Of a stretch of DNA of 64,000 bases, positions 1 through 64,000 are shown piece after piece (position 1 is the first letter of the stretch; the number at the start of each line of letters is the position of its first letter). The notes under the pieces were generated by a model. The model did no database searches, was not told the DNA's origin, and worked only from the letters and a program-made list of their open reading frames with translations. The position numbers and the translations under genes are program-made. This DNA comes from Acidobacteriota bacterium (lineage in GTDB: Bacteria; Acidobacteriota; Terriglobia; Terriglobales; Acidobacteriaceae), in contig JABCZH010000001.1 in the NCBI GenBank assembly GCA_013289795.1, forward strand, positions 310,001-374,000. Reading direction: 5' to 3'.

Positions 1-1746
1 ATCGAAGACCCGCGCCGCCTCAACCACGGCGCTTCCGCTGAAAGTGTGTTCGCGATGGTACAGGCGGGCCGTCATTACCACCACATCCTGTCGCAACGTA
101 TCTGTGGAGCGGAGGACGTCATTCAAGTAGTAGAGATTCCGCGGGTCGCGGACAGCCACTAAGACGTTCCCCGGACGAACGCCCAGTGCCCCGCTGCCGA
201 GTTCCTGGTTTCCATACACCCGGAACTGATCCAGATTCTCCGGCTTGCCGTGCCGCGCCTGGGTTACCTTGTGTTCGGAATAGGCGAAGATGGCGAAAAA
301 CACTGCGCTGAAGGTGACTCCGGCAATGGTGGCTTCCGTCTTGGTGAGCAGATTCACAAATGCGGTAGTGAGCAACACCGCGGAGATCACAATCAGTCCA
401 GCCGGCACTTCTTTACCGCCGATGTGGAAGTTTCCTGGCACTTTCCATTGGCGATTCAGCGGCTCGGTGTAGCGCAGCACCAGAACGGCTAACGACTTCA
501 GCGCAAAGCTCCAAATCACGCCGAACGCATACAACCCGGCCAGCACGTAAACATTGCCTTTGCTGAGGATAATGGTCAGCAATTGCATGCCTACGATCAT
601 GTTGATGATGCGATAGCTGGTGCCATAGCGGGGCTGAGGCTTCTGAAACCAGTCGGTGAGCACACCGTCTTCGGCCACGCGGTTCAACACGCCATTGGCG
701 CCAACGATCGAGGTATTCTGCGCGCCCGCCAGAATCAGAACTCCCACCACCACCACGAATCCGTGGAACAACAGCTTCAACACGATCGGGCCCGCCAGAT
801 ACATGGCAATTCCGCCGATCAGATTAGCGAAGTAGTCGGGCCTGACCTTGTCCGGGATCATCATCACCGCGAAGAAAGACACCAGCGAAGTGAACAGCAG
901 GCTGTAGACGAAAATCACCAGCCCGGTCTTTTCGAGATTCTTCAGCTTGGGGTGCTCGATCTCACGGTTGACCTGCGCCAGGGTCTCTTCGCCGCTCATG
1001 GCCAGAACCGAATGTCCGAATCCCACAAACAGAATGATCCAGGTCAGATGACTGAGCCAGGTGCCATGCAGCCAGCCCATCGATTCCCGCGTAATCGGCA
1101 CCACCCCCGGCTGGAGTGGGTTCGGCGGCAACTGGATGGGACCGCGGAGAATGGTGATGGTGCACCAAACGATCAGGATCACCACCATCACCGTGGTGAT
1201 AATCATGATTTGCAACGCCTTCTGGCTGGATTCGTGGATGCCCTGGATGTTCTTCCACCAGAAGTAGCAGACCACAATGCAGGCGAAAGCGGCCGCAAAC
1301 GTATTGTCCGGAAAAGATTGCAAAGGATGGCCGAGATAGCGGGCAATGTCTCCAATAAAGCCCGCGAGATACTGTCCGGCAGAGACCGCGCTAATGGGGC
1401 CGGTCAAAACGTAGTCGAAGAGCAGGGCGGAAACCGAGATCTTGGCCAGCGTGCCACCCATGGCTTCCTTGACCACGCGGTACACGCCGCCGCGAACGAA
1501 CATGCTGCTCGATTCGATATAGAGCGCTCGCACTGCATAGCTGAACAGCATGACCGCGAGGATGAACCAGGGTGCGCTCTTCCCGATGACTTTCTCGGCG
1601 TCACCGCCGGCGTAGTAAGCGGAGGACGCCAGGTCGGCGAGCACAATGGCCGACGCTCGCCAGAAAGAGATAAACGTCAGCATCACCGTCGTGGCAACGA
1701 AGACCTTGACCGCCGGCCGTGTGACGTTTTGTGTTGGGGATGACAT
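1..1746 (-). CDS. APC-superfamily permease, 3' end cut by window edge
   Basis: Reading leftwards from ATG at 1746 gives 582 open codons running off the window, so the C-terminus is missing. The protein is very hydrophobic, with about twelve membrane segments. It contains the APC-type sequence FVRGGVYRVVKEAMGG followed by FDYVLTGPISAVSAGQY, typical of amino-acid/polyamine/cation permeases. After the last membrane segment (around SEHKVTQARHGK) it continues as a soluble cytoplasmic domain, as in long APC members related to KimA-type transporters. The substrate cannot be read from sequence; amino acid or potassium uptake are the main options. No clear Shine-Dalgarno was seen before the ATG. The next gene upstream (RDD protein) is on the same strand. 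Confidence 0.8.
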   Translation of the reverse strand, partial: MSSPTQNVTRPAVKVFVATTVMLTFISFWRASAIVLADLASSAYYAGGDAEKVIGKSAPWFILAVMLFSYAVRALYIESSSMFVRGGVYRVVKEAMGGTLAKISVSALLFDYVLTGPISAVSAGQYLAGFIGDIARYLGHPLQSFPDNTFAAAFACIVVCYFWWKNIQGIHESSQKALQIMIITTVMVVILIVWCTITILRGPIQLPPNPLQPGVVPITRESMGWLHGTWLSHLTWIILFVGFGHSVLAMSGEETLAQVNREIEHPKLKNLEKTGLVIFVYSLLFTSLVSFFAVMMIPDKVRPDYFANLIGGIAMYLAGPIVLKLLFHGFVVVVGVLILAGAQNTSIVGANGVLNRVAEDGVLTDWFQKPQPRYGTSYRIINMIVGMQLLTIILSKGNVYVLAGLYAFGVIWSFALKSLAVLVLRYTEPLNRQWKVPGNFHIGGKEVPAGLIVISAVLLTTAFVNLLTKTEATIAGVTFSAVFFAIFAYSEHKVTQARHGKPENLDQFRVYGNQELGSGALGVRPGNVLVAVRDPRNLYYLNDVLRSTDTLRQDVVVMTARLYHREHTFSGSAVVEAARVFD

Positions 1747-1803
1747 GCCCAAAGGCTGGAACGAACGCAAACTTAGAAATCTAACACATTGGGCTGGAGC
1801 TTA

Positions 1804-3018
1804 TCAGTGAGGGGCAACCGCTGGCGTAGCTTTCCCTGCCTTCGGCGCCATGTAGGTGTGCGTGATCCGGTCATGCCAGCATAGTTCGTCCTCATCCAGA
1901 AAGCACCAGGCGTATCCCATGGCGAGTGAGAGCCCGGAAAGGATCGATGCCAATACCCTCCAGCGGCGGAGACGGCGGGGAACAGCCCGGCCGTCGAACC
2001 GGTGCAGCTCCAGCTTGGCCAATTTCAGTCCTGGCGTGCTCCCAGCGTGTACCAGCAGAAGGTACTCGTATGCCGCCCAGAACGCGGCCAGCAGACCTGC
2101 CGCCACCGGTACCCACTGCCACAGCGGCGGTGCGATCGCCGTAATGCGGAAAAATATATAAGCGAAGGCTGAGAACGCGGCGGCTACCAACACGGCATCC
2201 GTCATCCCGGCCAGAATTCGTCGAGTCAGCCTCGCAGGCTTCAGCGGTAACTCGAAACCCGGCCTTCGCTCGTCCTTAGGCTGCTCCGATGATTCAATCG
2301 AGATGCCGCCGAGGGCAGGGGGCGGAGGTAAGACCTCCGGTACTTCCAGGATGCGCGGACGGTGGAACACCGGCTCTGCCAGCTCTTCCACGACAACCGG
2401 TGGCACGAACAAAGAACGAGGGAAGGCCAGAATCTTGCCGGCACTGTCTCGCGGTTCAGCGGCCGGGACATCGTGCACAGGCTGGGTGGTTTGTGGCTCC
2501 ACGACCGGAGCAGGGTCGGGATCCATGGTAATGGCCAGCTGTCCACTGGTTTGGAACACTGCCGGGCTGCTCGGCTGCGCGATCAGCGAAGGCTCAGCGG
2601 ACTCAAACTTCAAATGCAGCGAGGGATAGCGCGGAGCCCGCGGGCGCCTGCCCCGGTAGTGATTGACTCTGGCCGCTACCTCCCGGCGCCAGGAATCCAG
2701 TTCTGGGGGCTGACAAGGGCTCTCAGGCGTCACGACAGCCGTGCTCTCATCGTTCGTTCCCTCGCTCTGAGAAACTGTCGGCAGCGAATTGTTGGCGTTC
2801 GCCGGGCCGACCGGCGGTTCGGCATATTCCAAAACAAATCGTGGGGAGGGCTGAACCGACTTTTCTTCCAGGCTGGCGGCAAATTGCTCTTCGCTGACAC
2901 CGAATGCTTCAGGATCAATCAGCCTCGGGGTTGGCCCGGGCGCGGAGTCCGCATCAGGTTGGAATCTGGATTTCATCACAGGAGCAAAATCAGCAGCCAT
3001 GTGGCCGCAGCCCAGCAT
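1804..3018 (-). CDS. RDD-family membrane protein with long disordered N-terminus
   Basis: The C-terminal 140 residues form an RDD domain: RRILAGMTDAVLVAAAFSAF opens the first membrane helix, a second helix follows, then STPGLKLAKLELHR and WHDRITHTYM. The first 260 or so residues are rich in Pro, Glu and Ser with no fold visible, probably a cytoplasmic disordered region. RDD proteins are small inner-membrane proteins of mostly unknown role, some linked to ion exchange. The gene diverges from lptD with roughly 110 bp between starts. The start is uncertain: ATGs at 3018, 3000 and 2976 are all in frame and none has a good ribosome site at normal spacing. Confidence 0.75.
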   Translation of the reverse strand: MLGCGHMAADFAPVMKSRFQPDADSAPGPTPRLIDPEAFGVSEEQFAASLEEKSVQPSPRFVLEYAEPPVGPANANNSLPTVSQSEGTNDESTAVVTPESPCQPPELDSWRREVAARVNHYRGRRPRAPRYPSLHLKFESAEPSLIAQPSSPAVFQTSGQLAITMDPDPAPVVEPQTTQPVHDVPAAEPRDSAGKILAFPRSLFVPPVVVEELAEPVFHRPRILEVPEVLPPPPALGGISIESSEQPKDERRPGFELPLKPARLTRRILAGMTDAVLVAAAFSAFAYIFFRITAIAPPLWQWVPVAAGLLAAFWAAYEYLLLVHAGSTPGLKLAKLELHRFDGRAVPRRLRRWRVLASILSGLSLAMGYAWCFLDEDELCWHDRITHTYMAPKAGKATPAVAPH

Positions 3019-3126
3019 GTTTTCGGGAATAGGAACGCCTCCGAACTTTGCCTGTCAGGCCGTCCCCGTGCTAACGTCACCGTACCCCCGAGTGAAGTCT
3101 GCTCCGGGGAAGTTCGTGCGCTTCCG

Positions 3127-5586
3127 ATGAGTTCCCGCACACGATTTCTTATCACGGCAACGTTCGTCTGTCACCTGATACTCGCTGTTTCACTAGTTAC
3201 CAGCCAGTTGCTTTCTCCTTCTGCCGCGGCACAGGATTTGCCCAACACATCTTCTCCCCTTCGCGGAGAGGACGTCACCATCACCGCCCTCCAGCAGGAG
3301 AAGCAAGGTACGCTCTACCAATTGCATGGAAACGCCGAAATTCACTACGGGACCTACATCCTGCGCGCCGACGAAATGTCATACAACTCGGAAACCGGCG
3401 ACTCGAAGGCTGTGGGTCACGTCGTGCTCGAAGGCGGGCCCAACGACGAGCGCATCCATGCCAGGCGCGGCACCTACAACCTGCGCTCCGAGATCGGAAG
3501 ATTCGAGAATGTCACCGGAAGTATCGGCATGCAGCTCCATGGACGCCGGCTTATGCTCACTTCGGCGAATCCGTTTGTCTTCACCGGGGCCGCAGTCGAG
3601 AAAAACGGGCCCGACCACTACAAGGTTTACGACGGGGTTGTGACCACCTGTGAGTTGCCCCGCCCCAAGTGGGACTTCCATGCCCACGAGGTTGTGGTTG
3701 AGGTCGGGGGCACTGCGAAAATCTACCACAGCACCTTTGCCATCGAAGGTATTCCAGTTATTTATTTTCCATTTGCCACGTTGCCGGCACAGACCCTGCC
3801 GCGGCAAACCGGCTTTCTCATTCCCAACCTCGGATTTTCCTCCACTAAAGGCACCATCTTCGGGGAATCGGTATTTTGGGCGATCAATCGCAGCATGGAT
3901 GCCCACATTGGGACCGAATACTTTTCCAAGCGGGGCTGGGCGCCCCAGGGCGAATTTCGCGCCCGGCCCAGCGATAAATCGTTCGTGGATTTGAACTATT
4001 ACAGCGTGCTTGACCGCGGCATTGGCAATCCCCACGTGGATCAGGGCGGCGAGGAAGCGCGTCTGACGGCAGAGGGCGAGTTTGGCCACAACCTCCGCGG
4101 CGTTGCCGACATCGACTATCTGAGTTCTTTCGTCTTTCGCCTGGCCTTCAGTGAGACCTTCACCCAGGCCGTCAACTCTGAAGTCAAGTCCGATGCCTTT
4201 CTTTCCAATACGACCCGCGGCTTTTTCTATAACCTCTCCATGCACCGCTATCAGGATTTTGAGAGCTCGACTCACGGCGATGTCATCACCATTCTCCACG
4301 CCCCCGGAGTGGAGTTGTCGAGTGTCGATCAGCCGCTGGGACGGTCTCCTTTCTACTGGTCGTACGATGCGGCGCTTGAGGGCCTCTCCCGTAGCGATCC
4401 CTCCTTCGGCACCACGCCTTCCTTCAGCACCGCTCCCTTGATCGGGCGGTTCGACCTAAGTCCGACTCTGTCGTTGCCGTTGCAGTTGCACGGATGGTCA
4501 GTTCGCCCCGAGCTCTCCGTCCGGGACACCGCCTACACCCAGGACCTCCGGACTCTTCCGAACGGAGAAAGACTAGCCGTTTCCGACAGCATCAACCGCA
4601 AGGCTTTGGATGCTTCCCTCGAAGTTCGCCCTCCCGCTCTGAGCCGGGTCTTTGATCGTGAGGTTCTGGGGCGCAAGTGGAAACACGTGATCGAGCCGCG
4701 TGTGGTTTATACCTACGTAACCGGGGTCAGTAACTTCTCCAACATCCTTCGCTTCGATCAGCGCGATATTCTCAGCAACACTGATGAAGTGCAATACGGC
4801 TTTGTCCAGCGCCTTTATGCCAGGCGGACCTCCGGCAAACCAGACTGCGGCCAGCCGGGCATGCCGGCCCTGTTCATTGGGGGCGTAGCTCCCCACAGCC
4901 CTGTGCCGTGGCAGCGGCAACAAACTCCCGTGGATGCGCCCTGCGAAAACGGAACTCAGGTGCGGGAAGTTGTTACCTGGGAGCTGGCACAAAAATACTT
5001 TCTCAATCCTACATTCGGAGATGCGCTGGTCCCGGGCCGAAGCAATGTACTGACCAGCACCGTTGATCTGACCGGCATTGCCTTTCTGAGCTCTGCCCGC
5101 CATCTGTCGCCGCTGGTCTCCCGCCTGCGCATTCAGACCAGCGCCAAGACCGATGTCGAGTGGGACATGGACTACGACTTCACCCTGGGCCACATGACCG
5201 CCAGCACGGTGCTGGTCAATTATCAGCTGGGACCACTCACGCTCGGGGGCGGCGATGCTTTTCTCCAGGTGCCCCCCGAAACCACCAACACCACTGCAAC
5301 GCCCTCGCCGCAAGCGTTCAACCAGTTCCGGCTCTTGATGGGCTATGGTCACACTGGCAAGCGGGGTCTGAGCGCCGCTACCAACATCGGCTTCGACGCG
5401 GATCTGGGGTTCCTGCAGTACGCCGCCGCGCAAACCACCTACAACTGGGATTGCTGCGGCTTCAGCGTTGAATTCCGGCGCTTTGCTCTGGGATCAGTAC
5501 GCAACGAGAATCAATATCGCTTCACCTTCGCGCTGGCGAACCTGGGATCGCTGGGAAATTTGAGGCGGGCGGAGAGATTATTTTGA
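3127..5586 (+). CDS. lptD: LPS-assembly outer membrane protein LptD
   Basis: The 819-residue protein starts MSSRTRFLITATF with a signal peptide ending near SAAAQD. An OstA/LptA-like beta-jellyroll follows (residues 50-190; QLHGNAEIHYGTYILRADEM, RIHARRGTYNLRSE), then a long beta-barrel rich in alternating aromatic strands ending in LGNLRRAERLF. LptD with LptE inserts lipopolysaccharide into the outer leaflet, so this indicates an LPS-bearing outer membrane. The open frame extends upstream to 2362, but that part overlaps the divergent RDD gene and lacks export features, so ATG 3127 is chosen. An Acidobacteria-type Cys-poor barrel makes disulfide control like that of E. coli unlikely. Confidence 0.9.
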   Translation: MSSRTRFLITATFVCHLILAVSLVTSQLLSPSAAAQDLPNTSSPLRGEDVTITALQQEKQGTLYQLHGNAEIHYGTYILRADEMSYNSETGDSKAVGHVVLEGGPNDERIHARRGTYNLRSEIGRFENVTGSIGMQLHGRRLMLTSANPFVFTGAAVEKNGPDHYKVYDGVVTTCELPRPKWDFHAHEVVVEVGGTAKIYHSTFAIEGIPVIYFPFATLPAQTLPRQTGFLIPNLGFSSTKGTIFGESVFWAINRSMDAHIGTEYFSKRGWAPQGEFRARPSDKSFVDLNYYSVLDRGIGNPHVDQGGEEARLTAEGEFGHNLRGVADIDYLSSFVFRLAFSETFTQAVNSEVKSDAFLSNTTRGFFYNLSMHRYQDFESSTHGDVITILHAPGVELSSVDQPLGRSPFYWSYDAALEGLSRSDPSFGTTPSFSTAPLIGRFDLSPTLSLPLQLHGWSVRPELSVRDTAYTQDLRTLPNGERLAVSDSINRKALDASLEVRPPALSRVFDREVLGRKWKHVIEPRVVYTYVTGVSNFSNILRFDQRDILSNTDEVQYGFVQRLYARRTSGKPDCGQPGMPALFIGGVAPHSPVPWQRQQTPVDAPCENGTQVREVVTWELAQKYFLNPTFGDALVPGRSNVLTSTVDLTGIAFLSSARHLSPLVSRLRIQTSAKTDVEWDMDYDFTLGHMTASTVLVNYQLGPLTLGGGDAFLQVPPETTNTTATPSPQAFNQFRLLMGYGHTGKRGLSAATNIGFDADLGFLQYAAAQTTYNWDCCGFSVEFRRFALGSVRNENQYRFTFALANLGSLGNLRRAERLF

Positions 5587-5637
5587 ATCTGGAACTGCTT
5601 TCACCTCAGTACAGTCGACGTGGGGGAGGGTCGCCGT

Positions 5638-6096
5638 TCAGATCGGACTCCCTTCAAATCCACTGAGAATCGCAGCTTGCAGCAGTGTTTGATCGGCGGT
5701 CACGAATACCCGGCCTTGAGGTGTGTTTCCGCACCATTCCAACGCCGCTGCCAATTGGAGTGCATCCGCTGCTCGCAGGTCGTAGTGATTCACCAGTAAC
5801 GCCGCTTGTGCTCGCAGCGCATCGGACGGCTGCACAACTGACCATGCGTCGGCGAGAGCTGCTGCCAGCCCGCGGGCCTGGATCCACTCGCCGGGGTCGA
5901 GTTGCTTCATGCGTACCAGCCTTGCCAGGGCGCTTGCGATCTCGACGGACGTGGCCCACCACACAACTACCTCGTAGCTCTTGTACAAAGTGATGGCCTG
6001 GGGTGTAGTTCCCTGACGGACACAGAGAGGTACCAGTGCGCTCGTGTCCCAAAATGCCGAAAGCCGGGCTACCGGTTTTCCCGTTCTCTCCGCCAT
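5638..6096 (-). CDS. PIN-domain ribonuclease toxin (VapC-like)
   Basis: The 152-residue PIN domain has the four expected acidic positions: Asp17 in FWDTSALV, Glu52 in TSVEIASAL, the Asp in RAADALQLAAAL and the Asp in VTADQTLLQAA. Such toxins cleave tRNA or rRNA with Mg2+ when not bound by their antitoxin. The start lies 28 bp inside the upstream antitoxin gene, so the two are co-translated as a standard toxin-antitoxin pair. The target RNA is unknown. The gene is convergent with lptD, with about 50 bp between stops and no obvious terminator. Confidence 0.85.
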   Translation of the reverse strand: MAERTGKPVARLSAFWDTSALVPLCVRQGTTPQAITLYKSYEVVVWWATSVEIASALARLVRMKQLDPGEWIQARGLAAALADAWSVVQPSDALRAQAALLVNHYDLRAADALQLAAALEWCGNTPQGRVFVTADQTLLQAAILSGFEGSPI

Positions 6097-6356
6097 ACCT
6101 TCTCCATAACATCATCGGGAACATTGCCCGGCGGTTCTGGCCAAGCGACCGGTGAACGCGGCTTTTTCAACGGGGGCGCGAGAACACCCCGCGCCACTAG
6201 CCGCCGTTCCTGCTCGGAGCGATCTTCCAACCGGCAGGGGATGATGCGGGCCACGGGCTGGTTGCGGTCGCAGACCAGGACTTCCTCGCCGTCCTTCACC
6301 AGTTGGAGATGGGCGCTAAGCCTCGCTTTGAGGTCGCTGATATTTACCGTACGCAC
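6069..6356 (-). CDS. Phd/YefM-type antitoxin of the PIN toxin
   Basis: The 95-residue protein starts at GTG (MRTVNISDLKARLSAHL) with the Phd/YefM N-terminal fold: NISDLKARLSAHLQLVKDGEEVLVCDRNQPVARIIP. This part dimerises and binds DNA. The charged C-terminal tail, rich in Pro and Arg, would wrap the PIN toxin. The overlap with the toxin start (6096) supports pairing. Such antitoxins repress their own promoter; an imperfect TGAC-7-GTCA inverted repeat lies about 20 bp upstream of the start. Confidence 0.85.
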   Translation of the reverse strand: MRTVNISDLKARLSAHLQLVKDGEEVLVCDRNQPVARIIPCRLEDRSEQERRLVARGVLAPPLKKPRSPVAWPEPPGNVPDDVMEKVWRRERENR

Positions 6357-6375
6357 GGCTCTATTCTAACATATA

Positions 6376-6390
6376 TGACCATAATAGTCA
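6376..6390 (-). promoter_or_regulatory. Possible autoregulatory operator/promoter of the toxin-antitoxin pair
   Basis: TGAC and GTCA half-sites are separated by CATAATA in an AT-rich stretch just upstream of the antitoxin GTG. Read on the minus strand, TATTAT in the spacer could be a -10 element about 25 bp before the start. The position fits a Phd-type operator, but the half-sites are only four bases long. Confidence 0.3.
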
Positions 6391-6465
6391 CATTGCTGTT
6401 TTGGCAATGAAATCATGGTGATGCGGCCAGAAACGCCTGCCCTCCTCCCGTATTAAAATAATCAT

Positions 6466-7308
6466 GTGCCCCTATCCCCCGAACTGACTGCCAAGCGCGC
6501 TTCGCTGGACGACCGCATTCGCGCGCTCGGCCGGACTCTGGTCGCCTATTCCGGCGGCGTCGATTCCGCTTTCCTCGCGTGGTCGGCCCACCAGGTGCTT
6601 GGCGCGGATATGTTGGCAGGCATCGCCGACTCACCCAGCCTGGCTCGTGCCCAACTCGCTGACGCGATCGCCTTCGCCCGCGAGCAGGGAATTCCCCTCG
6701 AGATCATTGCCACAGCTGAGTTCGATCGTCCTGAATACATTCGTAACGATGCGGCGCGCTGCTTCCATTGCAAAGACGAGTTGTTCACGGTGATGCAGGA
6801 TCTCTGCCAGCGACGCGGATTCGACTCCATCGCCTACGGTGTCAACCTCGACGATCAAAGCGACTTCCGTCCCGGCCAGATGGCGGCCCAGCGCCATCAA
6901 GTGGCCGCGCCGCTGCTGGAAGCGGGTTTGACCAAGCTGGAGATTCGGGACCTCGCCCGTGATGCTAGCCTGCGTATTTGGGACAAGCCTGCCTCCGCCT
7001 GCTTGTCGTCCCGCATCGAGTACGGCCGCCCGGTGACCCCTGCGGTGCTGCGCGTCGTCGAGCAGGGCGAAGACTCCCTGCGCTCCCTCGGCTTTCGTCA
7101 ATTTCGTGTCCGTCATCACGGAGACATTGTTCGCATCGAGATTGCCGCTGACGAGATGCCTCGCGCTCTGGCGCCCGAAATGGCCGCCGAATTCACTCGC
7201 ATCTTTAAGTCCCTGGGCTTCAAGTTCGTAACTCTTGACCTCGAAGGCTTCCGCTCCGGGTCGCTGAACACGCTTCTCCCCGTGAGCCTGCTTGCCCGCC
7301 AGCACTGA
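6466..7308 (+). CDS. larE: ATP-dependent sacrificial sulfur transferase LarE
   Basis: A PP-loop ATPase of 280 residues. The pyrophosphate-binding motif is VAYSGGVDSAFLA (residues 26-38), followed by RCFHCKDELF and, further on, DKPASACLSSRIEYG. The Cys in ACLSSR is at the position of the sacrificial cysteine of lactobacillus LarE. LarE adenylates and thiolates the pyridinium dicarboxylate precursor of the nickel-pincer nucleotide cofactor of LarA-type racemases/epimerases. The start is GTG 6466; an ATG two bases upstream is out of frame. No larA, larB or larC is in the window, so the client enzyme lies elsewhere or the protein serves another sulfur transfer. Confidence 0.88.
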   Translation: MPLSPELTAKRASLDDRIRALGRTLVAYSGGVDSAFLAWSAHQVLGADMLAGIADSPSLARAQLADAIAFAREQGIPLEIIATAEFDRPEYIRNDAARCFHCKDELFTVMQDLCQRRGFDSIAYGVNLDDQSDFRPGQMAAQRHQVAAPLLEAGLTKLEIRDLARDASLRIWDKPASACLSSRIEYGRPVTPAVLRVVEQGEDSLRSLGFRQFRVRHHGDIVRIEIAADEMPRALAPEMAAEFTRIFKSLGFKFVTLDLEGFRSGSLNTLLPVSLLARQH

Positions 7309-7411
7309 CCCGTTGCACACGCTCGGGGCCCAATGCCTCTGCCGCCCGTACCGGCGCTGCTCCGTATGAGATAATCTTGCTTTGTATCCAATGTACAGGC
7401 GGTTTCTAACG

Positions 7412-8347
7412 ATGTTCGTACGGCGATCGATTTTTGTCCTGGTGCTGGTTTGTCTGGGTTGCTCTGCCCAATCGGCGCCACCCGACCAGGTAATGCGCAT
7501 TGAGCGTCAGGTGCGTACCTACTATTCTGTGCCTGCGGCGGTGAAGATCACGGTGGGGCCGCTTCGGACCAGCGAATTTCCCGGTTATGATGCGCTAACC
7601 GTCCACATGGACAGCATCGAAAAGAAAGCTGATTACGATTTCCTGCTCTCCAAGGACGGCAAGACGCTGCTGCGGATGACCAAGCTGGACCTCACCAAGG
7701 ATCCCTATGCCGAGAATGTGAAGAAAATCAGCGTTGGCGATCGCCCGATTCGCGGCAAGAAGGACGCCAAGGTGGTAGTGGTCAATTACGACGACTTCCA
7801 GTGTCCGTTCTGCTCCCGCATGCACCAGACCCTGTTTCCAGAGATGCTGAAGGAATATGGGGACCGGGTGGAATTTGTGTACAAGGACTATCCCCTGGCG
7901 GAGATTCATCCGTGGGCCACGCATGCAGCGGTCGATGCCAACTGTTTGGCCGCACAGAACGGCGACGCCTACTGGGATTTGGCGGATTATCTCCATAACA
8001 ATCAGCGGGAGATCAGCGCGGCCGGGCAAACCCGTGACCTGCAATTCGCGGCCCTGGACCGCTTGACCACGCTGCAAGGGCAGAAACACGAACTGGACCA
8101 GACGAAGCTGCAATCGTGCATCAAGGCGCAAAACGATGATGCCATCAAGGCTTCCGTGCACGAGGGCGACAGCCTGGGGGTTAACGCCACTCCGACCATG
8201 TTCGTGAACGGACAGGAAATAGATGGCGTGGTTTCGGCCTCGGAATTCCGTACGGTGCTGGATGCGGCCCTGCAGCAAGCGGGTGTTCCCGTGCCCGCCC
8301 AATCCGCCCAGGCAGCACCGGGCGGGTCTCAAGCGTCCGACAAGTAA
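7412..8347 (+). CDS. Exported DsbA-family thioredoxin-fold protein
   Basis: The protein starts MFVRRSIFVLVLVCLGCSAQ, an export signal that may be a lipoprotein signal (Cys after LG) though the lipobox is imperfect. Residues 20-110 are a small N-terminal domain. The thioredoxin fold carries the active site FQCPFCSRMHQ and a cis-Pro in VNATPTMFVNGQ. It ends in an Ala/Pro/Gln-rich tail. The layout matches DsbA/DsbG-like periplasmic thiol oxidoreductases found beside SurA-like chaperones, and the next gene is one. ATG 7412 is preceded by AGGCGG at nine bases; an in-frame ATG at 7391 is the alternative. Confidence 0.85.
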   Translation: MFVRRSIFVLVLVCLGCSAQSAPPDQVMRIERQVRTYYSVPAAVKITVGPLRTSEFPGYDALTVHMDSIEKKADYDFLLSKDGKTLLRMTKLDLTKDPYAENVKKISVGDRPIRGKKDAKVVVVNYDDFQCPFCSRMHQTLFPEMLKEYGDRVEFVYKDYPLAEIHPWATHAAVDANCLAAQNGDAYWDLADYLHNNQREISAAGQTRDLQFAALDRLTTLQGQKHELDQTKLQSCIKAQNDDAIKASVHEGDSLGVNATPTMFVNGQEIDGVVSASEFRTVLDAALQQAGVPVPAQSAQAAPGGSQASDK

Positions 8348-8411
8348 CCAGAGCAGCAGCAGAACCGTAGTGGCTGCGTAAGGCGTAGAGAAACGTGTGG
8401 AGAAAAATCGA

Positions 8412-9482
8412 GTGAAGACTAACTTGCCATCACGTCGCTACCTGACCCCAACCGTAATTGCGTTGCTGCTCGCCGCCGGCATCGGGTGCGGGACCAAGCA
8501 AGTCGGCGACGACGTCGCTGCCTCCGTGGACGGCCGCAAGATCTATCGCACCGACGTGGAGAAGTACTACCAGAATCAGACCGCTGGCACGCAACAGCAG
8601 CAGCCCGTGGGTGAGCAAGCCACCAGTTTGCGCCTCAGCATCCTGCGTGAGTTGATTGACAACGAGATCCTCATGCGCCGCGCCGAGAAGCTCGGCCTGC
8701 TGGCCACCGACGATGAAGTAGAACGCAAACTCAACGAGATCAAGTCGCCTTATACCAAGGAGGAATTCGACGCCCGGCTTGGCGAGAAGAAGATTACGGT
8801 GGACGATTTCAAACGCGATCTCCGCCGCTCTCTCACCGTCGACAAAGTCCTCAACAAGGAAGTGACCTCGAAGATCAACATTTCCGATCAGGACGTCACC
8901 GGCTACTACAACGCTCATAAGGCGGAATTCAATTTGATTGAGCCGCAATACCACCTGGCGCACATCTTTGTGACCACCGCGCCCAATCCCCAGGTACATA
9001 ACCTGAAGAACGACAAAGCCCAGAACGAGGCCGATGCCCGCAAGAAGATTCAGATGATTTTGAACCGGCTCGATAGTGGCGACGACTTTGCCACTCTGGC
9101 GATGAATTTGTCCGAAGATCCGGAGACCTCAGGCAACGGTGGAGATCTGGGCTTCGCTCCCGAATCTTCGTTGAAGAATACCGATCCGGTGACTCGTGAT
9201 ACCGTGATGAAACTCAAGCCGGGCCAATACAGCCAGATCGTCACGGTCATGAACCCGATGACCAAACAACTGGTCGGCTTTCGGGTGGTGAAGCTGATCG
9301 CGAAGGAACCCGCGGGACAACGTGAACTGGCGGATCCCCGGGTGCAGGAGGCCGTTCGCTCCCAACTGCGCGACCGGCGCGAGCAGTTGCTGAAGTCGGC
9401 ATACTACGAGGTTCTGCGCGACCAAGCCAAGGTGGAGAACTATTACGCGGAAAAGATCCTGCAGGGCAACGGCGTGCAGTAG
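8412..9482 (+). CDS. SurA/PpiC-type peptidyl-prolyl isomerase lipoprotein
   Basis: The N-terminus has a signal and lipobox (LLLAAGIGC), followed by a SurA_N-like helical domain (residues 30-175: VDGRKIYRTDVEKYYQNQ, RELIDNEILMRRAEKLG). A parvulin domain follows (YHLAHIFVTTAP, LNRLDSGDDFATLAMNLSED, GGDLGFAPESSL). It ends in a C-terminal helix. It is predicted to help outer-membrane proteins, including LptD, cross the periplasm. GTG 8412 is preferred because GGAG lies nine bases upstream; an in-frame GTG at 8397 has no such site. It follows the DsbA-like gene by 64 bp on the same strand, suggesting one envelope-folding unit. Confidence 0.88.
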   Translation: MKTNLPSRRYLTPTVIALLLAAGIGCGTKQVGDDVAASVDGRKIYRTDVEKYYQNQTAGTQQQQPVGEQATSLRLSILRELIDNEILMRRAEKLGLLATDDEVERKLNEIKSPYTKEEFDARLGEKKITVDDFKRDLRRSLTVDKVLNKEVTSKINISDQDVTGYYNAHKAEFNLIEPQYHLAHIFVTTAPNPQVHNLKNDKAQNEADARKKIQMILNRLDSGDDFATLAMNLSEDPETSGNGGDLGFAPESSLKNTDPVTRDTVMKLKPGQYSQIVTVMNPMTKQLVGFRVVKLIAKEPAGQRELADPRVQEAVRSQLRDRREQLLKSAYYEVLRDQAKVENYYAEKILQGNGVQ

Positions 9483-9487
9483 CCATC

Positions 9488-9985
9488 TTACTCCACAATT
9501 GCCAGCACATCCCCGCCCTTAACATTGCCGCCTTCAACGACCAGGATCTTTTGAATCGTGCCTTTCCGAGGCGACTTGATCTCGTTCTGCATCTTCATGG
9601 CTTCCATCACCACGATGCCCTGCCCGGCCTCAACCTGAGCTTTCTCCTGGAGCAGAATGCGGATCACTTTGCCGGGCATGGGTGCAGTCACCTTGCTGGG
9701 GCCGGTGTCATCGCCGGCACCGGCTTTGCGGCCGCGCAGCGAACGGGGATCGCGCAACTCCGCCGCGTAACCCACCCCGCCCACCCACAAGTGCAAGCCG
9801 GTCGCCGTACGTTCGCGTTTGATCTCGTATGCCTTCCCGTCAATCAGAACGGAAAGCACTTCGCGCCGCGCCAACACCGCATCCACCGGAACCTCGCGAC
9901 CATCCAGCCAGCATCGCCAGCCAGTGTCGGTCCGCTCCAGCTCCAGGGGGTAAGTCTTGCCGTCGATCTGAACCATCGCATCCAC
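9488..9985 (-). CDS. Biotin carboxyl carrier protein of an acyl-CoA carboxylase
   Basis: The last 75 residues are a biotinyl domain: APMPGKVIRILLQEKAQVEAGQ and the attachment motif VMEAMKMQNEI, with the modified Lys in MKM. The first 90 residues are a spacer domain like that preceding the biotinyl domain in propionyl/methylcrotonyl-CoA carboxylase carriers. With the biotin carboxylase at 11532-13037 and carboxyltransferase at 38023-39573 it could make a full acyl-CoA carboxylase. The start may be GTG 9985 or ATG 9976. It is convergent with the SurA-like gene, five bases apart. Confidence 0.88.
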   Translation of the reverse strand: MDAMVQIDGKTYPLELERTDTGWRCWLDGREVPVDAVLARREVLSVLIDGKAYEIKRERTATGLHLWVGGVGYAAELRDPRSLRGRKAGAGDDTGPSKVTAPMPGKVIRILLQEKAQVEAGQGIVVMEAMKMQNEIKSPRKGTIQKILVVEGGNVKGGDVLAIVE

Positions 9986-9991
9986 GCTAAC

Positions 9992-10026
9992 AGTTTAGTG
10001 TGGAGCGGACGGTCTTGTCCGCAAAT
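9992..10026. repeat. GCGGAC-type dispersed hairpin, copy 1
   Basis: GTTTAGTGTGGAGCGGAC is followed by a six-base loop and GTCCGC. The stem is 10005-10010 paired with 10017-10022. A near-identical copy, including the leading TTAGTGTGG, occurs at 23222-23256. It lies in the intergenic space upstream of the biotin carrier gene. Confidence 0.6.
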
Positions 10027-10161
10027 CCCAATTATGGACGGGGCACCCTTGAAGGTAGAATGAATGCATTGGCAACACCACCCGCCCAAGCGGGCCCGCA
10101 TCCACAAGCCATGCAGCTTGAGGAAAGAGCAGGGATCAAGAGCCAACACAGGCCTGAGCTT

Positions 10162-11430
10162 TTAGTTCACAGCTGCGGTTACTCCGAAGGCCAAAATGTA
10201 TGCTCCACCGTTGAATTCATCGGTTGCTCCGACAAATACACGGCCATTGACCACAATGGGACCCGTAGCTGGGTAACCGGTTGGGATTTCACGAAGCGTG
10301 GCTCCAGTCTGTGTGTCGATGGCGTAGAGCGTGCCGAGACCCGCATCCGAATTGGCGTACAGCACGCCATTGGCGACAGCAACCGGGAAACGGGTTGAAA
10401 CCGGAGCGGTCCAGATCACATCGCCGGTCTCGGCGTTCAGGGCGGTGATGGAACCTCCCGAGGTGTACAGGATCCTATTGGCAAGAGCAGCCGCGACGGA
10501 AGGAGCGCCCAAGGTGTACCCCCATATCGTGTGGCCCGTAGCCGCGTCAAGAGCAAATGTGCCGGAGCTTAGGCTGACGAAAACCATTGTCCCGGAGGCG
10601 ACCGCGCTCCTTCCACCGCCGCTGAGATACCAGAGCAAATCGCCGGATCGGTTAAATGCGTAGCATCCTCCATCTTCGCATACGAAAGCGCGGCCGTTTG
10701 CCGCTGCGGCTGGGTAAGGTGCCGCCGCCTGAATGTTGTAGTTCCAAAGGAGCTTTCCTGTCGCCTGACCTACAGCCCAGAAGATTCCGCTATCGTCCGA
10801 GACAAGGACAACGCCATCCGCAGACGTCGACGCCAACGGGGAGGTGAAAAAGCCCGTTTTGAGGTTCGCAATCCATACGGTTGTTCCGTTGGTGGCGTTA
10901 ACGGCGGACAGCTGGCTTCCGAGATCGGAGAAGGCAACGCCGTTACCGATGGATGCGGCGCCGTTACCGTCGAGGTTTTGCCAGACGTAACTGCCCGAAG
11001 TTTCGTCCAAACCGGACAGGCTGGGGTGGGCGCCGTTGTCCCCCGCTACGATGATGTCCGCGTACGTGGTCAAGGGCTGCGGGACAGAGTTGGCCTCGCC
11101 GGCTGCATTCAACTCCACTACCCAGAGGACGCTTAGGTTTGTCACGTTGCTGGCGTTGAGCACAGTCTCATAAGGATTGAAGTACGTTTGGCCGGCATCG
11201 AAGCCGACTTGCAGCCAATCGGTGGTAACCCCTAAAGGGTGCGCTTCGTGGCCGCCACCGGCGCCGGAAAGGATGGGTTCTCCGGGGACTGCGGAGGCGG
11301 AGATTGTGATTGGCATGGGAGGGAACTGGCCCTCCGGGACTGACCTGGGCTGCGATGTTTGGGCCATCAGTACGGAAGGAGGCACAAGGGCCAGCAGCAC
11401 GGCGAACCGGCCAAGGGAGGGATACCGCAT
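10162..11430 (-). CDS. Secreted PQQ-like beta-propeller repeat protein
   Basis: A 422-residue protein with signal peptide MRYPSLGRFAVLLALVPPSVLMAQ. About seven PQQ-like blades follow, each with an A-x-D/N-x-x-T-G-x-x-x-W type strand: LSGLDETSGSYVWQ, VNATNGTTVWIA, VGQATGKLLWNY, LDAATGHTIWGY, LNAETGDVIWTA, IDTQTGATLREI. There is no dehydrogenase domain, so it is probably a structural or binding propeller rather than a quinoprotein enzyme. The start ATG has GGAGG seven bases upstream. It sits between the carrier and carboxylase genes of the acyl-CoA carboxylase but shows no functional link to them. Confidence 0.8.
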   Translation of the reverse strand: MRYPSLGRFAVLLALVPPSVLMAQTSQPRSVPEGQFPPMPITISASAVPGEPILSGAGGGHEAHPLGVTTDWLQVGFDAGQTYFNPYETVLNASNVTNLSVLWVVELNAAGEANSVPQPLTTYADIIVAGDNGAHPSLSGLDETSGSYVWQNLDGNGAASIGNGVAFSDLGSQLSAVNATNGTTVWIANLKTGFFTSPLASTSADGVVLVSDDSGIFWAVGQATGKLLWNYNIQAAAPYPAAAANGRAFVCEDGGCYAFNRSGDLLWYLSGGGRSAVASGTMVFVSLSSGTFALDAATGHTIWGYTLGAPSVAAALANRILYTSGGSITALNAETGDVIWTAPVSTRFPVAVANGVLYANSDAGLGTLYAIDTQTGATLREIPTGYPATGPIVVNGRVFVGATDEFNGGAYILAFGVTAAVN

Positions 11431-11531
11431 AGGAACCTCCAGCTTATAGCGCCGTCACTTTACACCCGCCGGCGAGGTTCCGCAACGTAAAAAGTCGGGC
11501 GCGAGATCCGAAATGACGGCAGGTCAGGGCC

Positions 11532-13037
11532 TCACAGGTCTCCATCCCGCAGCGCTTCCGCCCTTGCCATCCACTTCCAGCCGGAAGCAGCCGGGGCTGG
11601 CCGGCTGCTCTCCGTAGTTTGGGCGTCCAATATCTCGAACAGTCCCGCGGCAATCGCGGCGATGCCAGCATCGCCACGCTCGGCTGCGGGAACACCAGAC
11701 TTGAGCAGTCGGTCGAGATATCCCGTGTCAATCTTCCCCGCAGCAAATTCCGGGTCGCGCAGGATGCGCTGGAAGAGTGAAATGTTCGTCTTGATCCCGC
11801 CCACAAAATACTCGTTCATGGCCCGCACCAGCCGGCCAATCACCTGAGTGCGGTCGCTCCCATAGCAGATCAGCTTGGCCAGCAGCGGATCGTAATCGAG
11901 GGGCACTGTCCAACCCTCGTACATGCCGCTATCCTCGCGGATTCCCGGCCCTGACGGCACGGTCAGCAGTGTGATCTTTCCCGGGCTAGGGAAGAAATTC
12001 TGCTCGGGATCTTCGGCATAGATGCGGCACTCTATGGCATGGCCGCGAATGGCGATGTCCTCCTGCCGGAATGGCAGGCTTTCCCCGGCCGCAATGCGAA
12101 TTTGCAGGTGGACCAAATCCAGTCCCGTAACTAACTCGGTGACCGGGTGCTCCACTTGCAACCGAGTATTCATCTCAAGAAAATAAAAGTTCTTCTCCTG
12201 ATCCACCAGAAACTCGACGGTGCCGGCGTTGGTGTAGCCTGCGGCTTTCGCTACCCGCACCGCCACTTCGCCCATGCGCCGCCGCATATCGGCATCTACA
12301 ATGACGGAGGGCGACTCTTCCAGCACCTTCTGATGCCGCCGCTGAATGGAGCACTCGCGCTCCCCGAGATAGACCGTGTGGCCCTTCTCGTCGGCCAGTA
12401 TCTGCATTTCGATGTGGCGTGGATTCACGATGGCTTTCTCGATGTACACCTCGTCATCGCCAAAGGCCCGTCGGGCTTCACTCTTGGCGGCATCCAGGGC
12501 CGCCGCCAGATCTTCGCGCCGATGCACCAGCCGCATGCCTTTGCCACCGCCTCCGGCAGCCGCTTTCAGCATGACGGGATAGCTGATCCTTTCGGCAACC
12601 TGAACTGCCTGCTCAACGGAGTCCAATCCGCGTGAAGTCCCCGGTACAAACGGGATGCCGGCCTTCTCCATGGCCTGACGCGCGCGGGTCTTCGATCCCA
12701 TCGCATCCATAGCGGCGGAACTAGGGCCGATGAACTTCACGCCCGCGTCGGCGCAGGCCTGGGCAAACTTGGCATTCTCGGAGAGGAATCCGTAGCCCGG
12801 ATGAATCGCTTCAGCCCCGCTCCGCTTAGCCACATCCAGAATCTTGCCGAAGTTTAAGTAAGACTCCGTCGCCGCCGCTGGCCCGATGAGATGGGCCTCA
12901 TCTGCCTTCAGCACGTGCAGCGAAGCGCGATCGGCGTCAGAGAACACCGCAACCGACGTAATACCCATTTCGCGGCAGGCGCGAATCACCCGCACCGCAA
13001 TTTCGCCGCGATTGGCAATCAGGATCTTCTTGAACAT
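11532..13037 (-). CDS. accC: Biotin carboxylase subunit of an acyl-CoA carboxylase
   Basis: The protein begins MFKKILIANRGEIAVRVIRACREMGI, the standard biotin-carboxylase N-domain. The ATP-grasp Gly-rich loop KAAAGGGGKGMRLVH, the metal-binding FLEMNTRLQVEHPVTE and RGHAIECRIYAEDPEQNFFPSPG all follow. At 501 residues it is about 50 longer than E. coli AccC; the extra C-terminal part (from about residue 447) has no recognised domain. It carboxylates biotin on the carrier protein using ATP and bicarbonate. It most resembles carboxylases of propionyl/methylcrotonyl-type complexes. Only low-scoring sequence separates it from the TPR gene terminator. Confidence 0.92.
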   Translation of the reverse strand: MFKKILIANRGEIAVRVIRACREMGITSVAVFSDADRASLHVLKADEAHLIGPAAATESYLNFGKILDVAKRSGAEAIHPGYGFLSENAKFAQACADAGVKFIGPSSAAMDAMGSKTRARQAMEKAGIPFVPGTSRGLDSVEQAVQVAERISYPVMLKAAAGGGGKGMRLVHRREDLAAALDAAKSEARRAFGDDEVYIEKAIVNPRHIEMQILADEKGHTVYLGERECSIQRRHQKVLEESPSVIVDADMRRRMGEVAVRVAKAAGYTNAGTVEFLVDQEKNFYFLEMNTRLQVEHPVTELVTGLDLVHLQIRIAAGESLPFRQEDIAIRGHAIECRIYAEDPEQNFFPSPGKITLLTVPSGPGIREDSGMYEGWTVPLDYDPLLAKLICYGSDRTQVIGRLVRAMNEYFVGGIKTNISLFQRILRDPEFAAGKIDTGYLDRLLKSGVPAAERGDAGIAAIAAGLFEILDAQTTESSRPAPAASGWKWMARAEALRDGDL

Positions 13038-13080
13038 GGGTGAAAGTATCGGTCAGTATCCATGGAACTTTCGACCGCCC

Positions 13081-13110
13081 AAAACAAAACCCCTTCCAGG
13101 CGGGAAGGGG
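13081..13110 (-). terminator. Rho-independent terminator after the TPR gene
   Basis: On the minus strand an eight-base-pair perfect stem (CCCCTTCC with GGAAGGGG, five-base loop) is followed by TTTTGTTTT. It begins 20 bases after the stop of the TPR lipoprotein gene and separates the exb/TPR cluster from the carboxylase gene. Confidence 0.85.
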
Positions 13111-13129
13111 TTGTCATCCATCAGGAACG

Positions 13130-13954
13130 CTACTTCGGCTGGTCCAGAGTGACGCCGCCTTCTTGTCCCGGCTGCTTTTCCGCTTTGGCTTTCTTGGCCG
13201 CCATGGTCTTGTCCACCCACTCGTCGGCGGTCTTCAGATCGGCTGCGCGCGCTCCCGGGTCATCGCACTCCAGATCGGCCTTTTCGCGATACATCAGGTT
13301 CATGTAGGCCATGGCGTCGTCGTACTCTTCGCGCAATTGCATCGCTTTTCCCAGCGCGTCGATGCCATCCATCACGTTGGCCCAATTCTTGTCTTTGAGC
13401 GCCGCACACACTTTCTTGTCTTTCAGGGGCTCTTCCGGCTTGAGCCCCAGCTTGGCGCGTTCTTCCATCCGGGGCACGTAGGTCTGGGTCCAGTCAATCA
13501 CGCCGATCGAGTAATAGGCTTCCGGATCGTTGGCGTCCAGTTCTGCGACCTTGTGGTTGTACTCTTTCGCCATGTCCAGCTTCTTCATGTTGAAGTACAG
13601 CGAAGCAATGCCCTTTAGGCTGGTGACTTTCTGATCGTGGCCGGGATTCGTCTCCAGCACCTTCTTGAACTCGTCCACGGCCTGCTGCCCAATGCGGTTG
13701 TTATCGTCCGTGTCGACCCCAGGAATGTACTGATTGGTCAGGGCCGTCGCTAGGTAGAGGCGCGCGTTCAGGAGCTTGGGATCCAGGGTTACGGCTTGCT
13801 GGAAGTGGTCAATGGCTTCTTCATAGCGTGCGTTCTTGTAGGAGGCCACACCCTTGTTGAGTTGGTCGCGGGCTCTCAGTTTGTCGCAACCAACACCAGA
13901 GAACAACACCAGGCCAACCGCCGCGAGCGCCAGCACTCGTATGCAGTGTCTCAT
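13130..13954 (-). CDS. TPR-repeat lipoprotein
   Basis: Starting at ATG 13954 gives MRHCIRVLALAAVGLVLFSGVGC, a clear lipoprotein signal, preceded by GGGAGA. The mature part has tetratricopeptide repeats: NKGVASYKNARYEEAIDHFQQAVTLDPKLLNARLYLATAL, a repeat around VDEFKKVLETNPGHDQKVTSLKGIA, and MKKLDMAKEYNHKVAELDANDPEAYYSIGV. The tail is rich in Lys, Ala and Gln. It would be a protein-protein scaffold at the periplasmic face of a membrane. It is the last gene of the tonB-exbB-exbD-exbD series, so it may be an accessory to that energy-transducing complex. Confidence 0.85.
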   Translation of the reverse strand: MRHCIRVLALAAVGLVLFSGVGCDKLRARDQLNKGVASYKNARYEEAIDHFQQAVTLDPKLLNARLYLATALTNQYIPGVDTDDNNRIGQQAVDEFKKVLETNPGHDQKVTSLKGIASLYFNMKKLDMAKEYNHKVAELDANDPEAYYSIGVIDWTQTYVPRMEERAKLGLKPEEPLKDKKVCAALKDKNWANVMDGIDALGKAMQLREEYDDAMAYMNLMYREKADLECDDPGARAADLKTADEWVDKTMAAKKAKAEKQPGQEGGVTLDQPK

Positions 13955-14119
13955 TGCTTTATAAGTCTCCCTTGCCACAAGAGCTGCTTCACAGCCGTGA
14001 TTCGCGAATCGATGCTGCATCGACAGACAACCCGCGAAACCAGGAACTGCAGCCGGTGCCTGCATCCAAGCGACGCTCATCAAAGAGCAGGTAATCTGCC
14101 GGGAGCCAGCCCCACTCCA

Positions 14120-14560
14120 CTACCCCCCGGCTTCAATTTTGGCGGTAATCAACCCCACCTTATCGACGCCTGAGGCGTGGGCGATATCAATCACGTTGGC
14201 TACATCGGCAAAGGGCACATTATCGTCTCCTTTGACGAACATCACCTTCTCAGCCCGGGTCTTGAAGATATCCGTCAGGCGAGCCCCCAAGGCATCCCAA
14301 GTAGTATCTTCGTTGTTGATCTTCACTCCTGGCTCGTTCCCGGCGCCGCGATCGATGAGTTGCACCACGATGGTGCGATCCGGGGTGTTGTTCTTAGGAG
14401 CGTTCGGCGGCGGCGGTTGCGGTACCAGGGCGTCCAATCCCTTGGGCTGAGGCGGGTTGATGACCATGAAAATAATGATCAACACCAGAAGCACGTCAAT
14501 CAGCGGGGTAACGTTCATGTCTGCGCTCTGGCCCCCGCCGGAGCCGACTGCCATACTCAT
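14120..14560 (-). CDS. exbD: ExbD/TolR-family transport protein (second copy)
   Basis: A 146-residue protein with one N-terminal membrane helix (DMNVTPLIDVLLVLIIIFMVINPP), carrying the conserved membrane Asp of ExbD in PLIDVLLV, and a periplasmic domain ending in KVGLITAKIEAGG. ExbD uses the proton gradient with ExbB to energise TonB. It lies 22 bp after a first exbD gene. The tandem suggests a heteromeric ExbD pair or two client specificities. A Pro/Asn-rich insert (LVPQPPPPNAPKNN) right after the helix distinguishes it from the first copy. Confidence 0.9.
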   Translation of the reverse strand: MSMAVGSGGGQSADMNVTPLIDVLLVLIIIFMVINPPQPKGLDALVPQPPPPNAPKNNTPDRTIVVQLIDRGAGNEPGVKINNEDTTWDALGARLTDIFKTRAEKVMFVKGDDNVPFADVANVIDIAHASGVDKVGLITAKIEAGG

Positions 14561-14582
14561 ATAGATCTCCTCTGACGCCTAG

Positions 14583-15041
14583 TTATTGCCCGCCGCCAGT
14601 CGCGCCGGGGGCTCCCAAAGCAGCCTTCTTCTGATCGGTCAACAGGCCCAACTCGTCCACGCCCGCGGCCCGTACGTTGTCCACTACCGCGACCACGGCC
14701 CCAAACCTGGCACGTGCATCCGCCTTTACGTACACTCGCTTGTCTTGTTGGCTGACCAGGCGGTCCTTCACTTTTTGCGTAAGCTGATCCACCGGAATCT
14801 TGTCACTGCGGAAGTAAACCGTGCCATCGCGCATCACCGACACAACCATGGCGTCTTCTTTTTCGGCATCCGGCATGCGCTCCGGATTGTTTACTTTGGC
14901 CAGGTCCACACTCACGCCGTTTTGCAACATAGGCGTGATCACCATGAAAATAATCAACAGCACCAGCATCACATCCACCATGGGTGTGACGTTGATGTTG
15001 GAGTTGACATTGGCGCCTTCATTCCTCTTGCTCATTGCCAT
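14583..15041 (-). CDS. exbD: ExbD/TolR-family transport protein (first copy)
   Basis: A single membrane helix (INVTPMVDVMLVLLIIFMVITP) with the conserved Asp is followed by a periplasmic domain with VYVKADARARFGAVVAVVDNVRAAGVDELGLLT, the typical ExbD C-terminal part. ATG 15041 has GGGGAA nine bases upstream; the open frame extends to 15065. It partners ExbB and TonB encoded just upstream. Confidence 0.9.
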   Translation of the reverse strand: MAMSKRNEGANVNSNINVTPMVDVMLVLLIIFMVITPMLQNGVSVDLAKVNNPERMPDAEKEDAMVVSVMRDGTVYFRSDKIPVDQLTQKVKDRLVSQQDKRVYVKADARARFGAVVAVVDNVRAAGVDELGLLTDQKKAALGAPGATGGGQ

Positions 15042-15174
15042 AAGGCTGTTCCCCTGCACCCACACTTAATCTCGTTCGCTAGCCGGAGGTCCGCTTCGAT
15101 GGGCCTGGCACTGGAGGCATCATCGCAGCGCCAAGCCGCAATTCAAGGTCGAAAGCCAACTCCCCTTCGCGCCA

Positions 15175-15936
15175 CTAAGACTGCGACCTGCGCATACCCC
15201 GCCGCTTCAGGAAGTAATCGATCAGTTCACTCGAGGAGTTGTCCATCTCCACGTCGAACGCTTCCACGCGACCGGTTAGATAGTTGAACATCATAACGGC
15301 CGGAATGGCCACGAACAATCCGACGGCTGTGGTCACCAGCGCTTCGGAAATGCCGCCCGCGACCGCGCCTAAACCGGTGGTCTTGCTGCTGGCGATTTCT
15401 CTGAATGCGTTCAGAATACCGACCACCGTGCCAAACAGTCCGACGAATGGGGCAGTCGAGCCGATGGTGGCCAGTCCGCCCAGCCCACGCTTTAACTCGG
15501 CGTGAACAATGGCCTCGGTCCGCTCCAGCGCGCGCTTGGAGGCTTCAATGGTCTCGCCCGGGATATCCGCACTGTCTTGGTGGGCGCGGAATTCCATCAG
15601 GCCGGCAGTTACTACCTTGGCCAGGTGGCTCTTCTTGTTGCGCTCCGCGACTTTAATGGCCTCGTCGATCTTGCCATCGCGCAGCGCTCCAGCGACCGCA
15701 GGAGCAAATGCCCGCGACTGTTTGCGTGCCGCGCTGAAGGCCATCCAGCGGTCGATCATCACGCCGATCGACCATCCGGACATGATGAAAAGGATCACAA
15801 CGACGATTTTGGCCAGAATGCCCATTTGTTTCCAGAGCGAAATCGGGTCAAAACCTACGGCCTGATCCTGAAAAAGCCAGATTGCCATGGTGGACATGCT
15901 GCTCAGAGTGTGGGTTGCTAAGTTGGCTACGAACAT
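15175..15936 (-). CDS. exbB: ExbB/TolQ/MotA-family proton channel protein
   Basis: A 253-residue protein with three membrane helices: one near residues 40-62 (KIVVVILFIMSGWSIGVMIDRW) and two in the conserved region GGLATIGSTAPFVGLFGTVVGILNAFREIA and ISEALVTTAVGLFVAIPAVMMFNYL. These are the signature of the ExbB/TolQ channel. Between them is a cytoplasmic domain with charged helices. AGGAGG lies ten bases before the ATG. The gene order tonB-exbB-exbD-exbD indicates a proton-driven energiser for TonB-dependent receptors. Confidence 0.92.
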   Translation of the reverse strand: MFVANLATHTLSSMSTMAIWLFQDQAVGFDPISLWKQMGILAKIVVVILFIMSGWSIGVMIDRWMAFSAARKQSRAFAPAVAGALRDGKIDEAIKVAERNKKSHLAKVVTAGLMEFRAHQDSADIPGETIEASKRALERTEAIVHAELKRGLGGLATIGSTAPFVGLFGTVVGILNAFREIASSKTTGLGAVAGGISEALVTTAVGLFVAIPAVMMFNYLTGRVEAFDVEMDNSSSELIDYFLKRRGMRRSQS

Positions 15937-15980
15937 GAGTTGCTTTCCTCCTGGAACTTGTCTGGTCCCGGCTGCCGGAT

Positions 15981-16718
15981 TTAACCTCCCGACAGCGTGA
16001 AATTAAACGTGATCGTGGTTTCTACCTCTACCGGCTCGCCGTTCAAAATGTAAGGCTTGTACTTCCACTGTTTTATGGCCTCAATCGCTGCCGGCGCCAG
16101 CATGGGATGCCCGCTGATCAGCCGCAGGTTCTGAATCGATCCATCCTTGCCGATCTCGGCTTGCAGCACCACAGGTCCTTGGATGCGTGCTTGCCGGGCC
16201 AGGGGTGGATAGGCCGGCTGAATCTTGCGAAGGAGGAGTCCCTGGGTAACACCCTGGGAGACGCGAACCCGTTGCGGCGTGGCCACCTTGGGCACGACCG
16301 GGGTCGAACTGATAATGCCGCCAATGACCCCACCCATCTGTCCGCCCGGCACCCCGCCGGGGACGCCGCCGACTACCCCGCTCGCTGACATCACCGGCGG
16401 TGGCGCTTCGTCTTCCTTAATCATCTGGACTTTCTCTGGAATCTTGGTGGGGGTCCGCAATTGCCCGTTTACGATGTCGGTTTGAACCTGTTTCACCACC
16501 TTCATGACTGCGGCCGGAGGCGGCGGTGGTGGTGGCGGGGGCGGTGGGGCGACGAGGAAGGTCATCAACTGGGTCTTAGGAAGGGCCTCGGTAAACAGCA
16601 GCGGGATCAACACCAGAATGCCCACCAGCGCGATCTGAAAAACAAACGAAAGCGTCGTAGTCATCCCCCGTTTGGTTCGCAGTTTGCCGCCCGATTCGAT
16701 GAGGCTGTCTTCAAACAT
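15981..16718 (-). CDS. tonB: TonB-family energy transducer
   Basis: ATG 16718 (MFEDSLIESGGKLRTKRG) has AGGAGGGC just upstream and is preferred over 16739. One membrane helix (LSFVFQIALVGILVLIPLLF) is followed by an uninterrupted stretch of eleven prolines, then a Gly/Val-rich linker. The C-terminal TonB domain reads LLRKIQPAYPPLARQARIQGPVVLQAEIGKDGSIQNLRLISGHPML and ends WKYKPYILNGEPVEVETTITFNF. It links ExbB/ExbD in the inner membrane to outer-membrane receptors. Confidence 0.92.
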   Translation of the reverse strand: MFEDSLIESGGKLRTKRGMTTTLSFVFQIALVGILVLIPLLFTEALPKTQLMTFLVAPPPPPPPPPPPAAVMKVVKQVQTDIVNGQLRTPTKIPEKVQMIKEDEAPPPVMSASGVVGGVPGGVPGGQMGGVIGGIISSTPVVPKVATPQRVRVSQGVTQGLLLRKIQPAYPPLARQARIQGPVVLQAEIGKDGSIQNLRLISGHPMLAPAAIEAIKQWKYKPYILNGEPVEVETTITFNFTLSGG

Positions 16719-16873
16719 AAATTGCCCTCCTGCCCTCAACTAGCCTTAGACACCGACTGCCTCCTCTTTGCTCCCAGACCCGCCTTACAAAGCCTGAATT
16801 GAAGGCCGCAGAATACTACCTCAAATGTCCGCCAATCACAAACTTGTGAAGCAACCACCAGCGGCTTGCGGCT

Positions 16874-18082
16874 TTACACCTTGGCTTTCACCTTTTCTCC
16901 GCGGGTACTTTCCTTGCGGGAGGCCGCTTCCATAGGCAGTTTTCCCCGGTTGCTGCGCCAATCCTGGTAGGCCACGAGGATCGGAGCCGCAATGGCAATC
17001 GAGGAATAGGTTCCGATAAGGATACCGATCACCAGGGCAAACGAGAAGCCGTGCAATACCTCGCCTCCGAACAGATACAACGCCAGCACGGTGAGGAAAG
17101 TCAGCCCGGCCGTCAGGATCGTCCGGCTCAGGGTCTGGTTGATGCTGCGGTTCACAATGTCGGAAAGCTTCTCGCGCCGCATCAACTTCAGGTTCTCCCG
17201 GATGCGGTCGAAAACGACAATCGTGTCGTTGTTCGAATAACCGATCAGGGTCAGAATGGCGGCGATCACAGTCAGGGAGATTTCTTTGTTCATCAGCGAA
17301 AACGCGCCCACCGTGATTAGGGTGTCGTGAAAGACCGTCACTACTGCGGCGACGCCGTAGATCCACTCGAAGCGCACTGCCAGGTAGATCAGCATGCCAG
17401 CCAAAGAATAGACGGTAGCCAGCAGGGCCTGGCGGCGCAGTTGTCCGCCCACCTGCGGCCCTACGATTTCCACGTTGCGCACCGCGAAATTGGAAAGAAA
17501 GAAGCCGTCCGACAGGGAAGCAACAACCGCCGGATCGGCCGCAGCCCTTAGCTGGTCAAGCGAAGTCAGCACGCCGCCTTTTGTCTTGTCGCGGTAATCC
17601 ACAATGGCCTGGGCCTGTGCGGTGTAGCGCTGCTCCGCGTCGGTACCCGCGCGCAGCGGGTCTTTCTGTAGAAAGTACGTCTTCAGCGCCAGTACACTGG
17701 CGTTGTTCAAGTCTTGCTTGCCCTGGGGAGCGTTGGTTTCGAGCGCGTTAATGATCAAAAGCTTGCTGCGGTCGAGGGCCTGCTCGTTAGTCTCCTCTTC
17801 AGAAACCCCGATCAGAACCTCGTTGCCGCTGATCTGCCCGTAGCGCTGTATGCGCACGTTGCGCAGTCCGGCGCGGTCCATGGCGGCGCGGATCGCGTTG
17901 TCGTCCGGTGTCTGGGCGAACTTCACATACACCAGCGTTCCGCCGCGGAAGTCAACCCCATACGGAATGCCGTGCCAGAACAGCATGGAAAACAGGCCGG
18001 CCACGCTGAACACCAGAGAAAACGCGAGGAAGTACCACTTCTTCCCCAGGAAATCGATGTTTGCATTGCGAAAAAATTCCAC
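16874..18082 (-). CDS. secF: Protein translocase subunit SecF
   Basis: It begins MEFFRNANIDFLGKKWYFLAFSLVFSVAGLFSML and has the periplasmic strand GVDFRGGTLVYVKF. The five-helix C-terminal half carries SLMNKEISLTVIAAILTLIGYSNNDTIVVFDRIREN. At 402 residues it is longer than E. coli SecF (about 320) because the periplasmic P1 region has an extra helical insert (about residues 110-190). SecDF uses the proton gradient to help pull exported proteins through SecYEG. It lies 29 bp after secD. Confidence 0.94.
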   Translation of the reverse strand: MEFFRNANIDFLGKKWYFLAFSLVFSVAGLFSMLFWHGIPYGVDFRGGTLVYVKFAQTPDDNAIRAAMDRAGLRNVRIQRYGQISGNEVLIGVSEEETNEQALDRSKLLIINALETNAPQGKQDLNNASVLALKTYFLQKDPLRAGTDAEQRYTAQAQAIVDYRDKTKGGVLTSLDQLRAAADPAVVASLSDGFFLSNFAVRNVEIVGPQVGGQLRRQALLATVYSLAGMLIYLAVRFEWIYGVAAVVTVFHDTLITVGAFSLMNKEISLTVIAAILTLIGYSNNDTIVVFDRIRENLKLMRREKLSDIVNRSINQTLSRTILTAGLTFLTVLALYLFGGEVLHGFSFALVIGILIGTYSSIAIAAPILVAYQDWRSNRGKLPMEAASRKESTRGEKVKAKV

Positions 18083-18111
18083 CTAACAGAACCCCGTTTC
18101 TTTAACTATCA

Positions 18112-19731
18112 CTATCCGATGCTCAACGCCTCGCCGCGCTCTTTGCGGTTGAGGATCCAGTCAAAGATGACGCGTGACACAAAAACCGCCGTGAACAGGT
18201 TGGCGAACAACCCGAAGCTAAGCGTCACCGCAAAACCGCGAACCGGGCCGGTGCCAAAGATAAATAGAATGATTGCCGACACAATCGTGGTGACGTGGGT
18301 ATCCACAATCGTGATCCAGGCATGGCTGAATCCCTGTTCCACAGCCGACGGCGGGGTTTTGCCGCCCCTCAGTTCCTCGCGGATTCGTTCAAAGATCAGT
18401 ACATTCGAGTCTACGCCCATACCGACCGTCAAAATCACCCCGGCGATTCCCGGCAGCGTGAGCGTGGCGCCGCTGAAACCCAGGAATCCGAGCAGAATAA
18501 TCAGGTTCAAAATCAGCGCGATGTCCGCGTTGATGCCCGCCGCGTGATAGTAAACCAGCATGAAGATCAGCACCGCGAGCATGCCGATGACCGCCGCAGT
18601 CACCCCGGCGCGGATGGAATCTGTACCCAGCGACGGCCCCACCGTACGTTCTTCCAGATACTTGATGCCCGCCGGCAGCGCGCCCGAACGCAGTACCATG
18701 GCCAAGTCCTTGGCTTCCTGCTCGCCAAAGCGGCCATTGATCACGCCGGTGTCGTGAATCTGCTCTTTGATGACCGCAACTTCCTGAACCTTGTTGTCCA
18801 GAACGACCGCCAGATTGTCACCGACGTGGGCTCCAGTGAAGGCGCCAAACCGGCGTCCACCCTCACCAGTCAGATTGAAAGTCACCGAGGGCTGGCCGTT
18901 CTCATCCCGGGAAGGTTCCGCTCCACGCAGGTCGCGGCCAGTGACCGCCGAAGCGCGCGAAATCAGGTACCAGACCTGACCGGCGTCGCCAGCGGCGGCG
19001 CCGATACTATGCCCCGGCAACAACATCGTATCTGGCGGCAGCACTCCGTTATTCTGCTGCAACGCGGCTTGTTCGCTTGGGTAGGGCCCGCCCATGGACT
19101 GGCGAATCTCCAGCATGGCGGTGGACTGCATGATGTCTTTCACGCGCGCCGGGTCGTCAATCCCCGGCAGTTGCACCAGAATTTGATACTGTCCGAGCCC
19201 ATGCTCTTCAATGATGGGCTCACTTACACCCAACTGGTCGATGCGGTTGCGAATGGTTTCGATGGCCTGGGTCACGGCGCGCTTCTTTAGATCAGCCAGC
19301 GCCTGCGGCTTCATGGCAACCGTCCAGCTATTGTCTGCGCCAGAGGTCAGGCCATACTCAGGAAGCCGGTCCTGCACAATGGAAAGCAGATCGGACCTGG
19401 ATTCCGACGGCACTCCTTTGAGCACGATCTTCTCTGGCTCATTGACCGGATCGGGTTTCGTGATCTCGGCATAATTGACTTTGCGCGCCCGCAAATCAGT
19501 CTTCAGACGCTCGATGGCATTGTCAGAATCGACCTTGACCGCGTCGTTCACCTGGACTTGCAAGATCAGGTGGGTTCCACCTTTGAGGTCCAACCCCAGG
19601 TGAATGCGGTTCCCCACCGCCGCCAGCAAGCCTTTGCCTGACCAACTGTCCGGTATGCCGATGATTCCAAAAAGGAAGACCACCAGGGTGGCCACGATAA
19701 CGCCCATCTTCCAGCCCAAATTCTTGTTCAT
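18112..19731 (-). CDS. secD: Protein translocase subunit SecD
   Basis: ATG 19731 (MNKNLGWKMGVIVATLVVF) is chosen; the frame extends to 19812 but that would run into yajC. HLGLDLKGGTHLILQV marks the first periplasmic domain. The C-terminal six-helix region includes IADTIV-equivalent motifs GIAGVILTVGMGVDSNVLIFERIREEL and ends in GFAVTLSFGLFANLFTAVFVSRVIFDW. It forms the SecDF-YajC accessory complex with its neighbours. Confidence 0.94.
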   Translation of the reverse strand: MNKNLGWKMGVIVATLVVFLFGIIGIPDSWSGKGLLAAVGNRIHLGLDLKGGTHLILQVQVNDAVKVDSDNAIERLKTDLRARKVNYAEITKPDPVNEPEKIVLKGVPSESRSDLLSIVQDRLPEYGLTSGADNSWTVAMKPQALADLKKRAVTQAIETIRNRIDQLGVSEPIIEEHGLGQYQILVQLPGIDDPARVKDIMQSTAMLEIRQSMGGPYPSEQAALQQNNGVLPPDTMLLPGHSIGAAAGDAGQVWYLISRASAVTGRDLRGAEPSRDENGQPSVTFNLTGEGGRRFGAFTGAHVGDNLAVVLDNKVQEVAVIKEQIHDTGVINGRFGEQEAKDLAMVLRSGALPAGIKYLEERTVGPSLGTDSIRAGVTAAVIGMLAVLIFMLVYYHAAGINADIALILNLIILLGFLGFSGATLTLPGIAGVILTVGMGVDSNVLIFERIREELRGGKTPPSAVEQGFSHAWITIVDTHVTTIVSAIILFIFGTGPVRGFAVTLSFGLFANLFTAVFVSRVIFDWILNRKERGEALSIG

Positions 19732-19780
19732 AATGATGACTTCACTCTTAAGATTGTGATGCGGCTCAACCCCTTGCCGC

Positions 19781-20116
19781 CTACGCCTTATCAGCCGACT
19801 TTCCGGCATCATCGGCGGTCGTAACCGACGAAACCGAGGCCCGGCTGACTTCGATCTTCAAGTTATCCGGCGGAACCCGCAAATGGACATAATCGTCCCT
19901 GAGGGCGATGATAGTGCCCCGCAACCCACCGCTGGTCACGACCTTGTCCCCGGTCTTAAGCTCGCTGAGCATCTGCTGCCACTTCTTCTGGCGCCGCTGC
20001 TGCGGCATGATCAATAAGAAGTAAAAGATCGCAAAAATGAAGATCAGCGGCGCGAATCCCAGAAGTCCCGCCGAGCCGCCACCAAACTGAATCGCCAATA
20101 AGTGCTGCACATTCAT
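19781..20116 (-). CDS. yajC: Preprotein translocase subunit YajC
   Basis: A short protein (111 residues from ATG 20116) with one membrane helix (LIFIFAIFYFLLIMPQQRRQKKWQQMLSELKTGDKVVTSGGLRGTI), which is the YajC signature, and a small cytoplasmic tail rich in Ser, Ala and Asp. The order tgt-yajC-secD-secF is conserved across many bacteria, which supports the call. Confidence 0.93.
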   Translation of the reverse strand: MNVQHLLAIQFGGGSAGLLGFAPLIFIFAIFYFLLIMPQQRRQKKWQQMLSELKTGDKVVTSGGLRGTIIALRDDYVHLRVPPDNLKIEVSRASVSSVTTADDAGKSADKA

Positions 20117-20279
20117 CAGGATCAAAACCAAGTCCCTAGCCAGGAACGGGAGTCAGCGCAACTGCGCGCACTTGCTTCGCAATTTACCGCTGGAGCTCTC
20201 GCGTACCTGGGCGGAGATTCCTTAAACTTCGGACACGAACAAGGGATGCCGGTCTATAGGTTTAAGCCGAGACCAGACC

Positions 20280-21458
20280 TCAGAGAAAGCGGGCCCCACT
20301 CCCAAGTGCAATAGAATGACGCACCGCGCGCATCGTGTCAAGGTAGAAGCTCAGGTTGTGGACGGTGTTCAAAACCTGGGCCAAAACCTCGTTCGAAGCG
20401 TACAAGTGCCGGAGATACGCCCGCGAATACCGCGAACACACCCGGCAGCCGCATTTCGGGTCGAGCGGCTCCTCATCTCCCGCATAGCGCGCCTGCTTGA
20501 TTGACACCTTTCCTTGTGAGGTAAACAGCAGGCCATGGCGCGCCGCCCGCGTGGGCAGCACGCAGTCCATCATGTCGATGCCGAGGCCCGCGTACTCCAC
20601 GATTTCTTCCGGAGTGCCCACGCCCATCAAGTAACGCGGTTTGTCCGCCGGCAAATGCTCGAGCGTGGACTTGACAACTTCTCTGGTCAGGCCGCGCGGC
20701 TCGCCGACGCTGAGCCCGCCGATGGCATAGCCGGGGAATCCGATGTCAATCGTCCGCTCAGCAGACTCCTTTCTGAGTGAGGTGTCCATTCCGCCTTGGA
20801 CGATTCCGAAGAGCGCCTGCGTCTGCTCGGAGTTTCTAGTTTCTAGTTTCTGGTTTCTAGAATTCGTTTGACCAGAAACTGGAAACTGGAAACTAGAAAC
20901 CCGATTCCAAGGTACTTCGCTCTTATACTCCTCAAAATGTTTCTTGCTCCTCTCCGCCCAGCGTAGCGTTAACTCCATCGACTGACGCATGCGCTTCGCA
21001 TCCGCCGGATATTCGGTGCACTCGTCGAACGCCATAACGATGTCTGCGCCGAGGCCAATCTGCGCCTCCATCGCACTTTCCGGGCTGAAGAAATGCGAAG
21101 AGCCGTCTAGGTGTGAACGGAACGTCACACCTTCCTCTGTGACTTTGCGCAGTTCGTTGAGGCTGAAGACCTGGAACCCGCCTGAGTCGGTCAGAATCGC
21201 GCGCGGCCATGCCATGAAGCGATGCAGTCCGCCGAGCTTTCTGACCTGATCAACCCCCGGCCGCAAGTACAGGTGATACGTGTTGCCGAGAAGAATTTGG
21301 ACGCCGAGTTCCTCGAGCACGTCCTGGGACACGCCCTTGACCGAGGCCAGAGTCCCCACCGGCATGAAGACTGGAGTCTCGACTTCGCCATGAGGCGTAA
21401 TCAGCCGGCCGGCTCGCGCGGTGCCGCTAGTGGCTTCAACTGTGAAAGTGATCGACAC
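20280..21458 (-). CDS. tgt: tRNA-guanine transglycosylase Tgt with an inserted segment
   Basis: The enzyme exchanges guanine for a queuosine precursor at position 34 of GU(N) tRNAs. Visible are the active-site Asp91 in LTDSGGFQVFSL, the nucleophile region DMMDCVLPTRAARHG, and the zinc site CGCRVCSRYSRAYLRHL. At 392 residues it is about 20 longer than usual. The excess is a polar stretch at residues 187-212, between the helix ending KKHFEEYKSEVPW and the strand ALFGIVQGG. That stretch is encoded by an inverted repeat (20831-20902) of the kind otherwise seen between genes. The reading frame stays open, so the enzyme may still work. Confidence 0.95.
   Translation of the reverse strand: MSITFTVEATSGTARAGRLITPHGEVETPVFMPVGTLASVKGVSQDVLEELGVQILLGNTYHLYLRPGVDQVRKLGGLHRFMAWPRAILTDSGGFQVFSLNELRKVTEEGVTFRSHLDGSSHFFSPESAMEAQIGLGADIVMAFDECTEYPADAKRMRQSMELTLRWAERSKKHFEEYKSEVPWNRVSSFQFPVSGQTNSRNQKLETRNSEQTQALFGIVQGGMDTSLRKESAERTIDIGFPGYAIGGLSVGEPRGLTREVVKSTLEHLPADKPRYLMGVGTPEEIVEYAGLGIDMMDCVLPTRAARHGLLFTSQGKVSIKQARYAGDEEPLDPKCGCRVCSRYSRAYLRHLYASNEVLAQVLNTVHNLSFYLDTMRAVRHSIALGSGARFL
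20831..20902. repeat. Palindromic GTTTCTAG/CTAGAAAC element inside tgt
   Basis: The left arm repeats the word GTTTCTA three to four times at 8-9 base spacing. The right arm (20872-20900) is its approximate reverse complement (CCAGAAACTGGAAACTGG). The arms are separated by about ten bases containing GAATTCG. It is in frame with tgt and contributes about 25 residues. The same word family (AACTGAGAAC) appears at 37796-37865 and 54913-54935. Confidence 0.75.
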
Positions 21459-21493
21459 TGCTGGGATTGTATCGTCTGACTGGGGTTGCCTAA

Positions 21494-21529
21494 CCTCTGT
21501 GGTCCCCTGTGCCCTCTGTGGTTAAGGCT
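21494..21529. repeat. CTCTGTG-family repeat at the ispF stop
   Basis: Three spaced words (CCTCTGTGG, CCCTGTG, CCTCTGTGG) are followed by TTAAGG. The TTA is the ispF stop codon read on the minus strand, so the repeat supplies the end of that gene. Confidence 0.65.
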
Positions 21530-21995
21530 TTTCCCGCAGCAACACCACCGCATGCGCGATGGCAGCGTTGTCGGTGCCCATGCCTTCTGGAGTCTTAGCC
21601 TTCAGCCCAACGCAATTAGATGGAATATTGAGAAGCTTCGCAACGCTCTCGCGAATCGCAGCCGCGTGCGGCCCAATCTTCGGCGCCGCCAGAATCAGAG
21701 TGGAGTCGACATTAATGATCGAGTAACCAGCGGCGCTCGCCCGCGCCAAAGCCTCCCGCAAAAATACCGCCGAGTCCGCGCCCTTCCACTTCGCATCCGA
21801 TGGCGGAAACAAAGTACCAATGTCGGGTGCCGCCACGGCGCCCAGCAAGGCATCCGTCAAGGCATGGAGCAGCACATCGCCGTCGGAATGCCCGCCTAGG
21901 CCATGGGAGTGGGGCAACGTAACGCCGCCAATCCTCAGCGGAATGCCAGCCTTGAACTCATGCGAATCCCACCCGTAACCAATTCTCAAGCGCAC
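21522..21995 (-). CDS. ispF: 2-C-methyl-D-erythritol 2,4-cyclodiphosphate synthase
   Basis: IspF makes the cyclic diphosphate intermediate of the non-mevalonate isoprenoid pathway. The 157 residues hold GYGWDSHEF (metal-binding Asp and His), GGHSDGDVLLHALTDALLGA, DIGTLFPPSD, and GLKAKTPEGMGTDNAAIAHAVV. The start is GTG 21995, placed inside the end of the upstream GxxExxY gene (38 bp overlap). ispD is the next isoprenoid gene upstream, so the pair is split by that insertion. Confidence 0.95.
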   Translation of the reverse strand: MRLRIGYGWDSHEFKAGIPLRIGGVTLPHSHGLGGHSDGDVLLHALTDALLGAVAAPDIGTLFPPSDAKWKGADSAVFLREALARASAAGYSIINVDSTLILAAPKIGPHAAAIRESVAKLLNIPSNCVGLKAKTPEGMGTDNAAIAHAVVLLREKP

Positions 21996-22425
21996 CCCTG
22001 TTTCGCAGCGGATTTACGCGGATCAACGCGGATTTCTTTCCTTTGATTTTCAAAAGCAAACGCCTGAACTCAGGCTTAACCCCGAAGTTGAGCAGTAACC
22101 CAATTTCCACGTCCGTTGCCCGCAGATAGTTCAATAGCTGCTTCTCGTAGGCAATATCGATTCCGCGGGCAGCCTTGAGTTCCAACAGCACTTTTCCATC
22201 GGCCAACATGTCTGCCTTGAAGTCTCCTATGCGACGGCGCCGAAACCAAACCTCAATCGGAACCTGTTGCTGAACGTTGATACCGGCTTCAGTTAAGGCA
22301 ATGCCCAACCCCGCCTGGTAGACGCTTTCAAGAAAACCATGCCCCAGTTCATTGTAGACATCAAAGAATACGCCGATGATTTTCTCGGTGAGGTCCGCAT
22401 GTTTCAGGCCAATGACAGAATGCAT
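21958..22425 (-). CDS. GxxExxY protein (PD-(D/E)XK-like)
   Basis: The 155-residue protein has the family signature GHGFLESVYQAGL (G-x-x-E-x-x-Y) and, further on, DMLADGKVLLELKAARGI, the probable nuclease-like core with Asp and Glu-x-Lys. The biochemical role of this family is not established. It lies between ispD and ispF, 14 bp after the former and overlapping the latter by 38 bp. Its C-terminal SALIRVNPLRNRGALENWLRV is encoded partly by an ATCCGCG-word repeat and partly by the start of ispF in another frame. That suggests the reading frame was extended after insertion. Confidence 0.8.
   Translation of the reverse strand: MHSVIGLKHADLTEKIIGVFFDVYNELGHGFLESVYQAGLGIALTEAGINVQQQVPIEVWFRRRRIGDFKADMLADGKVLLELKAARGIDIAYEKQLLNYLRATDVEIGLLLNFGVKPEFRRLLLKIKGKKSALIRVNPLRNRGALENWLRVGFA
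22009..22038. repeat. ATCCGCG-word repeat in the 3' part of the GxxExxY gene
   Basis: On the minus strand this reads AAATCCGCGTTGATCCGCGT followed by AAATCCGC. The same words occur between genes at 37876-37911. It encodes part of the tail of the GxxExxY protein. Confidence 0.55.
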
Positions 22426-22439
22426 GTCACAAGTTAGGG

Positions 22440-23168
22440 TTATTTCCCCAAATAGAACTCCGCCAACTCCATATCTGCCGGCGTCGTGATCTTGATGTTT
22501 CTCGCCGATCCCATCACCACGGCTACTTCGTGTCCCGATCGTTCCACCAGAGAAGCTTCGTCAGTTCCCATGAATCCATCGGCGGTTGCTTCGTCGAACG
22601 CCTTCTTTAGCACATCGAAACGGAACCCTTGCGGTGTCTGTGCCATCACAATACGCTCGCGTGGGATGGTGGCCGTGATCACAGCGCCTTCCGCCGTGCG
22701 TTGCACTTCTTTGATGGTGTCAACCGCAGGCACTCCAGCAATCGCAGCGCCATACTTCTGGGCGGCTTCAATCACATAGTGAATGAGTTCCGCAGTGACG
22801 AAAGGCCGCACCGCATCATGGACCAGAACAATATCATCCGGCGACGCGGAAGTCGCTGCGATCGCGTGAGCCACCGACTGCTGCCGGTGCTCGCCGCCTT
22901 CCACCAGACGAACTTTTTTCTTCAGAACGTCCTTCGCTTCTTTTTCCAGACGCGCGCGGAATCCTTCGATTTCATTGGCTCGCAATGCAATGCAGATCTC
23001 GCCGACTTCAACACTTGCGACAAACTTCCGAAGGGTATGAATAAGAATCGGGGTGCCAGCGAGTTCAGTAAACTGCTTCGATGCGGCAGGCCTTTTGCCC
23101 TTGGCGCTCGCAGCCGAGGCCATACGTGTGCCCAGACCCGCAGCCGGAATAATGACGACGACCTTCAT
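22440..23168 (-). CDS. ispD: 2-C-methyl-D-erythritol 4-phosphate cytidylyltransferase
   Basis: A nucleotidyltransferase with the N-terminal IIPAAGLGTRM loop. GKRPAASKQFTELAGTPILIHTL, the CTP-site sequence VLVHDAVRPFVTAELI and MAQTPQGFRFDVLKKAF complete it. The 242 residues are normal for IspD. It adds CMP to methylerythritol 4-phosphate in isoprenoid synthesis. It is upstream of ispF on the same strand, with one unrelated gene between. Confidence 0.95.
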   Translation of the reverse strand: MKVVVIIPAAGLGTRMASAASAKGKRPAASKQFTELAGTPILIHTLRKFVASVEVGEICIALRANEIEGFRARLEKEAKDVLKKKVRLVEGGEHRQQSVAHAIAATSASPDDIVLVHDAVRPFVTAELIHYVIEAAQKYGAAIAGVPAVDTIKEVQRTAEGAVITATIPRERIVMAQTPQGFRFDVLKKAFDEATADGFMGTDEASLVERSGHEVAVVMGSARNIKITTPADMELAEFYLGK

Positions 23169-23221
23169 GACGGGCTGTCAGTATACGAGGGTGGCTTGGA
23201 AGGTTACAAATGGGTCTACTG

Positions 23222-23256
23222 CGTTAGTGTGGGGCGGACACTTTTGTCCGCCAAAA
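23222..23256. repeat. GCGGAC-type dispersed hairpin, copy 2
   Basis: TTAGTGTGGGGCGGACA, loop CTTT, then TGTCCGCC; the eight-base stem is 23233-23240 with 23245-23252. It matches the copy at 9992-10026 in stem and in the leading TTAGTGTGG. It lies between the divergent ispD and a small membrane-protein gene. Confidence 0.65.
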
Positions 23257-23302
23257 GCGTGGAGTATCATCAGGCCTCAGAGAGTAGTGTTCTCTGGAGT
23301 CC

Positions 23303-23656
23303 ATGAACAACGCCGACCTGCGAGAATACGTCACCGACGCTATCAGTTTCTCGGAGCCTTGGCGGATCGCCTATAACTTGGCGCCAGCCGCAATCGTGGC
23401 CATCTATTTTGTGCTCAGCTATCCATCCTCCAGGAAAATGCCTTCACTCGATTTCTGCCTCGGTCTGTTCTTGCTGGCGGTCATAGCAAACGTTGCGTAC
23501 TGCGCAGCCTACATCGTCGATATCTTTGCCCAAACCTCGAGGTTTCGAGAACAACGGCAACGATACCGCATGATTCTGTTTGCAATCGGAACGACTTTTG
23601 CCGCAATCATCACGCGCTTCGTGGCGATGGGCATGTTCCAGCCCGTCAACCAGTAA
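23303..23656 (+). CDS. Small membrane protein of unknown function
   Basis: The 117-residue ORF has three hydrophobic helices: PAAIVAIYFVLSYP, FCLGLFLLAVIANVAYCAAYIVDIF, and MILFAIGTTFAAIITRFVAM. Loops are basic (RFREQRQRYR). I do not recognise the family. It is divergent from ispD and is followed by about 240 bp without a gene before the next ORF. No strong Shine-Dalgarno was seen. Confidence 0.6.
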   Translation: MNNADLREYVTDAISFSEPWRIAYNLAPAAIVAIYFVLSYPSSRKMPSLDFCLGLFLLAVIANVAYCAAYIVDIFAQTSRFREQRQRYRMILFAIGTTFAAIITRFVAMGMFQPVNQ

Positions 23657-23894
23657 GGGGGCAGAGCCGCGCATTTTGCCTCAGTCTTTCTATGGCATTT
23701 CCTTGCGCGCATTTTTCACCACACCCGGCAATTCCTACCTGATAAGCCCGGTCGCGACTCTCCGTACACATCCCGCAAGGGTAAGACCGGCCACAACTTA
23801 CCCGACATCTCTCCCACTGACAACGTGGCCCTCCAGTTGCGCAACCAAGATTAGGCCGCGTTTGGGCCCGGCGAAATGTGCCTTCGGAGGAACT

Positions 23895-24308
23895 GTGAAA
23901 CTAAATCGTTCCTGGTTCTCGTTACTGACATTTTGTGCCAGTGCGTCGCTGCTGGCCGGGCTCGCTATCGCGGTAGTGTTCACTGGCGCGTCGGTAGTTG
24001 TGGCCGCCGCTGCTCCCGCAGCCGTAGAGGAGCCCAATCCAGTGGCCGCGCGGCCGATGTTTTCTGGTGTTATTACCGACAGTCAATGCGGCGCGCGTCA
24101 TGCCGAAGGATCAGGGAAAAGTCCGGCAGAGTGTACTCTCGCCTGCGTGCGAAACGGCGCCAAGTATTCGTTGGTCAATGGAGGCAAGAAATACGCGCTG
24201 GATGGAAATGCCGACGAACTTGGCAAATGGGCTGGTCAAAGAGCCACGCTTGCCGGCACTCGTTCCGGAGAGACTATCAAAGTGAGTTCAGTCGGCAATC
24301 CACGTTAA
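23895..24308 (+). CDS. Small secreted protein of unknown function
   Basis: GTG 23895 has GGAGG five bases upstream and gives a 137-residue protein. The N-terminus is a signal or anchor (LLTFCASASLLAGLAIAVVFTGASVVVAA). The exported part has FSGVITDSQCGARHAEGSGKSPAECTLACVRNGAKYSLVNGGKKYALDG with three cysteines, a compact beta-rich pattern seen in small Acidobacteria secreted proteins. No enzymatic motif is visible. It converges with the PIN-TRAM gene, 14 bp between stops. Confidence 0.65.
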   Translation: MKLNRSWFSLLTFCASASLLAGLAIAVVFTGASVVVAAAAPAAVEEPNPVAARPMFSGVITDSQCGARHAEGSGKSPAECTLACVRNGAKYSLVNGGKKYALDGNADELGKWAGQRATLAGTRSGETIKVSSVGNPR

Positions 24309-24322
24309 GCCCGCGCCCGCAA

Positions 24323-25423
24323 CTACTCGGCTGGGCGGTCCACCATCATGGGCTGCGGCTTCTTGGTTTCTCCGTTCGGTACCGACGCCACCGTCGTAGT
24401 GACCACGACTGCGGGACGTGATTCGTGACGTGGCCCGGCTCGCTCATCCCACTTTCCGAAGATCATTTTCCCCGCCGTGGTCTGCAGCACCGAGGTCACG
24501 GAAATATCGATGGTCTTACCAATCATCTTGCGCGCGTTGTCCACCACCACCATGGTCCCGTCGTCAAGGTAAGCCACGCCCTGGTTGTATTCTTTGCCTT
24601 CCTTCAGCACGAACACTTTCATGATTTCGCCTGGCAGCACGATCGGCTTGAGCGAATTGGCCAGTTCGTTGATGTTCAGCACCTCCACGCCCTGGAGCTG
24701 CGCCACTTTGTTGAGATTGAAATCGTTGGTGATGATCTTGCCTTCATATAACTTGGCCAGCTCGATCAGCTTGAGATCGACCTCGCGCACCGCAGGGAAA
24801 TCGTCCTCCACGATCTGGATCTGCACCGAAGCGCCTTTCTGCAAGCGCTGAAGAATGTCCAGTCCACGGCGCCCGCGATTGCGCTTCAGGGAGTCTGCGG
24901 AATCCGCTACCAGTTGCAACTCGCGCAGTACGAACTGCGGAATCACGATCAGTCCATCGAGGAAGCCGGTTTCGGCGATGTCAGCGATGCGTCCATCGAT
25001 GATTACGCTGGTGTCGAGAATTTTGTAACTCTTGCGGGACTGTTTCTCACCGCCGAAAACTCCGCCTAATGCCGCGAGGTTCAGCAAGTCGCCTTTGTTC
25101 GCGCCCACGATCAGGCCGACGTAGGCCATCAACAGCATCACCATGATTTGCAGGAAGCTCTGGGTGTGTCCTGCGGGAATGCTGCTGCGGATCACCAGGG
25201 CGAAAAGGTAGGCGCCGAAAATCCCCAGGATGCTGCCGATCGCCGCTCCGATCAGCCGGGTCAGGCTCATCAGCCGCAGGCGCCATTCGAAGACCACAAT
25301 CGCGACGCCAAGAAACGCGCCGACTGCGGCGTCTATCCGAGGATCCAGGCCGAAGGGCTGAATCAGAAAGCAGGTAATGGCAACAAAAATGACAAATAAA
25401 AGACGCACCAATATTAAGTCCAC
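24323..25423 (-). CDS. Membrane-anchored PIN-TRAM protein (YacL-like)
   Basis: Four N-terminal membrane helices are followed by a PIN domain ([25 protein letters not shown] with the first catalytic Asps, and [27 protein letters not shown]). A TRAM domain follows ([39 protein letters not shown]). This is the architecture of YacL, a predicted membrane RNase of unknown target. GTG 25423 has GGAGG eight bases upstream; the frame extends to 25471. In many bacteria it sits next to ispD/ispF, as here. Confidence 0.88.
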
Positions 25424-25704
25424 TTGCACTTCCTCCCGGGACCGTAAGGCTAGTTGAACCCGGTCCCGCACCGGCCCGCCACCTTCTGAAAGCCATCGGC
25501 GAACCAGTCATCTATTTGCGGAGCATATAAGAGAACCAGCTATGAAACTGCGCCCCGCCCTGCCTCTACGTCCGGCACGAAACCAACATTATTCCCCTGA
25601 AGTATATACCCGGGGTAAAGCGGTCACGATTACGCTGGTCACAAGTACGTGTCGATCAAGCGCTCTTCCAAAGCCTGGCCCGCGTTCCTGATAGACTTTT
25701 GCCC

Positions 25705-26664
25705 GTGAAGGCGATTGTCATCAGCCGATTAGGCGGCCCCGAAGTGCTTGAGATTCGGGACATGGCTGAACCCGTAGCCAGCGCCGGTCAAACCCTGGTG
25801 CACGTCGAAGCCGGTGGACTAAACTTTGCCGATTGCATGACCGCGAGCGGCGGCTACCCGGGCACTCCCAAGCCGCCGTTAATTGCTGGACGTGAGTTTT
25901 GTGGCGTCAGAGAGAGCGATGGCCAACGTGTCATGGGCTACACGCAATGGGCAGCCTTCGCCGAACGTGTCGCCGCCCCGTCACAGTTGTTGTGGCCGGT
26001 TCCGCTGGGATGGAGCACGGAAGAAGGCGCTGCTTTCCCGGTCAATTACTTCACTGCATACTTCGCTTACTGGAAGTCGGGTCTGCTGACTCCCGCAAAG
26101 AAGGCGCCTCGTGTTCTGATTCACGCCGTCGCCGGCGGAGTAGGAACCGCGGCAGTGCAGATCGGCAAACTGCTGGGCGTGGAAATGTACGGCACGTCAT
26201 CTTCGGATGACAAGCTCGCACGCACAACCGCGCTCGGTTTGCAACAGGGCATCAACTACAAGAAGAGCGATTACGAGGAAGCCATTCGAGATCTCACCAA
26301 CGGCGAAGGCGTCGATGCTGTATTTGAAATGCTGGGTGGTGAGCACACCAATAAAAGCGCCCGCTGCCTGCGAGATTTCGGCCGGGTGATTGTCTACGGC
26401 AGCGCCACCGGAGAGAAGTCGCTGCTCGACACTCGCCTGCTCTACGCCAAAGGCGGCAGTGTGCATGGACTATGGCTCACTTATCTCTCGGCCAATCGCG
26501 AGTTGATGAGCGAGGGCTGGAGGCAACTCGCATTGTGGACTTCGCGGGGACATCTGCGCCCCGTCATCGGGAGCGTTTTTCCATTCGAGAAAGCCGCTGA
26601 TGCATACCGCTTGCTGAGCGAAGGAAAAAGCTTCGGCAAAGTCATTTTGAGAATCCGAGAGTAA
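25705..26664 (+). CDS. Zinc-free MDR oxidoreductase (quinone reductase/VAT-1-like)
   Basis: A medium-chain dehydrogenase/reductase: MKAIVISRLGGPEVLEIRDMAEP opens the GroES-like domain, and VLIHAVAGGVGTAAVQIGKLLG is the NADPH-binding Rossmann loop. The N-terminal zinc ligands are absent, as in quinone reductases. GPEVLE and the length (319 residues) fit the NADPH:quinone oxidoreductase/VAT-1 group. The substrate is unknown. GTG 25705 is chosen because it gives the usual family N-terminus; a TTG six bases upstream is also in frame. Confidence 0.85.
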   Translation: MKAIVISRLGGPEVLEIRDMAEPVASAGQTLVHVEAGGLNFADCMTASGGYPGTPKPPLIAGREFCGVRESDGQRVMGYTQWAAFAERVAAPSQLLWPVPLGWSTEEGAAFPVNYFTAYFAYWKSGLLTPAKKAPRVLIHAVAGGVGTAAVQIGKLLGVEMYGTSSSDDKLARTTALGLQQGINYKKSDYEEAIRDLTNGEGVDAVFEMLGGEHTNKSARCLRDFGRVIVYGSATGEKSLLDTRLLYAKGGSVHGLWLTYLSANRELMSEGWRQLALWTSRGHLRPVIGSVFPFEKAADAYRLLSEGKSFGKVILRIRE

Positions 26665-27249
26665 TAGCGTCGGTCACTGTCCGCTGGCGAACGCGGTAGT
26701 CCGCAAGCGGTCACACACGTCGCTCCGTCCCCATACTTTCCCGCAAGGAATCAACATCTGCGCGTTCCAAACTTTTGGCATTGCGCGTGCATTCTTCGCT
26801 CTCGTGTTAAGAGTGTGTGAAAACTTGTCACAATTTGTCACGATTGCAGTTTTCTCAAATAGACTAAACAAGCGACTGCTGTATGCAGTCGTAAATTGCT
26901 AACGCTGCGCGGGGCAAACCGTCCAACTGAGTGATTGCAATCTTAAATCGGGAAGGAACTTTCGAGCATCTAGGAGCGTATTAGCTGATGACGGAAAGCC
27001 GGGCAGACCAACCAGCCCGCCCGGAAAGTTTCAGGGGTTGAGGGACTGGCTCACACTCGGTTTGGCGGCCCAGGTGAGCGCAATCCCTGTAGCAGAGAGC
27101 ATCAGGTCCTTGCGGCCTGGTTGCTTTCTTCTTAACCCCGCCGCAGCATTGTAGGCCTTTGGCGGAGAAACGCAAGTTTTTTTGCAGAAGGCAGGTCCAA
27201 GCCGCCCAGAACCGGTTCCCGACGTTCGGGAAAGAAAAAGGAGAATTGC
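26665..27249. other. Intergenic stretch, no gene
   Basis: About 585 bp without a credible gene. It contains two TTGTCAC words at 26826 and 26836 spaced ten bases apart, a short hairpin (26874-26892, seven-base stem, no T-run) and a stretch rich in GC words before the small secreted protein gene. The 5' end of that gene's transcript probably lies here. Confidence 0.6.
26826..26842. promoter_or_regulatory. Direct TTGTCAC half-sites at ten-base spacing
   Basis: Two copies of TTGTCAC begin ten bases apart, one helical turn, the arrangement expected of a dimeric regulator or overlapping -35 elements. It lies about 400 bp upstream of the next gene. No matching regulator is known. Confidence 0.25.
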
Positions 27250-27645
27250 ATGAAGTTCGCAAAGGTTTCCAAGGGCTTGCTGCTGGGCTTGAGTTTGCTG
27301 CTGGCAACAAGTGTATTCGCTACTAACATCCACAGCTACAAGGGATCGCTGCAACTCGAGAATTCCGTGACCGTGAGCGGAAAGACCCTTCCCGCAGGCG
27401 ACTACTCGGTGAAGTGGGAGGGCACGGGTTCGAGCGTGCAGTTGAGCATTCTTCAAGGCCGCAAAGTGGTTGCCTCAACCCCGGCGCGGGTCGTTGATCT
27501 GGATCAATCCAGCGTTTCAGACTCCACCGTGCTGAAGAACAACGGCGATGGCAGTAAATCGCTGGCCGAGATCCGTTTCGGTGGCAAGAAGTATGCAATT
27601 GCCATCGGCGAAGAGTCGGCTGACATGACCGGCAGCTCGAGGTAA
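27250..27645 (+). CDS. Small secreted beta-rich protein of unknown function
   Basis: The 131-residue protein starts MKFAKVSKGLLLGLSLLLATSVFA, a typical signal peptide, with AAGGAGAA seven bases upstream. The mature part reads KGSLQLENSVTVSGKTLPAGDYSVKWEG and later KKYAIAIGEE, a pattern seen in many Acidobacteria secreted proteins of unknown role. It stands alone with a strong terminator, which suggests a well-expressed single-gene unit. Confidence 0.75.
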   Translation: MKFAKVSKGLLLGLSLLLATSVFATNIHSYKGSLQLENSVTVSGKTLPAGDYSVKWEGTGSSVQLSILQGRKVVASTPARVVDLDQSSVSDSTVLKNNGDGSKSLAEIRFGGKKYAIAIGEESADMTGSSR

Positions 27646-27663
27646 GAGAATCTGCCGAGAGGG

Positions 27664-27693
27664 AAAAGGGGGAGCGCATGCTCCCCCTTTTTT
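27664..27693. terminator. Strong bidirectional terminator between convergent genes
   Basis: An eight-base stem (GGGGGAGC with GCTCCCCC, loop GCAT) is flanked by AAAA on the left and TTTTTT on the right. It can end the small secreted-protein transcript on the plus strand and the M1 aminopeptidase transcript on the minus strand. Confidence 0.9.
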
Positions 27694-27715
27694 ATTCCTC
27701 TGCTCTGCTCGACTC

Positions 27716-30205
27716 TTAATTCGCCGATGCCAGCACGTCATCGTAATAGTTGACGAAAAGACGATGGGGCTTGTCCTTCAATCCCTTCAACGGGATCTTC
27801 TGTTCAATGCTGGTGTTTCCCGTCAATCGTGCGCGGCCCAGAAAACGCACGCTGCCATCCGCCAACTCGATATAGAGCGGTACCAGCATGCGGAAGTTCG
27901 CGTCCACGTTGCTCTGAGTCAACTTGAAGGCAAACTCCATGTCACCAGCAGCGTTGTTATCGATTGAACTTTGCATATTGTAGCTGGGCAGCTGCGTGCC
28001 GTAAACGGACTCGTCGAAGAACCAATCCATTTTTCCTCCGCCGAACCCCGCCATCTCCGGAGTCATGTGTTTCTCCACCATGGCCTTGAAGTCTTCCGTG
28101 GTGGCAGCGCGCCCGGCGTAGGTCTTCACGAAATCCTGCATCGTCGCCTTGAAATTCTGATCTCCGGTCTGCTTATCCCACATCATCATGCGCACCATGT
28201 GCAGAATGTAGGCGCCCTTGGGATAGATCAGGTCACGGGTAAGGTTCATTCCCGTGCGGCTGTTGTCGAGCCGGTATCCCAGCGTCACGGGGCCGGCGTC
28301 GATGGCGCGATACCCTTGCGGGTCTTTCATGGTCAGCAACTCGCGCTCATCGTTCCAGAAATCGATGAACTTCTTCGGATTCTTCTCCACCACTTGCAGG
28401 AACAAAGAGGCCGACATGTCCGCGAAGCCCTCGCTCATCCATTGATCGCGATAGGAATTGAACCCCACCACATTTCCCCACCACTGGTGGGCGACCTCGT
28501 GGGGAGCTACAGTCTTCCAATAGCCGCGATCACCACGATCCAGCCCGAGTTGGTGGCGCACTGTATTGTCATAAAACGAGCAGATCGGCAGCCAGACCAG
28601 CGTCGGCCAGGACTGTCCGACGCCACAGGCAGTTTGCTGCGTCATCGCCAGCCGCTTAAAGGGAATTGGGCCGAAGTAATCGGTGTAGAGCTCCATCGAG
28701 ATCTCCCCATCGGCCAGCGCTTTCTTCTGCATCGGAGTGGTATTCATGTTGCCCAGCGCGACCTCGGCCCGTCCGCCAATGTAATCGTGTGTCACTTCGA
28801 GGTTATCCTCGCCATTCGCCTCGTGCTGCAGGTTCTTCACCCATAACGGCGGTTCCTTGTTGGCATAGGATTGCACCACGTAATCGGGCTTAGTGATCTT
28901 GGCCTCCTGCACATTGAAGTTGCCGAAATTGAAGCCGGCCACGGTTTGTGGCACCTCGCTTTTCCAAACTGAAGTGGTGTGGTCACCTTCACTGCTCTCC
29001 CTGACCAGGCTCCCTGTCGCCGTGATTTTCATTCCCTTTGGAATGTGGAAGGTCAGGTCGTAGTTGGTGAATCCCCCAAAGGCCTGGCTGGGATTGTTGG
29101 GATACCAGCTATCGCGCGCCCCAGGAGCAGGAAAGTAGTTGCCGTTGCCTTCGTTCCAGACGGCGTCCTTACCGCCATACGAGGTCACTATGGTGAGCTT
29201 CTCGCCAGTTGCCAGCGGGCTGGGCAAAATCACCGAGAAGAACTTCGCGTCTTCATCCTTCCCCTGTTGAATGAAGGAGAGTGGCTGCCCGTTCTCAGTG
29301 GTAACACTCTGCACCCGCAGCGTTGGATAAAGTTCAAAGGGCACCACTTTCAACCCGTTCACCTGGGAAACGAACGCTGTGGTTGCCTTGCCAACGAGAT
29401 TGGCATTCTTTTCGAGAGTAGTGTCGAGCTGTTGGTGCTCAATGCGTATCAAGCCATTATTCTGCGAACCCGAAGCCGTATCCTGCTTGTATTCGTTCGA
29501 CAGGTGAAAGGCCGCCCACACTCCCATCTTCTTATCGTCGTAGGTGAGCAATTCAACTTCTTCCGGAGCTACGGGGAACAGCAGAGGCGGGGCACCGTGA
29601 GGATCAATCGCGTACACTTCCTTGTCACTATAGCGCTGGCCGTGAATGAAGGCCACAAACAGGCCGCCCGGCGCGGTCCCGCTGACGTCCTGCAAGATGC
29701 GGGCATCGAGATTAAACCGCAGTGCAAGATTGTGGCGTAAAGCGTTTTGGCTGTTGTGTAGCAGGTCGGCGTCGCAGGACGCAGTGGCCGCGCCGCCAAC
29801 TTTCTTGATTTCTTCGTAGGTCTTGTCAGTGAAACGCATCACCAACTGGGTGAACTTTTCGCTGAATTCGTTTTCTTTGGTTAGGAGTTTCAGGGTGCCG
29901 CGCTCGATGGCCAGCGGCGGGTCGAGCACCATGTTGCCTTCTCCGACAAACACTGCGCCCGTGACCTTGCCCTCGATCGCAGAGACGAAACACACATTGC
30001 CCGAGGTCAGATGAAACGTCGCGGCATCGCGCTTGAGCGTGAAGTCCTTTACCGAGACCGCCTCGCTGCCCAGCCCAATGTTGCGCAGTTGCTGATAGGT
30101 CGGGTCAGAGTTCGGGGCGGAAGGCGAAGTCTGGGCGAAGAGACCGGCGGCGGAGAACAATATCGTTGCGAGGCAAAAGGGCAAAAAGCGCGATGAAGAT
30201 GGCAT
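27716..30205 (-). CDS. Secreted M1-family metallopeptidase
   Basis: From ATG 30205 (AGGAGA upstream) the protein has a signal peptide ending SAAGLFAQ and about 829 residues. The zinc site HEVAHQWWGN is followed after 18 residues by the third ligand Glu in WMSEGFADMSAS. The usual GAMEN substrate-anchoring motif is replaced by CGVGQSWPTLVWLP, so it belongs to a divergent M1 group and aminopeptidase activity is not certain. An extended beta-rich N-terminal half precedes the catalytic domain, and it ends in a C-terminal beta domain. It is convergent with the small secreted-protein gene and shares its terminator. Confidence 0.88.
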   Translation of the reverse strand: MPSSSRFLPFCLATILFSAAGLFAQTSPSAPNSDPTYQQLRNIGLGSEAVSVKDFTLKRDAATFHLTSGNVCFVSAIEGKVTGAVFVGEGNMVLDPPLAIERGTLKLLTKENEFSEKFTQLVMRFTDKTYEEIKKVGGAATASCDADLLHNSQNALRHNLALRFNLDARILQDVSGTAPGGLFVAFIHGQRYSDKEVYAIDPHGAPPLLFPVAPEEVELLTYDDKKMGVWAAFHLSNEYKQDTASGSQNNGLIRIEHQQLDTTLEKNANLVGKATTAFVSQVNGLKVVPFELYPTLRVQSVTTENGQPLSFIQQGKDEDAKFFSVILPSPLATGEKLTIVTSYGGKDAVWNEGNGNYFPAPGARDSWYPNNPSQAFGGFTNYDLTFHIPKGMKITATGSLVRESSEGDHTTSVWKSEVPQTVAGFNFGNFNVQEAKITKPDYVVQSYANKEPPLWVKNLQHEANGEDNLEVTHDYIGGRAEVALGNMNTTPMQKKALADGEISMELYTDYFGPIPFKRLAMTQQTACGVGQSWPTLVWLPICSFYDNTVRHQLGLDRGDRGYWKTVAPHEVAHQWWGNVVGFNSYRDQWMSEGFADMSASLFLQVVEKNPKKFIDFWNDERELLTMKDPQGYRAIDAGPVTLGYRLDNSRTGMNLTRDLIYPKGAYILHMVRMMMWDKQTGDQNFKATMQDFVKTYAGRAATTEDFKAMVEKHMTPEMAGFGGGKMDWFFDESVYGTQLPSYNMQSSIDNNAAGDMEFAFKLTQSNVDANFRMLVPLYIELADGSVRFLGRARLTGNTSIEQKIPLKGLKDKPHRLFVNYYDDVLASAN

Positions 30206-30403
30206 GGAATCTCCTGGCGATCTGTGGAGCCCCTGGGAAGAAGAACGTGCCATTATCCACGGCGGACGGAAAAAAACAAGGACTTTTAGAGGTATAGGCG
30301 AAAATCCGTGCTTGAAAGAGTCTTAACCTAGTGTGCCCCGCCTCGGCGAGGCGCCTGCCGGTAGATTTTGTTTCAGTGTGCCTCGTGAGCCTCGAGTGTC
30401 TGC

Positions 30404-31591
<1,188 letters not shown>

Positions 31592-31636
31592 AATAACCTC
31601 TGTGTCTGGGATTTCGTGGGATTGTGAACTGCAGGA

Positions 31637-31699
31637 CTACCGGCAACAGCAACAACAGCGGCGGGTGTGACAGGTGGCATTCATGGGGAAGCGGTCCAT
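31637..31699 (-). CDS. Putative cysteine-sensing leader peptide (20 residues, five consecutive Cys)
   Basis: Begins ATG at 31699, directly after the CysO stop codon (TAG then ATG), with GGAGG ten bases upstream inside the carrier gene. The peptide starts MDRFPMNAT and ends CHTRRCCCCCR: six Cys in 20 residues, five consecutive just before the last residue. An internal ATG at 31684 would give a 15-residue form. The stop at 31637 is 45 bp before the moeZ-like start. A Cys run at the end of a tiny ORF inside a cysteine-synthesis operon is the design of an attenuation leader. No strong hairpin-plus-T-run follows, so the mechanism, if real, could be coupling or Rho-dependent. Confidence 0.6.
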   Translation of the reverse strand: MDRFPMNATCHTRRCCCCCR

Positions 31700-31978
31700 C
31701 TAGCTGCGGCCTCCAGCGATCGAAGGCACTATCGAAATGTTATCACCATCCTTGATGGCAGTTGCTTCCTTTTGCAGGTAGCGAACGTCATCGTCGTTGA
31801 GGTAAACATTCACAAAGGAACGCAGTTTACCTTCCTCGGTATAGAGATGGCGGCGCAGGTCGGGGTGCCTGGCGGTCAAGTCGGACAAGGCATCGCCCAC
31901 TGTACCGCCCTTCACCTGGACGTCCGCCTGTTTTGCTGTGTATTGGCGTAGGGGCGTCGGAATGTGGATTTTAGTCAT
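31700..31978 (-). CDS. cysO: CysO-like sulfur-carrier protein (ThiS/MoaD fold)
   Basis: The 92-residue ubiquitin-like fold has FVNVYLNDDDVRYLQKEATAIKDGDNISIVPSIAGG, characteristic of MoaD/ThiS/CysO carriers. In active carriers the chain ends Gly-Gly; here two more residues (Arg-Ser) follow, so the C-terminus must be trimmed before it can be adenylated. The adjacent JAMM protease is the obvious trimming candidate, as for the QbsE and HcyS carriers. The thiocarboxylate would donate sulfur to the O-phosphoserine-type cysteine synthase encoded upstream. Confidence 0.88.
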   Translation of the reverse strand: MTKIHIPTPLRQYTAKQADVQVKGGTVGDALSDLTARHPDLRRHLYTEEGKLRSFVNVYLNDDDVRYLQKEATAIKDGDNISIVPSIAGGRS

Positions 31979-32011
31979 ACACCTAGTTGATGCCCGCGCC
32001 AGCCATAGGAT

Positions 32012-32461
32012 TCAGGTGCGCCCCATAAACAAGTCGATTTCGACTTCCTCATCCACCAGCTTCTTGCCGTTCTCCTCACTGCCGGTCAGCTCGAACGAAT
32101 TGGTCGTTACCGCTCTGCCTTTTTCCACACTGGTAATCACGTACGAACAGCCGAACCAGTGCGCCTCGGCCAAATCCGTCGGTGACCAGCGTGCAGGATG
32201 GTCCGGATGCGAGTGGTAGAACCCGACAATGTCCTCACCCCGCTCTCGCCCTCCGCGCTGAATGCGAATCAACTCTTTGGGGTCGATGTTGTACCGGTTC
32301 TGCGGCGAGTCTTTCCGGGTGTTTCCGCAACGCGCGACCGAAGTCACCACCCGAACGTCGCCGTTCACCTGACCCAACAGCACTCCGCAGGACTCGTAAG
32401 GATACGTTGCCTCGCCGTGTCGGCGGAGGGAATCGTAATTTGATCGGCTAATCCTCAGCAT
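32012..32461 (-). CDS. mec: JAMM-type metalloprotease (Mec-like)
   Basis: A compact 149-residue JAB/MPN protease with the full metal motif: the upstream Glu in YPYESCGVLLG, then HSHPDHPARWSPTD (His-x-His, then Ser and Asp). In mycobacteria Mec releases cysteine from CysO-cysteine; in other systems JAMM proteases trim residues after the carrier Gly-Gly. Here both jobs are plausible, because the neighbouring carrier ends GGRS. It is 33 bp before the carrier gene on the same strand. Confidence 0.9.
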   Translation of the reverse strand: MLRISRSNYDSLRRHGEATYPYESCGVLLGQVNGDVRVVTSVARCGNTRKDSPQNRYNIDPKELIRIQRGGRERGEDIVGFYHSHPDHPARWSPTDLAEAHWFGCSYVITSVEKGRAVTTNSFELTGSEENGKKLVDEEVEIDLFMGRT

Positions 32462-32475
32462 GAGTTACTTCTTCG

Positions 32476-32545
32476 CCACAGAGGACACAGAGGTACACAG
32501 AAAACCGCGAGTCCTCTGTGATCTCTGTGTCCTCTGTGGTAAAGA
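32476..32545. repeat. CTCTGTG-family inverted repeat between mec and cysM
   Basis: Arms 32476-32492 and 32523-32539 are perfectly complementary over 17 bases (CCACAGAGGACACAGAG with its complement). The 30-base loop contains another CCTCTGTG word. It is the only full palindrome of the CTCTGTG family in the window and lies within the cysteine operon, where it could form a hairpin in the mRNA. Confidence 0.75.
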
Positions 32546-32546
32546 C

Positions 32547-33515
32547 TTACCCCTCTTCCCAAAACCTCTCACTTAAATACTTATCCCCAGAATCCGGCAG
32601 GATGGCCACCATAACGGCCTGCTCATTCTTCTTAAGTTGCCGAGCGACTTGCAAACAGCCCACGATTGCCCCGGCGGAAGACACTCCTACCAGCAGGCCC
32701 TCTTCCCGCGCCAGTCGCCGGGCCATGGCGTAGGCGTCTTCGGTCGAGATCCCGAGGTCTTCGTCGGCCAACGACGCATCGTAAATCCTCGGCACAATCG
32801 CGCTGGCCATGTGCTTGGTGCCTTCAATGCCGTGGAACGCGGAATCCGGCTGCAGAGAAACGCAGCGCACTCGCGGGTTCAACTCTTTCAGGCGGCGGGC
32901 CGTGCCCATGAAAGTTCCGCTGGTGCCCAGCATAGCTACGAAGTGCGTGATACGTCCTTCGGTTTGTTGCCAGATTTCGTTAGCCGTGCCATGGTAGTGT
33001 GCCTGCCAGTTGGCGTCGTTGGAATACTGGTCGGCATAGAAGTACAGATCGGGCCGCTCGGCAGCAAGTTGGCGCGCCTTACGAATGGCGCCATCCGAAC
33101 CGTCTGCTGGGTCCGTATAAATAATGTTGGCGCCGTAGGCGTGCAGAATGCGTTTGCGCTCCACGGAAACATTTTCCGGCATGCAGAGCGTCACTGGAAA
33201 ACCCTGGGCGGCAGCGATCATGGCATAGGCAATGCCGGTGTTGCCGCTGGTCGAATCGAGCAGAATTTTACCGGATGTTAACTTGCCAGCAGCGCGGGCT
33301 TGGGCCACGATGTTGACGGCGGCGCGGTCTTTGACCGAGCCTCCGGGATTGAGCCACTCCGCCTTGCCGAGGATTTCAGCTGCGGGCAAGTCGCGGGAGA
33401 TACGCGCCAGCCGCAAGAGCGGGGTGTTGCCAATCCGCTCCAAACTGCTCTGGCCGAGAGCTGTATGCTCACGGGAGACAGACACTTGCGCCAACTTTGA
33501 CGGTGCTTTTTGCAT
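32547..33515 (-). CDS. cysM: Cysteine synthase, CysM/O-phosphoserine type
   Basis: A PLP beta-replacement enzyme of 322 residues. The PLP Lys is in NPGGSVKDRAA, the phosphate-binding loop in STSGNTGIAYA, and the C-terminal Ser in GVSSAGAIVG. The synteny with a sulfur carrier, JAMM protease and MoeZ-like activator matches mycobacterial CysM, which uses O-phosphoserine and carrier thiocarboxylate rather than O-acetylserine and sulfide; the substrate is inferred from this context. It is first in the minus-strand run and its promoter should lie in 33516-33684. Confidence 0.88.
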   Translation of the reverse strand: MQKAPSKLAQVSVSREHTALGQSSLERIGNTPLLRLARISRDLPAAEILGKAEWLNPGGSVKDRAAVNIVAQARAAGKLTSGKILLDSTSGNTGIAYAMIAAAQGFPVTLCMPENVSVERKRILHAYGANIIYTDPADGSDGAIRKARQLAAERPDLYFYADQYSNDANWQAHYHGTANEIWQQTEGRITHFVAMLGTSGTFMGTARRLKELNPRVRCVSLQPDSAFHGIEGTKHMASAIVPRIYDASLADEDLGISTEDAYAMARRLAREEGLLVGVSSAGAIVGCLQVARQLKKNEQAVMVAILPDSGDKYLSERFWEEG

Positions 33516-33684
33516 GCAATGCGAACTTTACCTTCGTGACCTACGTAACCCTGGTTAGACGCGAAACCACGCACGTAGACTGGGGAATTAGATTATAAGG
33601 AAGGTGGATTGGTTCCACAGAAGATGCGCGCTGGTTCCCTTTACCGGGAATGCGCATCTAACCAAAAGAAGAACGAAGGAAGAA

Positions 33685-34167
33685 ATGCTAACCAAGACAG
33701 AACCTCGGACCTATGACGAAGCCTTGAACTGGCTGCGTGAGCATGGTTTTGACCTAATCGAAGCTCCCGGCACACAGGGACGCGTGTTCCTGAAAAAGTA
33801 CAACGTCTCGGCTGCCATCCAGAAAGACGGCGCCGACGGTGTTAAGATTTTTGCCTATCCCGGATGCATGATTGGAAGCGAGATCTCCAAGCTGGTAAAC
33901 CGCGGATACCAGCAGTTTCTGAAAACCTCGAAGAACGAAATCGCCGCCACGGCCGACCATCTGAAAGCCCTGCAGCAATTCACCGAAGAACTGAAGGAAT
34001 GCCTCGGCCTGCCCAGCCTGTACAACGAATCGTTGGGCACGGTCAGCGAATCCTACCATTACGATCGCATTGAGAACCGCGACAAACCTGCTCCCGAACG
34101 CCCCAAACGACCTTGGGAAAAAGCCGGAATACCGCTGGCCGCCGTGGCTAAGAAGAGCCCGGCGTAG
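33685..34167 (+). CDS. Conserved protein of unknown function
   Basis: ATG 33685 has AAGGAAG six bases upstream, giving a 160-residue soluble protein. The N-terminal 80 residues look like a small alpha-beta fold (ALNWLREHGFDLIEAPGTQGRVFLKKYNVSAAIQKDGADGVKIFAYPG). A helical part follows (LKALQQFTEELKECLGL) and a basic Pro-rich tail. I do not recognise the family. It diverges from cysM. Confidence 0.65.
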   Translation: MLTKTEPRTYDEALNWLREHGFDLIEAPGTQGRVFLKKYNVSAAIQKDGADGVKIFAYPGCMIGSEISKLVNRGYQQFLKTSKNEIAATADHLKALQQFTEELKECLGLPSLYNESLGTVSESYHYDRIENRDKPAPERPKRPWEKAGIPLAAVAKKSPA

Positions 34168-34293
34168 TTGATCGAGTAGTTGCGAGCGGGCACTTCTCCC
34201 CACACTTGTTCACCCTCTTCCACGATTCCTCCGCAGGCCTTATTCTTGACAGGAAGGCCGTTGCCCTCGAATGACGGTTTCTTCCTGCAAGTC

Positions 34294-34683
34294 ATGAATC
34301 CATTTCGTCTTTATGCATTGGCGGTGGGCGGCTGCGGCGTGTTGTTCGCCGTTTACCTTCTTCTGCGCCGCAAACCCAAACGCCCCGAAGATCTGGAGCG
34401 AGAACGTCGCGAGTGGCTCGACCGCATTGGCCGAATCACCGACGGCACGGTCATCGACGTCCAGGAACTTGCTCGCGACGATCAGAAACAATCAGTTCTG
34501 TTGATTTTCCATTACGACGTAGCGGGAGTCTCTTACGAAGCCTCGCAGGACGTCACCTACCTGCGGCAGCTCATCAATCTTCATTCCTGCCGTCTCGGCC
34601 TGCCGACGTCCGTCCGTTACGATCCCCAGAATCCCGGCAACTCGATTGTGGTGTCGGAGAGATGGATGGGGTTGCGGCAGTAG
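34294..34683 (+). CDS. Membrane-anchored protein of unknown function
   Basis: Starting at ATG 34294 the 129-residue protein has one N-terminal membrane helix (LYALAVGGCGVLFAVYLLL), then a basic stretch (RRKPKRPEDLERERREW) and a soluble domain with ILIFHYDVAGVSYEASQDVTYL, the beta pattern of DUF3592-type proteins. The domain would face the cytoplasm by the positive-inside rule. The open frame continues to 34180, but the upstream part lacks a signal. A long inverted-repeat element follows immediately. Confidence 0.55.
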   Translation: MNPFRLYALAVGGCGVLFAVYLLLRRKPKRPEDLERERREWLDRIGRITDGTVIDVQELARDDQKQSVLLIFHYDVAGVSYEASQDVTYLRQLINLHSCRLGLPTSVRYDPQNPGNSIVVSERWMGLRQ

Positions 34684-34686
34684 CGA

Positions 34687-34829
34687 GCTTTCAGCCATCA
34701 GCACTCAGCCATCAGCACTCAGCCATCAGCTAAACCCTGCATACCTGACCGACAGTAATCCAAACGACCAAATGCCAAGTGCAGGTTTTGCTGAATGCTG
34801 ACGGCTGATTGCTGAGAGCTTTCAGCTTC
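34687..34829. repeat. CATCAGCACTCAGC inverted-repeat element
   Basis: The left arm (34687-34733) repeats CAGCCATCAGCACT about three times. The right arm (34788-34829) contains GCTGAATGCTGACGGCTGAT, the approximate reverse complement, with about 55 bases between. The M23 peptidase stop codon (34822-34824) lies inside the right arm. Confidence 0.7.
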
Positions 34830-35730
34830 CTGCTGCGAATCCGCCGCTGTGCGCGAAGGTGAGGCGAAGGTATTTGTGGGGGTTGACCGGGGTATCGTTG
34901 ATGCGGACTTCGTAATGCAGATGTGGTCCCGTACTGCGGCCGCTCAGACCGACGTATCCAATCGTATCGCCGCGGTGCACATACTGCCCAATCGCGACCG
35001 CGAAGTTGGCCAGGTGTCCGTAGCGGGTGGTGATCCCGTGACCGTGGTCCAGCGCAATCGCCTTGCCGTAGCCGCCCAGGAAGTCCGCAAATAGCACCAC
35101 GCCGTCCGCCGGCGCGATCACTGGTTGTCCGTACGAAGCCGAAATATCGACTCCGCTGTGGAACGCTCCCTCACCGTTGAATGGGTCCGTACGCTCGCCA
35201 AAGGATCCCGTCACCGGGCCTTCCACGGGCCAGACGCTGGGCGCAGAGTTGGCCCGCAGCCAGTCCGCCGTAGTGGCGTCACGCGTGAGTCCGAGAGAAA
35301 TGCCGGTAGCCGCTGCTCCGCTCAAAGCTGTGTCTTTCAGGGTGTAGAGGCGATCGAATGACGAACTGACCTGCGAGTCCTGTAGCGTATCGGTGGTTGG
35401 GGTAAGAATCGGATCGGTCTTCAGCCCGTAGAGCGAAGAAACCTCGTTGGCCAGCGATCCCAGGGACGCAACCTGAATGTCCCGCTCCTTGGCGACTTGT
35501 TCCAGCTGGGTATAGCGGCTCTTCAATTCATCTTTTTGGGCGCGTAGTTCATTGAAGTGGGAGACCTTCAACAGCATGCGCAGGTAGGAGCTGGCAATCC
35601 CGGTCAGACTCAGACCGCCAATCGCCGCGCCCACCACCAGTACGTACAGGTAATGGACCGGGATGGGGATCTTGCGTAACTGCCCATCTTCACCGCGTGC
35701 TACGAAAAGAATGTAGAAACGCTTGCGCAA
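34822..35730 (-). CDS. Membrane-anchored M23 peptidoglycan endopeptidase
   Basis: One N-terminal membrane helix (VHYLYVLVVGAAIGGLSLTGIASSY), then a coiled coil (residues 45-100: FNELRAQKDELKSRYTQLEQVAK), then an M23 domain with metal-binding FHSGVDISASYGQPVIAPADGVV and HLHYEVRINDTPVNPHKYL. It probably cuts peptide crosslinks or regulates such an enzyme (NlpD/EnvC-like). The start is TTG 35730 with GGAG six bases upstream. A long 5' region with stem-loops precedes it. Confidence 0.9.
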   Translation of the reverse strand: MRKRFYILFVARGEDGQLRKIPIPVHYLYVLVVGAAIGGLSLTGIASSYLRMLLKVSHFNELRAQKDELKSRYTQLEQVAKERDIQVASLGSLANEVSSLYGLKTDPILTPTTDTLQDSQVSSSFDRLYTLKDTALSGAAATGISLGLTRDATTADWLRANSAPSVWPVEGPVTGSFGERTDPFNGEGAFHSGVDISASYGQPVIAPADGVVLFADFLGGYGKAIALDHGHGITTRYGHLANFAVAIGQYVHRGDTIGYVGLSGRSTGPHLHYEVRINDTPVNPHKYLRLTFAHSGGFAAGS

Positions 35731-36149
35731 TAGGCTCCTTCAATGTCGTCAGGACCGGCAAATCCCCAGCGTTTCGGGTTATTGACAATCCCTGCGTCCT
35801 GATTCCAGCATCGTTCCCTTTAGCGGGAAGCAAGCTGATCGACCGCTTTCTCCTACCAGAACCAGACTCAGGTCCGAAAACGTTGTGCGCTGCAAGTAAA
35901 CGTCCATGCAACGCTTAGGCTCGGCCAAAGGTGTTTGGGAAACAGCAAGGTCACGGTAACAAAGCAGGTCCATGTCTGTCAATGACATAGGGCAACCTTC
36001 CGGGTTACGGAAGGCCGGGTAGAAGTTATCGTCCCGGGGGCGGGTAACCTTCCCCGCCTGTTACCAGACGGGTTCTTCAGCGGCTTTGGGACTGGCTTCC
36101 CGTTCTGGCTGGCCCTTCACCGTGCCCGTCTCTTATATATTGAATTCGC
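35731..36149. other. Intergenic stretch with two adjacent hairpins
   Basis: No gene was seen. Two hairpins lie side by side: CCTTCC-7-GGAAGG (35996-36014) and GGCGGG-8-CCCGCC (36039-36058), each with AACCTTCC close to or in the stem. The minus-strand reading would place them in the 5' leader of the M23 gene. They do not match the c-di-GMP or TPP riboswitch consensus I checked by eye. Confidence 0.4.
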
Positions 36150-37109
36150 TTGCCTCTGCGCGAAAAGTCGATCATCGAGCGAGTGCGCTCGCGTGCAAAG
36201 CGCCGCGCCCCTATCCGCGTTGGCATCGGCGACGACTGCGCCGCCCTGCGAATCCCCCCCGGACACGAAGCGCTCGTGACCACGGATTTCAGCCTTGAAG
36301 GGGTTCATTTCCGGCGCGAGTGGCACGCTCCCGAAGTTGTCGGCCATCGCTGCCTTACCCGCGGACTGAGCGACATTGCCGCCATGGGAGGCCGGCCCAT
36401 TGCCGCGTTTCTGTCCTTGGCCTTGCCGCGAAACCTGCCGCAACACTGGGTTGACCGGTTTTTCGACGGCCTGTTGCACCAAGCCGATGCGTTTCAGATG
36501 AACCTCGCTGGCGGCGACGTTGCCCAGTCCCCTGGCGGGATCCTCGCTAATATCGTCGTTGTCGGGTCCAGTCCTAGGGGTAAGGCCGTACTGCGCTCGG
36601 GCGCTAAACCCGGCGATCGCATCTACGTGACTGGCGCGCTCGGCGGATCCGCGGCGGCGTTGAAAGTACTCTTTTCGGGCCGTAGACTTCATCCCGCTGA
36701 CTTCCCTCAGCACTTTTGCCCACGGCCCCGTATCGCCGTCGGAGAGTTCCTTCGCAAGAGGCGCCTGGCTTCCGCCATGCTTGACATCAGCGACGGCCTC
36801 TCCACCGACCTCGCTCACATTTGTCAAGAAAGTGGAGTTGGGGCTGAGGTTCGTGCAGAGGCCATACCCCTCGCCTCCGTCGGCAGGCCCGCCCACGAAG
36901 TTGAGCTTAAGTCCGCCCTGCACGGAGGCGAAGATTACGAACTGCTCTTCACGGCTGCGCGCAGCAAGCAGGTACCGCGGCACATCGCCGGCGTTCCAGT
37001 AACCCAGATCGGCCATATTACCCGGGGAAAACACGTCATTCTGATGAACGAAAAAGGCATGGGGTTTGAGCTTCGTCCCGAGGGTTGGGAGCATTTCAAA
37101 CCTCGCTAG
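36150..37109 (+). CDS. thiL: Thiamine-monophosphate kinase
   Basis: ThiL phosphorylates thiamine monophosphate to the diphosphate cofactor. The PurM-like fold is shown by RVGIGDDCAALRIPPG, LVTTDFSLEGVHFRREW, GLSDIAAMGGRPIAAFLSLALP and, later, LDISDGLSTDLAHI and HGGEDYELLFTA. The 319 residues are normal. The start is TTG 36150 by frame and homology; no strong Shine-Dalgarno is visible. No other thiamine gene is nearby and no TPP riboswitch consensus was seen upstream. The stop is followed at once by an ACGACC-word repeat. Confidence 0.93.
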   Translation: MPLREKSIIERVRSRAKRRAPIRVGIGDDCAALRIPPGHEALVTTDFSLEGVHFRREWHAPEVVGHRCLTRGLSDIAAMGGRPIAAFLSLALPRNLPQHWVDRFFDGLLHQADAFQMNLAGGDVAQSPGGILANIVVVGSSPRGKAVLRSGAKPGDRIYVTGALGGSAAALKVLFSGRRLHPADFPQHFCPRPRIAVGEFLRKRRLASAMLDISDGLSTDLAHICQESGVGAEVRAEAIPLASVGRPAHEVELKSALHGGEDYELLFTAARSKQVPRHIAGVPVTQIGHITRGKHVILMNEKGMGFELRPEGWEHFKPR

Positions 37110-37140
37110 CGACCAACGCCGAACGGCCAACGACCGGAGC
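37107..37140. repeat. ACGAC-word repeat after thiL
   Basis: CTAGCGACCAACGCCGAACG and a further CCAACGACCGG follow; the thiL TAG stop lies at its start. The same words (GACCAACGACGAACGACT) occur at 58200-58225. Confidence 0.45.
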
Positions 37141-37215
37141 AGGCTAGTGACTTTAGTGCTCCCCAAACCTTGTCTTTCGCTATCGCCCCGAGGCCGCGGA
37201 GTCTAAATTAGAAAC

Positions 37216-37788
37216 ATGTCATTCCCTCGATTTGCTTTCCTACTTCTTGCCGTCGGCATGTGTCTCACCGCCGTGCAAGCACAAAAGACCTCCGAGCCCA
37301 TCGTGGACAACGCCTTCGTCGAGCAGCAGTTTGGTTCCAACTGCAGGCTCATCGGCATGCCTTCGGTGCGCGGAGATCTCGACGGCGATGGCGTGGAAGA
37401 CATCGTCATTCCCGCACACTGTACCAGTCCTTTGATGGACCAGGCCGAGAACAACTACGTCGTCATCGATCCCTACGACTCTTTCTTCGGCTACGGTAAT
37501 CCCAAGGTGACCACTGCGTTCGTGGCCGACGATCCGCAGCGCCGCGGCTTCTCCCTGTTGGTAATCCACGGAGCCGGCCCCGATGCCTGGCATGCCGCCG
37601 TTCCTAAAGCGAAGTTCATGCTGGTGAACATTCCCTTCCGTGATATCAGGCTCAGAAAACTGCAAGTGAAAAAGAAGCCTCGTTTGGCCATTTATGTGGC
37701 CGAAACCGGCGGCGACGCCATGACCTCGATGGTCTATTGGGATGGCAAGAAATACCGTTACGACCCCATGGGCTCCAGCATGGAGTAG
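37216..37788 (+). CDS. Secreted protein with Asp-rich repeat, unknown function
   Basis: A 190-residue protein with signal peptide MSFPRFAFLLLAVGMCLTAVQAQ. The mature part has GDLDGDGVEDIVIPAH, an FG-GAP/EF-hand-like calcium loop typical of surface beta-propellers, though only one copy is present. The middle carries AFVADDPQRRGFSLLVIHGAGPDAWH. I do not recognise the family. It follows thiL on the same strand but a repeat element separates them. Confidence 0.6.
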   Translation: MSFPRFAFLLLAVGMCLTAVQAQKTSEPIVDNAFVEQQFGSNCRLIGMPSVRGDLDGDGVEDIVIPAHCTSPLMDQAENNYVVIDPYDSFFGYGNPKVTTAFVADDPQRRGFSLLVIHGAGPDAWHAAVPKAKFMLVNIPFRDIRLRKLQVKKKPRLAIYVAETGGDAMTSMVYWDGKKYRYDPMGSSME

Positions 37789-37795
37789 GGCCCTA

Positions 37796-37995
37796 CTGAG
37801 AACTGAGAACTCGGAACCGAGAACTGATGTTTGGGGTTCTGTTTTCTAGGTTCCGGCTCCTAGCTCCTGATCTTCTGATCCGCGAGAATCCGCGTAAATC
37901 CGTGGCCCTGTTTTTCTCAGCGATCTCCGCGTCTCCTCTGCAACCTCTGCGTTTTAAGATTTCCCCTGTGTTCCCTGTGCCCCCCTGTGGTTCAC
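37796..37995. repeat. Composite short-word repeat cluster before the carboxyltransferase
   Basis: Three word families lie in series: AACTGAGAACT words with an inverted partner (37796-37865), ATCCGCGAGAATCCGCGTAA words (37876-37911) and CTCTGTG/CCCTGTG words (37931-37992). All are found singly elsewhere in the window. The carboxyltransferase start follows 30 bases later. Confidence 0.65.
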
Positions 37996-38022
37996 GCATT
38001 TCCCGCTATAATTCCCTCTCGC

Positions 38023-39573
38023 ATGAACCGCGAACAAAAGCTCGCCGAACTCCAGAAACGCAATCACCTCGCGGAAGACGGTGGCGGCCCGCAACGCCGC
38101 GAACGCCAGCACAAAGAAGGCAAAATGTCGGCCCGCGAGCGCATCGAGTTCCTGCTTGACGAAGGTACATTTGAGGAGACCGACAAGCTGGTCACCCACC
38201 GCTCCAACGACTTCGGTATGGCGGAGCAAAAGAACTACGGCGACGGCTTCATTACCGGTCACGGCCGCATCGAGGGCCGCGTGGTCTTCGTCTTCGCGCA
38301 GGATTTCACCGTTTTCGGCGGATCGCTCTCTGAATCGAACGCGGGCAAAATCGTCAAAATCATGGACCTCGCCGCCAAAATGGGCGCGCCCCTGATCGGC
38401 CTCAACGACTCCGGCGGCGCCCGCATTCAAGAAGGCGTCATGTCGCTCGCCGGATACGCTGACATCTTTCTAAGAAACACTCTATACAGCGGAGTCGTGC
38501 CGCAGATTTCCGCCATCATGGGCCCGTGCGCAGGCGGTGCCGTTTACTCGCCCGCCATCACCGACTTCATTCTCATGGTCGACAAAACTTCCTACATGTT
38601 CATCACTGGGCCCGACGTCATCAAAACCGTCACCCACGAGGAAGTCACCAAAGACCAGCTGGGCGGCGCCATGACCCATAATGAAACTTCCGGGGTCGCG
38701 CATTTCCTGGCGCATGACGACGCCGAGTGCCTTTCGATGGTGCGCGAGCTGCTGAGTTTCCTGCCGTCCAATAATGTTGACGACCCGCCGCGCAAGCCCT
38801 GCAACGATCCCATCGACCGCGCCGACGCCGCTCTGGACACCATCGTCCCTGACCAGTCCAACCTGCCGTACGACATTAAAGATGTGATTCACGCCGTGGT
38901 TGATGACGGCTATTTCTTCGAGGTGCAAGAACATTACGCCAAAAACATTGTCGTGGGATTCGCCCGTTTGAATGGCCGCCCCGTCGGCATGGTCGCCAAC
39001 CAGCCTGCTTTTCTCGCCGGCACGCTCGATATCAACGCGTCGATTAAAGGCGCACGTTTCGTGCGTTTCTGCGATTGTTTCAACATTCCACTGGTGACGT
39101 TCGAAGACGTGCCTGGTTTTCTGCCGGGCACGAACCAGGAATATGGCGGAATCATCAAACACGGCGCCAAGCTGCTGTTCGCGTTCGCCGAAGCGACGGT
39201 ACCAAAGGTGACGGTCATCACCCGCAAAGCCTACGGCGGAGCCTATTGTGTGATGGCCTCGAAGCACATCCGCACCGACGTGAACTACGCCTGGCCGACA
39301 GCCGAAATCGCCGTCATGGGCCCCGAGGGCGCGGTGGACATCGTCTACAAACGTGAGTTGGACCGAGCCGATAATCGCGAAGCGGTTCGCAGGATGAAGA
39401 TAGAAGAATTCCGCGACCGGTTTGCTAACCCCTACGTGGCTGCTGAGCGCGGTTATGTCGATGCGGTCATCCAGCCCCGGGACACCCGCAAGAAGCTGAT
39501 TCAGGCGCTCGAAATGCTTGAAACCAAGCGCGACAAGAACCCACCGAAGAAGCATGGGAATATCCCGCTGTAG
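38023..39573 (+). CDS. pccB: Acyl-CoA carboxylase carboxyltransferase subunit (PccB-like)
   Basis: A 516-residue carboxyltransferase: [67 protein letters not shown], and the oxyanion region [20 protein letters not shown], plus [52 protein letters not shown] in the second half. This is the propionyl/methylmalonyl-type family. It would use the biotin carrier (9488) and biotin carboxylase (11532) encoded 25 kb away. ATG 38023 is chosen; the frame continues upstream through repeat sequence. Confidence 0.93.
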
Positions 39574-39643
39574 GTTGCTGCCTCTTGGCAAGCCGTCCAA
39601 GATGTGGCATCCTTAGAACGAACTGGCGAATAAAAGGCGAATT

Positions 39644-40453
39644 ATGAGCGAGGCCTTCCTCGAGTTCGACGAGATCGGTTATTGGTCCGAGATAAACCTA
39701 GAAATTGTCCGCGACTATGCATCCGCGTATTCGAGGATCCTGAATTCAAAGAAGCTGCCCCATATTTACATCGACGCGTTCTCTGGGGCTGGAACCCATA
39801 TCGCAAAAAGCACTGGCCAGTTCGTTCCGGGAAGTCCGACCAACGCACTCAACGTACAACCTCCGTTTCGCGAGTACCACTTTATTGATATGGATACCGC
39901 AAAGGCGGATTACCTGCGAAAGTCGGCTGGAGAGCGACCAGACGTGCACATCTACTCGGGAGACTGCAATGACGTACTGATCGATCAGATATTTCCAACC
40001 TTGAAGTTCGAGAGCTACCGTCGGGCGCTCTGCCTATTGGACCCTTATGGACTGAACCTGAAATGGCAGGTTGTTTTGCATGCAGGCCAGTTAGGCACGA
40101 TTGATATGTTCCTGAACTTCCCGGTTATGGGCATGAACCGCAATGTACTCTGGAAGAATCCGGACAAAGTTGCACCCGCGCAGATCACTCGATTCAACCA
40201 ATTTTGGGGCGATAGCTCTTGGGAGCAGGCGGCCTATTCAACGACGGGCATCCTATTTGGTATTCCCCAGAAGGAGTCAAACGAATCAATTGCTATTGCT
40301 TTCCAGAAACGCCTGGTCGACGTGGCAGGGTTCAAACATGTACCAACCCCACTGCCGATGAGGAACAGTACTGGCGCCACTGTTTACTACCTGTTCTTTG
40401 CGTCACAGGTAGGAGTGGCGGGGAACATCGTGACAGATATATTTGAGAAGTAG
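39644..40453 (+). CDS. tcmP: Three-Cys-motif partner protein TcmP
   Basis: A 269-residue protein of the TcmP family with a methyltransferase-like Rossmann fold: [11 protein letters not shown] (motif I), [46 protein letters not shown]. TcmP genes co-occur with Gp37/Gp68-type proteins that bear three conserved cysteines; the role of the pair is not known. Such a partner, now broken, follows 20 bp later. No mobile-element signature is visible around it. Confidence 0.85.
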
Positions 40454-40473
40454 GCAACCGTTGGAGAGGTTTA

Positions 40474-40907
40474 GTGTCTCTTAACTCCCACATCGAATGG
40501 ACCGACGCCACCTGGAACCCGGTCCGCGGCTGCACCAAGATCAGCCCCGGCTGTAAGCATTGCTACGCTGAGACGTTTGCCGAGCGCTTCCGCGGTGTCA
40601 GAGGTCATCCAACTTGTCCGGCATCACTTGGGTCATCGTCGGTGGCGAGAGTGGCCCGGGCGCGCGCCCCATGAAGAGAGAATGGGTGGTCTCGATTCGC
40701 GATCAGTGCCGTGAGCAAAAAGTCCCCTTCTTTTTCAAGCAGTGGGGCGGAGTTCGCAAGGCCAAGAATGGCAGATCGCTCGAGGGCCGCACCTACGACG
40801 AGTACCCAAGCCGGGCAGCGGCGCCAATTCCCGAGAAAGCGAAGTGCGCGGCCTTTGCACAGGAGTTCGCGTGCCATTCGCAAGCCAGGTTGGTTCAATT
40901 CTTGTAA
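40474..40907 (+). pseudogene. Gp37/Gp68 (DUF5131) three-Cys-motif gene with internal deletion
   Basis: GTG 40474 starts [20 protein letters not shown] then [17 protein letters not shown], the three-Cys N-terminal motif. After about 46 codons the match stops near 40612, and the family's C-terminal part ([18 protein letters not shown], then [10 protein letters not shown]) resumes in a different frame and runs to 40907. The central hundred or so residues expected of this family are missing. This is a deletion plus frameshift, so the gene is probably dead. It is directly downstream of tcmP. Confidence 0.85.
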
Positions 40908-41019
40908 TCTCAAAAAGCAGGCCCAGCACCCCTTTCCCCGCCAAACTTCCGTAACCTAGCCTACTCTTTCTCCTCATGCGACCCTAACTTTATCTCTACT
41001 AAGTAAGGTAAGGAAAGTG

Positions 41020-42027
41020 ATGTTGCCGTCGCATCTATCTGTAAGCGGTACTATACTGGTCGCGGACGATCAAGCCGCGAACCGCGAATTACTTGACGAA
41101 CTCCTCAGTTCTGAGGGATTCAATGTCCTCACTGCTCCCGACGGCGCTGCTGCCCTTGAGCACTTGAACCTGGTCAACGTTGACTTAGTGTTGCTCGATG
41201 TGATGATGCCTGAGGTCAGTGGCTTTGAGGTGTGCGCCAGGATAAAAGCCAATCCCGATACCTACCTAATTCCCGTAGTTCTGGTGACCGCGCTCTCTGA
41301 CAAACAAGACCGTATTGAAGGCATCCGCGCGGGCGCGGACGACTTCCTGACCCGCCCCGTGGATCGCACTGAATTACTCACTCGTGTCCGCTCGTTGATG
41401 AAGCTAAAGCACCACACCGACGAGTTGGAGCGGGCGGAGTCGGTCTTGTTTAGCCTTGCACGCAGCATCGAAGGCAAGGATCCGTACACCCACGGTCACT
41501 GTGAACGACTGATGAATTATTCCGCCAGCCTGGGCGAGCATCTGGGTCTGCCTCAAGAACAGATCGTCGCTTTGCGGCGCGCCGGCATCGTGCACGACGT
41601 TGGCAAGGTCGCCGTGCCCGACGCCATCCTTCTGAAACCCGCCAAGCTCACTCCGGAAGAGTGGAAGCTGATGAAGGAACATCCCATAGTAGGTGAGCGC
41701 ATCTGCGCCCCGCTCAAATCGTTCCGCGCCGTGCTTCCCGTTATTCGTCACCACCACGAGAAACTGGACGGTTCGGGATATCCCGACGGCCTGCGTGGAG
41801 AAGCCATCCCGGTCACCGCAAGAATCCTCACGGTCGTGGACGTCTATGACGCACTGACCACCGAACGGCCGTACAAGCCCGCTTTTTCAATGACCGATGC
41901 TCTGAAAACCATGCAGCAGGAAGTGGCCAAGGGATGGTGGGATCCGCAAATCTTCGAGGAGTTTGAGCGCCTGATCACCCGCGGCACCGTGAACCTTCTT
42001 TCCAAGAGCGCGGGTGCGACCAAGTGA
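41020..42027 (+). CDS. Response regulator with HD-GYP phosphodiesterase domain
   Basis: Residues 10-130 are a receiver domain ([15 protein letters not shown], phospho-Asp in [15 protein letters not shown], Lys-equivalent region DFLTRPVD). An HD-GYP domain follows: [19 protein letters not shown] (HD), [26 protein letters not shown] (GYP). It likely hydrolyses cyclic-di-GMP under control of the histidine kinase that follows. ATG 41020 is preceded by AAGGAAAG; a GTG three bases earlier is also possible. The kinase gene begins 23 bp downstream. Confidence 0.92.
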
Positions 42028-42049
42028 CCGTTGCCTCAGGTGCGACTCC

Positions 42050-45000
42050 ATGAAGACCAGTGCGGTGATTGGGAACTGGCTGTCGAAGGGGCGATGGCGC
42101 ATCCACATCCTGCTGGTCCTGTTGATGCTTCTTCCCATCGCGATTTTCGCTTACTCCGTTGGCCGGGTGCTCGGCCTTCAAGCCGAAATCCACGCCGTTG
42201 ATGAGAGTGCCCAGATCGCGCACGTCTCCGCCACACTGGTGGAAGAACACTTCCGCCAGAGCGCCGCGTTCTTGCAGTCGATTGCTGGCCGCCCTTCCTT
42301 CAGCTCAGCCTGGATGGAGAAAGATGGGCGCATGGTGGAACTCAATCTTGCACAGGCGCACGCGTTGCGTCCTGACTTCACTTTCTTGGGGGTGTTCGAC
42401 TTGGATGGCAATCTGCGCGCCATCTATCCCCCTCAGTCGAATTTGCTTGGCGGGAACTTCGCATACCGTGACTGGTACAAGGGCGTAGCCCGGCGATGGG
42501 ATCCCTATGTCTCCGAGGTCTATCACACATCGATCTATCCCAACCAACTTGTGGTTGCGATTGCGGTTCCGTTGAGAGACGACGCAGGCGAACCCATCGC
42601 GATTCTCATGGCCCCCTGTGCGGTCGATACCATGAGCCGCCAACTGGTGGAGACGAAACTCGAAAACGGCTGGACCATTTCACTGGTGGACCAACACGGT
42701 CATCTGTCCGTCCGCCCCAACATAGATTCTCATGCTGCTGCGGTGGATCTGAGCGGCTACGAGCCTGTCAAACGCATGGAGAGCGGTGAGTCCGGCTACG
42801 GCATGTTTGCGCGCGACGGCGACACATTTGCCGTCCGCTACGAACCCGTGCAGCCTTACGGTTGGGGTGTCCTGGTTGAGCAGCCCGCGTCTGTCCTGCA
42901 CCGAACTGTTGCGGTAGTGGAAAGGCGCGTATGGTGGCTGGGCCTTGCGTTCCTAGTCGTTGGCCTGGCAGTGAGCGCGTTCCTGGGGTCACTCTATTCT
43001 GAGCTAGAGGTGGGCAACCGATTTATCCACCTGTCGACGGATCTGTTTTGCGTTGGTGGTTTTGACAAGTGTTTCAAGAAGTTAAACCCGTCCTGGGAGA
43101 AGGCCCTGGGTTTTACCGAGCAAGAGCTGATGGCAAAGCCTTACACGGAGCTCGTCCACCCGGATGATCGCGAGGCGACGGTAGTCGAAACGTCTCGAAT
43201 TGAGGCTCCGGGGACTACTTCTTTTGCCTTCGAAAACCGGTACCTGTGCAAAGACGGTTCTTATAAATGGCTCTCCTGGAACGCGGTTTCTGTACCCGAG
43301 CAGAACCTCACTTATGCCGTCGCGCGCGACGTCACCGCGCGCAAGCAGATAGAAGAAGCGTCGCGAAAAAGTGAGGAGGAGATTCGTCTGTTGGTAAACC
43401 GCGTCCAGGACTATGCCATCTTCATGCTCGACCCCGCAGGAAACGTGGCCAGTTGGAATGAAGGGGCCCGGCGCATCAAGGGCTACGAGGCCAATGAAAT
43501 CATCGGCCGCCATTTCTCCTGTTTCTACCCTCAGGAAGACATCCAGAACGGCAAGCCAGCACGCGAACTCCAGAGAGCCGTCGCTGAAGGCCATTACCAG
43601 GAGCAAGGCAGGAGATTGCGCAAGGACGGTTCCCAGTTCTGGGCCGACGTGGTCATTACCGCGCTGCACGACGAATCCGGCAAGCTGCGCGGATTCTCCA
43701 AGGTCACCCGCGACATCACCGAGAGCAAGCTGGCAGACGAGGCCCTGGAGAAAAGCCGGGAAAACCTTCGAGCACTTCTCGAAGTTGCCCCCGATGCGGT
43801 GGTCACGGTCGACGACCAGGGAAAAATTGTCATGGTCAACGCCCAGACTGAAAAGATCTTTGGCTATCAGCGCCACGAACTGTTGGATGAACCGGTTGAA
43901 AAACTCATCCCCAAGCGGGTACGAGAGGGGCATTCACATCAACGGGCAGGCTACTCCGCAGCGCCTCATCCCCGCGCCATGGGAGCAGGCCTGGAACTCA
44001 ACGCACTGCGCAAAGACGGCACTGAATTCCCCGTGGAAGTCAGTTTGAGCCCCATTCAAACCAGCGAGGGCTTTCGCGTAATCAGTTCCATCCGTGACGT
44101 CTCCGAGCGCAAGAAGGCGCAGCGGCAAATCGAGCAACAAAACCGCGAGCTTGAACTGCGTAACCGCGAAGTCGAGCGCGCCACCAAACTCAAGAGCAGG
44201 TTCCTGGCCAGCATGAGCCACGAGTTACGGACCCCTCTGAATGCGATCGTTGGCTTTTCCGACCTTTTGGCTGAAGGAACTCCCGGCCAACTCAATGAGA
44301 AGCAAAAGCGTTTCGTAGACCACATCAAACAGGGTTCGGCCCATCTGCTACAGCTCATCAACGACATTCTGGATCTTTCCAAGATCGAGGCTGGTCAACT
44401 GGAACTCCACTGCGAGGATTTCAACGTCAGCGATGCTTTGCCCGAGGTTCTGTCTACCATCCGCCCGCTGGCCATGGCAAAGAACATCCAGGTCCAGCAA
44501 ACACTACCAAGCGATGTATCCGTCCATGCCGACCGCGTCCGTTTCAAACAGATCCTTTACAACTTGTTGAGCAACGCCGTGAAGTTCACACCCAAAGATG
44601 GCAGGATCTCAATTGAATGTCACGAGGCCGAGAGCCAGGTCAATCTCTCGGTAGCCGATAGCGGCATTGGCATTCGGCCTGAGGACCAGAAACTAATCTT
44701 CGAGGAGTTTCGGCAGGTGGAGGGCAATTCGCAAGCTGCCCAGCAAGGCACCGGCCTGGGACTGGCCATTACCAGGCGGTTGGTCGAGCAACAAGGTGGC
44801 AGGATTTCCGTGCAGAGCGAACTCGGTCAAGGCAGCCGGTTCACTTTCACTCTTCCCGCAGGAACCAAAATGACGGTTGCCTCGCCTCATTCGTCCCCCC
44901 GGTTCGCACCTACCAGCGGCCTCGGCAAACCATTGATCCTGGTCGTGGATGACGAGCTCTCAGCCCGGGAATTGATCTCCAGTTATCTCGATCCGGAATA

Positions 45001-45688
45001 TCGCACGGTTGTAGCCGCAACCGGCGCCGAAGCCGTCAAGAAGGCGCAGGAACTGCGCCCCGATGCCATCACCTTGGACGTGTTGATGTCGGAGGGCAAC
45101 GGCTTCGAGACTCTGGTTGCACTGAGAAAGAATCCGGAGACTGCAGGTATTCCGATCATCATCGTTTCCATCGTGGACCAGAAGCAGGTGGGGTTTGCCT
45201 TAGGAGCAGCCGATTACCTGGTCAAGCCGATCCGCAAGCCGCTGCTCCTGGAAACGATCCGCAAACACGTAGCGTCGCAACCCGACGATGATGCTTCCAT
45301 TCTGCTGGTGGACGATGACCCCAAGACTCTTGAGCTGTTGGAGGAAACCCTGCGCTCCGCAGGGTATGAGACACAAAGCGTGCGCAGCGGCGCCCGTGCG
45401 CTCGAGGTGTTGTCCTCCAAAATGGTGGGAGCGGTGATGCTGGACCTCCTTATGCCGGGCATGAACGGCTTCGAGGTCATTCGCCACATTCGGCAAGAGC
45501 CTAACCTGAAGGAACTGCCGGTCTTCATCATGACCGCCAAGGCCCTGACCACCGATGAGCGCGACGTTCTCAGCCGTGAGACCCAGGCCATGTTTCAGAA
45601 GAACGGGTCCTGGCATCAGCAACTGTTGGTTGAAGTGGACCGGGTGGTTCGCAAACGCGGGCGTGGAAAGGCGGCGGGGCAGCCATGA
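42050..45688 (+). CDS. Large hybrid histidine kinase (Cache-3xPAS-HisKA-HATPase-2xREC)
   Basis: From ATG 42050 (1212 residues): TM1 near 15-38, periplasmic Cache-like sensor to about 300, TM2 ([21 protein letters not shown]), then three PAS/PAC units between about 325 and 700, HisKA with phospho-His724 in [17 protein letters not shown], HATPase ([25 protein letters not shown]), then two receiver domains starting near 962 ([15 protein letters not shown]) and 1084 ([14 protein letters not shown]). REC1 has DVLMSEGNG where MPxxDG is usual; REC2 is canonical (DLLMPGMNG). It overlaps the following regulator by four bases, so the three genes form a phosphorelay operon. Confidence 0.92.
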
Positions 45689-46101
45689 GCAAGGTTCTGA
45701 TTGCCGAAGACAACCCCGTCAACCGCGAACTGCTCCGCGAATTGCTAGAATCTCGCGGGTTTTCCGTGGCCGAGGCCTGCGACGGTAAGGAAGCCCTTCG
45801 GGAAATTGAGAAGTCGCGCCCCGATATTCTGCTGCTCGACCTCGACATGCCCGTCCTGGATGGCTTTGCTACGGTGCTCCGAATCCGTGAAAACCCAAGC
45901 GTCGCTTCGCTACCAGTGCTTGCCGTGACCGCCTACGCCATGCAGGGAGACCGCGAGAAGGTGCTGGCCTCGGGGTTTGATGGCTACTTGTCGAAACCCA
46001 TCCAGTCACGTGTTCTGTTTGAGGAGTTGGATCGGTTACTGGCGAAAACTGGCGGCGGAGAGAATCCGGCTGCGAAGCAAGCTGGCGCTGGAAAAGGATA
46101 G
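45685..46101 (+). CDS. Single-domain response regulator (DivK/CheY-like)
   Basis: The 138 residues are one receiver domain: [15 protein letters not shown], phospho-Asp in [42 protein letters not shown], plus a Gly/Ala-rich tail. It has no output domain, so it probably shuttles phosphate within the relay of the hybrid kinase encoded directly upstream (ATGA overlap). Confidence 0.92.
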
Positions 46102-46770
46102 ACCCTCGCGCCCAAACATTAAGAGTCCCGAGGTGGTGTTGAACTCATTCGTCTCAGCCAGTAGCTCGCTTTAGACCCTCGCCAACCTGCGTTTCATCGT
46201 TCACCTTGCGGCGTGCGATGCTGCGATTGTTGCTCGGGCTCCGGGCTAACCGCCAACCGGATAAACCAGTTCAACGCCTCGGGACTCTATCTTGCCTTTG
46301 ACATGATGTTCACGTTCGCCTCGACCAGCACCTGACTATAAGACCCTTGCTCACCCTCTCCACTTTTCATCTTGCGATGCCGCAGAGTGACTTCGCTTGA
46401 GCCCCGGACGCCGCACCAACCGGGAAAACTTTAGAACGTGTCAAAGAACGATTGCCTTTGTACGCTTTCTATTTTCAGAGTCAACGAAAAACCGCAGCCT
46501 GCAACTGCTCTGAATGCAGGCAAGTGCAGACACTCCACAAGCCAGTGACCAATATTGGTGCACGGGGGCCAAGCGTTGTCGTCGTCATGCCAGACCGAGC
46601 GGGATTTGCCGGGCTCGTCTGTCTGCAAGTCTGATCCGGAGATAAGACTGCAAATGTGGAAATCGGCTGTAAACCGCGACAGAAAAGGATTTTAACGACT
46701 CACCCCGCGAGCAGTTAGGCTACAATGTTGCCCGCTGGCCACGCCAGCGAGTTGGGATAACGGAGAGCCT
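46102..46770. other. Intergenic stretch with a duplicated segment, no gene
   Basis: About 670 bp without a credible gene. It holds an imperfect direct duplication (46173-46265 and 46340-46428): both copies begin AGACCCT/AGACCCT, share TTTCATC, TTGCG and GATGC, and end AACCGG-AAAAC-like. The last 130 bp before the GloVer gene must hold its promoter. Confidence 0.5.
46173..46428. repeat. Imperfect direct repeat, two units of about 90 bp
   Basis: Unit 1 is 46173-46265 and unit 2 is 46340-46428. They share blocks AGACCC, TTTCATC, CTTGCG, GCGATGC, CTCCGG/CCCCGG, CCAACCGG and a final AAAC, with small insertions between. There is no coding potential in either strand. Confidence 0.5.
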
Positions 46771-47979
46771 ATGCGGAACGCGGGACAACACCAGCACAGA
46801 GCTTCGAGAATGCCATCACTGGCCGCGCTGGCAAGTGCGGTAGTCCTGGTGTCAGCCGCCATGGTCGTCCACGCGCAAGCCCAGACCTTCACGGTGCTTT
46901 ACACCTTTACCAACACAGCGCAGGGATGGCAACCCGAAGCCGCGCCCATCCTCGATTCTTCCGGCAATCTCTATGGAACCACCTTGTTCGGCGGCACTGC
47001 CGGCGGCTTCGGCACGGTGTTCAGGCTGGATACCAAGGGCAATGAATCAGTGCTGTACAGTTTTTCAGGGACACCCGATGGAGAAGATCCAGACGGAAGC
47101 CTCGTTGCGGATCGATCCGGCAATTTGTATGGCAACTCTCTTTATGGTGGCACGGCCGGTGGCTACGGCACCGCGTTCAAGCTCGATCACAGCGGCAAAT
47201 TGACCCTGCTGCACAGCTTCGCCTCCAATCCCGATGGCGCCGATCCTCACGGAAGTCTGATTGGCGATCCTCAAGGCAACGGCTACGGCACCACGCAATA
47301 CGGCGGCGCGGCGGGCGGTTTTGGCACGGTATTCAAAGTGAATGCGACGGGGGAAGCCGTGCTGTACAGCTTTGCCGGAACGCCTGACGGAGAAAATCCA
47401 GAGGCGGGCCTTATCAGGGACAGAGCCGGCAATCTTTATGGAACCACTGTCTACGGCGGCACCGGAGGCGGTTTTGGAACGGTTTTCAAACTCGATCCGA
47501 CGGGCAAGCTCACTTTGCTCCACAGCTTTGCGGGGACGCCGGACGGCGAGAATCCCTATGCCGGGTTAGTCGGAGACTCCGCCGGCAACGGTTACGGCAC
47601 CACCAAGTACGGCGGCGCGGCGGGTGGCTTCGGAACCGTCTTCAAACTGGACAGGACGGGCAAATTCACCTTGCTCCACAGTTTCGCTGGGACGCCGGAC
47701 GGCGAGAACCCGGTAGCTGGCTTGGTCACGGATCCTGCTGGAAACATCTACGGGACAACCTTCTATGGTGGGACGTTCGGCTATGGATCGGTCTTCGAAA
47801 TCGACACCACTGGCAAATTCACTGTGCTGCATAGCTTCAACGACTCGCCGGACGGAGCGAATCCCATGGGCGGCTTGACCCGGGATGCTGCCGGCAACCT
47901 CTACGGCACCACCAGCGATGGCGGCGATCTCAGTTGTGGGTTCTCCGGGTGCGGAACGGTATTCAAGGTGACTCCGTAA
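46771..47979 (+). CDS. Secreted GloVer-repeat protein (TIGR03803 type)
   Basis: After a signal peptide (ALASAVVLVSAAMVVHAQAQ) the chain is about seven tandem units of roughly 54 residues, each with GNLYGTT-YGG, GFGTVFKLD, TG-TLLHSF and PDGENP. This is the GloVer repeat, common in Gloeobacter, Verrucomicrobia and Acidobacteria, probably a beta-propeller of unknown ligand. Units 3 and 5 share GNGYGTT rather than GNLYGTT, indicating that a two-unit block was duplicated. It stands alone, converging with the BNR gene. Confidence 0.85.
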   Translation: MRNAGQHQHRASRMPSLAALASAVVLVSAAMVVHAQAQTFTVLYTFTNTAQGWQPEAAPILDSSGNLYGTTLFGGTAGGFGTVFRLDTKGNESVLYSFSGTPDGEDPDGSLVADRSGNLYGNSLYGGTAGGYGTAFKLDHSGKLTLLHSFASNPDGADPHGSLIGDPQGNGYGTTQYGGAAGGFGTVFKVNATGEAVLYSFAGTPDGENPEAGLIRDRAGNLYGTTVYGGTGGGFGTVFKLDPTGKLTLLHSFAGTPDGENPYAGLVGDSAGNGYGTTKYGGAAGGFGTVFKLDRTGKFTLLHSFAGTPDGENPVAGLVTDPAGNIYGTTFYGGTFGYGSVFEIDTTGKFTVLHSFNDSPDGANPMGGLTRDAAGNLYGTTSDGGDLSCGFSGCGTVFKVTP

Positions 47980-47990
47980 CTCGGGCCAAT

Positions 47991-48022
47991 AAAAAATACC
48001 GCCGGTGTTGTCACCGGCGGTA
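47991..48022 (-). terminator. Rho-independent terminator after the BNR-repeat gene
   Basis: An eleven-base-pair stem (TACCGCCGGTG with CACCGGCGGTA, loop TTGT) is followed on the minus strand by TTTTTTATT. It lies 27 bp after the stop of the BNR-repeat gene and also between the convergent gene ends. Confidence 0.85.
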
Positions 48023-48048
48023 GTAAAAGATCGCAGAGCGCAGAGCCA

Positions 48049-49569
48049 CTACTTCCGGCTGGCCTTCCGCGCCATTTTCTTGGGCGGGATGGGGTATTGG
48101 CCATCATCGTCGTAGAACTTCCGCGGTCCCTTGTCGCCCTTCACGCCCGGCATCGGCTTGTCGGCACTCGAACTGTAGGTAGGCTCGTTGGCCGCAGCCA
48201 GCAGCGGCGTCGTAGTGGTGTACATGGCTTCGTCATACTTTCCACCCGACGGAGCCTTTGCCACGGCAAACACGCCGAAAGGCTGGCCACTTGCATACGA
48301 CACACTCAGATAGTCGGCCACCATTAATCCGTTCTGCGAATTGGGCAGCCAGCTCAGCTTCATGGGGCCTGCCAAGACCTTTGCCGCGGTCCAGGTCTTC
48401 CCGCCGTCCTGGGACGTCGTGAACCCAACGTAGAGCTGGCAGGTCGCCTCTGAGCAGTTAGTGTTTGAGTACCCGTAGGTGGTGACGGCCAAGTGTGCTG
48501 AGGCCCCAGAAGTAGCGTGATCTATGCCCAGCCCGGGAATGAACAGGTCCACAGCGCCCGTCTTTGGCACGATGGGAAGCCGCGCTGGAGATGTCCACGT
48601 GGTCCCGTTGCTGGAGGTGCTCATCACCAGATCATTCGCGTTGCAGCCGGCGCGAAAACGGCAGTCCGACCAAATCACGTAAATGTTTCCCGCCGCATCG
48701 ATGTCCGCCGTTGGCAAACCTGCACTCCGTATGCCGCCCGCGTCCTGATGCTCCTCAACCCCGGCGATGTTGACCGAACTGCTCCAGCTAGCCCCGCCAT
48801 TATTCGAACTGAAGGCTGCCATACCGCCGGTGAAAAGACTCACAATCGGCACCACCACGTTGCCATTGGGCTGCACCAGGGGTTGGCCACCGATGCCGGA
48901 GAGACTGTCTCCCGTCGTCTTGGCAGGTCCCCACGTCTGCCCGCCGTCCGTCGAGGTGCTCATGAACACCAGGTCGCCGTCGGCCGGGCTGTCCCACTCC
49001 ACGTAGCAATGCCCATAGAACTTGCTGGTACTCGTGTTGTCACAAACGATCCAGTTCTTGTCGGAATCGATGTCGCTGGTCACCATGACAGGCGCCCCCC
49101 AGTGGATTCCGTCGGTCGAGCGGCTCACTGCCACCAGATCGTTGTTTCCAATCGGAAGAGTGCAGATCAGCCATACACCGTGCGCGGCGTCATAGGCCAC
49201 CGAGGCATCGCTGGCGGCGGAGAACGTTCCGCCTTGATAATTGACAGTCAGGCCCGGAAGAAGGCCGCTGGTCCATGTCTTTCCGCCGTCTGTAGACGTT
49301 GAAAAGCCAACGTCGGCTCCCCCGCCGTCGACAATGCGGGCCACCTGAAACGCGCTCACTATGGTGTTGCCGAAGGCAAATGTATCCGGCTCGACTTCGG
49401 TCGCATGCTGGGCATCAGTGTCGCTGAAAGTATCAGTGCTGATTCTTGTCAGCGTGAACTGCGCGCTGGCCGGAATTGCCACCATCACAGAAACCGCCAG
49501 GATCAGCAAGCCTTTCAGGGAAAGGAAAGTATTTCTGGCAGTAAAGAGTCCCACGGGTCGTCGCATCAT
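48049..49569 (-). CDS. Secreted BNR/Asp-box repeat protein (exo-sialidase-like fold)
   Basis: From ATG 49569 the protein starts MMRRPVGLFTARNTFLSLKG with a signal peptide ending PASAQF. It contains several Asp-box/BNR units: STDGGKTWTSG, STDGGQTWGPA, SNNGGASWSSS, SQDGGKTWTAA, the beta-propeller loops of sialidase-like proteins. The catalytic Arg triad of true sialidases cannot be confirmed by eye, so the enzyme activity is open. The tail is rich in Lys and Pro. Confidence 0.75.
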   Translation of the reverse strand: MMRRPVGLFTARNTFLSLKGLLILAVSVMVAIPASAQFTLTRISTDTFSDTDAQHATEVEPDTFAFGNTIVSAFQVARIVDGGGADVGFSTSTDGGKTWTSGLLPGLTVNYQGGTFSAASDASVAYDAAHGVWLICTLPIGNNDLVAVSRSTDGIHWGAPVMVTSDIDSDKNWIVCDNTSTSKFYGHCYVEWDSPADGDLVFMSTSTDGGQTWGPAKTTGDSLSGIGGQPLVQPNGNVVVPIVSLFTGGMAAFSSNNGGASWSSSVNIAGVEEHQDAGGIRSAGLPTADIDAAGNIYVIWSDCRFRAGCNANDLVMSTSSNGTTWTSPARLPIVPKTGAVDLFIPGLGIDHATSGASAHLAVTTYGYSNTNCSEATCQLYVGFTTSQDGGKTWTAAKVLAGPMKLSWLPNSQNGLMVADYLSVSYASGQPFGVFAVAKAPSGGKYDEAMYTTTTPLLAAANEPTYSSSADKPMPGVKGDKGPRKFYDDDGQYPIPPKKMARKASRK

Positions 49570-49827
49570 TAGGGTCGTGTCCTTAGACTGGGAGTTAACG
49601 CCGCCGAGCCGTTGCTGGGCGGAATGGGGAGGGCATTCGCTCGGGTGCAACGATGCGCGGTAGTAGCAAGCGCGTAGCGAACATACAACGCGGGCTCCGG
49701 GCTGTCAATGTGCAGTTTTTTTCATCTTTCCCTGGCATCTGCGGGCGACAACACCTTCCGGAGTGTCCCTGCCGAGTCACTTCGCAGACTCTACAAGGTT
49801 GACTACACTGTGCTGGGGGGTGCACCC

Positions 49828-50667
49828 ATGGCTACGTTCAATGCCGGCGGAAGGATCATTAACGTCAACCCAAACCCGTTTCTGCGTGTGATCGCGCTGG
49901 CTGTAGCGGCGTTCTTCCTGATCATTCTGCTGTTTGCATCAGTGACCCGCGTCGAATCCGGCCACGTCGGCGTGCTTACTCTGTTTGGCCGTGTGACCGG
50001 CGAGGTGCTGCCCGAGGGCATCCATCTCATCAGCCCGTTCAAGACCAACAACGAGTTGACCATCCGCACTCAAGAGATCAAGGAATCGGCCAGCGTCCCC
50101 TCCAGCGAAGGCCTGGTGATGAATCTCGACACTTCGTTGATCTACCATCTGGATCCGGAAAAGGCTTCGGATGTATTCCAGAAGATTGGCCCCGGCTATG
50201 AGACTGTGCTGATTGAACCCAATCTGCGGGCCGCCATCCGCGAAGCAACCGCTTCCCACACCGCTAACGCGTTGTACACCGGCGAGCGGGAAATGGTGGC
50301 CAAGCAAATCCACGATCAGATGGCGGGCATTCTGGGCGGCCGCGGAATTCTTGTAGAAAGCATTCTGCTGCGTGACATTCAGCTGCCCCTGACTTTGAAG
50401 TCGTCGATTGAAGCCAAGCAGCAGGCCGAACAAGACGCCCTTGCCATGAATTTCAAGCTACAGAAAGAAACTCAGGAGGCCCAGCGCAAGCGAATTGAAG
50501 CTCAGGGAATCCGCGACTTCCAGCAGATTGTTGCTCAGGGGATCAGCCCGCAACTGCTGGAGTGGAAAGGTATCGAGGCCACGGAGAATCTTGCCAAGAG
50601 TCCGAATAGCAAAGTGGTCGTGATCGGAAACAGCAAGAATGGGCTGCCATTGATTCTGGGGCAGTAA
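49828..50667 (+). CDS. SPFH/prohibitin-like membrane protein
   Basis: ATG 49828 (GGGGGG upstream) gives 279 residues: a cytoplasmic stretch, one membrane helix (FLRVIALAVAAFFLIILLFASV), then an SPFH domain (VESGHVGVLTLFGRVTGEVLPEGIHLISPF, LIYHLDPEKASDVFQKIGPGYE, ESILLRDIQLP) and a long coiled coil. Prohibitin-like proteins form rings on the membrane and act as scaffolds or protease regulators. It is transcribed divergently from the BNR gene. Confidence 0.88.
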   Translation: MATFNAGGRIINVNPNPFLRVIALAVAAFFLIILLFASVTRVESGHVGVLTLFGRVTGEVLPEGIHLISPFKTNNELTIRTQEIKESASVPSSEGLVMNLDTSLIYHLDPEKASDVFQKIGPGYETVLIEPNLRAAIREATASHTANALYTGEREMVAKQIHDQMAGILGGRGILVESILLRDIQLPLTLKSSIEAKQQAEQDALAMNFKLQKETQEAQRKRIEAQGIRDFQQIVAQGISPQLLEWKGIEATENLAKSPNSKVVVIGNSKNGLPLILGQ

Positions 50668-50725
50668 GCTGAGTTGAGGATCGGGGACCGGCGCTCTTCG
50701 ATGAAACCGCTGATACCATAACCTG

Positions 50726-51709
50726 GTGCCGCCCCTGCTCGATGTCCGCAATCTGAGCATCTCATTCTCCGGTCAGGATCAAACACACCTAACCGCCGTC
50801 CGCGACCTCAGCTTCACCCTTGCTCCCCGCGAAGTTCTCGGTCTTGTCGGCGAGTCTGGGTCAGGGAAGTCGCTCACTGCTCTTGCCTTGATGCGGCTGC
50901 TACCACCGGCGGGGCGAGCCACAGGCGAGATTCTGTTTTCAAACGGGACCGCTCCTCGCGATTTGCTGCAAGTGCCCGACGAACAGATGCGCAGTCTGCG
51001 CGGCTCCCACATTGCCATGATCTTCCAGGAGCCCATGACCGCGCTCAATCCCGTCATGCGTGTCGGCGATCAGATTGCCGAGGCCGTCCGCGCACATACT
51101 CTGATCACAAAAAGCGCTGCATGGGACCGCGCCGTCGAGGCCATGAACGACGTTGCCATCCCCGACGCCGCCCGGCGTGCTCGCGACTATCCCCATCAGC
51201 TTTCCGGCGGCATGCGCCAGCGCATCATGATTGCCATGGCCATCGTCAACCGCCCGCAATTGCTCATCGCCGATGAGCCCACCACAGCCCTCGATGTCAC
51301 CATTCAGGCGCAAATCCTCGAATTGCTCTCCGAGCTACGGGAAAAGTTCGGACTGGCCATGCTCTTTATCTCGCACGATCTCGCGGTCGTATCCCAAGTC
51401 GCCGACCGGGTGGCGGTGATGTATGTCGGCAGTCTGATCGAGCTGGGGTCTAAGCCAGACATCTTTCGCTCCGCAGCCCACCCCTACACACGCGGTCTGC
51501 TGAACGCCGTGCCCACGTTGAAAACCGACCGCACTCAACCATTGCGAACCATCGACGGCACCGTTCCACCGATGCACGCCGTCCCAGCAGGATGTCCCTT
51601 CGAGCCGCGTTGCGAAGTGCGCATTCCCGAATGTGCCCGCGCTCTGCCTCCACTGCTGGAGGTCGCTCCCGGACACTGGGCCCGGTGTCCGGTGCTGAAT
51701 GGAGCCTAG
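50726..51709 (+). CDS. Oligopeptide-type ABC transporter ATPase (DppD/OppD-like), orphan
   Basis: Walker [15 protein letters not shown]-loop [12 protein letters not shown], signature [19 protein letters not shown], Walker [13 protein letters not shown], switch His in [10 protein letters not shown], and the C-terminal Cys-rich oligopeptide/dipeptide motif [20 protein letters not shown]. It is a subunit that normally pairs with DppF and membrane permeases, but none is in the window; they must be elsewhere. The start is GTG 50726, giving the usual [13 protein letters not shown]-terminus. Confidence 0.9.
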
Positions 51710-51811
51710 CCCAAGCGCTCTAGTGAACTGTTTTGAACTTCTTCGGTGCGTGTGTCATAGTCTTGCCGAGTCAGTTGGATTCCTTGCCCGTGGACCACTG
51801 GAGCCTCCGGG

Positions 51812-52081
51812 ATGATAGGCAAGAAGAATAGTGTGCGGATTGGCGCGGCATCTCTCGCAACCCTCGGCACTGTTGTAATAATTCTAGGCACAGATCGCCT
51901 TTGGCATGGGCTGAATGCTGTGCTTGCGGTCTTGATACTTGCTGGCCTCTGGATTGCGCTTTACCTCGCCGGAGCCTGGGCTACTATCGACCCAGCCGAA
52001 CTCGATAAACAGTTTCCCCCGAGCGACAAGGAACTCCGTCGTCGAAGAAAAGCGTTCTTCGATTGGCAAGGGCGTCGCTAA
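51812..52081 (+). CDS. Small membrane protein of unknown function
   Basis: The 89-residue ORF has two membrane helices (SLATLGTVVIILGTDRLW and LNAVLAVLILAGLWIALYLAGAWATI) and a basic C-terminus (KELRRRRKAFFDWQGRR). I do not recognise it. It lies in the same direction as its neighbours, about 100 bp after the ABC ATPase gene. No strong Shine-Dalgarno is seen, so the call rests on the hydrophobic pattern and length. Confidence 0.4.
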   Translation: MIGKKNSVRIGAASLATLGTVVIILGTDRLWHGLNAVLAVLILAGLWIALYLAGAWATIDPAELDKQFPPSDKELRRRRKAFFDWQGRR

Positions 52082-52162
52082 TCACAAAATCGCCACCACC
52101 AGGCTTCCCCTGCTGTGCAAAATCCCCCGGAGGTCTATAATCGCCAATTCGCCCGGTGACGA

Positions 52163-52918
52163 GTGCGCATTCTTCTAATCAGCGATATTCATAGCAATCT
52201 CGAAGCGTTGGAAGCTTGTCTGGCTGCGGCCCCCGCCCACGACGTCGTCGTGAACCTGGGCGATCTCGTCGGCTACGGCGCCAGTCCCAACGAGGTGATG
52301 GAACGTTCCCGCGCCTTGGGGACGACTTTCGTCCGTGGCAACCACGACAAAGCCGTCTGCGGCCTCATGGACCTCAAGGATTTCAATCCCGTTGCCGCCC
52401 TGGCAGCAGAGTGGACCCGTGAGGAACTCACACCTGAGAATCTCGAGTGGCTGCGCGCCATGCCGCATGGGCCGGTGGATCTTGAAGGTTATCCCGGTGT
52501 GCAGTTGGTGCATGGCTCGCCGATTGACGAAGACGATTACGTGGTCACGGTTCGCGACGCGGTCGAGCCTCTGCTCATGACTCCGGCTCGCGTCACGTTC
52601 TTCGGACACACGCATCTGCAGGGATTATTTGAAACCAATAATGTCCAGCTCGAGGCTTTCCGGCCTGCCTACAAGACCGTCGGACAAAGCGAGATCAGCG
52701 AGTTCCCCCTCAGGAAGGAATTGCGATATTTGGTGAATCCCGGCTCCGTAGGACAGCCGCGCGACGGCGACTGGCGCGCGGGCTTCGCGGTATATGACTC
52801 CGACTCCGGTGTTTTGACTTTTTGCCGGGTTCCTTACAGTCTCCAGTCGGCGCAAGACCGCATCCTCGCCGCCAACCTGCCGCCGCGCCTGGCCACGCGC
52901 CTGGCCATGGGACGATGA
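52163..52918 (+). CDS. YfcE/Ap4A-hydrolase-like metallophosphoesterase
   Basis: A calcineurin-like phosphoesterase of 251 residues starting with GTG: LLISDIHSNLEALEACL (metal Asp and His), NLGDLVGYGASPNE, VRGNHDKAV, LVHGSPIDEDDYV, FFGHTHLQGLF and NPGSVGQPRDGDWRAGFAVYD. Metal-binding residues are all present. The substrate is unknown; bacterial members act on nucleotides or phosphodiesters. It precedes the S9 peptidase by about 20 bp and may share its transcript. Confidence 0.9.
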   Translation: MRILLISDIHSNLEALEACLAAAPAHDVVVNLGDLVGYGASPNEVMERSRALGTTFVRGNHDKAVCGLMDLKDFNPVAALAAEWTREELTPENLEWLRAMPHGPVDLEGYPGVQLVHGSPIDEDDYVVTVRDAVEPLLMTPARVTFFGHTHLQGLFETNNVQLEAFRPAYKTVGQSEISEFPLRKELRYLVNPGSVGQPRDGDWRAGFAVYDSDSGVLTFCRVPYSLQSAQDRILAANLPPRLATRLAMGR

Positions 52919-52943
52919 ACCGAACCCACTCGAGGACATGCTA

Positions 52944-54929
52944 ATGCCCAAACGCGTTCGTTTGCGTTCTCTTTTATCCCTGACGTACTTCTTGATCTTC
53001 GCAGGCGTTGCCCACGCCGCCACGCGCGTCCACAGCTTCCAGGAGGTAGCGATTTCGCCCGACGGAACTCGTGTCGCCTGGGTCGCTCCAGCTGAGAACG
53101 CCGGCGGAGAGTCGATTGGTGGTTCAGCGATCTACGTTGGGGACCCGAACTTACCCAACTCTAAGCCGATTCGTATTTCGGCCGTAGCCGGCGGCGAAGC
53201 TGGCAGTGAAGACCACGTCGCATGGTCGCCGGACAGCAAACAAGTGGCATTCATGTCTGACGCGGCAGGCGACGGCCAGGCGCAACTCTATGTGGCCCTA
53301 GCCAGCAACGGAGTTGCCCGCAAGCTCACCACGCTGACCGGCGCCCTCGTCGATCCTGCCTGGTCGCCGGATGGGAAATCGATCGCCTTCCTATTCACGG
53401 AAAATGCCCCTCGCAGAGCGGACCCGTTGCTGGCCATGGTCCCCGAAACCGGCGTGATCGCCGACAAGGTCTTCGAGCAGCGTCTCGCCGTAGTTGACGT
53501 AGCTTCCGCCAAAGTCACTCAGCTTTCGCCTGCGGACATGTACGCTTACGAGTTCGACTGGTCTCCGGACAGCAATAGCTTCGCCCTTCTGGCGGCCCAC
53601 GGCGCAGGCGATGCCAACTGGTATGTTGCCCAACTCTACACATTGGGCATGGCTGCCCCTGTTCTGAAGCCGATCTACAAGCCGCATTTCCAAATCGCTT
53701 GCCCGCGCTGGTCGCCCGATGGCAAAAGCATTGCCTTCATCTCCGGCCTGATGAGCGATGAGGGATTCGTTGGCGGCGACATCTTCGTCGCACCCGCCAA
53801 CGGCGGAGCTGCCCGCAATGTCACTCCTGGAGTTGCTGCTTCGCCTACGAATCTTTACTGGCGTGCGTCCGGAGAGATTCTATTCACCGAAAACGTCGAC
53901 GGCGAAGCTGGAATCTCCACCGTCAATGTCACCAGCGGCAAGGTCTCCACGCTGTGGACTTGGGCCGGAGTCATTGCCACCGACGAATTCCGTTCCGGCA
54001 TCGCCGTTTCTCTGGCCTCCGACGGACGGACTTCGGCCGTGATTAGTCACTCATGGAAGCAGCCGCCGGAGATTTGGACTGGCCCGGTTGGCCAGTGGAA
54101 GCAGATGACACACAGCAATCCCGCGATGACGACGCCTTGGGGCGAAGTCAAGAGCCTGCATTGGCCGAGCGATGGCATGAAGATTCAAGGCTGGCTGGTC
54201 TATCCCAAGGACTACGATCCCAGCCGCCGCTATCCCATGGTGGTCGTGGTTCACGGCGGACCGGCAACTGCAGTGCACACCGGCTGGCCCGACACGTTTT
54301 TCAACACCCTGGAACTTTCAGCGCACGGTTATTTCGTGCTCAATCCCACTCCTCGTGGCAGCCTGGGTGGAGGCGAAAAGTTCACCGAAGCCAACATCAA
54401 AGACTTCGGCTATGGAGACTTTCGCGACATCCTGGCGGGTGTGGACGAAGTGGTGAAGACCCTCCCCGTCGACAACGACCGCATCGGCATCACTGGCTGG
54501 AGCTACGGCGGATATATGACCATGTGGGCGGTCACGCAAACCCAGCGCTTCCGTGCCGCGGTTTCCGGTGCCGGCCTCGCCAACTGGCAAAGTTACTACG
54601 GCCAAAACGACATCGACGAATGGATGATCCCCTATTTTGGTGCATCCGTGTATGACGATCCCGCCGTGTACGCCCGCACCGCTCCCATCACCTTTATCAA
54701 GAACGCAAAAACGCCCACACTGCTCCTGGTCGGCCAGTACGACGGCGAATGTCCAGCCCCGCAGTCCCGCGAGTTCTGGCACGCCTTGAAAACTCTCGGC
54801 GTCCCGACCCAGTTGGTGATCTATCCCGGTGAAGGCCATGCCTTCGTTCAGCCGGACCATCAGCGTGACGTGATGCAGCGAGTGCTAGCCTGGTTCGATC
54901 ACTATCTGAAACCTGCAACTGAGAACTGA
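52944..54929 (+). CDS. Secreted S9-family prolyl oligopeptidase-like serine protease
   Basis: The N-terminus has a signal (LLSLTYFLIFAGVAHAA) followed by a beta-propeller (WSPDGKSIAFL repeats). A C-terminal alpha/beta-hydrolase holds Ser in GWSYGGYMTMW, Asp in GQYDGECP and His in PGEGHAFVQPDH. Such enzymes release amino acids or dipeptides from peptides. The start is ATG 52944, with GAGGA about eight bases upstream; ATG 52938 lies too close to that site. The last codons ATEN and the TGA stop lie in an AACTGAGAAC-type repeat (54913-54935), so the original gene end may have been altered. Confidence 0.9.
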   Translation: MPKRVRLRSLLSLTYFLIFAGVAHAATRVHSFQEVAISPDGTRVAWVAPAENAGGESIGGSAIYVGDPNLPNSKPIRISAVAGGEAGSEDHVAWSPDSKQVAFMSDAAGDGQAQLYVALASNGVARKLTTLTGALVDPAWSPDGKSIAFLFTENAPRRADPLLAMVPETGVIADKVFEQRLAVVDVASAKVTQLSPADMYAYEFDWSPDSNSFALLAAHGAGDANWYVAQLYTLGMAAPVLKPIYKPHFQIACPRWSPDGKSIAFISGLMSDEGFVGGDIFVAPANGGAARNVTPGVAASPTNLYWRASGEILFTENVDGEAGISTVNVTSGKVSTLWTWAGVIATDEFRSGIAVSLASDGRTSAVISHSWKQPPEIWTGPVGQWKQMTHSNPAMTTPWGEVKSLHWPSDGMKIQGWLVYPKDYDPSRRYPMVVVVHGGPATAVHTGWPDTFFNTLELSAHGYFVLNPTPRGSLGGGEKFTEANIKDFGYGDFRDILAGVDEVVKTLPVDNDRIGITGWSYGGYMTMWAVTQTQRFRAAVSGAGLANWQSYYGQNDIDEWMIPYFGASVYDDPAVYARTAPITFIKNAKTPTLLLVGQYDGECPAPQSREFWHALKTLGVPTQLVIYPGEGHAFVQPDHQRDVMQRVLAWFDHYLKPATEN

Positions 54930-54976
54930 AACTGGCGCTCCCTGTGATCCTCTGTGCCCTCAGTGGTTAAGATTTT
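54913..54976. repeat. AACTGAGAAC and CTCTGTG words at the S9 gene end
   Basis: AACTGAGAACTGAAACTGG contains the S9 stop codon and is followed by CCCTGTGATCCTCTGTGCC and CAGTGGTTAAG. Both word families occur elsewhere in the window. The RNase HI start lies 22 bases after it. Confidence 0.6.
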
Positions 54977-54997
54977 GTTTCGATGTAGACTCTCTCC

Positions 54998-55609
54998 ATG
55001 CCCTCGCAACCCGGAACCAGCAACCTGTCCGCTCCTAGAGGCGGTGGTCCTCCCGAGCATTACCTTACTGCCTACAGCGACGGTGGTGCGCGCGGCAATC
55101 CCGGTCCCGCTGGGTACGGCGTCGTTATCCAGGACCAGGCTGGCAAGAAAATCGCGGCGCTGAGCGAGTATCTCGGCCACCAAACCAACAACTTCGCCGA
55201 GTATCAAGGACTGATCGCGGCGCTCGAATATGCCGTTAAGCATGGCCACAAGGCGCTGAAGGTGGTGAGCGATTCGGAACTGCTGGTTCGCCAGATTAAA
55301 GGCATCTACAAAGTGAAGAATCTGGCGCTAAAAGACCTGCATGCCCGCGCCAAAGAATTGATCGCGCAGCTCGACTGGTTTTCCATCGGCCACGTCCTCC
55401 GCGGCCACAATCAGGAAGCCGACGAACTGGCCAATGCGGCGATGGATAAAGGCATGGGACGCAAGAATGTAGCCGTCGGCGTCGCCGTCCGCGCGACTCC
55501 CGCCCCCGAAAAACAGGAATTTGACGGCGTCGTCCGCAATGGCAAAATTGAATTACAAGAGGGCATTCTGCCCGAAGGTGCCCGGGTCCAGGTCCGAGTC
55601 AAAAAGTAA
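54998..55609 (+). CDS. rnhA: Ribonuclease HI with C-terminal extension
   Basis: The core has all four acidic residues: Asp in AYSDGGARGNPGPAGYG, Glu in NNFAEYQGLIAAL, Asp in VVSDSELLVRQIKG, Asp in HNQEADELANAAMD. It degrades RNA in RNA-DNA hybrids. At 203 residues it is about 50 longer than E. coli RNase HI: the tail from about residue 155 ends FDGVVRNGKIELQEGILPEGARVQVRV, which resembles the small beta motif of DUF104/AF2212-like antitoxins rather than a known RNase domain. It is convergent with the FN3 lipoprotein gene. Confidence 0.9.
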   Translation: MPSQPGTSNLSAPRGGGPPEHYLTAYSDGGARGNPGPAGYGVVIQDQAGKKIAALSEYLGHQTNNFAEYQGLIAALEYAVKHGHKALKVVSDSELLVRQIKGIYKVKNLALKDLHARAKELIAQLDWFSIGHVLRGHNQEADELANAAMDKGMGRKNVAVGVAVRATPAPEKQEFDGVVRNGKIELQEGILPEGARVQVRVKK

Positions 55610-55642
55610 TTCCTCTGTGAACCTCTGTGCCCCCTGTGGTTG
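55610..55642. repeat. CTCTGTG-family repeat after rnhA
   Basis: Words CCTCTGTG, CCTCTGTGCC and CCCTGTGGTTGG lie between the stops of the convergent rnhA and FN3 genes. No T-run or stable hairpin is seen, so it is not a standard terminator. Confidence 0.6.
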
Positions 55643-55656
55643 GAAACGGCGGTGTC

Positions 55657-56709
55657 CTAAGGCACCGTCTCGGTCGTCTCTCCCGACCGCGCACTCTCGT
55701 TTCCGCGCACATCCAGCGCCGACACCGAATAAAAATAAGTATGCCCAGGCGCGACGTTCACGTCGCGAAACGCCGGAGCGGTCACAATACCCGAATTGAT
55801 CTTCTGTGCCTCGGCACCCTCTTCCCGCCGATAAACGTTGTACCCGACCAAATCCGCGTCCGTATCGGGAGCCCAAATCAGATCAATAAATGGTTGCTGA
55901 CCCACTCCCGAAAATACTGCCTGCAAGCCCGTGGGCACCGCTGGAGGGAATACATCGTGGGCAAAGACTATCACCGCCGGCGTGTCTGCGCTCTCAAATT
56001 CGGTGTCAGGCTTTCCTTCCACATGAATGACCGTCACAACCGTTGCCCGGTACGAGTATGTTTTCTCCCACTCGAAATTGTGATCCGCAAGCTGAGTACT
56101 GCCTAACGGCTCTTCCCCCGCCACAGCATCTGCGGTCGCTCCCTCTGCCCGGCGATACACGCGGTAGAACTGCTTCACTGTCGCGGCCTGTGTCTCCTTC
56201 CAACCGACCACGACGCCTTCCGCGGTGATCTGTGCTTGGAAATCAGATGGCGCCGCTGGGGCCACCATCGCCGGCACCGCGACGACATTCGAGATCCCAG
56301 CACTCCGGTAGTTCTGGTTCAAAATGGTGACTGCATAGAAAATCTGGCTGTTCGGGTCGCTCCCCAGCAGCGACGCCGGTATCGCATCGATAAACATAGA
56401 CTTACTCTGAGCAGATGATTGCGGCTGAGAAACAGGCAGCACTCCGCCCGCGCATCCAGGGCGCATCGCACCGGGGCTGCGGCACACTACGACGCCGCCG
56501 GCATGGTGGAGGGGAAGGTTGTCGGTGGTCTCGGTGGGCGCCGTCCACGCCAGGTAAACCCGGTCGCCCTTGCGCACCGCCCGCAAGTCCGTAACCGGCC
56601 GCGGCAAGTTCAACGAGGGCGGTCTAGGAATGCCAGGAACACCGCAGGCAGTCAAGCCCAAAATCGACAGGATGCACAGCCAGCCGGTATGGCGCGCGAG
56701 TCTCAGCAC
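55657..56709 (-). CDS. Lipoprotein with fibronectin type III domains
   Basis: The signal and lipobox (WLCILSILGLTAC) mark a lipoprotein. Two or three FN3-like domains follow: PVTDLRAVRKGDRVYLAWTAPTE, DFQAQITAEGVVVGWKETQ, PTGLQAVFSGVGQQPFIDLIWAPDTDADLVGYNVYRREEG and YFYSVSALDVRGNESARSGETTE. These are typical of extracellular binding or scaffold proteins. GTG 56709 is chosen; the upstream TTG at 56724 lacks a Shine-Dalgarno. It lies 25 bp after hslU, probably by chance. Confidence 0.75.
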   Translation of the reverse strand: MLRLARHTGWLCILSILGLTACGVPGIPRPPSLNLPRPVTDLRAVRKGDRVYLAWTAPTETTDNLPLHHAGGVVVCRSPGAMRPGCAGGVLPVSQPQSSAQSKSMFIDAIPASLLGSDPNSQIFYAVTILNQNYRSAGISNVVAVPAMVAPAAPSDFQAQITAEGVVVGWKETQAATVKQFYRVYRRAEGATADAVAGEEPLGSTQLADHNFEWEKTYSYRATVVTVIHVEGKPDTEFESADTPAVIVFAHDVFPPAVPTGLQAVFSGVGQQPFIDLIWAPDTDADLVGYNVYRREEGAEAQKINSGIVTAPAFRDVNVAPGHTYFYSVSALDVRGNESARSGETTETVP

Positions 56710-56734
56710 TTGATTCCAGGTCAAGCTAGGAGGT

Positions 56735-58147
56735 CTACAGGATGTACCGGCTCAAATCCTGGTCCTTCACAATGTCCGCCAGCATGTGCCGCACATAGTC
56801 CGCATCAATCTTGACATGCTCACCCTTCTTATCAGGCGCGTCGAAACTGATCTGGTCCAGCACGCGTTCCATAATTGTGTGCAGGCGGCGGGCGCCGATG
56901 TTCTCCGTGCCTTCATTCACGCGAAAGGCAAAGCGGGCAATCTCTTCCAGCGAGTCGGTTGTGAACTCCAGTTTCACCCCCTCGGTTTCGAGCAGCGCGG
57001 TGTATTGCTTCACCAGCGACGATTTCGGCTCGGTCAAGATGCGAATGAAGTCAGCCATCGTCAGCGACTGCAACTCCACGCGAATCGGGAATCGGCCCTG
57101 TAGTTCCGGGATCAAATCGCTCGGCTTCGAAACGTGGAAAGCCCCTGCGGCCACAAACAAAATGTGGTCAGTGCGCACCATGCCATAGCGGGTGTTGACC
57201 GTCGTCCCTTCCACAATAGGCAGAATGTCGCGCTGTACGCCTTCGCGTGAAACGTCCGGTCCATGGCCGCTTTCGCGCCCCGCAATCTTGTCGATCTCAT
57301 CCAGAAAAATAATGCCCGAGTCTTCTACGCGATCAATCGCCGTCCGCGTAACCTGGTCCATGTCAATCAGCCGCTGCTCTTCTTCCTGGATCAGATACTC
57401 CAGCGCCTCATTCACTTTCATTTTCCGCTTCTTGGTCCGCTGGCCGAAGATATTGGGCAACATGTCTTTGATGTTGACGTCCATCTCCTCCACGCCTTGG
57501 TTGGAAATGATCTCGAACGAAGGGAAATTTCGTTCACGGACGTCAATCTCCACCATTCGCTCGTCCAGCTTGCCCTCGCGCAGCTGTTGACGCAGCTTTT
57601 CCCGAGTGCGCGACTGTGACTCTCCCGCCGAAGTTGTCCCTTCCAGCACAAATCCCGCCGGGGAGGCCTCAGTCCGAGGCGGCGCAATCGGCGGCAACAG
57701 GATATCGAGCAATCGCTCCTCGGCATTGAGTTCAGCCTTGTCGGTGACATCTTCCAGCTTTTCTTCGCGTACCATCTCGATCGCAATCTCCACCAGATCG
57801 CGGATCATCGACTCCACATCGCGGCCCACATAGCCGACTTCGGTGAACTTGGAAGCTTCCACTTTCAAGAAAGGCGAATTGGCGAGCTTGGCCAGACGGC
57901 GGGCAATCTCCGTCTTGCCCACCCCGGTCGGGCCGATCATGATGATGTTCTTGGGTATGACTTCTTCAGACAGTTCGGGCGTCAGCTTCTGCCGCCGCAT
58001 GCGGTTGCGCAATGCAATCGCCACGGCGCGCTTAGCGTCTTTCTGTCCGATGACATGCTTGTCCAACTCGGCGACGATCTCACGCGGCGTGAGTTCATCC
58101 AGCGAAACCTGCTCTTCTTCGACGGTTCCAGGAAGATAAATTGCCAT
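56735..58147 (-). CDS. hslU: HslU AAA+ unfoldase of HslUV
   Basis: Walker A is in [21 protein letters not shown] and the Walker B and sensor region in [16 protein letters not shown]. The I-domain (about residues 110-240), the family's [48 protein letters not shown] and the C-terminal [19 protein letters not shown] are all present. HslU unfolds substrates for HslV. AAGGA lies eight bases before the ATG. It is 83 bp after hslV. Confidence 0.96.
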
Positions 58148-58199
58148 ATTTAAAATCCTTACTTGTTGGCCACCCCTGTCTCCAAGCGGGTTCAGCCAA

Positions 58200-58225
58200 T
58201 GACCAACGACGAACGACTAACGACG
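58200..58225. repeat. ACGAC-word repeat between hslU and hslV
   Basis: GACCAACGACGAACGACT is followed by AACGACGG. It matches the words after thiL at 37107-37140. Confidence 0.45.
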
Positions 58226-58230
58226 GGTTC

Positions 58231-58773
58231 CTACAACTCCTCGATCGTCACCTTGTCATTGGTATAGATACACATCTTGCCTGCAATCTTCATCGCCTCT
58301 TCGGCGATCTGCCGCGCCGAGAGCTGCGTCTGTTCCGCCAGCGCCTGCGCCGCCGCCTGCGCATAGGGGCCGCCGCTGCCGATGGCCGCAATCCCGCCGT
58401 CGGGCTCAATCACGTCGCCCTGACCGCTCAACAAGAAAGTCTGGTCTTTGTCGGAAACCAGCAACAACGCCTCAAGATGCCGGAGGAACTTGTCGGTCCG
58501 CCAATCCTTGGCCAGCTCCACCGCTCCGCGTCCCAGGTTCCCGTGATACTGCTCCAGCTTCGCTTCAAAGCGGCTGAACAGCGTGAAGGCATCCGCCGTC
58601 GAACCAGCAAACCCTGCGAGAATCTTGTCCTGATACAGCCGCCGGATCTTCTTAGCTGTGTGCTTGATGACGGCCTCACCCAAAGTCACCTGTCCGTCCC
58701 CGGCCAGCACCACACTGCCATTCCGGCGGACGCACAGCACCGTCGTCGATCGGATCAGTCGCTTGCTTTTCAT
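58231..58773 (-). CDS. hslV: HslV protease subunit
   Basis: An N-terminal nucleophile threonine peptidase: [77 protein letters not shown] and [12 protein letters not shown]. It forms the proteolytic chamber of HslUV. The active Thr lies after nine residues (MKSKRLIRS), so the start Met and a short propeptide must be removed, unless the true start lies closer. It is divergent from the small gene at 58872. Confidence 0.95.
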
Positions 58774-58802
58774 AAGCGCAATTCTTGATTATAGCAGCGG
58801 AA

Positions 58803-58836
58803 ACCCTGTGCTCCTCTGTGCCCTCTGTGGTAATGA
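58803..58836. repeat. CTCTGTG-family repeat between divergent genes
   Basis: Words CCCTGTG, CCTCTGTGCC and CCTCTGTGGTAATG lie between hslV and the small gene at 58872, about 35 bp before its start. Confidence 0.6.
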
Positions 58837-58871
58837 ACTTAGGAACCAAGACAAATCTTGCAGGAGGCAAA

Positions 58872-59048
58872 ATGGCAGAAGTCACTCTTTACAAGCCGGA
58901 CGCGACCGTTCGTTATCCCAACGCGACCGATGCAATCGTGCAAAACGGCGTGCTTTCATTTTTCTTGCAGAAAGATTCCATCCACCCCTTCGCGCAGAAG
59001 ATCCAGACCAATGTGCCCTTTCTGGTGGTGGAGGATCAGGGAAGTTAG
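58872..59048 (+). CDS. Small acidic protein of unknown function
   Basis: ATG 58872 has AGGAGG five bases upstream and encodes 58 residues (MAEVTLYKPDATVRYPNATD, then FFLQKDSIHPFAQKIQTNVPFLVVEDQ). No known domain is visible. It is convergent with folP (6 bp between stops) and lies beside hslV. The strong ribosome site supports a real gene. Confidence 0.6.
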   Translation: MAEVTLYKPDATVRYPNATDAIVQNGVLSFFLQKDSIHPFAQKIQTNVPFLVVEDQGS

Positions 59049-59053
59049 GCGCT

Positions 59054-59965
59054 TCAACTAACCACGATATCCGCAATCCGCACGGCGTCGGCGCACGCCC
59101 GCACATCGTGAGTGCGAATGATGTGCGTGCCCTTCAGAATCAGCGAGGTCTCGGTCGCGATTGTTCCCAGCAGCCGGTCTTCCAGTGTCGCGTCTGCTCC
59201 ATTCCGCGCCAACGCCCGCCCGATAAACGACTTTCGCGACACTCCCGCCAGCAAGGGATAGCGAAGTCCGTGGAGCTCATCGAAGCGTTTGAGCAACGGA
59301 TAATTCTGCTCCAGATTCTTGCCGAATCCGAAGCCAGGGTCCAGCACGATCCTTTCCCGCTTCACGCCTTTGGTCACGGCAAAATCAACCCACTCCCGCA
59401 ACTCGCGTTTCACCAGCATGACAACGTCTGCCACGGGAGGCAAACTACGCCACTCTTCCGGGCGCCCGCGCATGTGCATCATCACCGCCCCGCATTTCAA
59501 CGCGGCCAGCATTTTGACCATCTGCGGATCCCAGCGGAATCCGCTGACGTCGTTCACAATCTCGGCTCCGGCTTCAACCGCCGCGCGTGCCACCTCGGAT
59601 TTGTAGGTGTCCACCGAAACCACGGTTCCAGGACGTTTCTGCTTCAGCGCCGCAACCACGGGAATCACCCGCTCCATCTCGTCCTTTTCGCTGATCGGCT
59701 GTTTTTCAGCAGAGGCCGTGGCAGTTACCAACTCGGTCCCGATTTGAACTGCCGCGCCAGGTCTCGTGGACTCGCCACCTACGTCAATGATGTCCGCGCC
59801 CTCGTCCAGGAGTCGGAGCGCGTGCTCCACTGCACGGTCGCGATCAAAGTACAGCCCGCCGTCAGAAAATGAGTCGGGCGTCACGTTGACCACGCCCATA
59901 ATCAATGTGCGCTTGCCCAATTGCAGCGAGCGCTTGCCGATATTCCACTCGAAGACCGGACGCAT
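59054..59965 (-). CDS. folP: Dihydropteroate synthase
   Basis: FolP condenses 4-aminobenzoate with dihydropterin pyrophosphate in folate synthesis. Motifs: MGVVNVTPDSFSDGGLYF, GGESTRPGAAV, VSVDTYKSEVARAAVEAGAEIVNDVSGF, MMHMRGRPEEW, and LDPGFGFGKNLEQNYPLL. A loop between the ESTRPG motif and the VSVDTYKSEVA strand is a little longer than in E. coli. The window also carries folD, a second folate-cycle gene, 2 kb away on the other strand. Confidence 0.94.
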   Translation of the reverse strand: MRPVFEWNIGKRSLQLGKRTLIMGVVNVTPDSFSDGGLYFDRDRAVEHALRLLDEGADIIDVGGESTRPGAAVQIGTELVTATASAEKQPISEKDEMERVIPVVAALKQKRPGTVVSVDTYKSEVARAAVEAGAEIVNDVSGFRWDPQMVKMLAALKCGAVMMHMRGRPEEWRSLPPVADVVMLVKRELREWVDFAVTKGVKRERIVLDPGFGFGKNLEQNYPLLKRFDELHGLRYPLLAGVSRKSFIGRALARNGADATLEDRLLGTIATETSLILKGTHIIRTHDVRACADAVRIADIVVS

Positions 59966-60010
59966 GTCGCCGATTCTAAACCTTGATGGGACGTTGAGGG
60001 GTTCTGCGCG

Positions 60011-60445
60011 TTATCCTCTCGGCATTCTCTTGGCCTGCCGCGCACTCGCCGTCCTCGCTCCCGCTGGGCCCGTGCCCGTAGGCGGCTTGCGCATTCCGTT
60101 CAGCAGGTCTTTGAGGACGACCGCGTTGTTGCGCTCGGCATTTCGGGAAGCGAACAGCAATGTCAACTTCTTGCGGCCGTGTGCCAGCCGGTAAAGTTCG
60201 ATCAATGCCTCCACGGCTTCGGGGCGCCCCAACTCCTTGAGGTACTTCTTACGAAAAACGCCCCAGGCGCCTGGGCTGGCGTGGAACCACTTGCGTAGCG
60301 CATCCGAGGGAGCCAGGTCGCGCAACCACGCGTCCAGTGCCGCTCGCCGCTTGCTCACACCGCGCGGCCATAAGCGGTCCACCAGTACCCGCTTGCCATC
60401 CGCCTTCGTCGCTTTCTCGTAAACTCGTTTGACCGCAACTGACAT
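60011..60445 (-). CDS. DUF488-family protein
   Basis: A 144-residue protein whose N-terminal half matches the DUF488 pattern: AVKRVYEKATKADGKRVLVDRLWPRGVSKRRAALDAWLRDLAPSDALRKWFHASPGAW, ending with KKLTLLFASRNAERNNAVVLKDLL. The function of the family is unknown. The C-terminal tail is basic and Pro-rich. Its start is divergent from the cytochrome gene with minimal spacing. Confidence 0.85.
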   Translation of the reverse strand: MSVAVKRVYEKATKADGKRVLVDRLWPRGVSKRRAALDAWLRDLAPSDALRKWFHASPGAWGVFRKKYLKELGRPEAVEALIELYRLAHGRKKLTLLFASRNAERNNAVVLKDLLNGMRKPPTGTGPAGARTASARQAKRMPRG

Positions 60446-60461
60446 AGGTTTTGCTCTAATA

Positions 60462-60860
60462 TTGTACTTCCGCGAAGAGGTTCACATTCTGAAATATATA
60501 ATTTCCAATCTGAAATCGGCTCTGTTCGTTGTCGCCCTCCTCGCGGCTTTCACCGGCTGCGATATCCAACGCCGCAAGAATGACGCCGAACTCGGCCTCA
60601 ACCCGCAACAGGTGGCGGGCCGCCGCATCTACGACAATTACTGCGACCGTTGCCACGCCCCTTACTCCTCTCGCGGACGCCAGGGTCCCAGCATGAAAGG
60701 CATTTTCAAGCGGCAGTACCTGCCTGAGAGCAGCATGCCCGCCAACGACGATCGCGTGTCTGACATTGTCCGCCTCGGCCGGAACAAGATGCCCGCCTAT
60801 GGCCAGGTGCTCAACCAGCAGCAGATCAACGATTTGCTCGCCTACCTGCACACTCTATGA
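60462..60860 (+). CDS. Small c-type cytochrome lipoprotein
   Basis: A signal with lipobox (ALFVVALLAAFTGC) precedes a monohaem cytochrome domain: heme site CDRCH in NYCDRCHAPYSSRG and the axial Met in GRNKMPAYGQVLNQQQ. The C-terminal INDLLAYLHTL is the typical last helix. It would carry electrons at the periplasmic face. The start is unclear: TTG 60462 is taken, TTG 60429 would overlap the divergent DUF488 start, and neither has a strong ribosome site. The acyltransferase gene follows on the same strand. Confidence 0.8.
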   Translation: MYFREEVHILKYIISNLKSALFVVALLAAFTGCDIQRRKNDAELGLNPQQVAGRRIYDNYCDRCHAPYSSRGRQGPSMKGIFKRQYLPESSMPANDDRVSDIVRLGRNKMPAYGQVLNQQQINDLLAYLHTL

Positions 60861-60894
60861 AGCTTCCATCCGCGGCCAACGTACAATATCCAAC

Positions 60895-61629
60895 GTGAGC
60901 GCTGCTGCCACAACTCCGGTGCTCGATGACGCACCCTCTTTCCGGCAATTTACCCGCTGGCAGCGATTCCTGCTGTGGCTGATCGAGTGGGCAGGATTTC
61001 TCGTGATCCGTATCATCGGATCCACGCTTAGGATCGCCGTGTCATGGGAAGAGGGTTCTCCGGGCTCGCTTCAGGCGCGCCCGTTCGTGTATTCCTTCTG
61101 GCATACCTGCATGATTCCGGCGATGTATCTGTGGCGTGGTCTTCAGATTCGTGTCATGAGCAGTGACAGCTTCGACGGAGAGTATACGGGCCGCATCATG
61201 CAGAGGTTCGGTTTCGTCAAAGTTCGTGGTTCGAGCAGTCGTTTCGCGGTCCGCGCCTTGCTCGGCATGCGCCGGGCGCTGGAGCAAGGTTGGATCGCCG
61301 CGTTCACGCTGGATGGCCCACGCGGACCACGATTCGTCGTGAAGCCCGGCCCCGTTTCCCTGGCGGCGTCGACTTCCGTGCCCATGGTGGTCTTCCACAT
61401 CGCGCTGACTGACGCCTGGGTGCTCAACACATGGGACAAACTCATGATCCCCAAGCCATTTTCACGCGGGCTGATGCGGGTGAGCCGGTGTATTCCGGTC
61501 CCGGCAAAAGCAGACGAAGGCCAGAAACAGAAGTCTCTCGAAGAACTGCAAGCTGCGCTGGACCGAGTAAGAGAATTCGCCGAAGCAAATGCGCACAAAG
61601 CGGGCAGGGCGGAGTTTCCGATGGGCTGA
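60895..61629 (+). CDS. DUF374 lysophospholipid acyltransferase-family protein
   Basis: GTG 60895 gives 244 residues. An N-terminal membrane helix (LLWLIEWAGFLVIRIIGS) is followed by FVYSFWHTCMIPAMYLWRG, a DUF374/LpxL-like His motif, and by SRFAVRALLGMRRALEQGWIAAFTLDGPRGPRFVVKPG. Such proteins transfer acyl chains to lipid A or lysophospholipid. The exact acceptor is unknown, though an LPS role fits the lptD-bearing genome. The open frame upstream (from 60766) overlaps the cytochrome gene and is not used. Confidence 0.8.
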   Translation: MSAAATTPVLDDAPSFRQFTRWQRFLLWLIEWAGFLVIRIIGSTLRIAVSWEEGSPGSLQARPFVYSFWHTCMIPAMYLWRGLQIRVMSSDSFDGEYTGRIMQRFGFVKVRGSSSRFAVRALLGMRRALEQGWIAAFTLDGPRGPRFVVKPGPVSLAASTSVPMVVFHIALTDAWVLNTWDKLMIPKPFSRGLMRVSRCIPVPAKADEGQKQKSLEELQAALDRVREFAEANAHKAGRAEFPMG

Positions 61630-61702
61630 GCCGAAGAACCCGTGCGGAGAACGGGTACCCTCGCCCGTCCAGCGGAACTGAATCTCTACACGAATTAGAT
61701 TC

Positions 61703-61738
61703 GCGATCTGCGTTCCTCTGCGCAAATCTGCGGCTTCG
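61703..61738. repeat. ATCTGCG/CTCTGCG word repeat before folD
   Basis: GCGATCTGCGTTCCTCTGCG is followed by CAAATCTGCGGC. It is a variant of the CTCTGTG and ATCCGCG words seen elsewhere, and lies about 25 bases before the folD start. Confidence 0.45.
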
Positions 61739-61762
61739 TTCGTATACAATTTTCCTGACCCC

Positions 61763-62671
61763 ATGGCTGCCACCATTCTCGACGGCAACAAAATCGCCGC
61801 TGAAATCCGCGCGGAAGTCGCGGCTGAAGTGAAGACAATGGGGGCCGCCGGAATCCGTCCGGGCCTAGCGGTTGTCCTGGTCGGACACAACCCAGCCTCA
61901 GAAATCTATGTACGGGGCAAAGTCAAGAGCTCCGAGGAAGTCGGCATTTCCAGCGAACAACACACGCCTCCCGATAATGTCTCTACCGGGCAACTCCTTA
62001 GCTTGATCGCCGACTTGAACCGCCGCGATGAAATCGATGGCATTCTGGTCCAGCTTCCCCTGCCCTCGCAGGTCGATTCCAAGAAGGTCTTGCTCTCAGT
62101 GGATCCAGCCAAAGACGTCGACGGTTTCCACCCTATGAACGTCGGTTTTCTTTCGACCCAAAGGCCTGGCCTGGTGCCATGCACGCCCGCCGGCATCATC
62201 GAGATTCTGAGTCGAAGCCATATCCCGATTGCGGGCAGGGAAGTGGTCGTCGTAGGACGCAGCGACATTGTGGGGAAGCCGGTGGCCATGCTACTGCTCA
62301 ACGCCAACGCCACGGTCACCGTCTGCCACTCGAAAACTCGCGATCTCCCCGGTGTTTGCCGCCGAGCTGACATTCTGGTCGCCGCCATCGGCCGCGCTGG
62401 GATGATCACTAGGGATTACGTAAAGCTGGGCGCTACCGTCATCGACGTCGGTATGAACAAAGTAACCGATCGCGCCGAGTTTATGCGGCTGTTCGCCGGG
62501 AACGCAAAACGCGAAGAGACTTTTCGCACCAAAGGCGCAGTGCTGGTCGGGGATGTTCATCCTGAAGTCGCCGAAATTGCAGGCGCCATCACTCCGGTGC
62601 CCGGCGGCGTTGGCCCACTGACCATCGCTATGCTCATGGCCAATACCGTACGCGCCGCCAAGCTGCGGTGA
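61763..62671 (+). CDS. folD: Bifunctional methylene-THF dehydrogenase/cyclohydrolase
   Basis: FolD interconverts 5,10-methylene-, methenyl- and 10-formyl-tetrahydrofolate. Motifs: ATILDGNKIAAEIRAEV, LAVVLVGHNPASEIYVRGKVKSSEEVGI with catalytic Lys, GILVQLPLPSQVD, the NADP loop VVVGRSDIVGKPVAMLLLNANATVT, GDVHPEVAEIAGAITPVPGGVGPLTIAMLMANT. The 302 residues are normal. It lies just before coaE and near folP, forming a loose cofactor cluster. Confidence 0.96.
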   Translation: MAATILDGNKIAAEIRAEVAAEVKTMGAAGIRPGLAVVLVGHNPASEIYVRGKVKSSEEVGISSEQHTPPDNVSTGQLLSLIADLNRRDEIDGILVQLPLPSQVDSKKVLLSVDPAKDVDGFHPMNVGFLSTQRPGLVPCTPAGIIEILSRSHIPIAGREVVVVGRSDIVGKPVAMLLLNANATVTVCHSKTRDLPGVCRRADILVAAIGRAGMITRDYVKLGATVIDVGMNKVTDRAEFMRLFAGNAKREETFRTKGAVLVGDVHPEVAEIAGAITPVPGGVGPLTIAMLMANTVRAAKLR

Positions 62672-62753
62672 GGTGTGCCTGAGTTTTCAAAGGCTTGAAG
62701 ACGTCCACGAGTCTCTGCGGTTCAAGATTCAGATTTCCCCTGACGGAGCGAAC

Positions 62754-63380
62754 TTGCTGAAGGTCGGACTCACCGGCGGCATAGCCGCCGGCAAATCGGT
62801 TGTAGGTGAAATGCTGGTCGCACTCGGCGCGCACCTCATACAGGCCGACGCGGTCTCGCATCAGCTCATGCAGCCCGGCGAGGCCGTCTATCAGGAAGTC
62901 GTACGCGCTTTTGGCGCCGGAGTCCTGAATCCCGACGGAAGCGTGAACCGGGAGCGCCTGGCCGAAGCTGCCTTCGGCGGCGGGAACAAACCCTCCCGCA
63001 TTCAGGAGTTGAACAAAATCGTGCATCCTGCCGTAGTTAAGAAGCAGGACGAATGGATGGAGTCTGTGGGCCGCCGTGATCCGAAAGCCATTGCTATCGT
63101 CGAGGCCGCCCTGATTCTCGAAGCAGGCGCCGCCATGCATTTCGACCGCCTGCTGGTGGTGACTTGCCGTCCCGAACAGCGCGTCGAACGCTGGGCAGCC
63201 CGGAGAAACGTAGATGTGGAAACCGCCCGTCTGGAAGTGGCACGGCGAATGGCAGCTCAACTCCCGGACGAAGAAAAGATCAAAGCCGCCGATTTCGTGA
63301 TCGACAACTCTGGTTCGCTCGATGAAACCAAAGCACAGGTCGGGGCGCTTTACCCCAAACTCCGGGAAGAAGCCCAGTGA
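62754..63380 (+). CDS. coaE: Dephospho-CoA kinase
   Basis: CoaE completes coenzyme A. The P-loop is VGLTGGIAAGKSVVGEM, followed by IQADAVSHQLMQPGEAVYQEVVRAFG, AAFGGGNKPSRIQELNKIVHPAVV and VVTCRPEQRVERWAAR. TTG 62754 with GGAG a few bases upstream gives the usual 200-residue length; the frame is open from 62673 but that stretch overlaps folD's downstream region and lacks homology. Confidence 0.93.
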   Translation: MLKVGLTGGIAAGKSVVGEMLVALGAHLIQADAVSHQLMQPGEAVYQEVVRAFGAGVLNPDGSVNRERLAEAAFGGGNKPSRIQELNKIVHPAVVKKQDEWMESVGRRDPKAIAIVEAALILEAGAAMHFDRLLVVTCRPEQRVERWAARRNVDVETARLEVARRMAAQLPDEEKIKAADFVIDNSGSLDETKAQVGALYPKLREEAQ

Positions 63381-63407
63381 TAGAACAACTCAGCGTGAAG
63401 AATTTAC

Positions 63408-63447
63408 AATCGATGTAGATCCGTGCAAATCTGTGGCTAAAAGGTTC
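63408..63447. repeat. CTCTGTG-like words before htrA
   Basis: CGATGTAGATCCGTGCAAAT is followed by CTGTGGCTAAAAGG. It lies immediately before the HtrA gene start and resembles the words before rnhA, folD and the small gene at 58872. Confidence 0.4.
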
Positions 63448-63455
63448 TTAACTTT

Positions 63456-64000
63456 ATGAGGCTGTTGCGCCCAGTCGTTCTCGCACTCTTTCTTGCGGGT
63501 GCTTTTTTCTATTTCACCACCTATCGCCCTGCTAGCGGAGGTCTGGCAAGTTGGATCAGTCGTCCCGCCAAGCTCGAAATCACCGAAGCCGCCAGTAACA
63601 GCAACAACGAGAATCCGCTCGACGCTGAAGAACAAAACAACATTGAGGTTTATCGTAAGAACATCGCCTCTGTTGTGAACGTCAAGTCCCGCGCGGTGAC
63701 TTTCGATTTCTTCTACGGCCTGGTTCCCGAAGAAGGGCAAGGGTCCGGCTTCATCATCGACAAAGCCGGACACGTGCTGACCAATTACCATGTGATCGCG
63801 GAAGCTCGCCAAGTCGAGGTCGTGCTGCACAACCGCAAGTCTTACAAGGCGACCATCGTGGGTACCGACCGTTCGCACGATCTCGCCGTGCTACTGATCA
63901 AGGCTCCGGACTTGCAGCCTATGACCCTCGGCGACTCCACACACTTGCAAGTCGGCCAGAAGGTTTACGCCATCGGCAATCCCTTCGGGCTGGCTGGCAC
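63456..64000 (+). CDS. HtrA/DegP-family serine protease, 3' end cut by window edge
   Basis: The 181 codons in the window start MRLLRPVVLALFLAGAFFYF, a membrane anchor, followed by a Ser/Asn-rich linker and the protease domain. GSGFIIDKAGHVLTNYHVI carries the catalytic His, and HDLAVLLIKAP the Asp. The sequence is cut at AIGNPFGLAG, before the Ser and the expected PDZ domains. HtrA proteins degrade or refold damaged envelope proteins, which fits the SurA, LptD and TonB genes in the window. Confidence 0.9.
   Translation, partial: MRLLRPVVLALFLAGAFFYFTTYRPASGGLASWISRPAKLEITEAASNSNNENPLDAEEQNNIEVYRKNIASVVNVKSRAVTFDFFYGLVPEEGQGSGFIIDKAGHVLTNYHVIAEARQVEVVLHNRKSYKATIVGTDRSHDLAVLLIKAPDLQPMTLGDSTHLQVGQKVYAIGNPFGLAG

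Follow-up and report, generated by a model that had tools for sequence, protein, structure and literature searches.

Short leader ORFs with clustered Cys codons have been described in Actinobacteria in the available passages of PMC1262725, PMC4633059, PMC9094748, PMC9031893 and PMC13236596, and the mention of such actinobacterial leaders in the initial annotation of the present locus is confirmed by the passages of the first two. The leaders of PMC1262725, as described there, are similar to the leader reported here in being short ORFs with a Cys run near the stop, located before genes of Cys metabolism and having no conserved terminator hairpin, but they differ in belonging to Actinobacteria, in lying at the head of the operon and in having cys operons and cbs as their targets, and no gene-tail form occurs in these passages. 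For Cys leaders lacking a hairpin, the same passages (2005) suggest a Rho-dependent, tna-like step, which was called a weak prediction by the authors, and name tnaC, from the tna operon in E. coli, as a model. In mycobacteria, the Cys run of leaderless poly-Cys ORFs senses the Cys supply via the speed of elongation and thereby controls the downstream gene, according to the passages available of PMC9031893, PMC9094748 and PMC13236596. Our leader is proposed to resemble these sensors. The mycobacterial poly-Cys short ORFs of Canestrari et al. (2020) are reportedly leaderless first ORFs in which the ribosome-binding site is sequestered, whereas the ORF of the present locus follows cysO inside an operon, as judged from gene order, and no hairpin was supported across the set of related loci. 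As to tnaC, the leader ribosome stalls, a Rho site lies beside the leader stop and there is no terminator hairpin, the signal being free Trp sensed via the nascent peptide and not tRNA charge; in the present leader, the Rho step is only proposed. Another related case precedes cysA2, a sulfurtransferase gene. The Cys-rich uORF before cysA2 (Rv0815) likewise has a C-terminal Cys cluster, is kept in mycobacteria and shows ribosome occupancy in M. smegmatis, as stated in the passages of PMC4633059 available, but it belongs to another gene and another phylum.

As in these systems, the leader reported here is a short ORF with clustered Cys near its stop, just upstream of a sulfur gene and at a position kept in relatives, the features by which poly-Cys leaders are recognized. 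Cys-codon leaders as a kind are thus already known from Actinobacteria, and what appears to be new is their occurrence in Acidobacteriota in an operon-internal form after cysO; a literature search on Cys leaders, leader peptides and attenuation in Acidobacteria found no treatment of such a leader in the passages retrieved.

The window analysed, a stretch of 64,000 nt from an Acidobacteriota bacterium, contains on the minus strand an operon in the order cysM-like, mec-like, cysO-like, leader and moeZ-like, the four genes being taken from the ORF list. The first gene (bp 32547–33515) encodes a cysM-like O-(phospho)serine sulfhydrylase matching the NCBIfam model TIGR01138 (cysM) with 360 bits, short of the curated cut-off (394), and TIGR01136 (cysKM) above the cut-off; it is followed by a mec-like JAMM protease gene (bp 32012–32461), whose top NCBIfam match, NF041370 (desampylase, E 7.8e-26), was below the cut-off, and a gene for a cysO-like sulfur carrier with the C-terminus IAGGRS (bp 31700–31978), which matched NF041918 (SAMP1) and TIGR01687 (moaD_arch), each barely above the cut-off. 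The last gene (bp 30404–31591), the proposed target of control, encodes a moeZ-like adenylyltransferase/sulfurtransferase whose matches to NF005646 (559 bits) and NF005902 (521 bits) did not reach the equivalog cut-offs of these models, while NF006444 and NF004281 matched above the cut-off. In mycobacteria, MoeZR passes sulfur to CysO, according to the abstract of PMC3227635. Neighbouring ORFs of the operon were noticed at bp 27716–30253, downstream of moeZ, and at bp 36150–37109. By the look of their sequences, they are likely an M1-type aminopeptidase gene and thiL, respectively.

The leader ORF (bp 31637–31699, minus strand), which has counterparts in relatives, encodes MDRFPMNATCHTRRCCCCCR followed by TAG. 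Its sequence agrees exactly with what the initial annotation had read, namely an ORF from 31699 to 31637 with its ATG directly after the cysO stop (TAG, 31702–31700) and its own stop 45 nt before moeZ, a GGAGG ten bases before this ATG (31714–31710) and, at the end of the ORF, five Cys codons, TGT TGT TGC TGT TGC (31657–31643), which constitute the proposed sensor. The GGAGG, a possible Shine-Dalgarno sequence of the leader, lies within the CysO Gly-Gly codons GGA GGC. The spacer between the leader stop and the moeZ ATG at 31591 is 45 nt long (bp 31592–31636) and contains GAGG as the moeZ Shine-Dalgarno site (bp 31597–31600), a motif present in 23 of 28 aligned loci, with variants in the remaining five. 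A terminator scan of bp 31500–33750 detected a single terminator-like site, at 33618–33604 and not above the shuffle level, and none from 31592 to 31639; together with the lack of an RNAalifold consensus structure in the leader, this bears out the earlier observation that no obvious terminator hairpin follows the Cys run. Rfam gave no match above the gathering score in the window and a single one, a tRNA, in 20 loci, and NCBIfam gave no match for seven leader peptides at E values up to 10, such short peptides being hard for profiles.

For comparison of the cysO-moeZ junctions, a MoeZ query was used against 61 genomes (our own and 60 relatives; 58 of the 61 gave matches) and 80 named contigs, most of them metagenome-assembled, with loci picked by MoeZ similarity. 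The contig titles were all of Acidobacteriota except one (L102, PLCG01000078.1), which is titled Thaumarchaeota archaeon, probably by a binning error; its MoeZ is 84 percent identical to an acidobacterial one. Once duplicates, gaps longer than 320 nt and loci lacking an adjacent cysO had been dropped, 98 distinct junctions remained, and a run was scored when an ORF ending between the CysO Gly-Gly and moeZ had at least three Cys in its last 12 codons. At least three, four and five Cys were found in 42, 36 and 26 junctions, respectively, with a highest count of nine, vs means of 3.65, 0.385 and 0.025 (maxima 9, 3 and 1) in 200 dinucleotide shuffles; the 42 include one locus (L108) that looks like chance. 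For the same three thresholds, the controls gave 1) 2, 0 and 0 of 98 in the reverse complement, 2) 2, 0 and 0 of 97 in windows upstream of cysO, 3) 3, 1 and 0 of 96 in windows starting from moeZ +1300, and 4) 5, 0 and 0 of 530 in other upstream windows. As shuffles, reverse complement and neighbouring windows gave so few, the Cys run is specific to the cysO-moeZ junction. Two Cys were present in 11 further junctions, and one or none in the other 45.

The stop of the Cys ORF was located 37–64 nt before moeZ in 31 of the 42 junctions; the run formed part of a separate short ORF in 32 and of a C-terminal CysO tail in ten. The frame relative to cysO was free, being 0, +1 and +2 in 8, 12 and 11 of 31 separate ORFs. 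On a MoeZ tree quickly built from 99 rows, the run appeared or disappeared at least 20 times, with two-Cys loci scored as absent, and the separate and fused forms were exchanged at least five times. By these changes on the tree, together with the 45 junctions without a run and the 11 with two Cys only, the leader is dispensable. The initial annotation had held that loss of the run in related genomes would refute a sensor, and 42 of the 98 junctions keep the run; in the comparison of junctions that it proposed, the Cys codons and the position before moeZ were maintained, and the spacer varied, as did the frame and much of the peptide. In 13 hand-picked close pairs, the last 16 codons had changes of 0.194 at third positions vs 0.180 at positions 1 and 2 (nearly the 0.207 of the spacer), and with no third-position excess, nothing in these pairs points to peptide conservation other than of Cys and stop; this comparison does not itself indicate that the leader is coding. 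It was also noticed that a linker (LRIVEL and similar) belongs to a separate ORF in L063, L065 and L067 but to CysO in L066, so that the frame differs between these relatives, and that L077, L079, L089 and L097, with spacers of 80–123 nt, share similar stretches such as CCACTAAGGGCACTAAGGTACACGAAGG between the Cys ORF and moeZ, perhaps an inserted repeat.

Codon choice within the run was distinctive. TGT made up 146 of 200 leader Cys codons in 38 loci vs 44 of 153 in 45 non-overlapping, mechanically called ORFs of the window, and 143 of 194 in the leaders vs 39 of 368 in moeZ and cysO when 37 loci were compared; the TGT share was higher in the leader than in moeZ in 38 of 38 loci, although the kinship of the loci means that the counts are not independent of one another. 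There is no general drift to T, since the non-Cys leader codons keep 72 percent G or C at the third position (GC3 0.72). As the Cys codons favour the less used TGT and their neighbours keep normal usage, selection on decoding and not on the peptide appears likely, and the preference fits a sensor adjusted to slow decoding, or else an avoidance of mRNA structure. Signs of translation were also seen at both ends of the ORF. In 14 of 31 separate ORFs, a start codon (ATG or GTG) in frame with the Cys run was located between −4 and +5 relative to the cysO stop, in forms such as TAGATG, ATGA, GTGA, TAATG and near ones, vs 2 of 31 for the two remaining frames combined, and the other 17 ORFs begin elsewhere or with TTG; within one clade, the start is swapped between ATG and TTG at one place. 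In 35 of 38, the last Cys was located 0–2 codons ahead of the stop, which was TAG, TGA or TAA. GGAGG at the Gly-Gly codons was found in 21 of 32 separate leaders and also in 18 of 36 junctions without a run, and is therefore not special to leaders. The analyses of Shine-Dalgarno pairing, opening energy, moeZ and cysO codons, and TGT and starts omit L108, L039, L045, L047 and L051; L098 was added to the opening-energy and the TGT and start analyses, and three loci with spacers longer than 80 nt were further omitted from the pairing and opening-energy analyses.

Locus L098 separates moeZ from cysO. Here, moeZ follows an unrelated gene, and a leader, MDCGMTHCRMSCPRCCCCQ, ends 36 nt upstream of it; mec and a close cysO homologue share one contig elsewhere in this genome, the CysO ends in GGR, and no Cys run was found in the 260 nt read after this cysO. 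The arrangement points to the Cys run belonging with moeZ and not with cysO. A TATAAT is located at the leader ATG in L098, from which the leader may be transcribed nearly leaderless; a promoter scan of the locus reported no site.

In the ten fused loci, the run lies at the end of CysO past the Gly-Gly, as in L015 (...AGGGCRCLGGCCCCPR) and L066 (...CCCPACCC); mec is upstream in the stretch read for nine of them, and in the tenth (L094) it is found on the same contig at a distance of about 6 kb. Carriers of the CysO family need a free Gly-Gly, so the Cys tails would need trimming, a step plausibly carried out by Mec. That a hairpin-free sensor of codon charge moves freely between a separate leader ORF and a disposable CysO tail trimmed by the JAMM protease is a rather doubtful proposition. 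Cys tails on CysO were also found in a sister family of the same order (L045, L047, L051 and, on a short contig, L053), 76–137 nt from moeZ. In L031, L043, L044, L046, L047 and L059 of this sister family, the CysO tails past the Gly-Gly finish in Arg-Cys before the stop, possibly a reduced form of the Cys run.

To see how widely such runs occur, loci outside the junction set were inspected. Among 32 of them, a few of which end at or near the moeZ start, at least three Cys upstream of moeZ were present in L053 and L098. A phylum-wide draw of 99 genomes, 49 of them matching, yielded 26 new loci from the best matches, of which three (L225, L227 and L245) carried, in the 250 nt upstream of moeZ, a single ORF end with at least four Cys. 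Of these three, L227 duplicates L039, and L245 was rejected because its sequence (CQTAELCECVCE) is not a run. Four loci of this draw (L220, L221, L222 and L226) belong to the family of the window and are without a run. The run is common yet not universal in the window's family of soil Acidobacteriota, and it was rare in the loci read from other Acidobacteriota.

Within our own genome, TGYTGYTGYTGY matched 66 sites, and the DNA read for 55 of these contained 44 distinct runs of at least four TGY codons. Six of the 44 sit in short ORFs (at most 60 aa) with no more than five codons after the run, and among these, for the 55 of 66 sites read, only the leader ORF is followed by an ORF of at least 100 aa whose start is no more than 150 nt downstream; of the remaining five, four overlap with longer ORFs. 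This genome has another short ATG ORF, L178 (G000:C8, near 221808), with four Cys near its end (MHWRSSLAGKVEQSQGCTDECCCCQHLS) and with neither an overlying long ORF nor one beginning within 150 nt downstream. Other leaders of this kind were also sought with a sequence-only profile (R1) in 61 genomes, where it matched in at least 59, at noise level; in the 30 loci read, taking for each the most Cys-rich end of a plus-strand ORF, no further leader was recognised. This negative result is weak, since R1 scored the window's own copy at only E 0.13. The sole convincing gene at leader distance among the 30 was the moeZ of G028 (L195), and L199, with ten Cys in 12 codons, was rejected for lying opposite a 519-codon ORF.

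Given the conservation, the linkage to moeZ in L098 and the TGT preference, it is likely that the leader acts in cis as a sensor of Cys-tRNA charge controlling moeZ, as the initial annotation had suspected; the sequences back this by conservation, position, frame independence, codon choice and linkage to moeZ, and from them we infer translation, stalling, the direction of the effect and the Rho step. Ribosomes finishing cysO would resume translation at the abutting start codon, on a short leader that ends in Cys codons, mostly UGU. With well-charged Cys-tRNA, they would pass, terminate and leave the mRNA; with Cys-tRNA in short supply, the Cys codons would hold them up, about 45–100 nt before the moeZ start in most relatives, and the pause would shift MoeZ output, most likely upward, because MoeZ is needed to load sulfur onto CysO. 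Since neither a terminator nor a set-wide hairpin over the ribosome-binding site was found, a tna-like step is favoured, in which the paused ribosome would shield an unstructured, C-rich and G-poor stretch from Rho. As a whole, this sensor with a tna-like effector is in our judgement the probable explanation, the part assigned to Rho being tentative and given less than an even chance. Spacers behind a Cys run had C in excess of G in 37 of 38 cases (mean skew 0.224), vs 21 of 27 (skew 0.085) in spacers lacking one (p 0.0025, with no correction for kinship); the latter, when taken at full length, had the excess in 14 of 27, and the regions upstream of cysO in 46 of 86 (skew 0.083). The C-over-G excess and the presence of rho in our own genome fit a Rho-dependent step weakly. 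A typical rut site is longer than the spacer between leader and moeZ, which counts against Rho, and the excess may only reflect an open initiation region.

The main and close rival to the Rho step is translational coupling, in which ribosomes arriving via cysO and the leader feed moeZ, so that a stall at Cys would cut the flow and lower moeZ, an effect of opposite sign; in a variant, the paused ribosome would act by queueing or local unwinding, and the two together are, although a close alternative, unlikely. Coupling would account for the leader starts abutting or overlapping the cysO stop in 14 of 31 and for a moeZ initiation region more open than in shuffles (7.80 vs 8.72 kcal/mol, p 5e-4), but the 45–60 nt from leader stop to moeZ start are long for reinitiation, moeZ carries GAGG or a variant of its own in the aligned loci, the moeZ of L098 has no cysO feeding in, and reducing a Cys-making gene during Cys shortage makes little sense. 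A stall could also act through a hairpin sequestering the moeZ Shine-Dalgarno site unless a ribosome is held on the Cys codons, and translation attenuation is reported for Cys genes of M. smegmatis in the passages available of PMC13236596. The window's own copy (L002) is predicted to fold in this way, the moeZ site pairing with the Cys ORF at 0.75 vs 0.35 in shuffles and a stall opening it by 0.22 vs 0.06, as do L006, L061, L081, L084 and L106. Over 34 loci, however, this pairing was at the shuffle level (0.263 vs 0.257, p 0.51), the relief by a ribosome stalled at the first Cys was not above shuffles (35 loci, p 0.23), a terminating ribosome gave less relief than in shuffles (p 0.006), the mean opening cost was below that of shuffles, in L002 as well (5.0 vs 7.87), and RNAalifold on 28 loci gave no leader structure (−0.8 kcal/mol). 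By these predictions, the hairpin is unsupported across the set, and we regard it as improbable, its standing raised slightly because the window's own copy pairs the moeZ site with the Cys ORF and could possibly form one.

Readings without a codon sensor fare worse. If the product were a functional Cys-rich micropeptide or CysO tail binding metal or thiol, recurrent Cys, often in CPxC spacing, the ten loci with the run as a CysO tail and the Arg-Cys ends of several sister-family tails would be understandable; such a role is very unlikely, as a synonymous TGT choice cannot matter to a peptide, much of which varies, the run of L098 goes with moeZ and not with cysO, and the position before moeZ is similar among loci. 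We find it hardly credible that the run is due to chance or is an untranslated nucleotide motif: the TGT-rich strings are similar at the nucleotide level (alignment A1) and the third-position excess is absent in close pairs, but against these stand the shuffle, reverse-complement and neighbouring-window controls, the in-frame stop within two codons of the last Cys in 35 of 38, the in-frame abutting starts and the exchange of ATG and TTG at one place in one clade.

The natural frame changes, the fused form and the relocated moeZ make these leaders well suited to the study of attenuation that needs no hairpin, and with the UGU preference it can be tested directly whether the sensitivity of such a sensor depends on synonymous codons. 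If the proposed reading is true, charge sensing by Cys codons would not be confined to Actinobacteria and would operate in the carrier-protein route to cysteine, and in the tail form a carrier gene for cysteine synthesis would hold its own cysteine gauge within its coding sequence.
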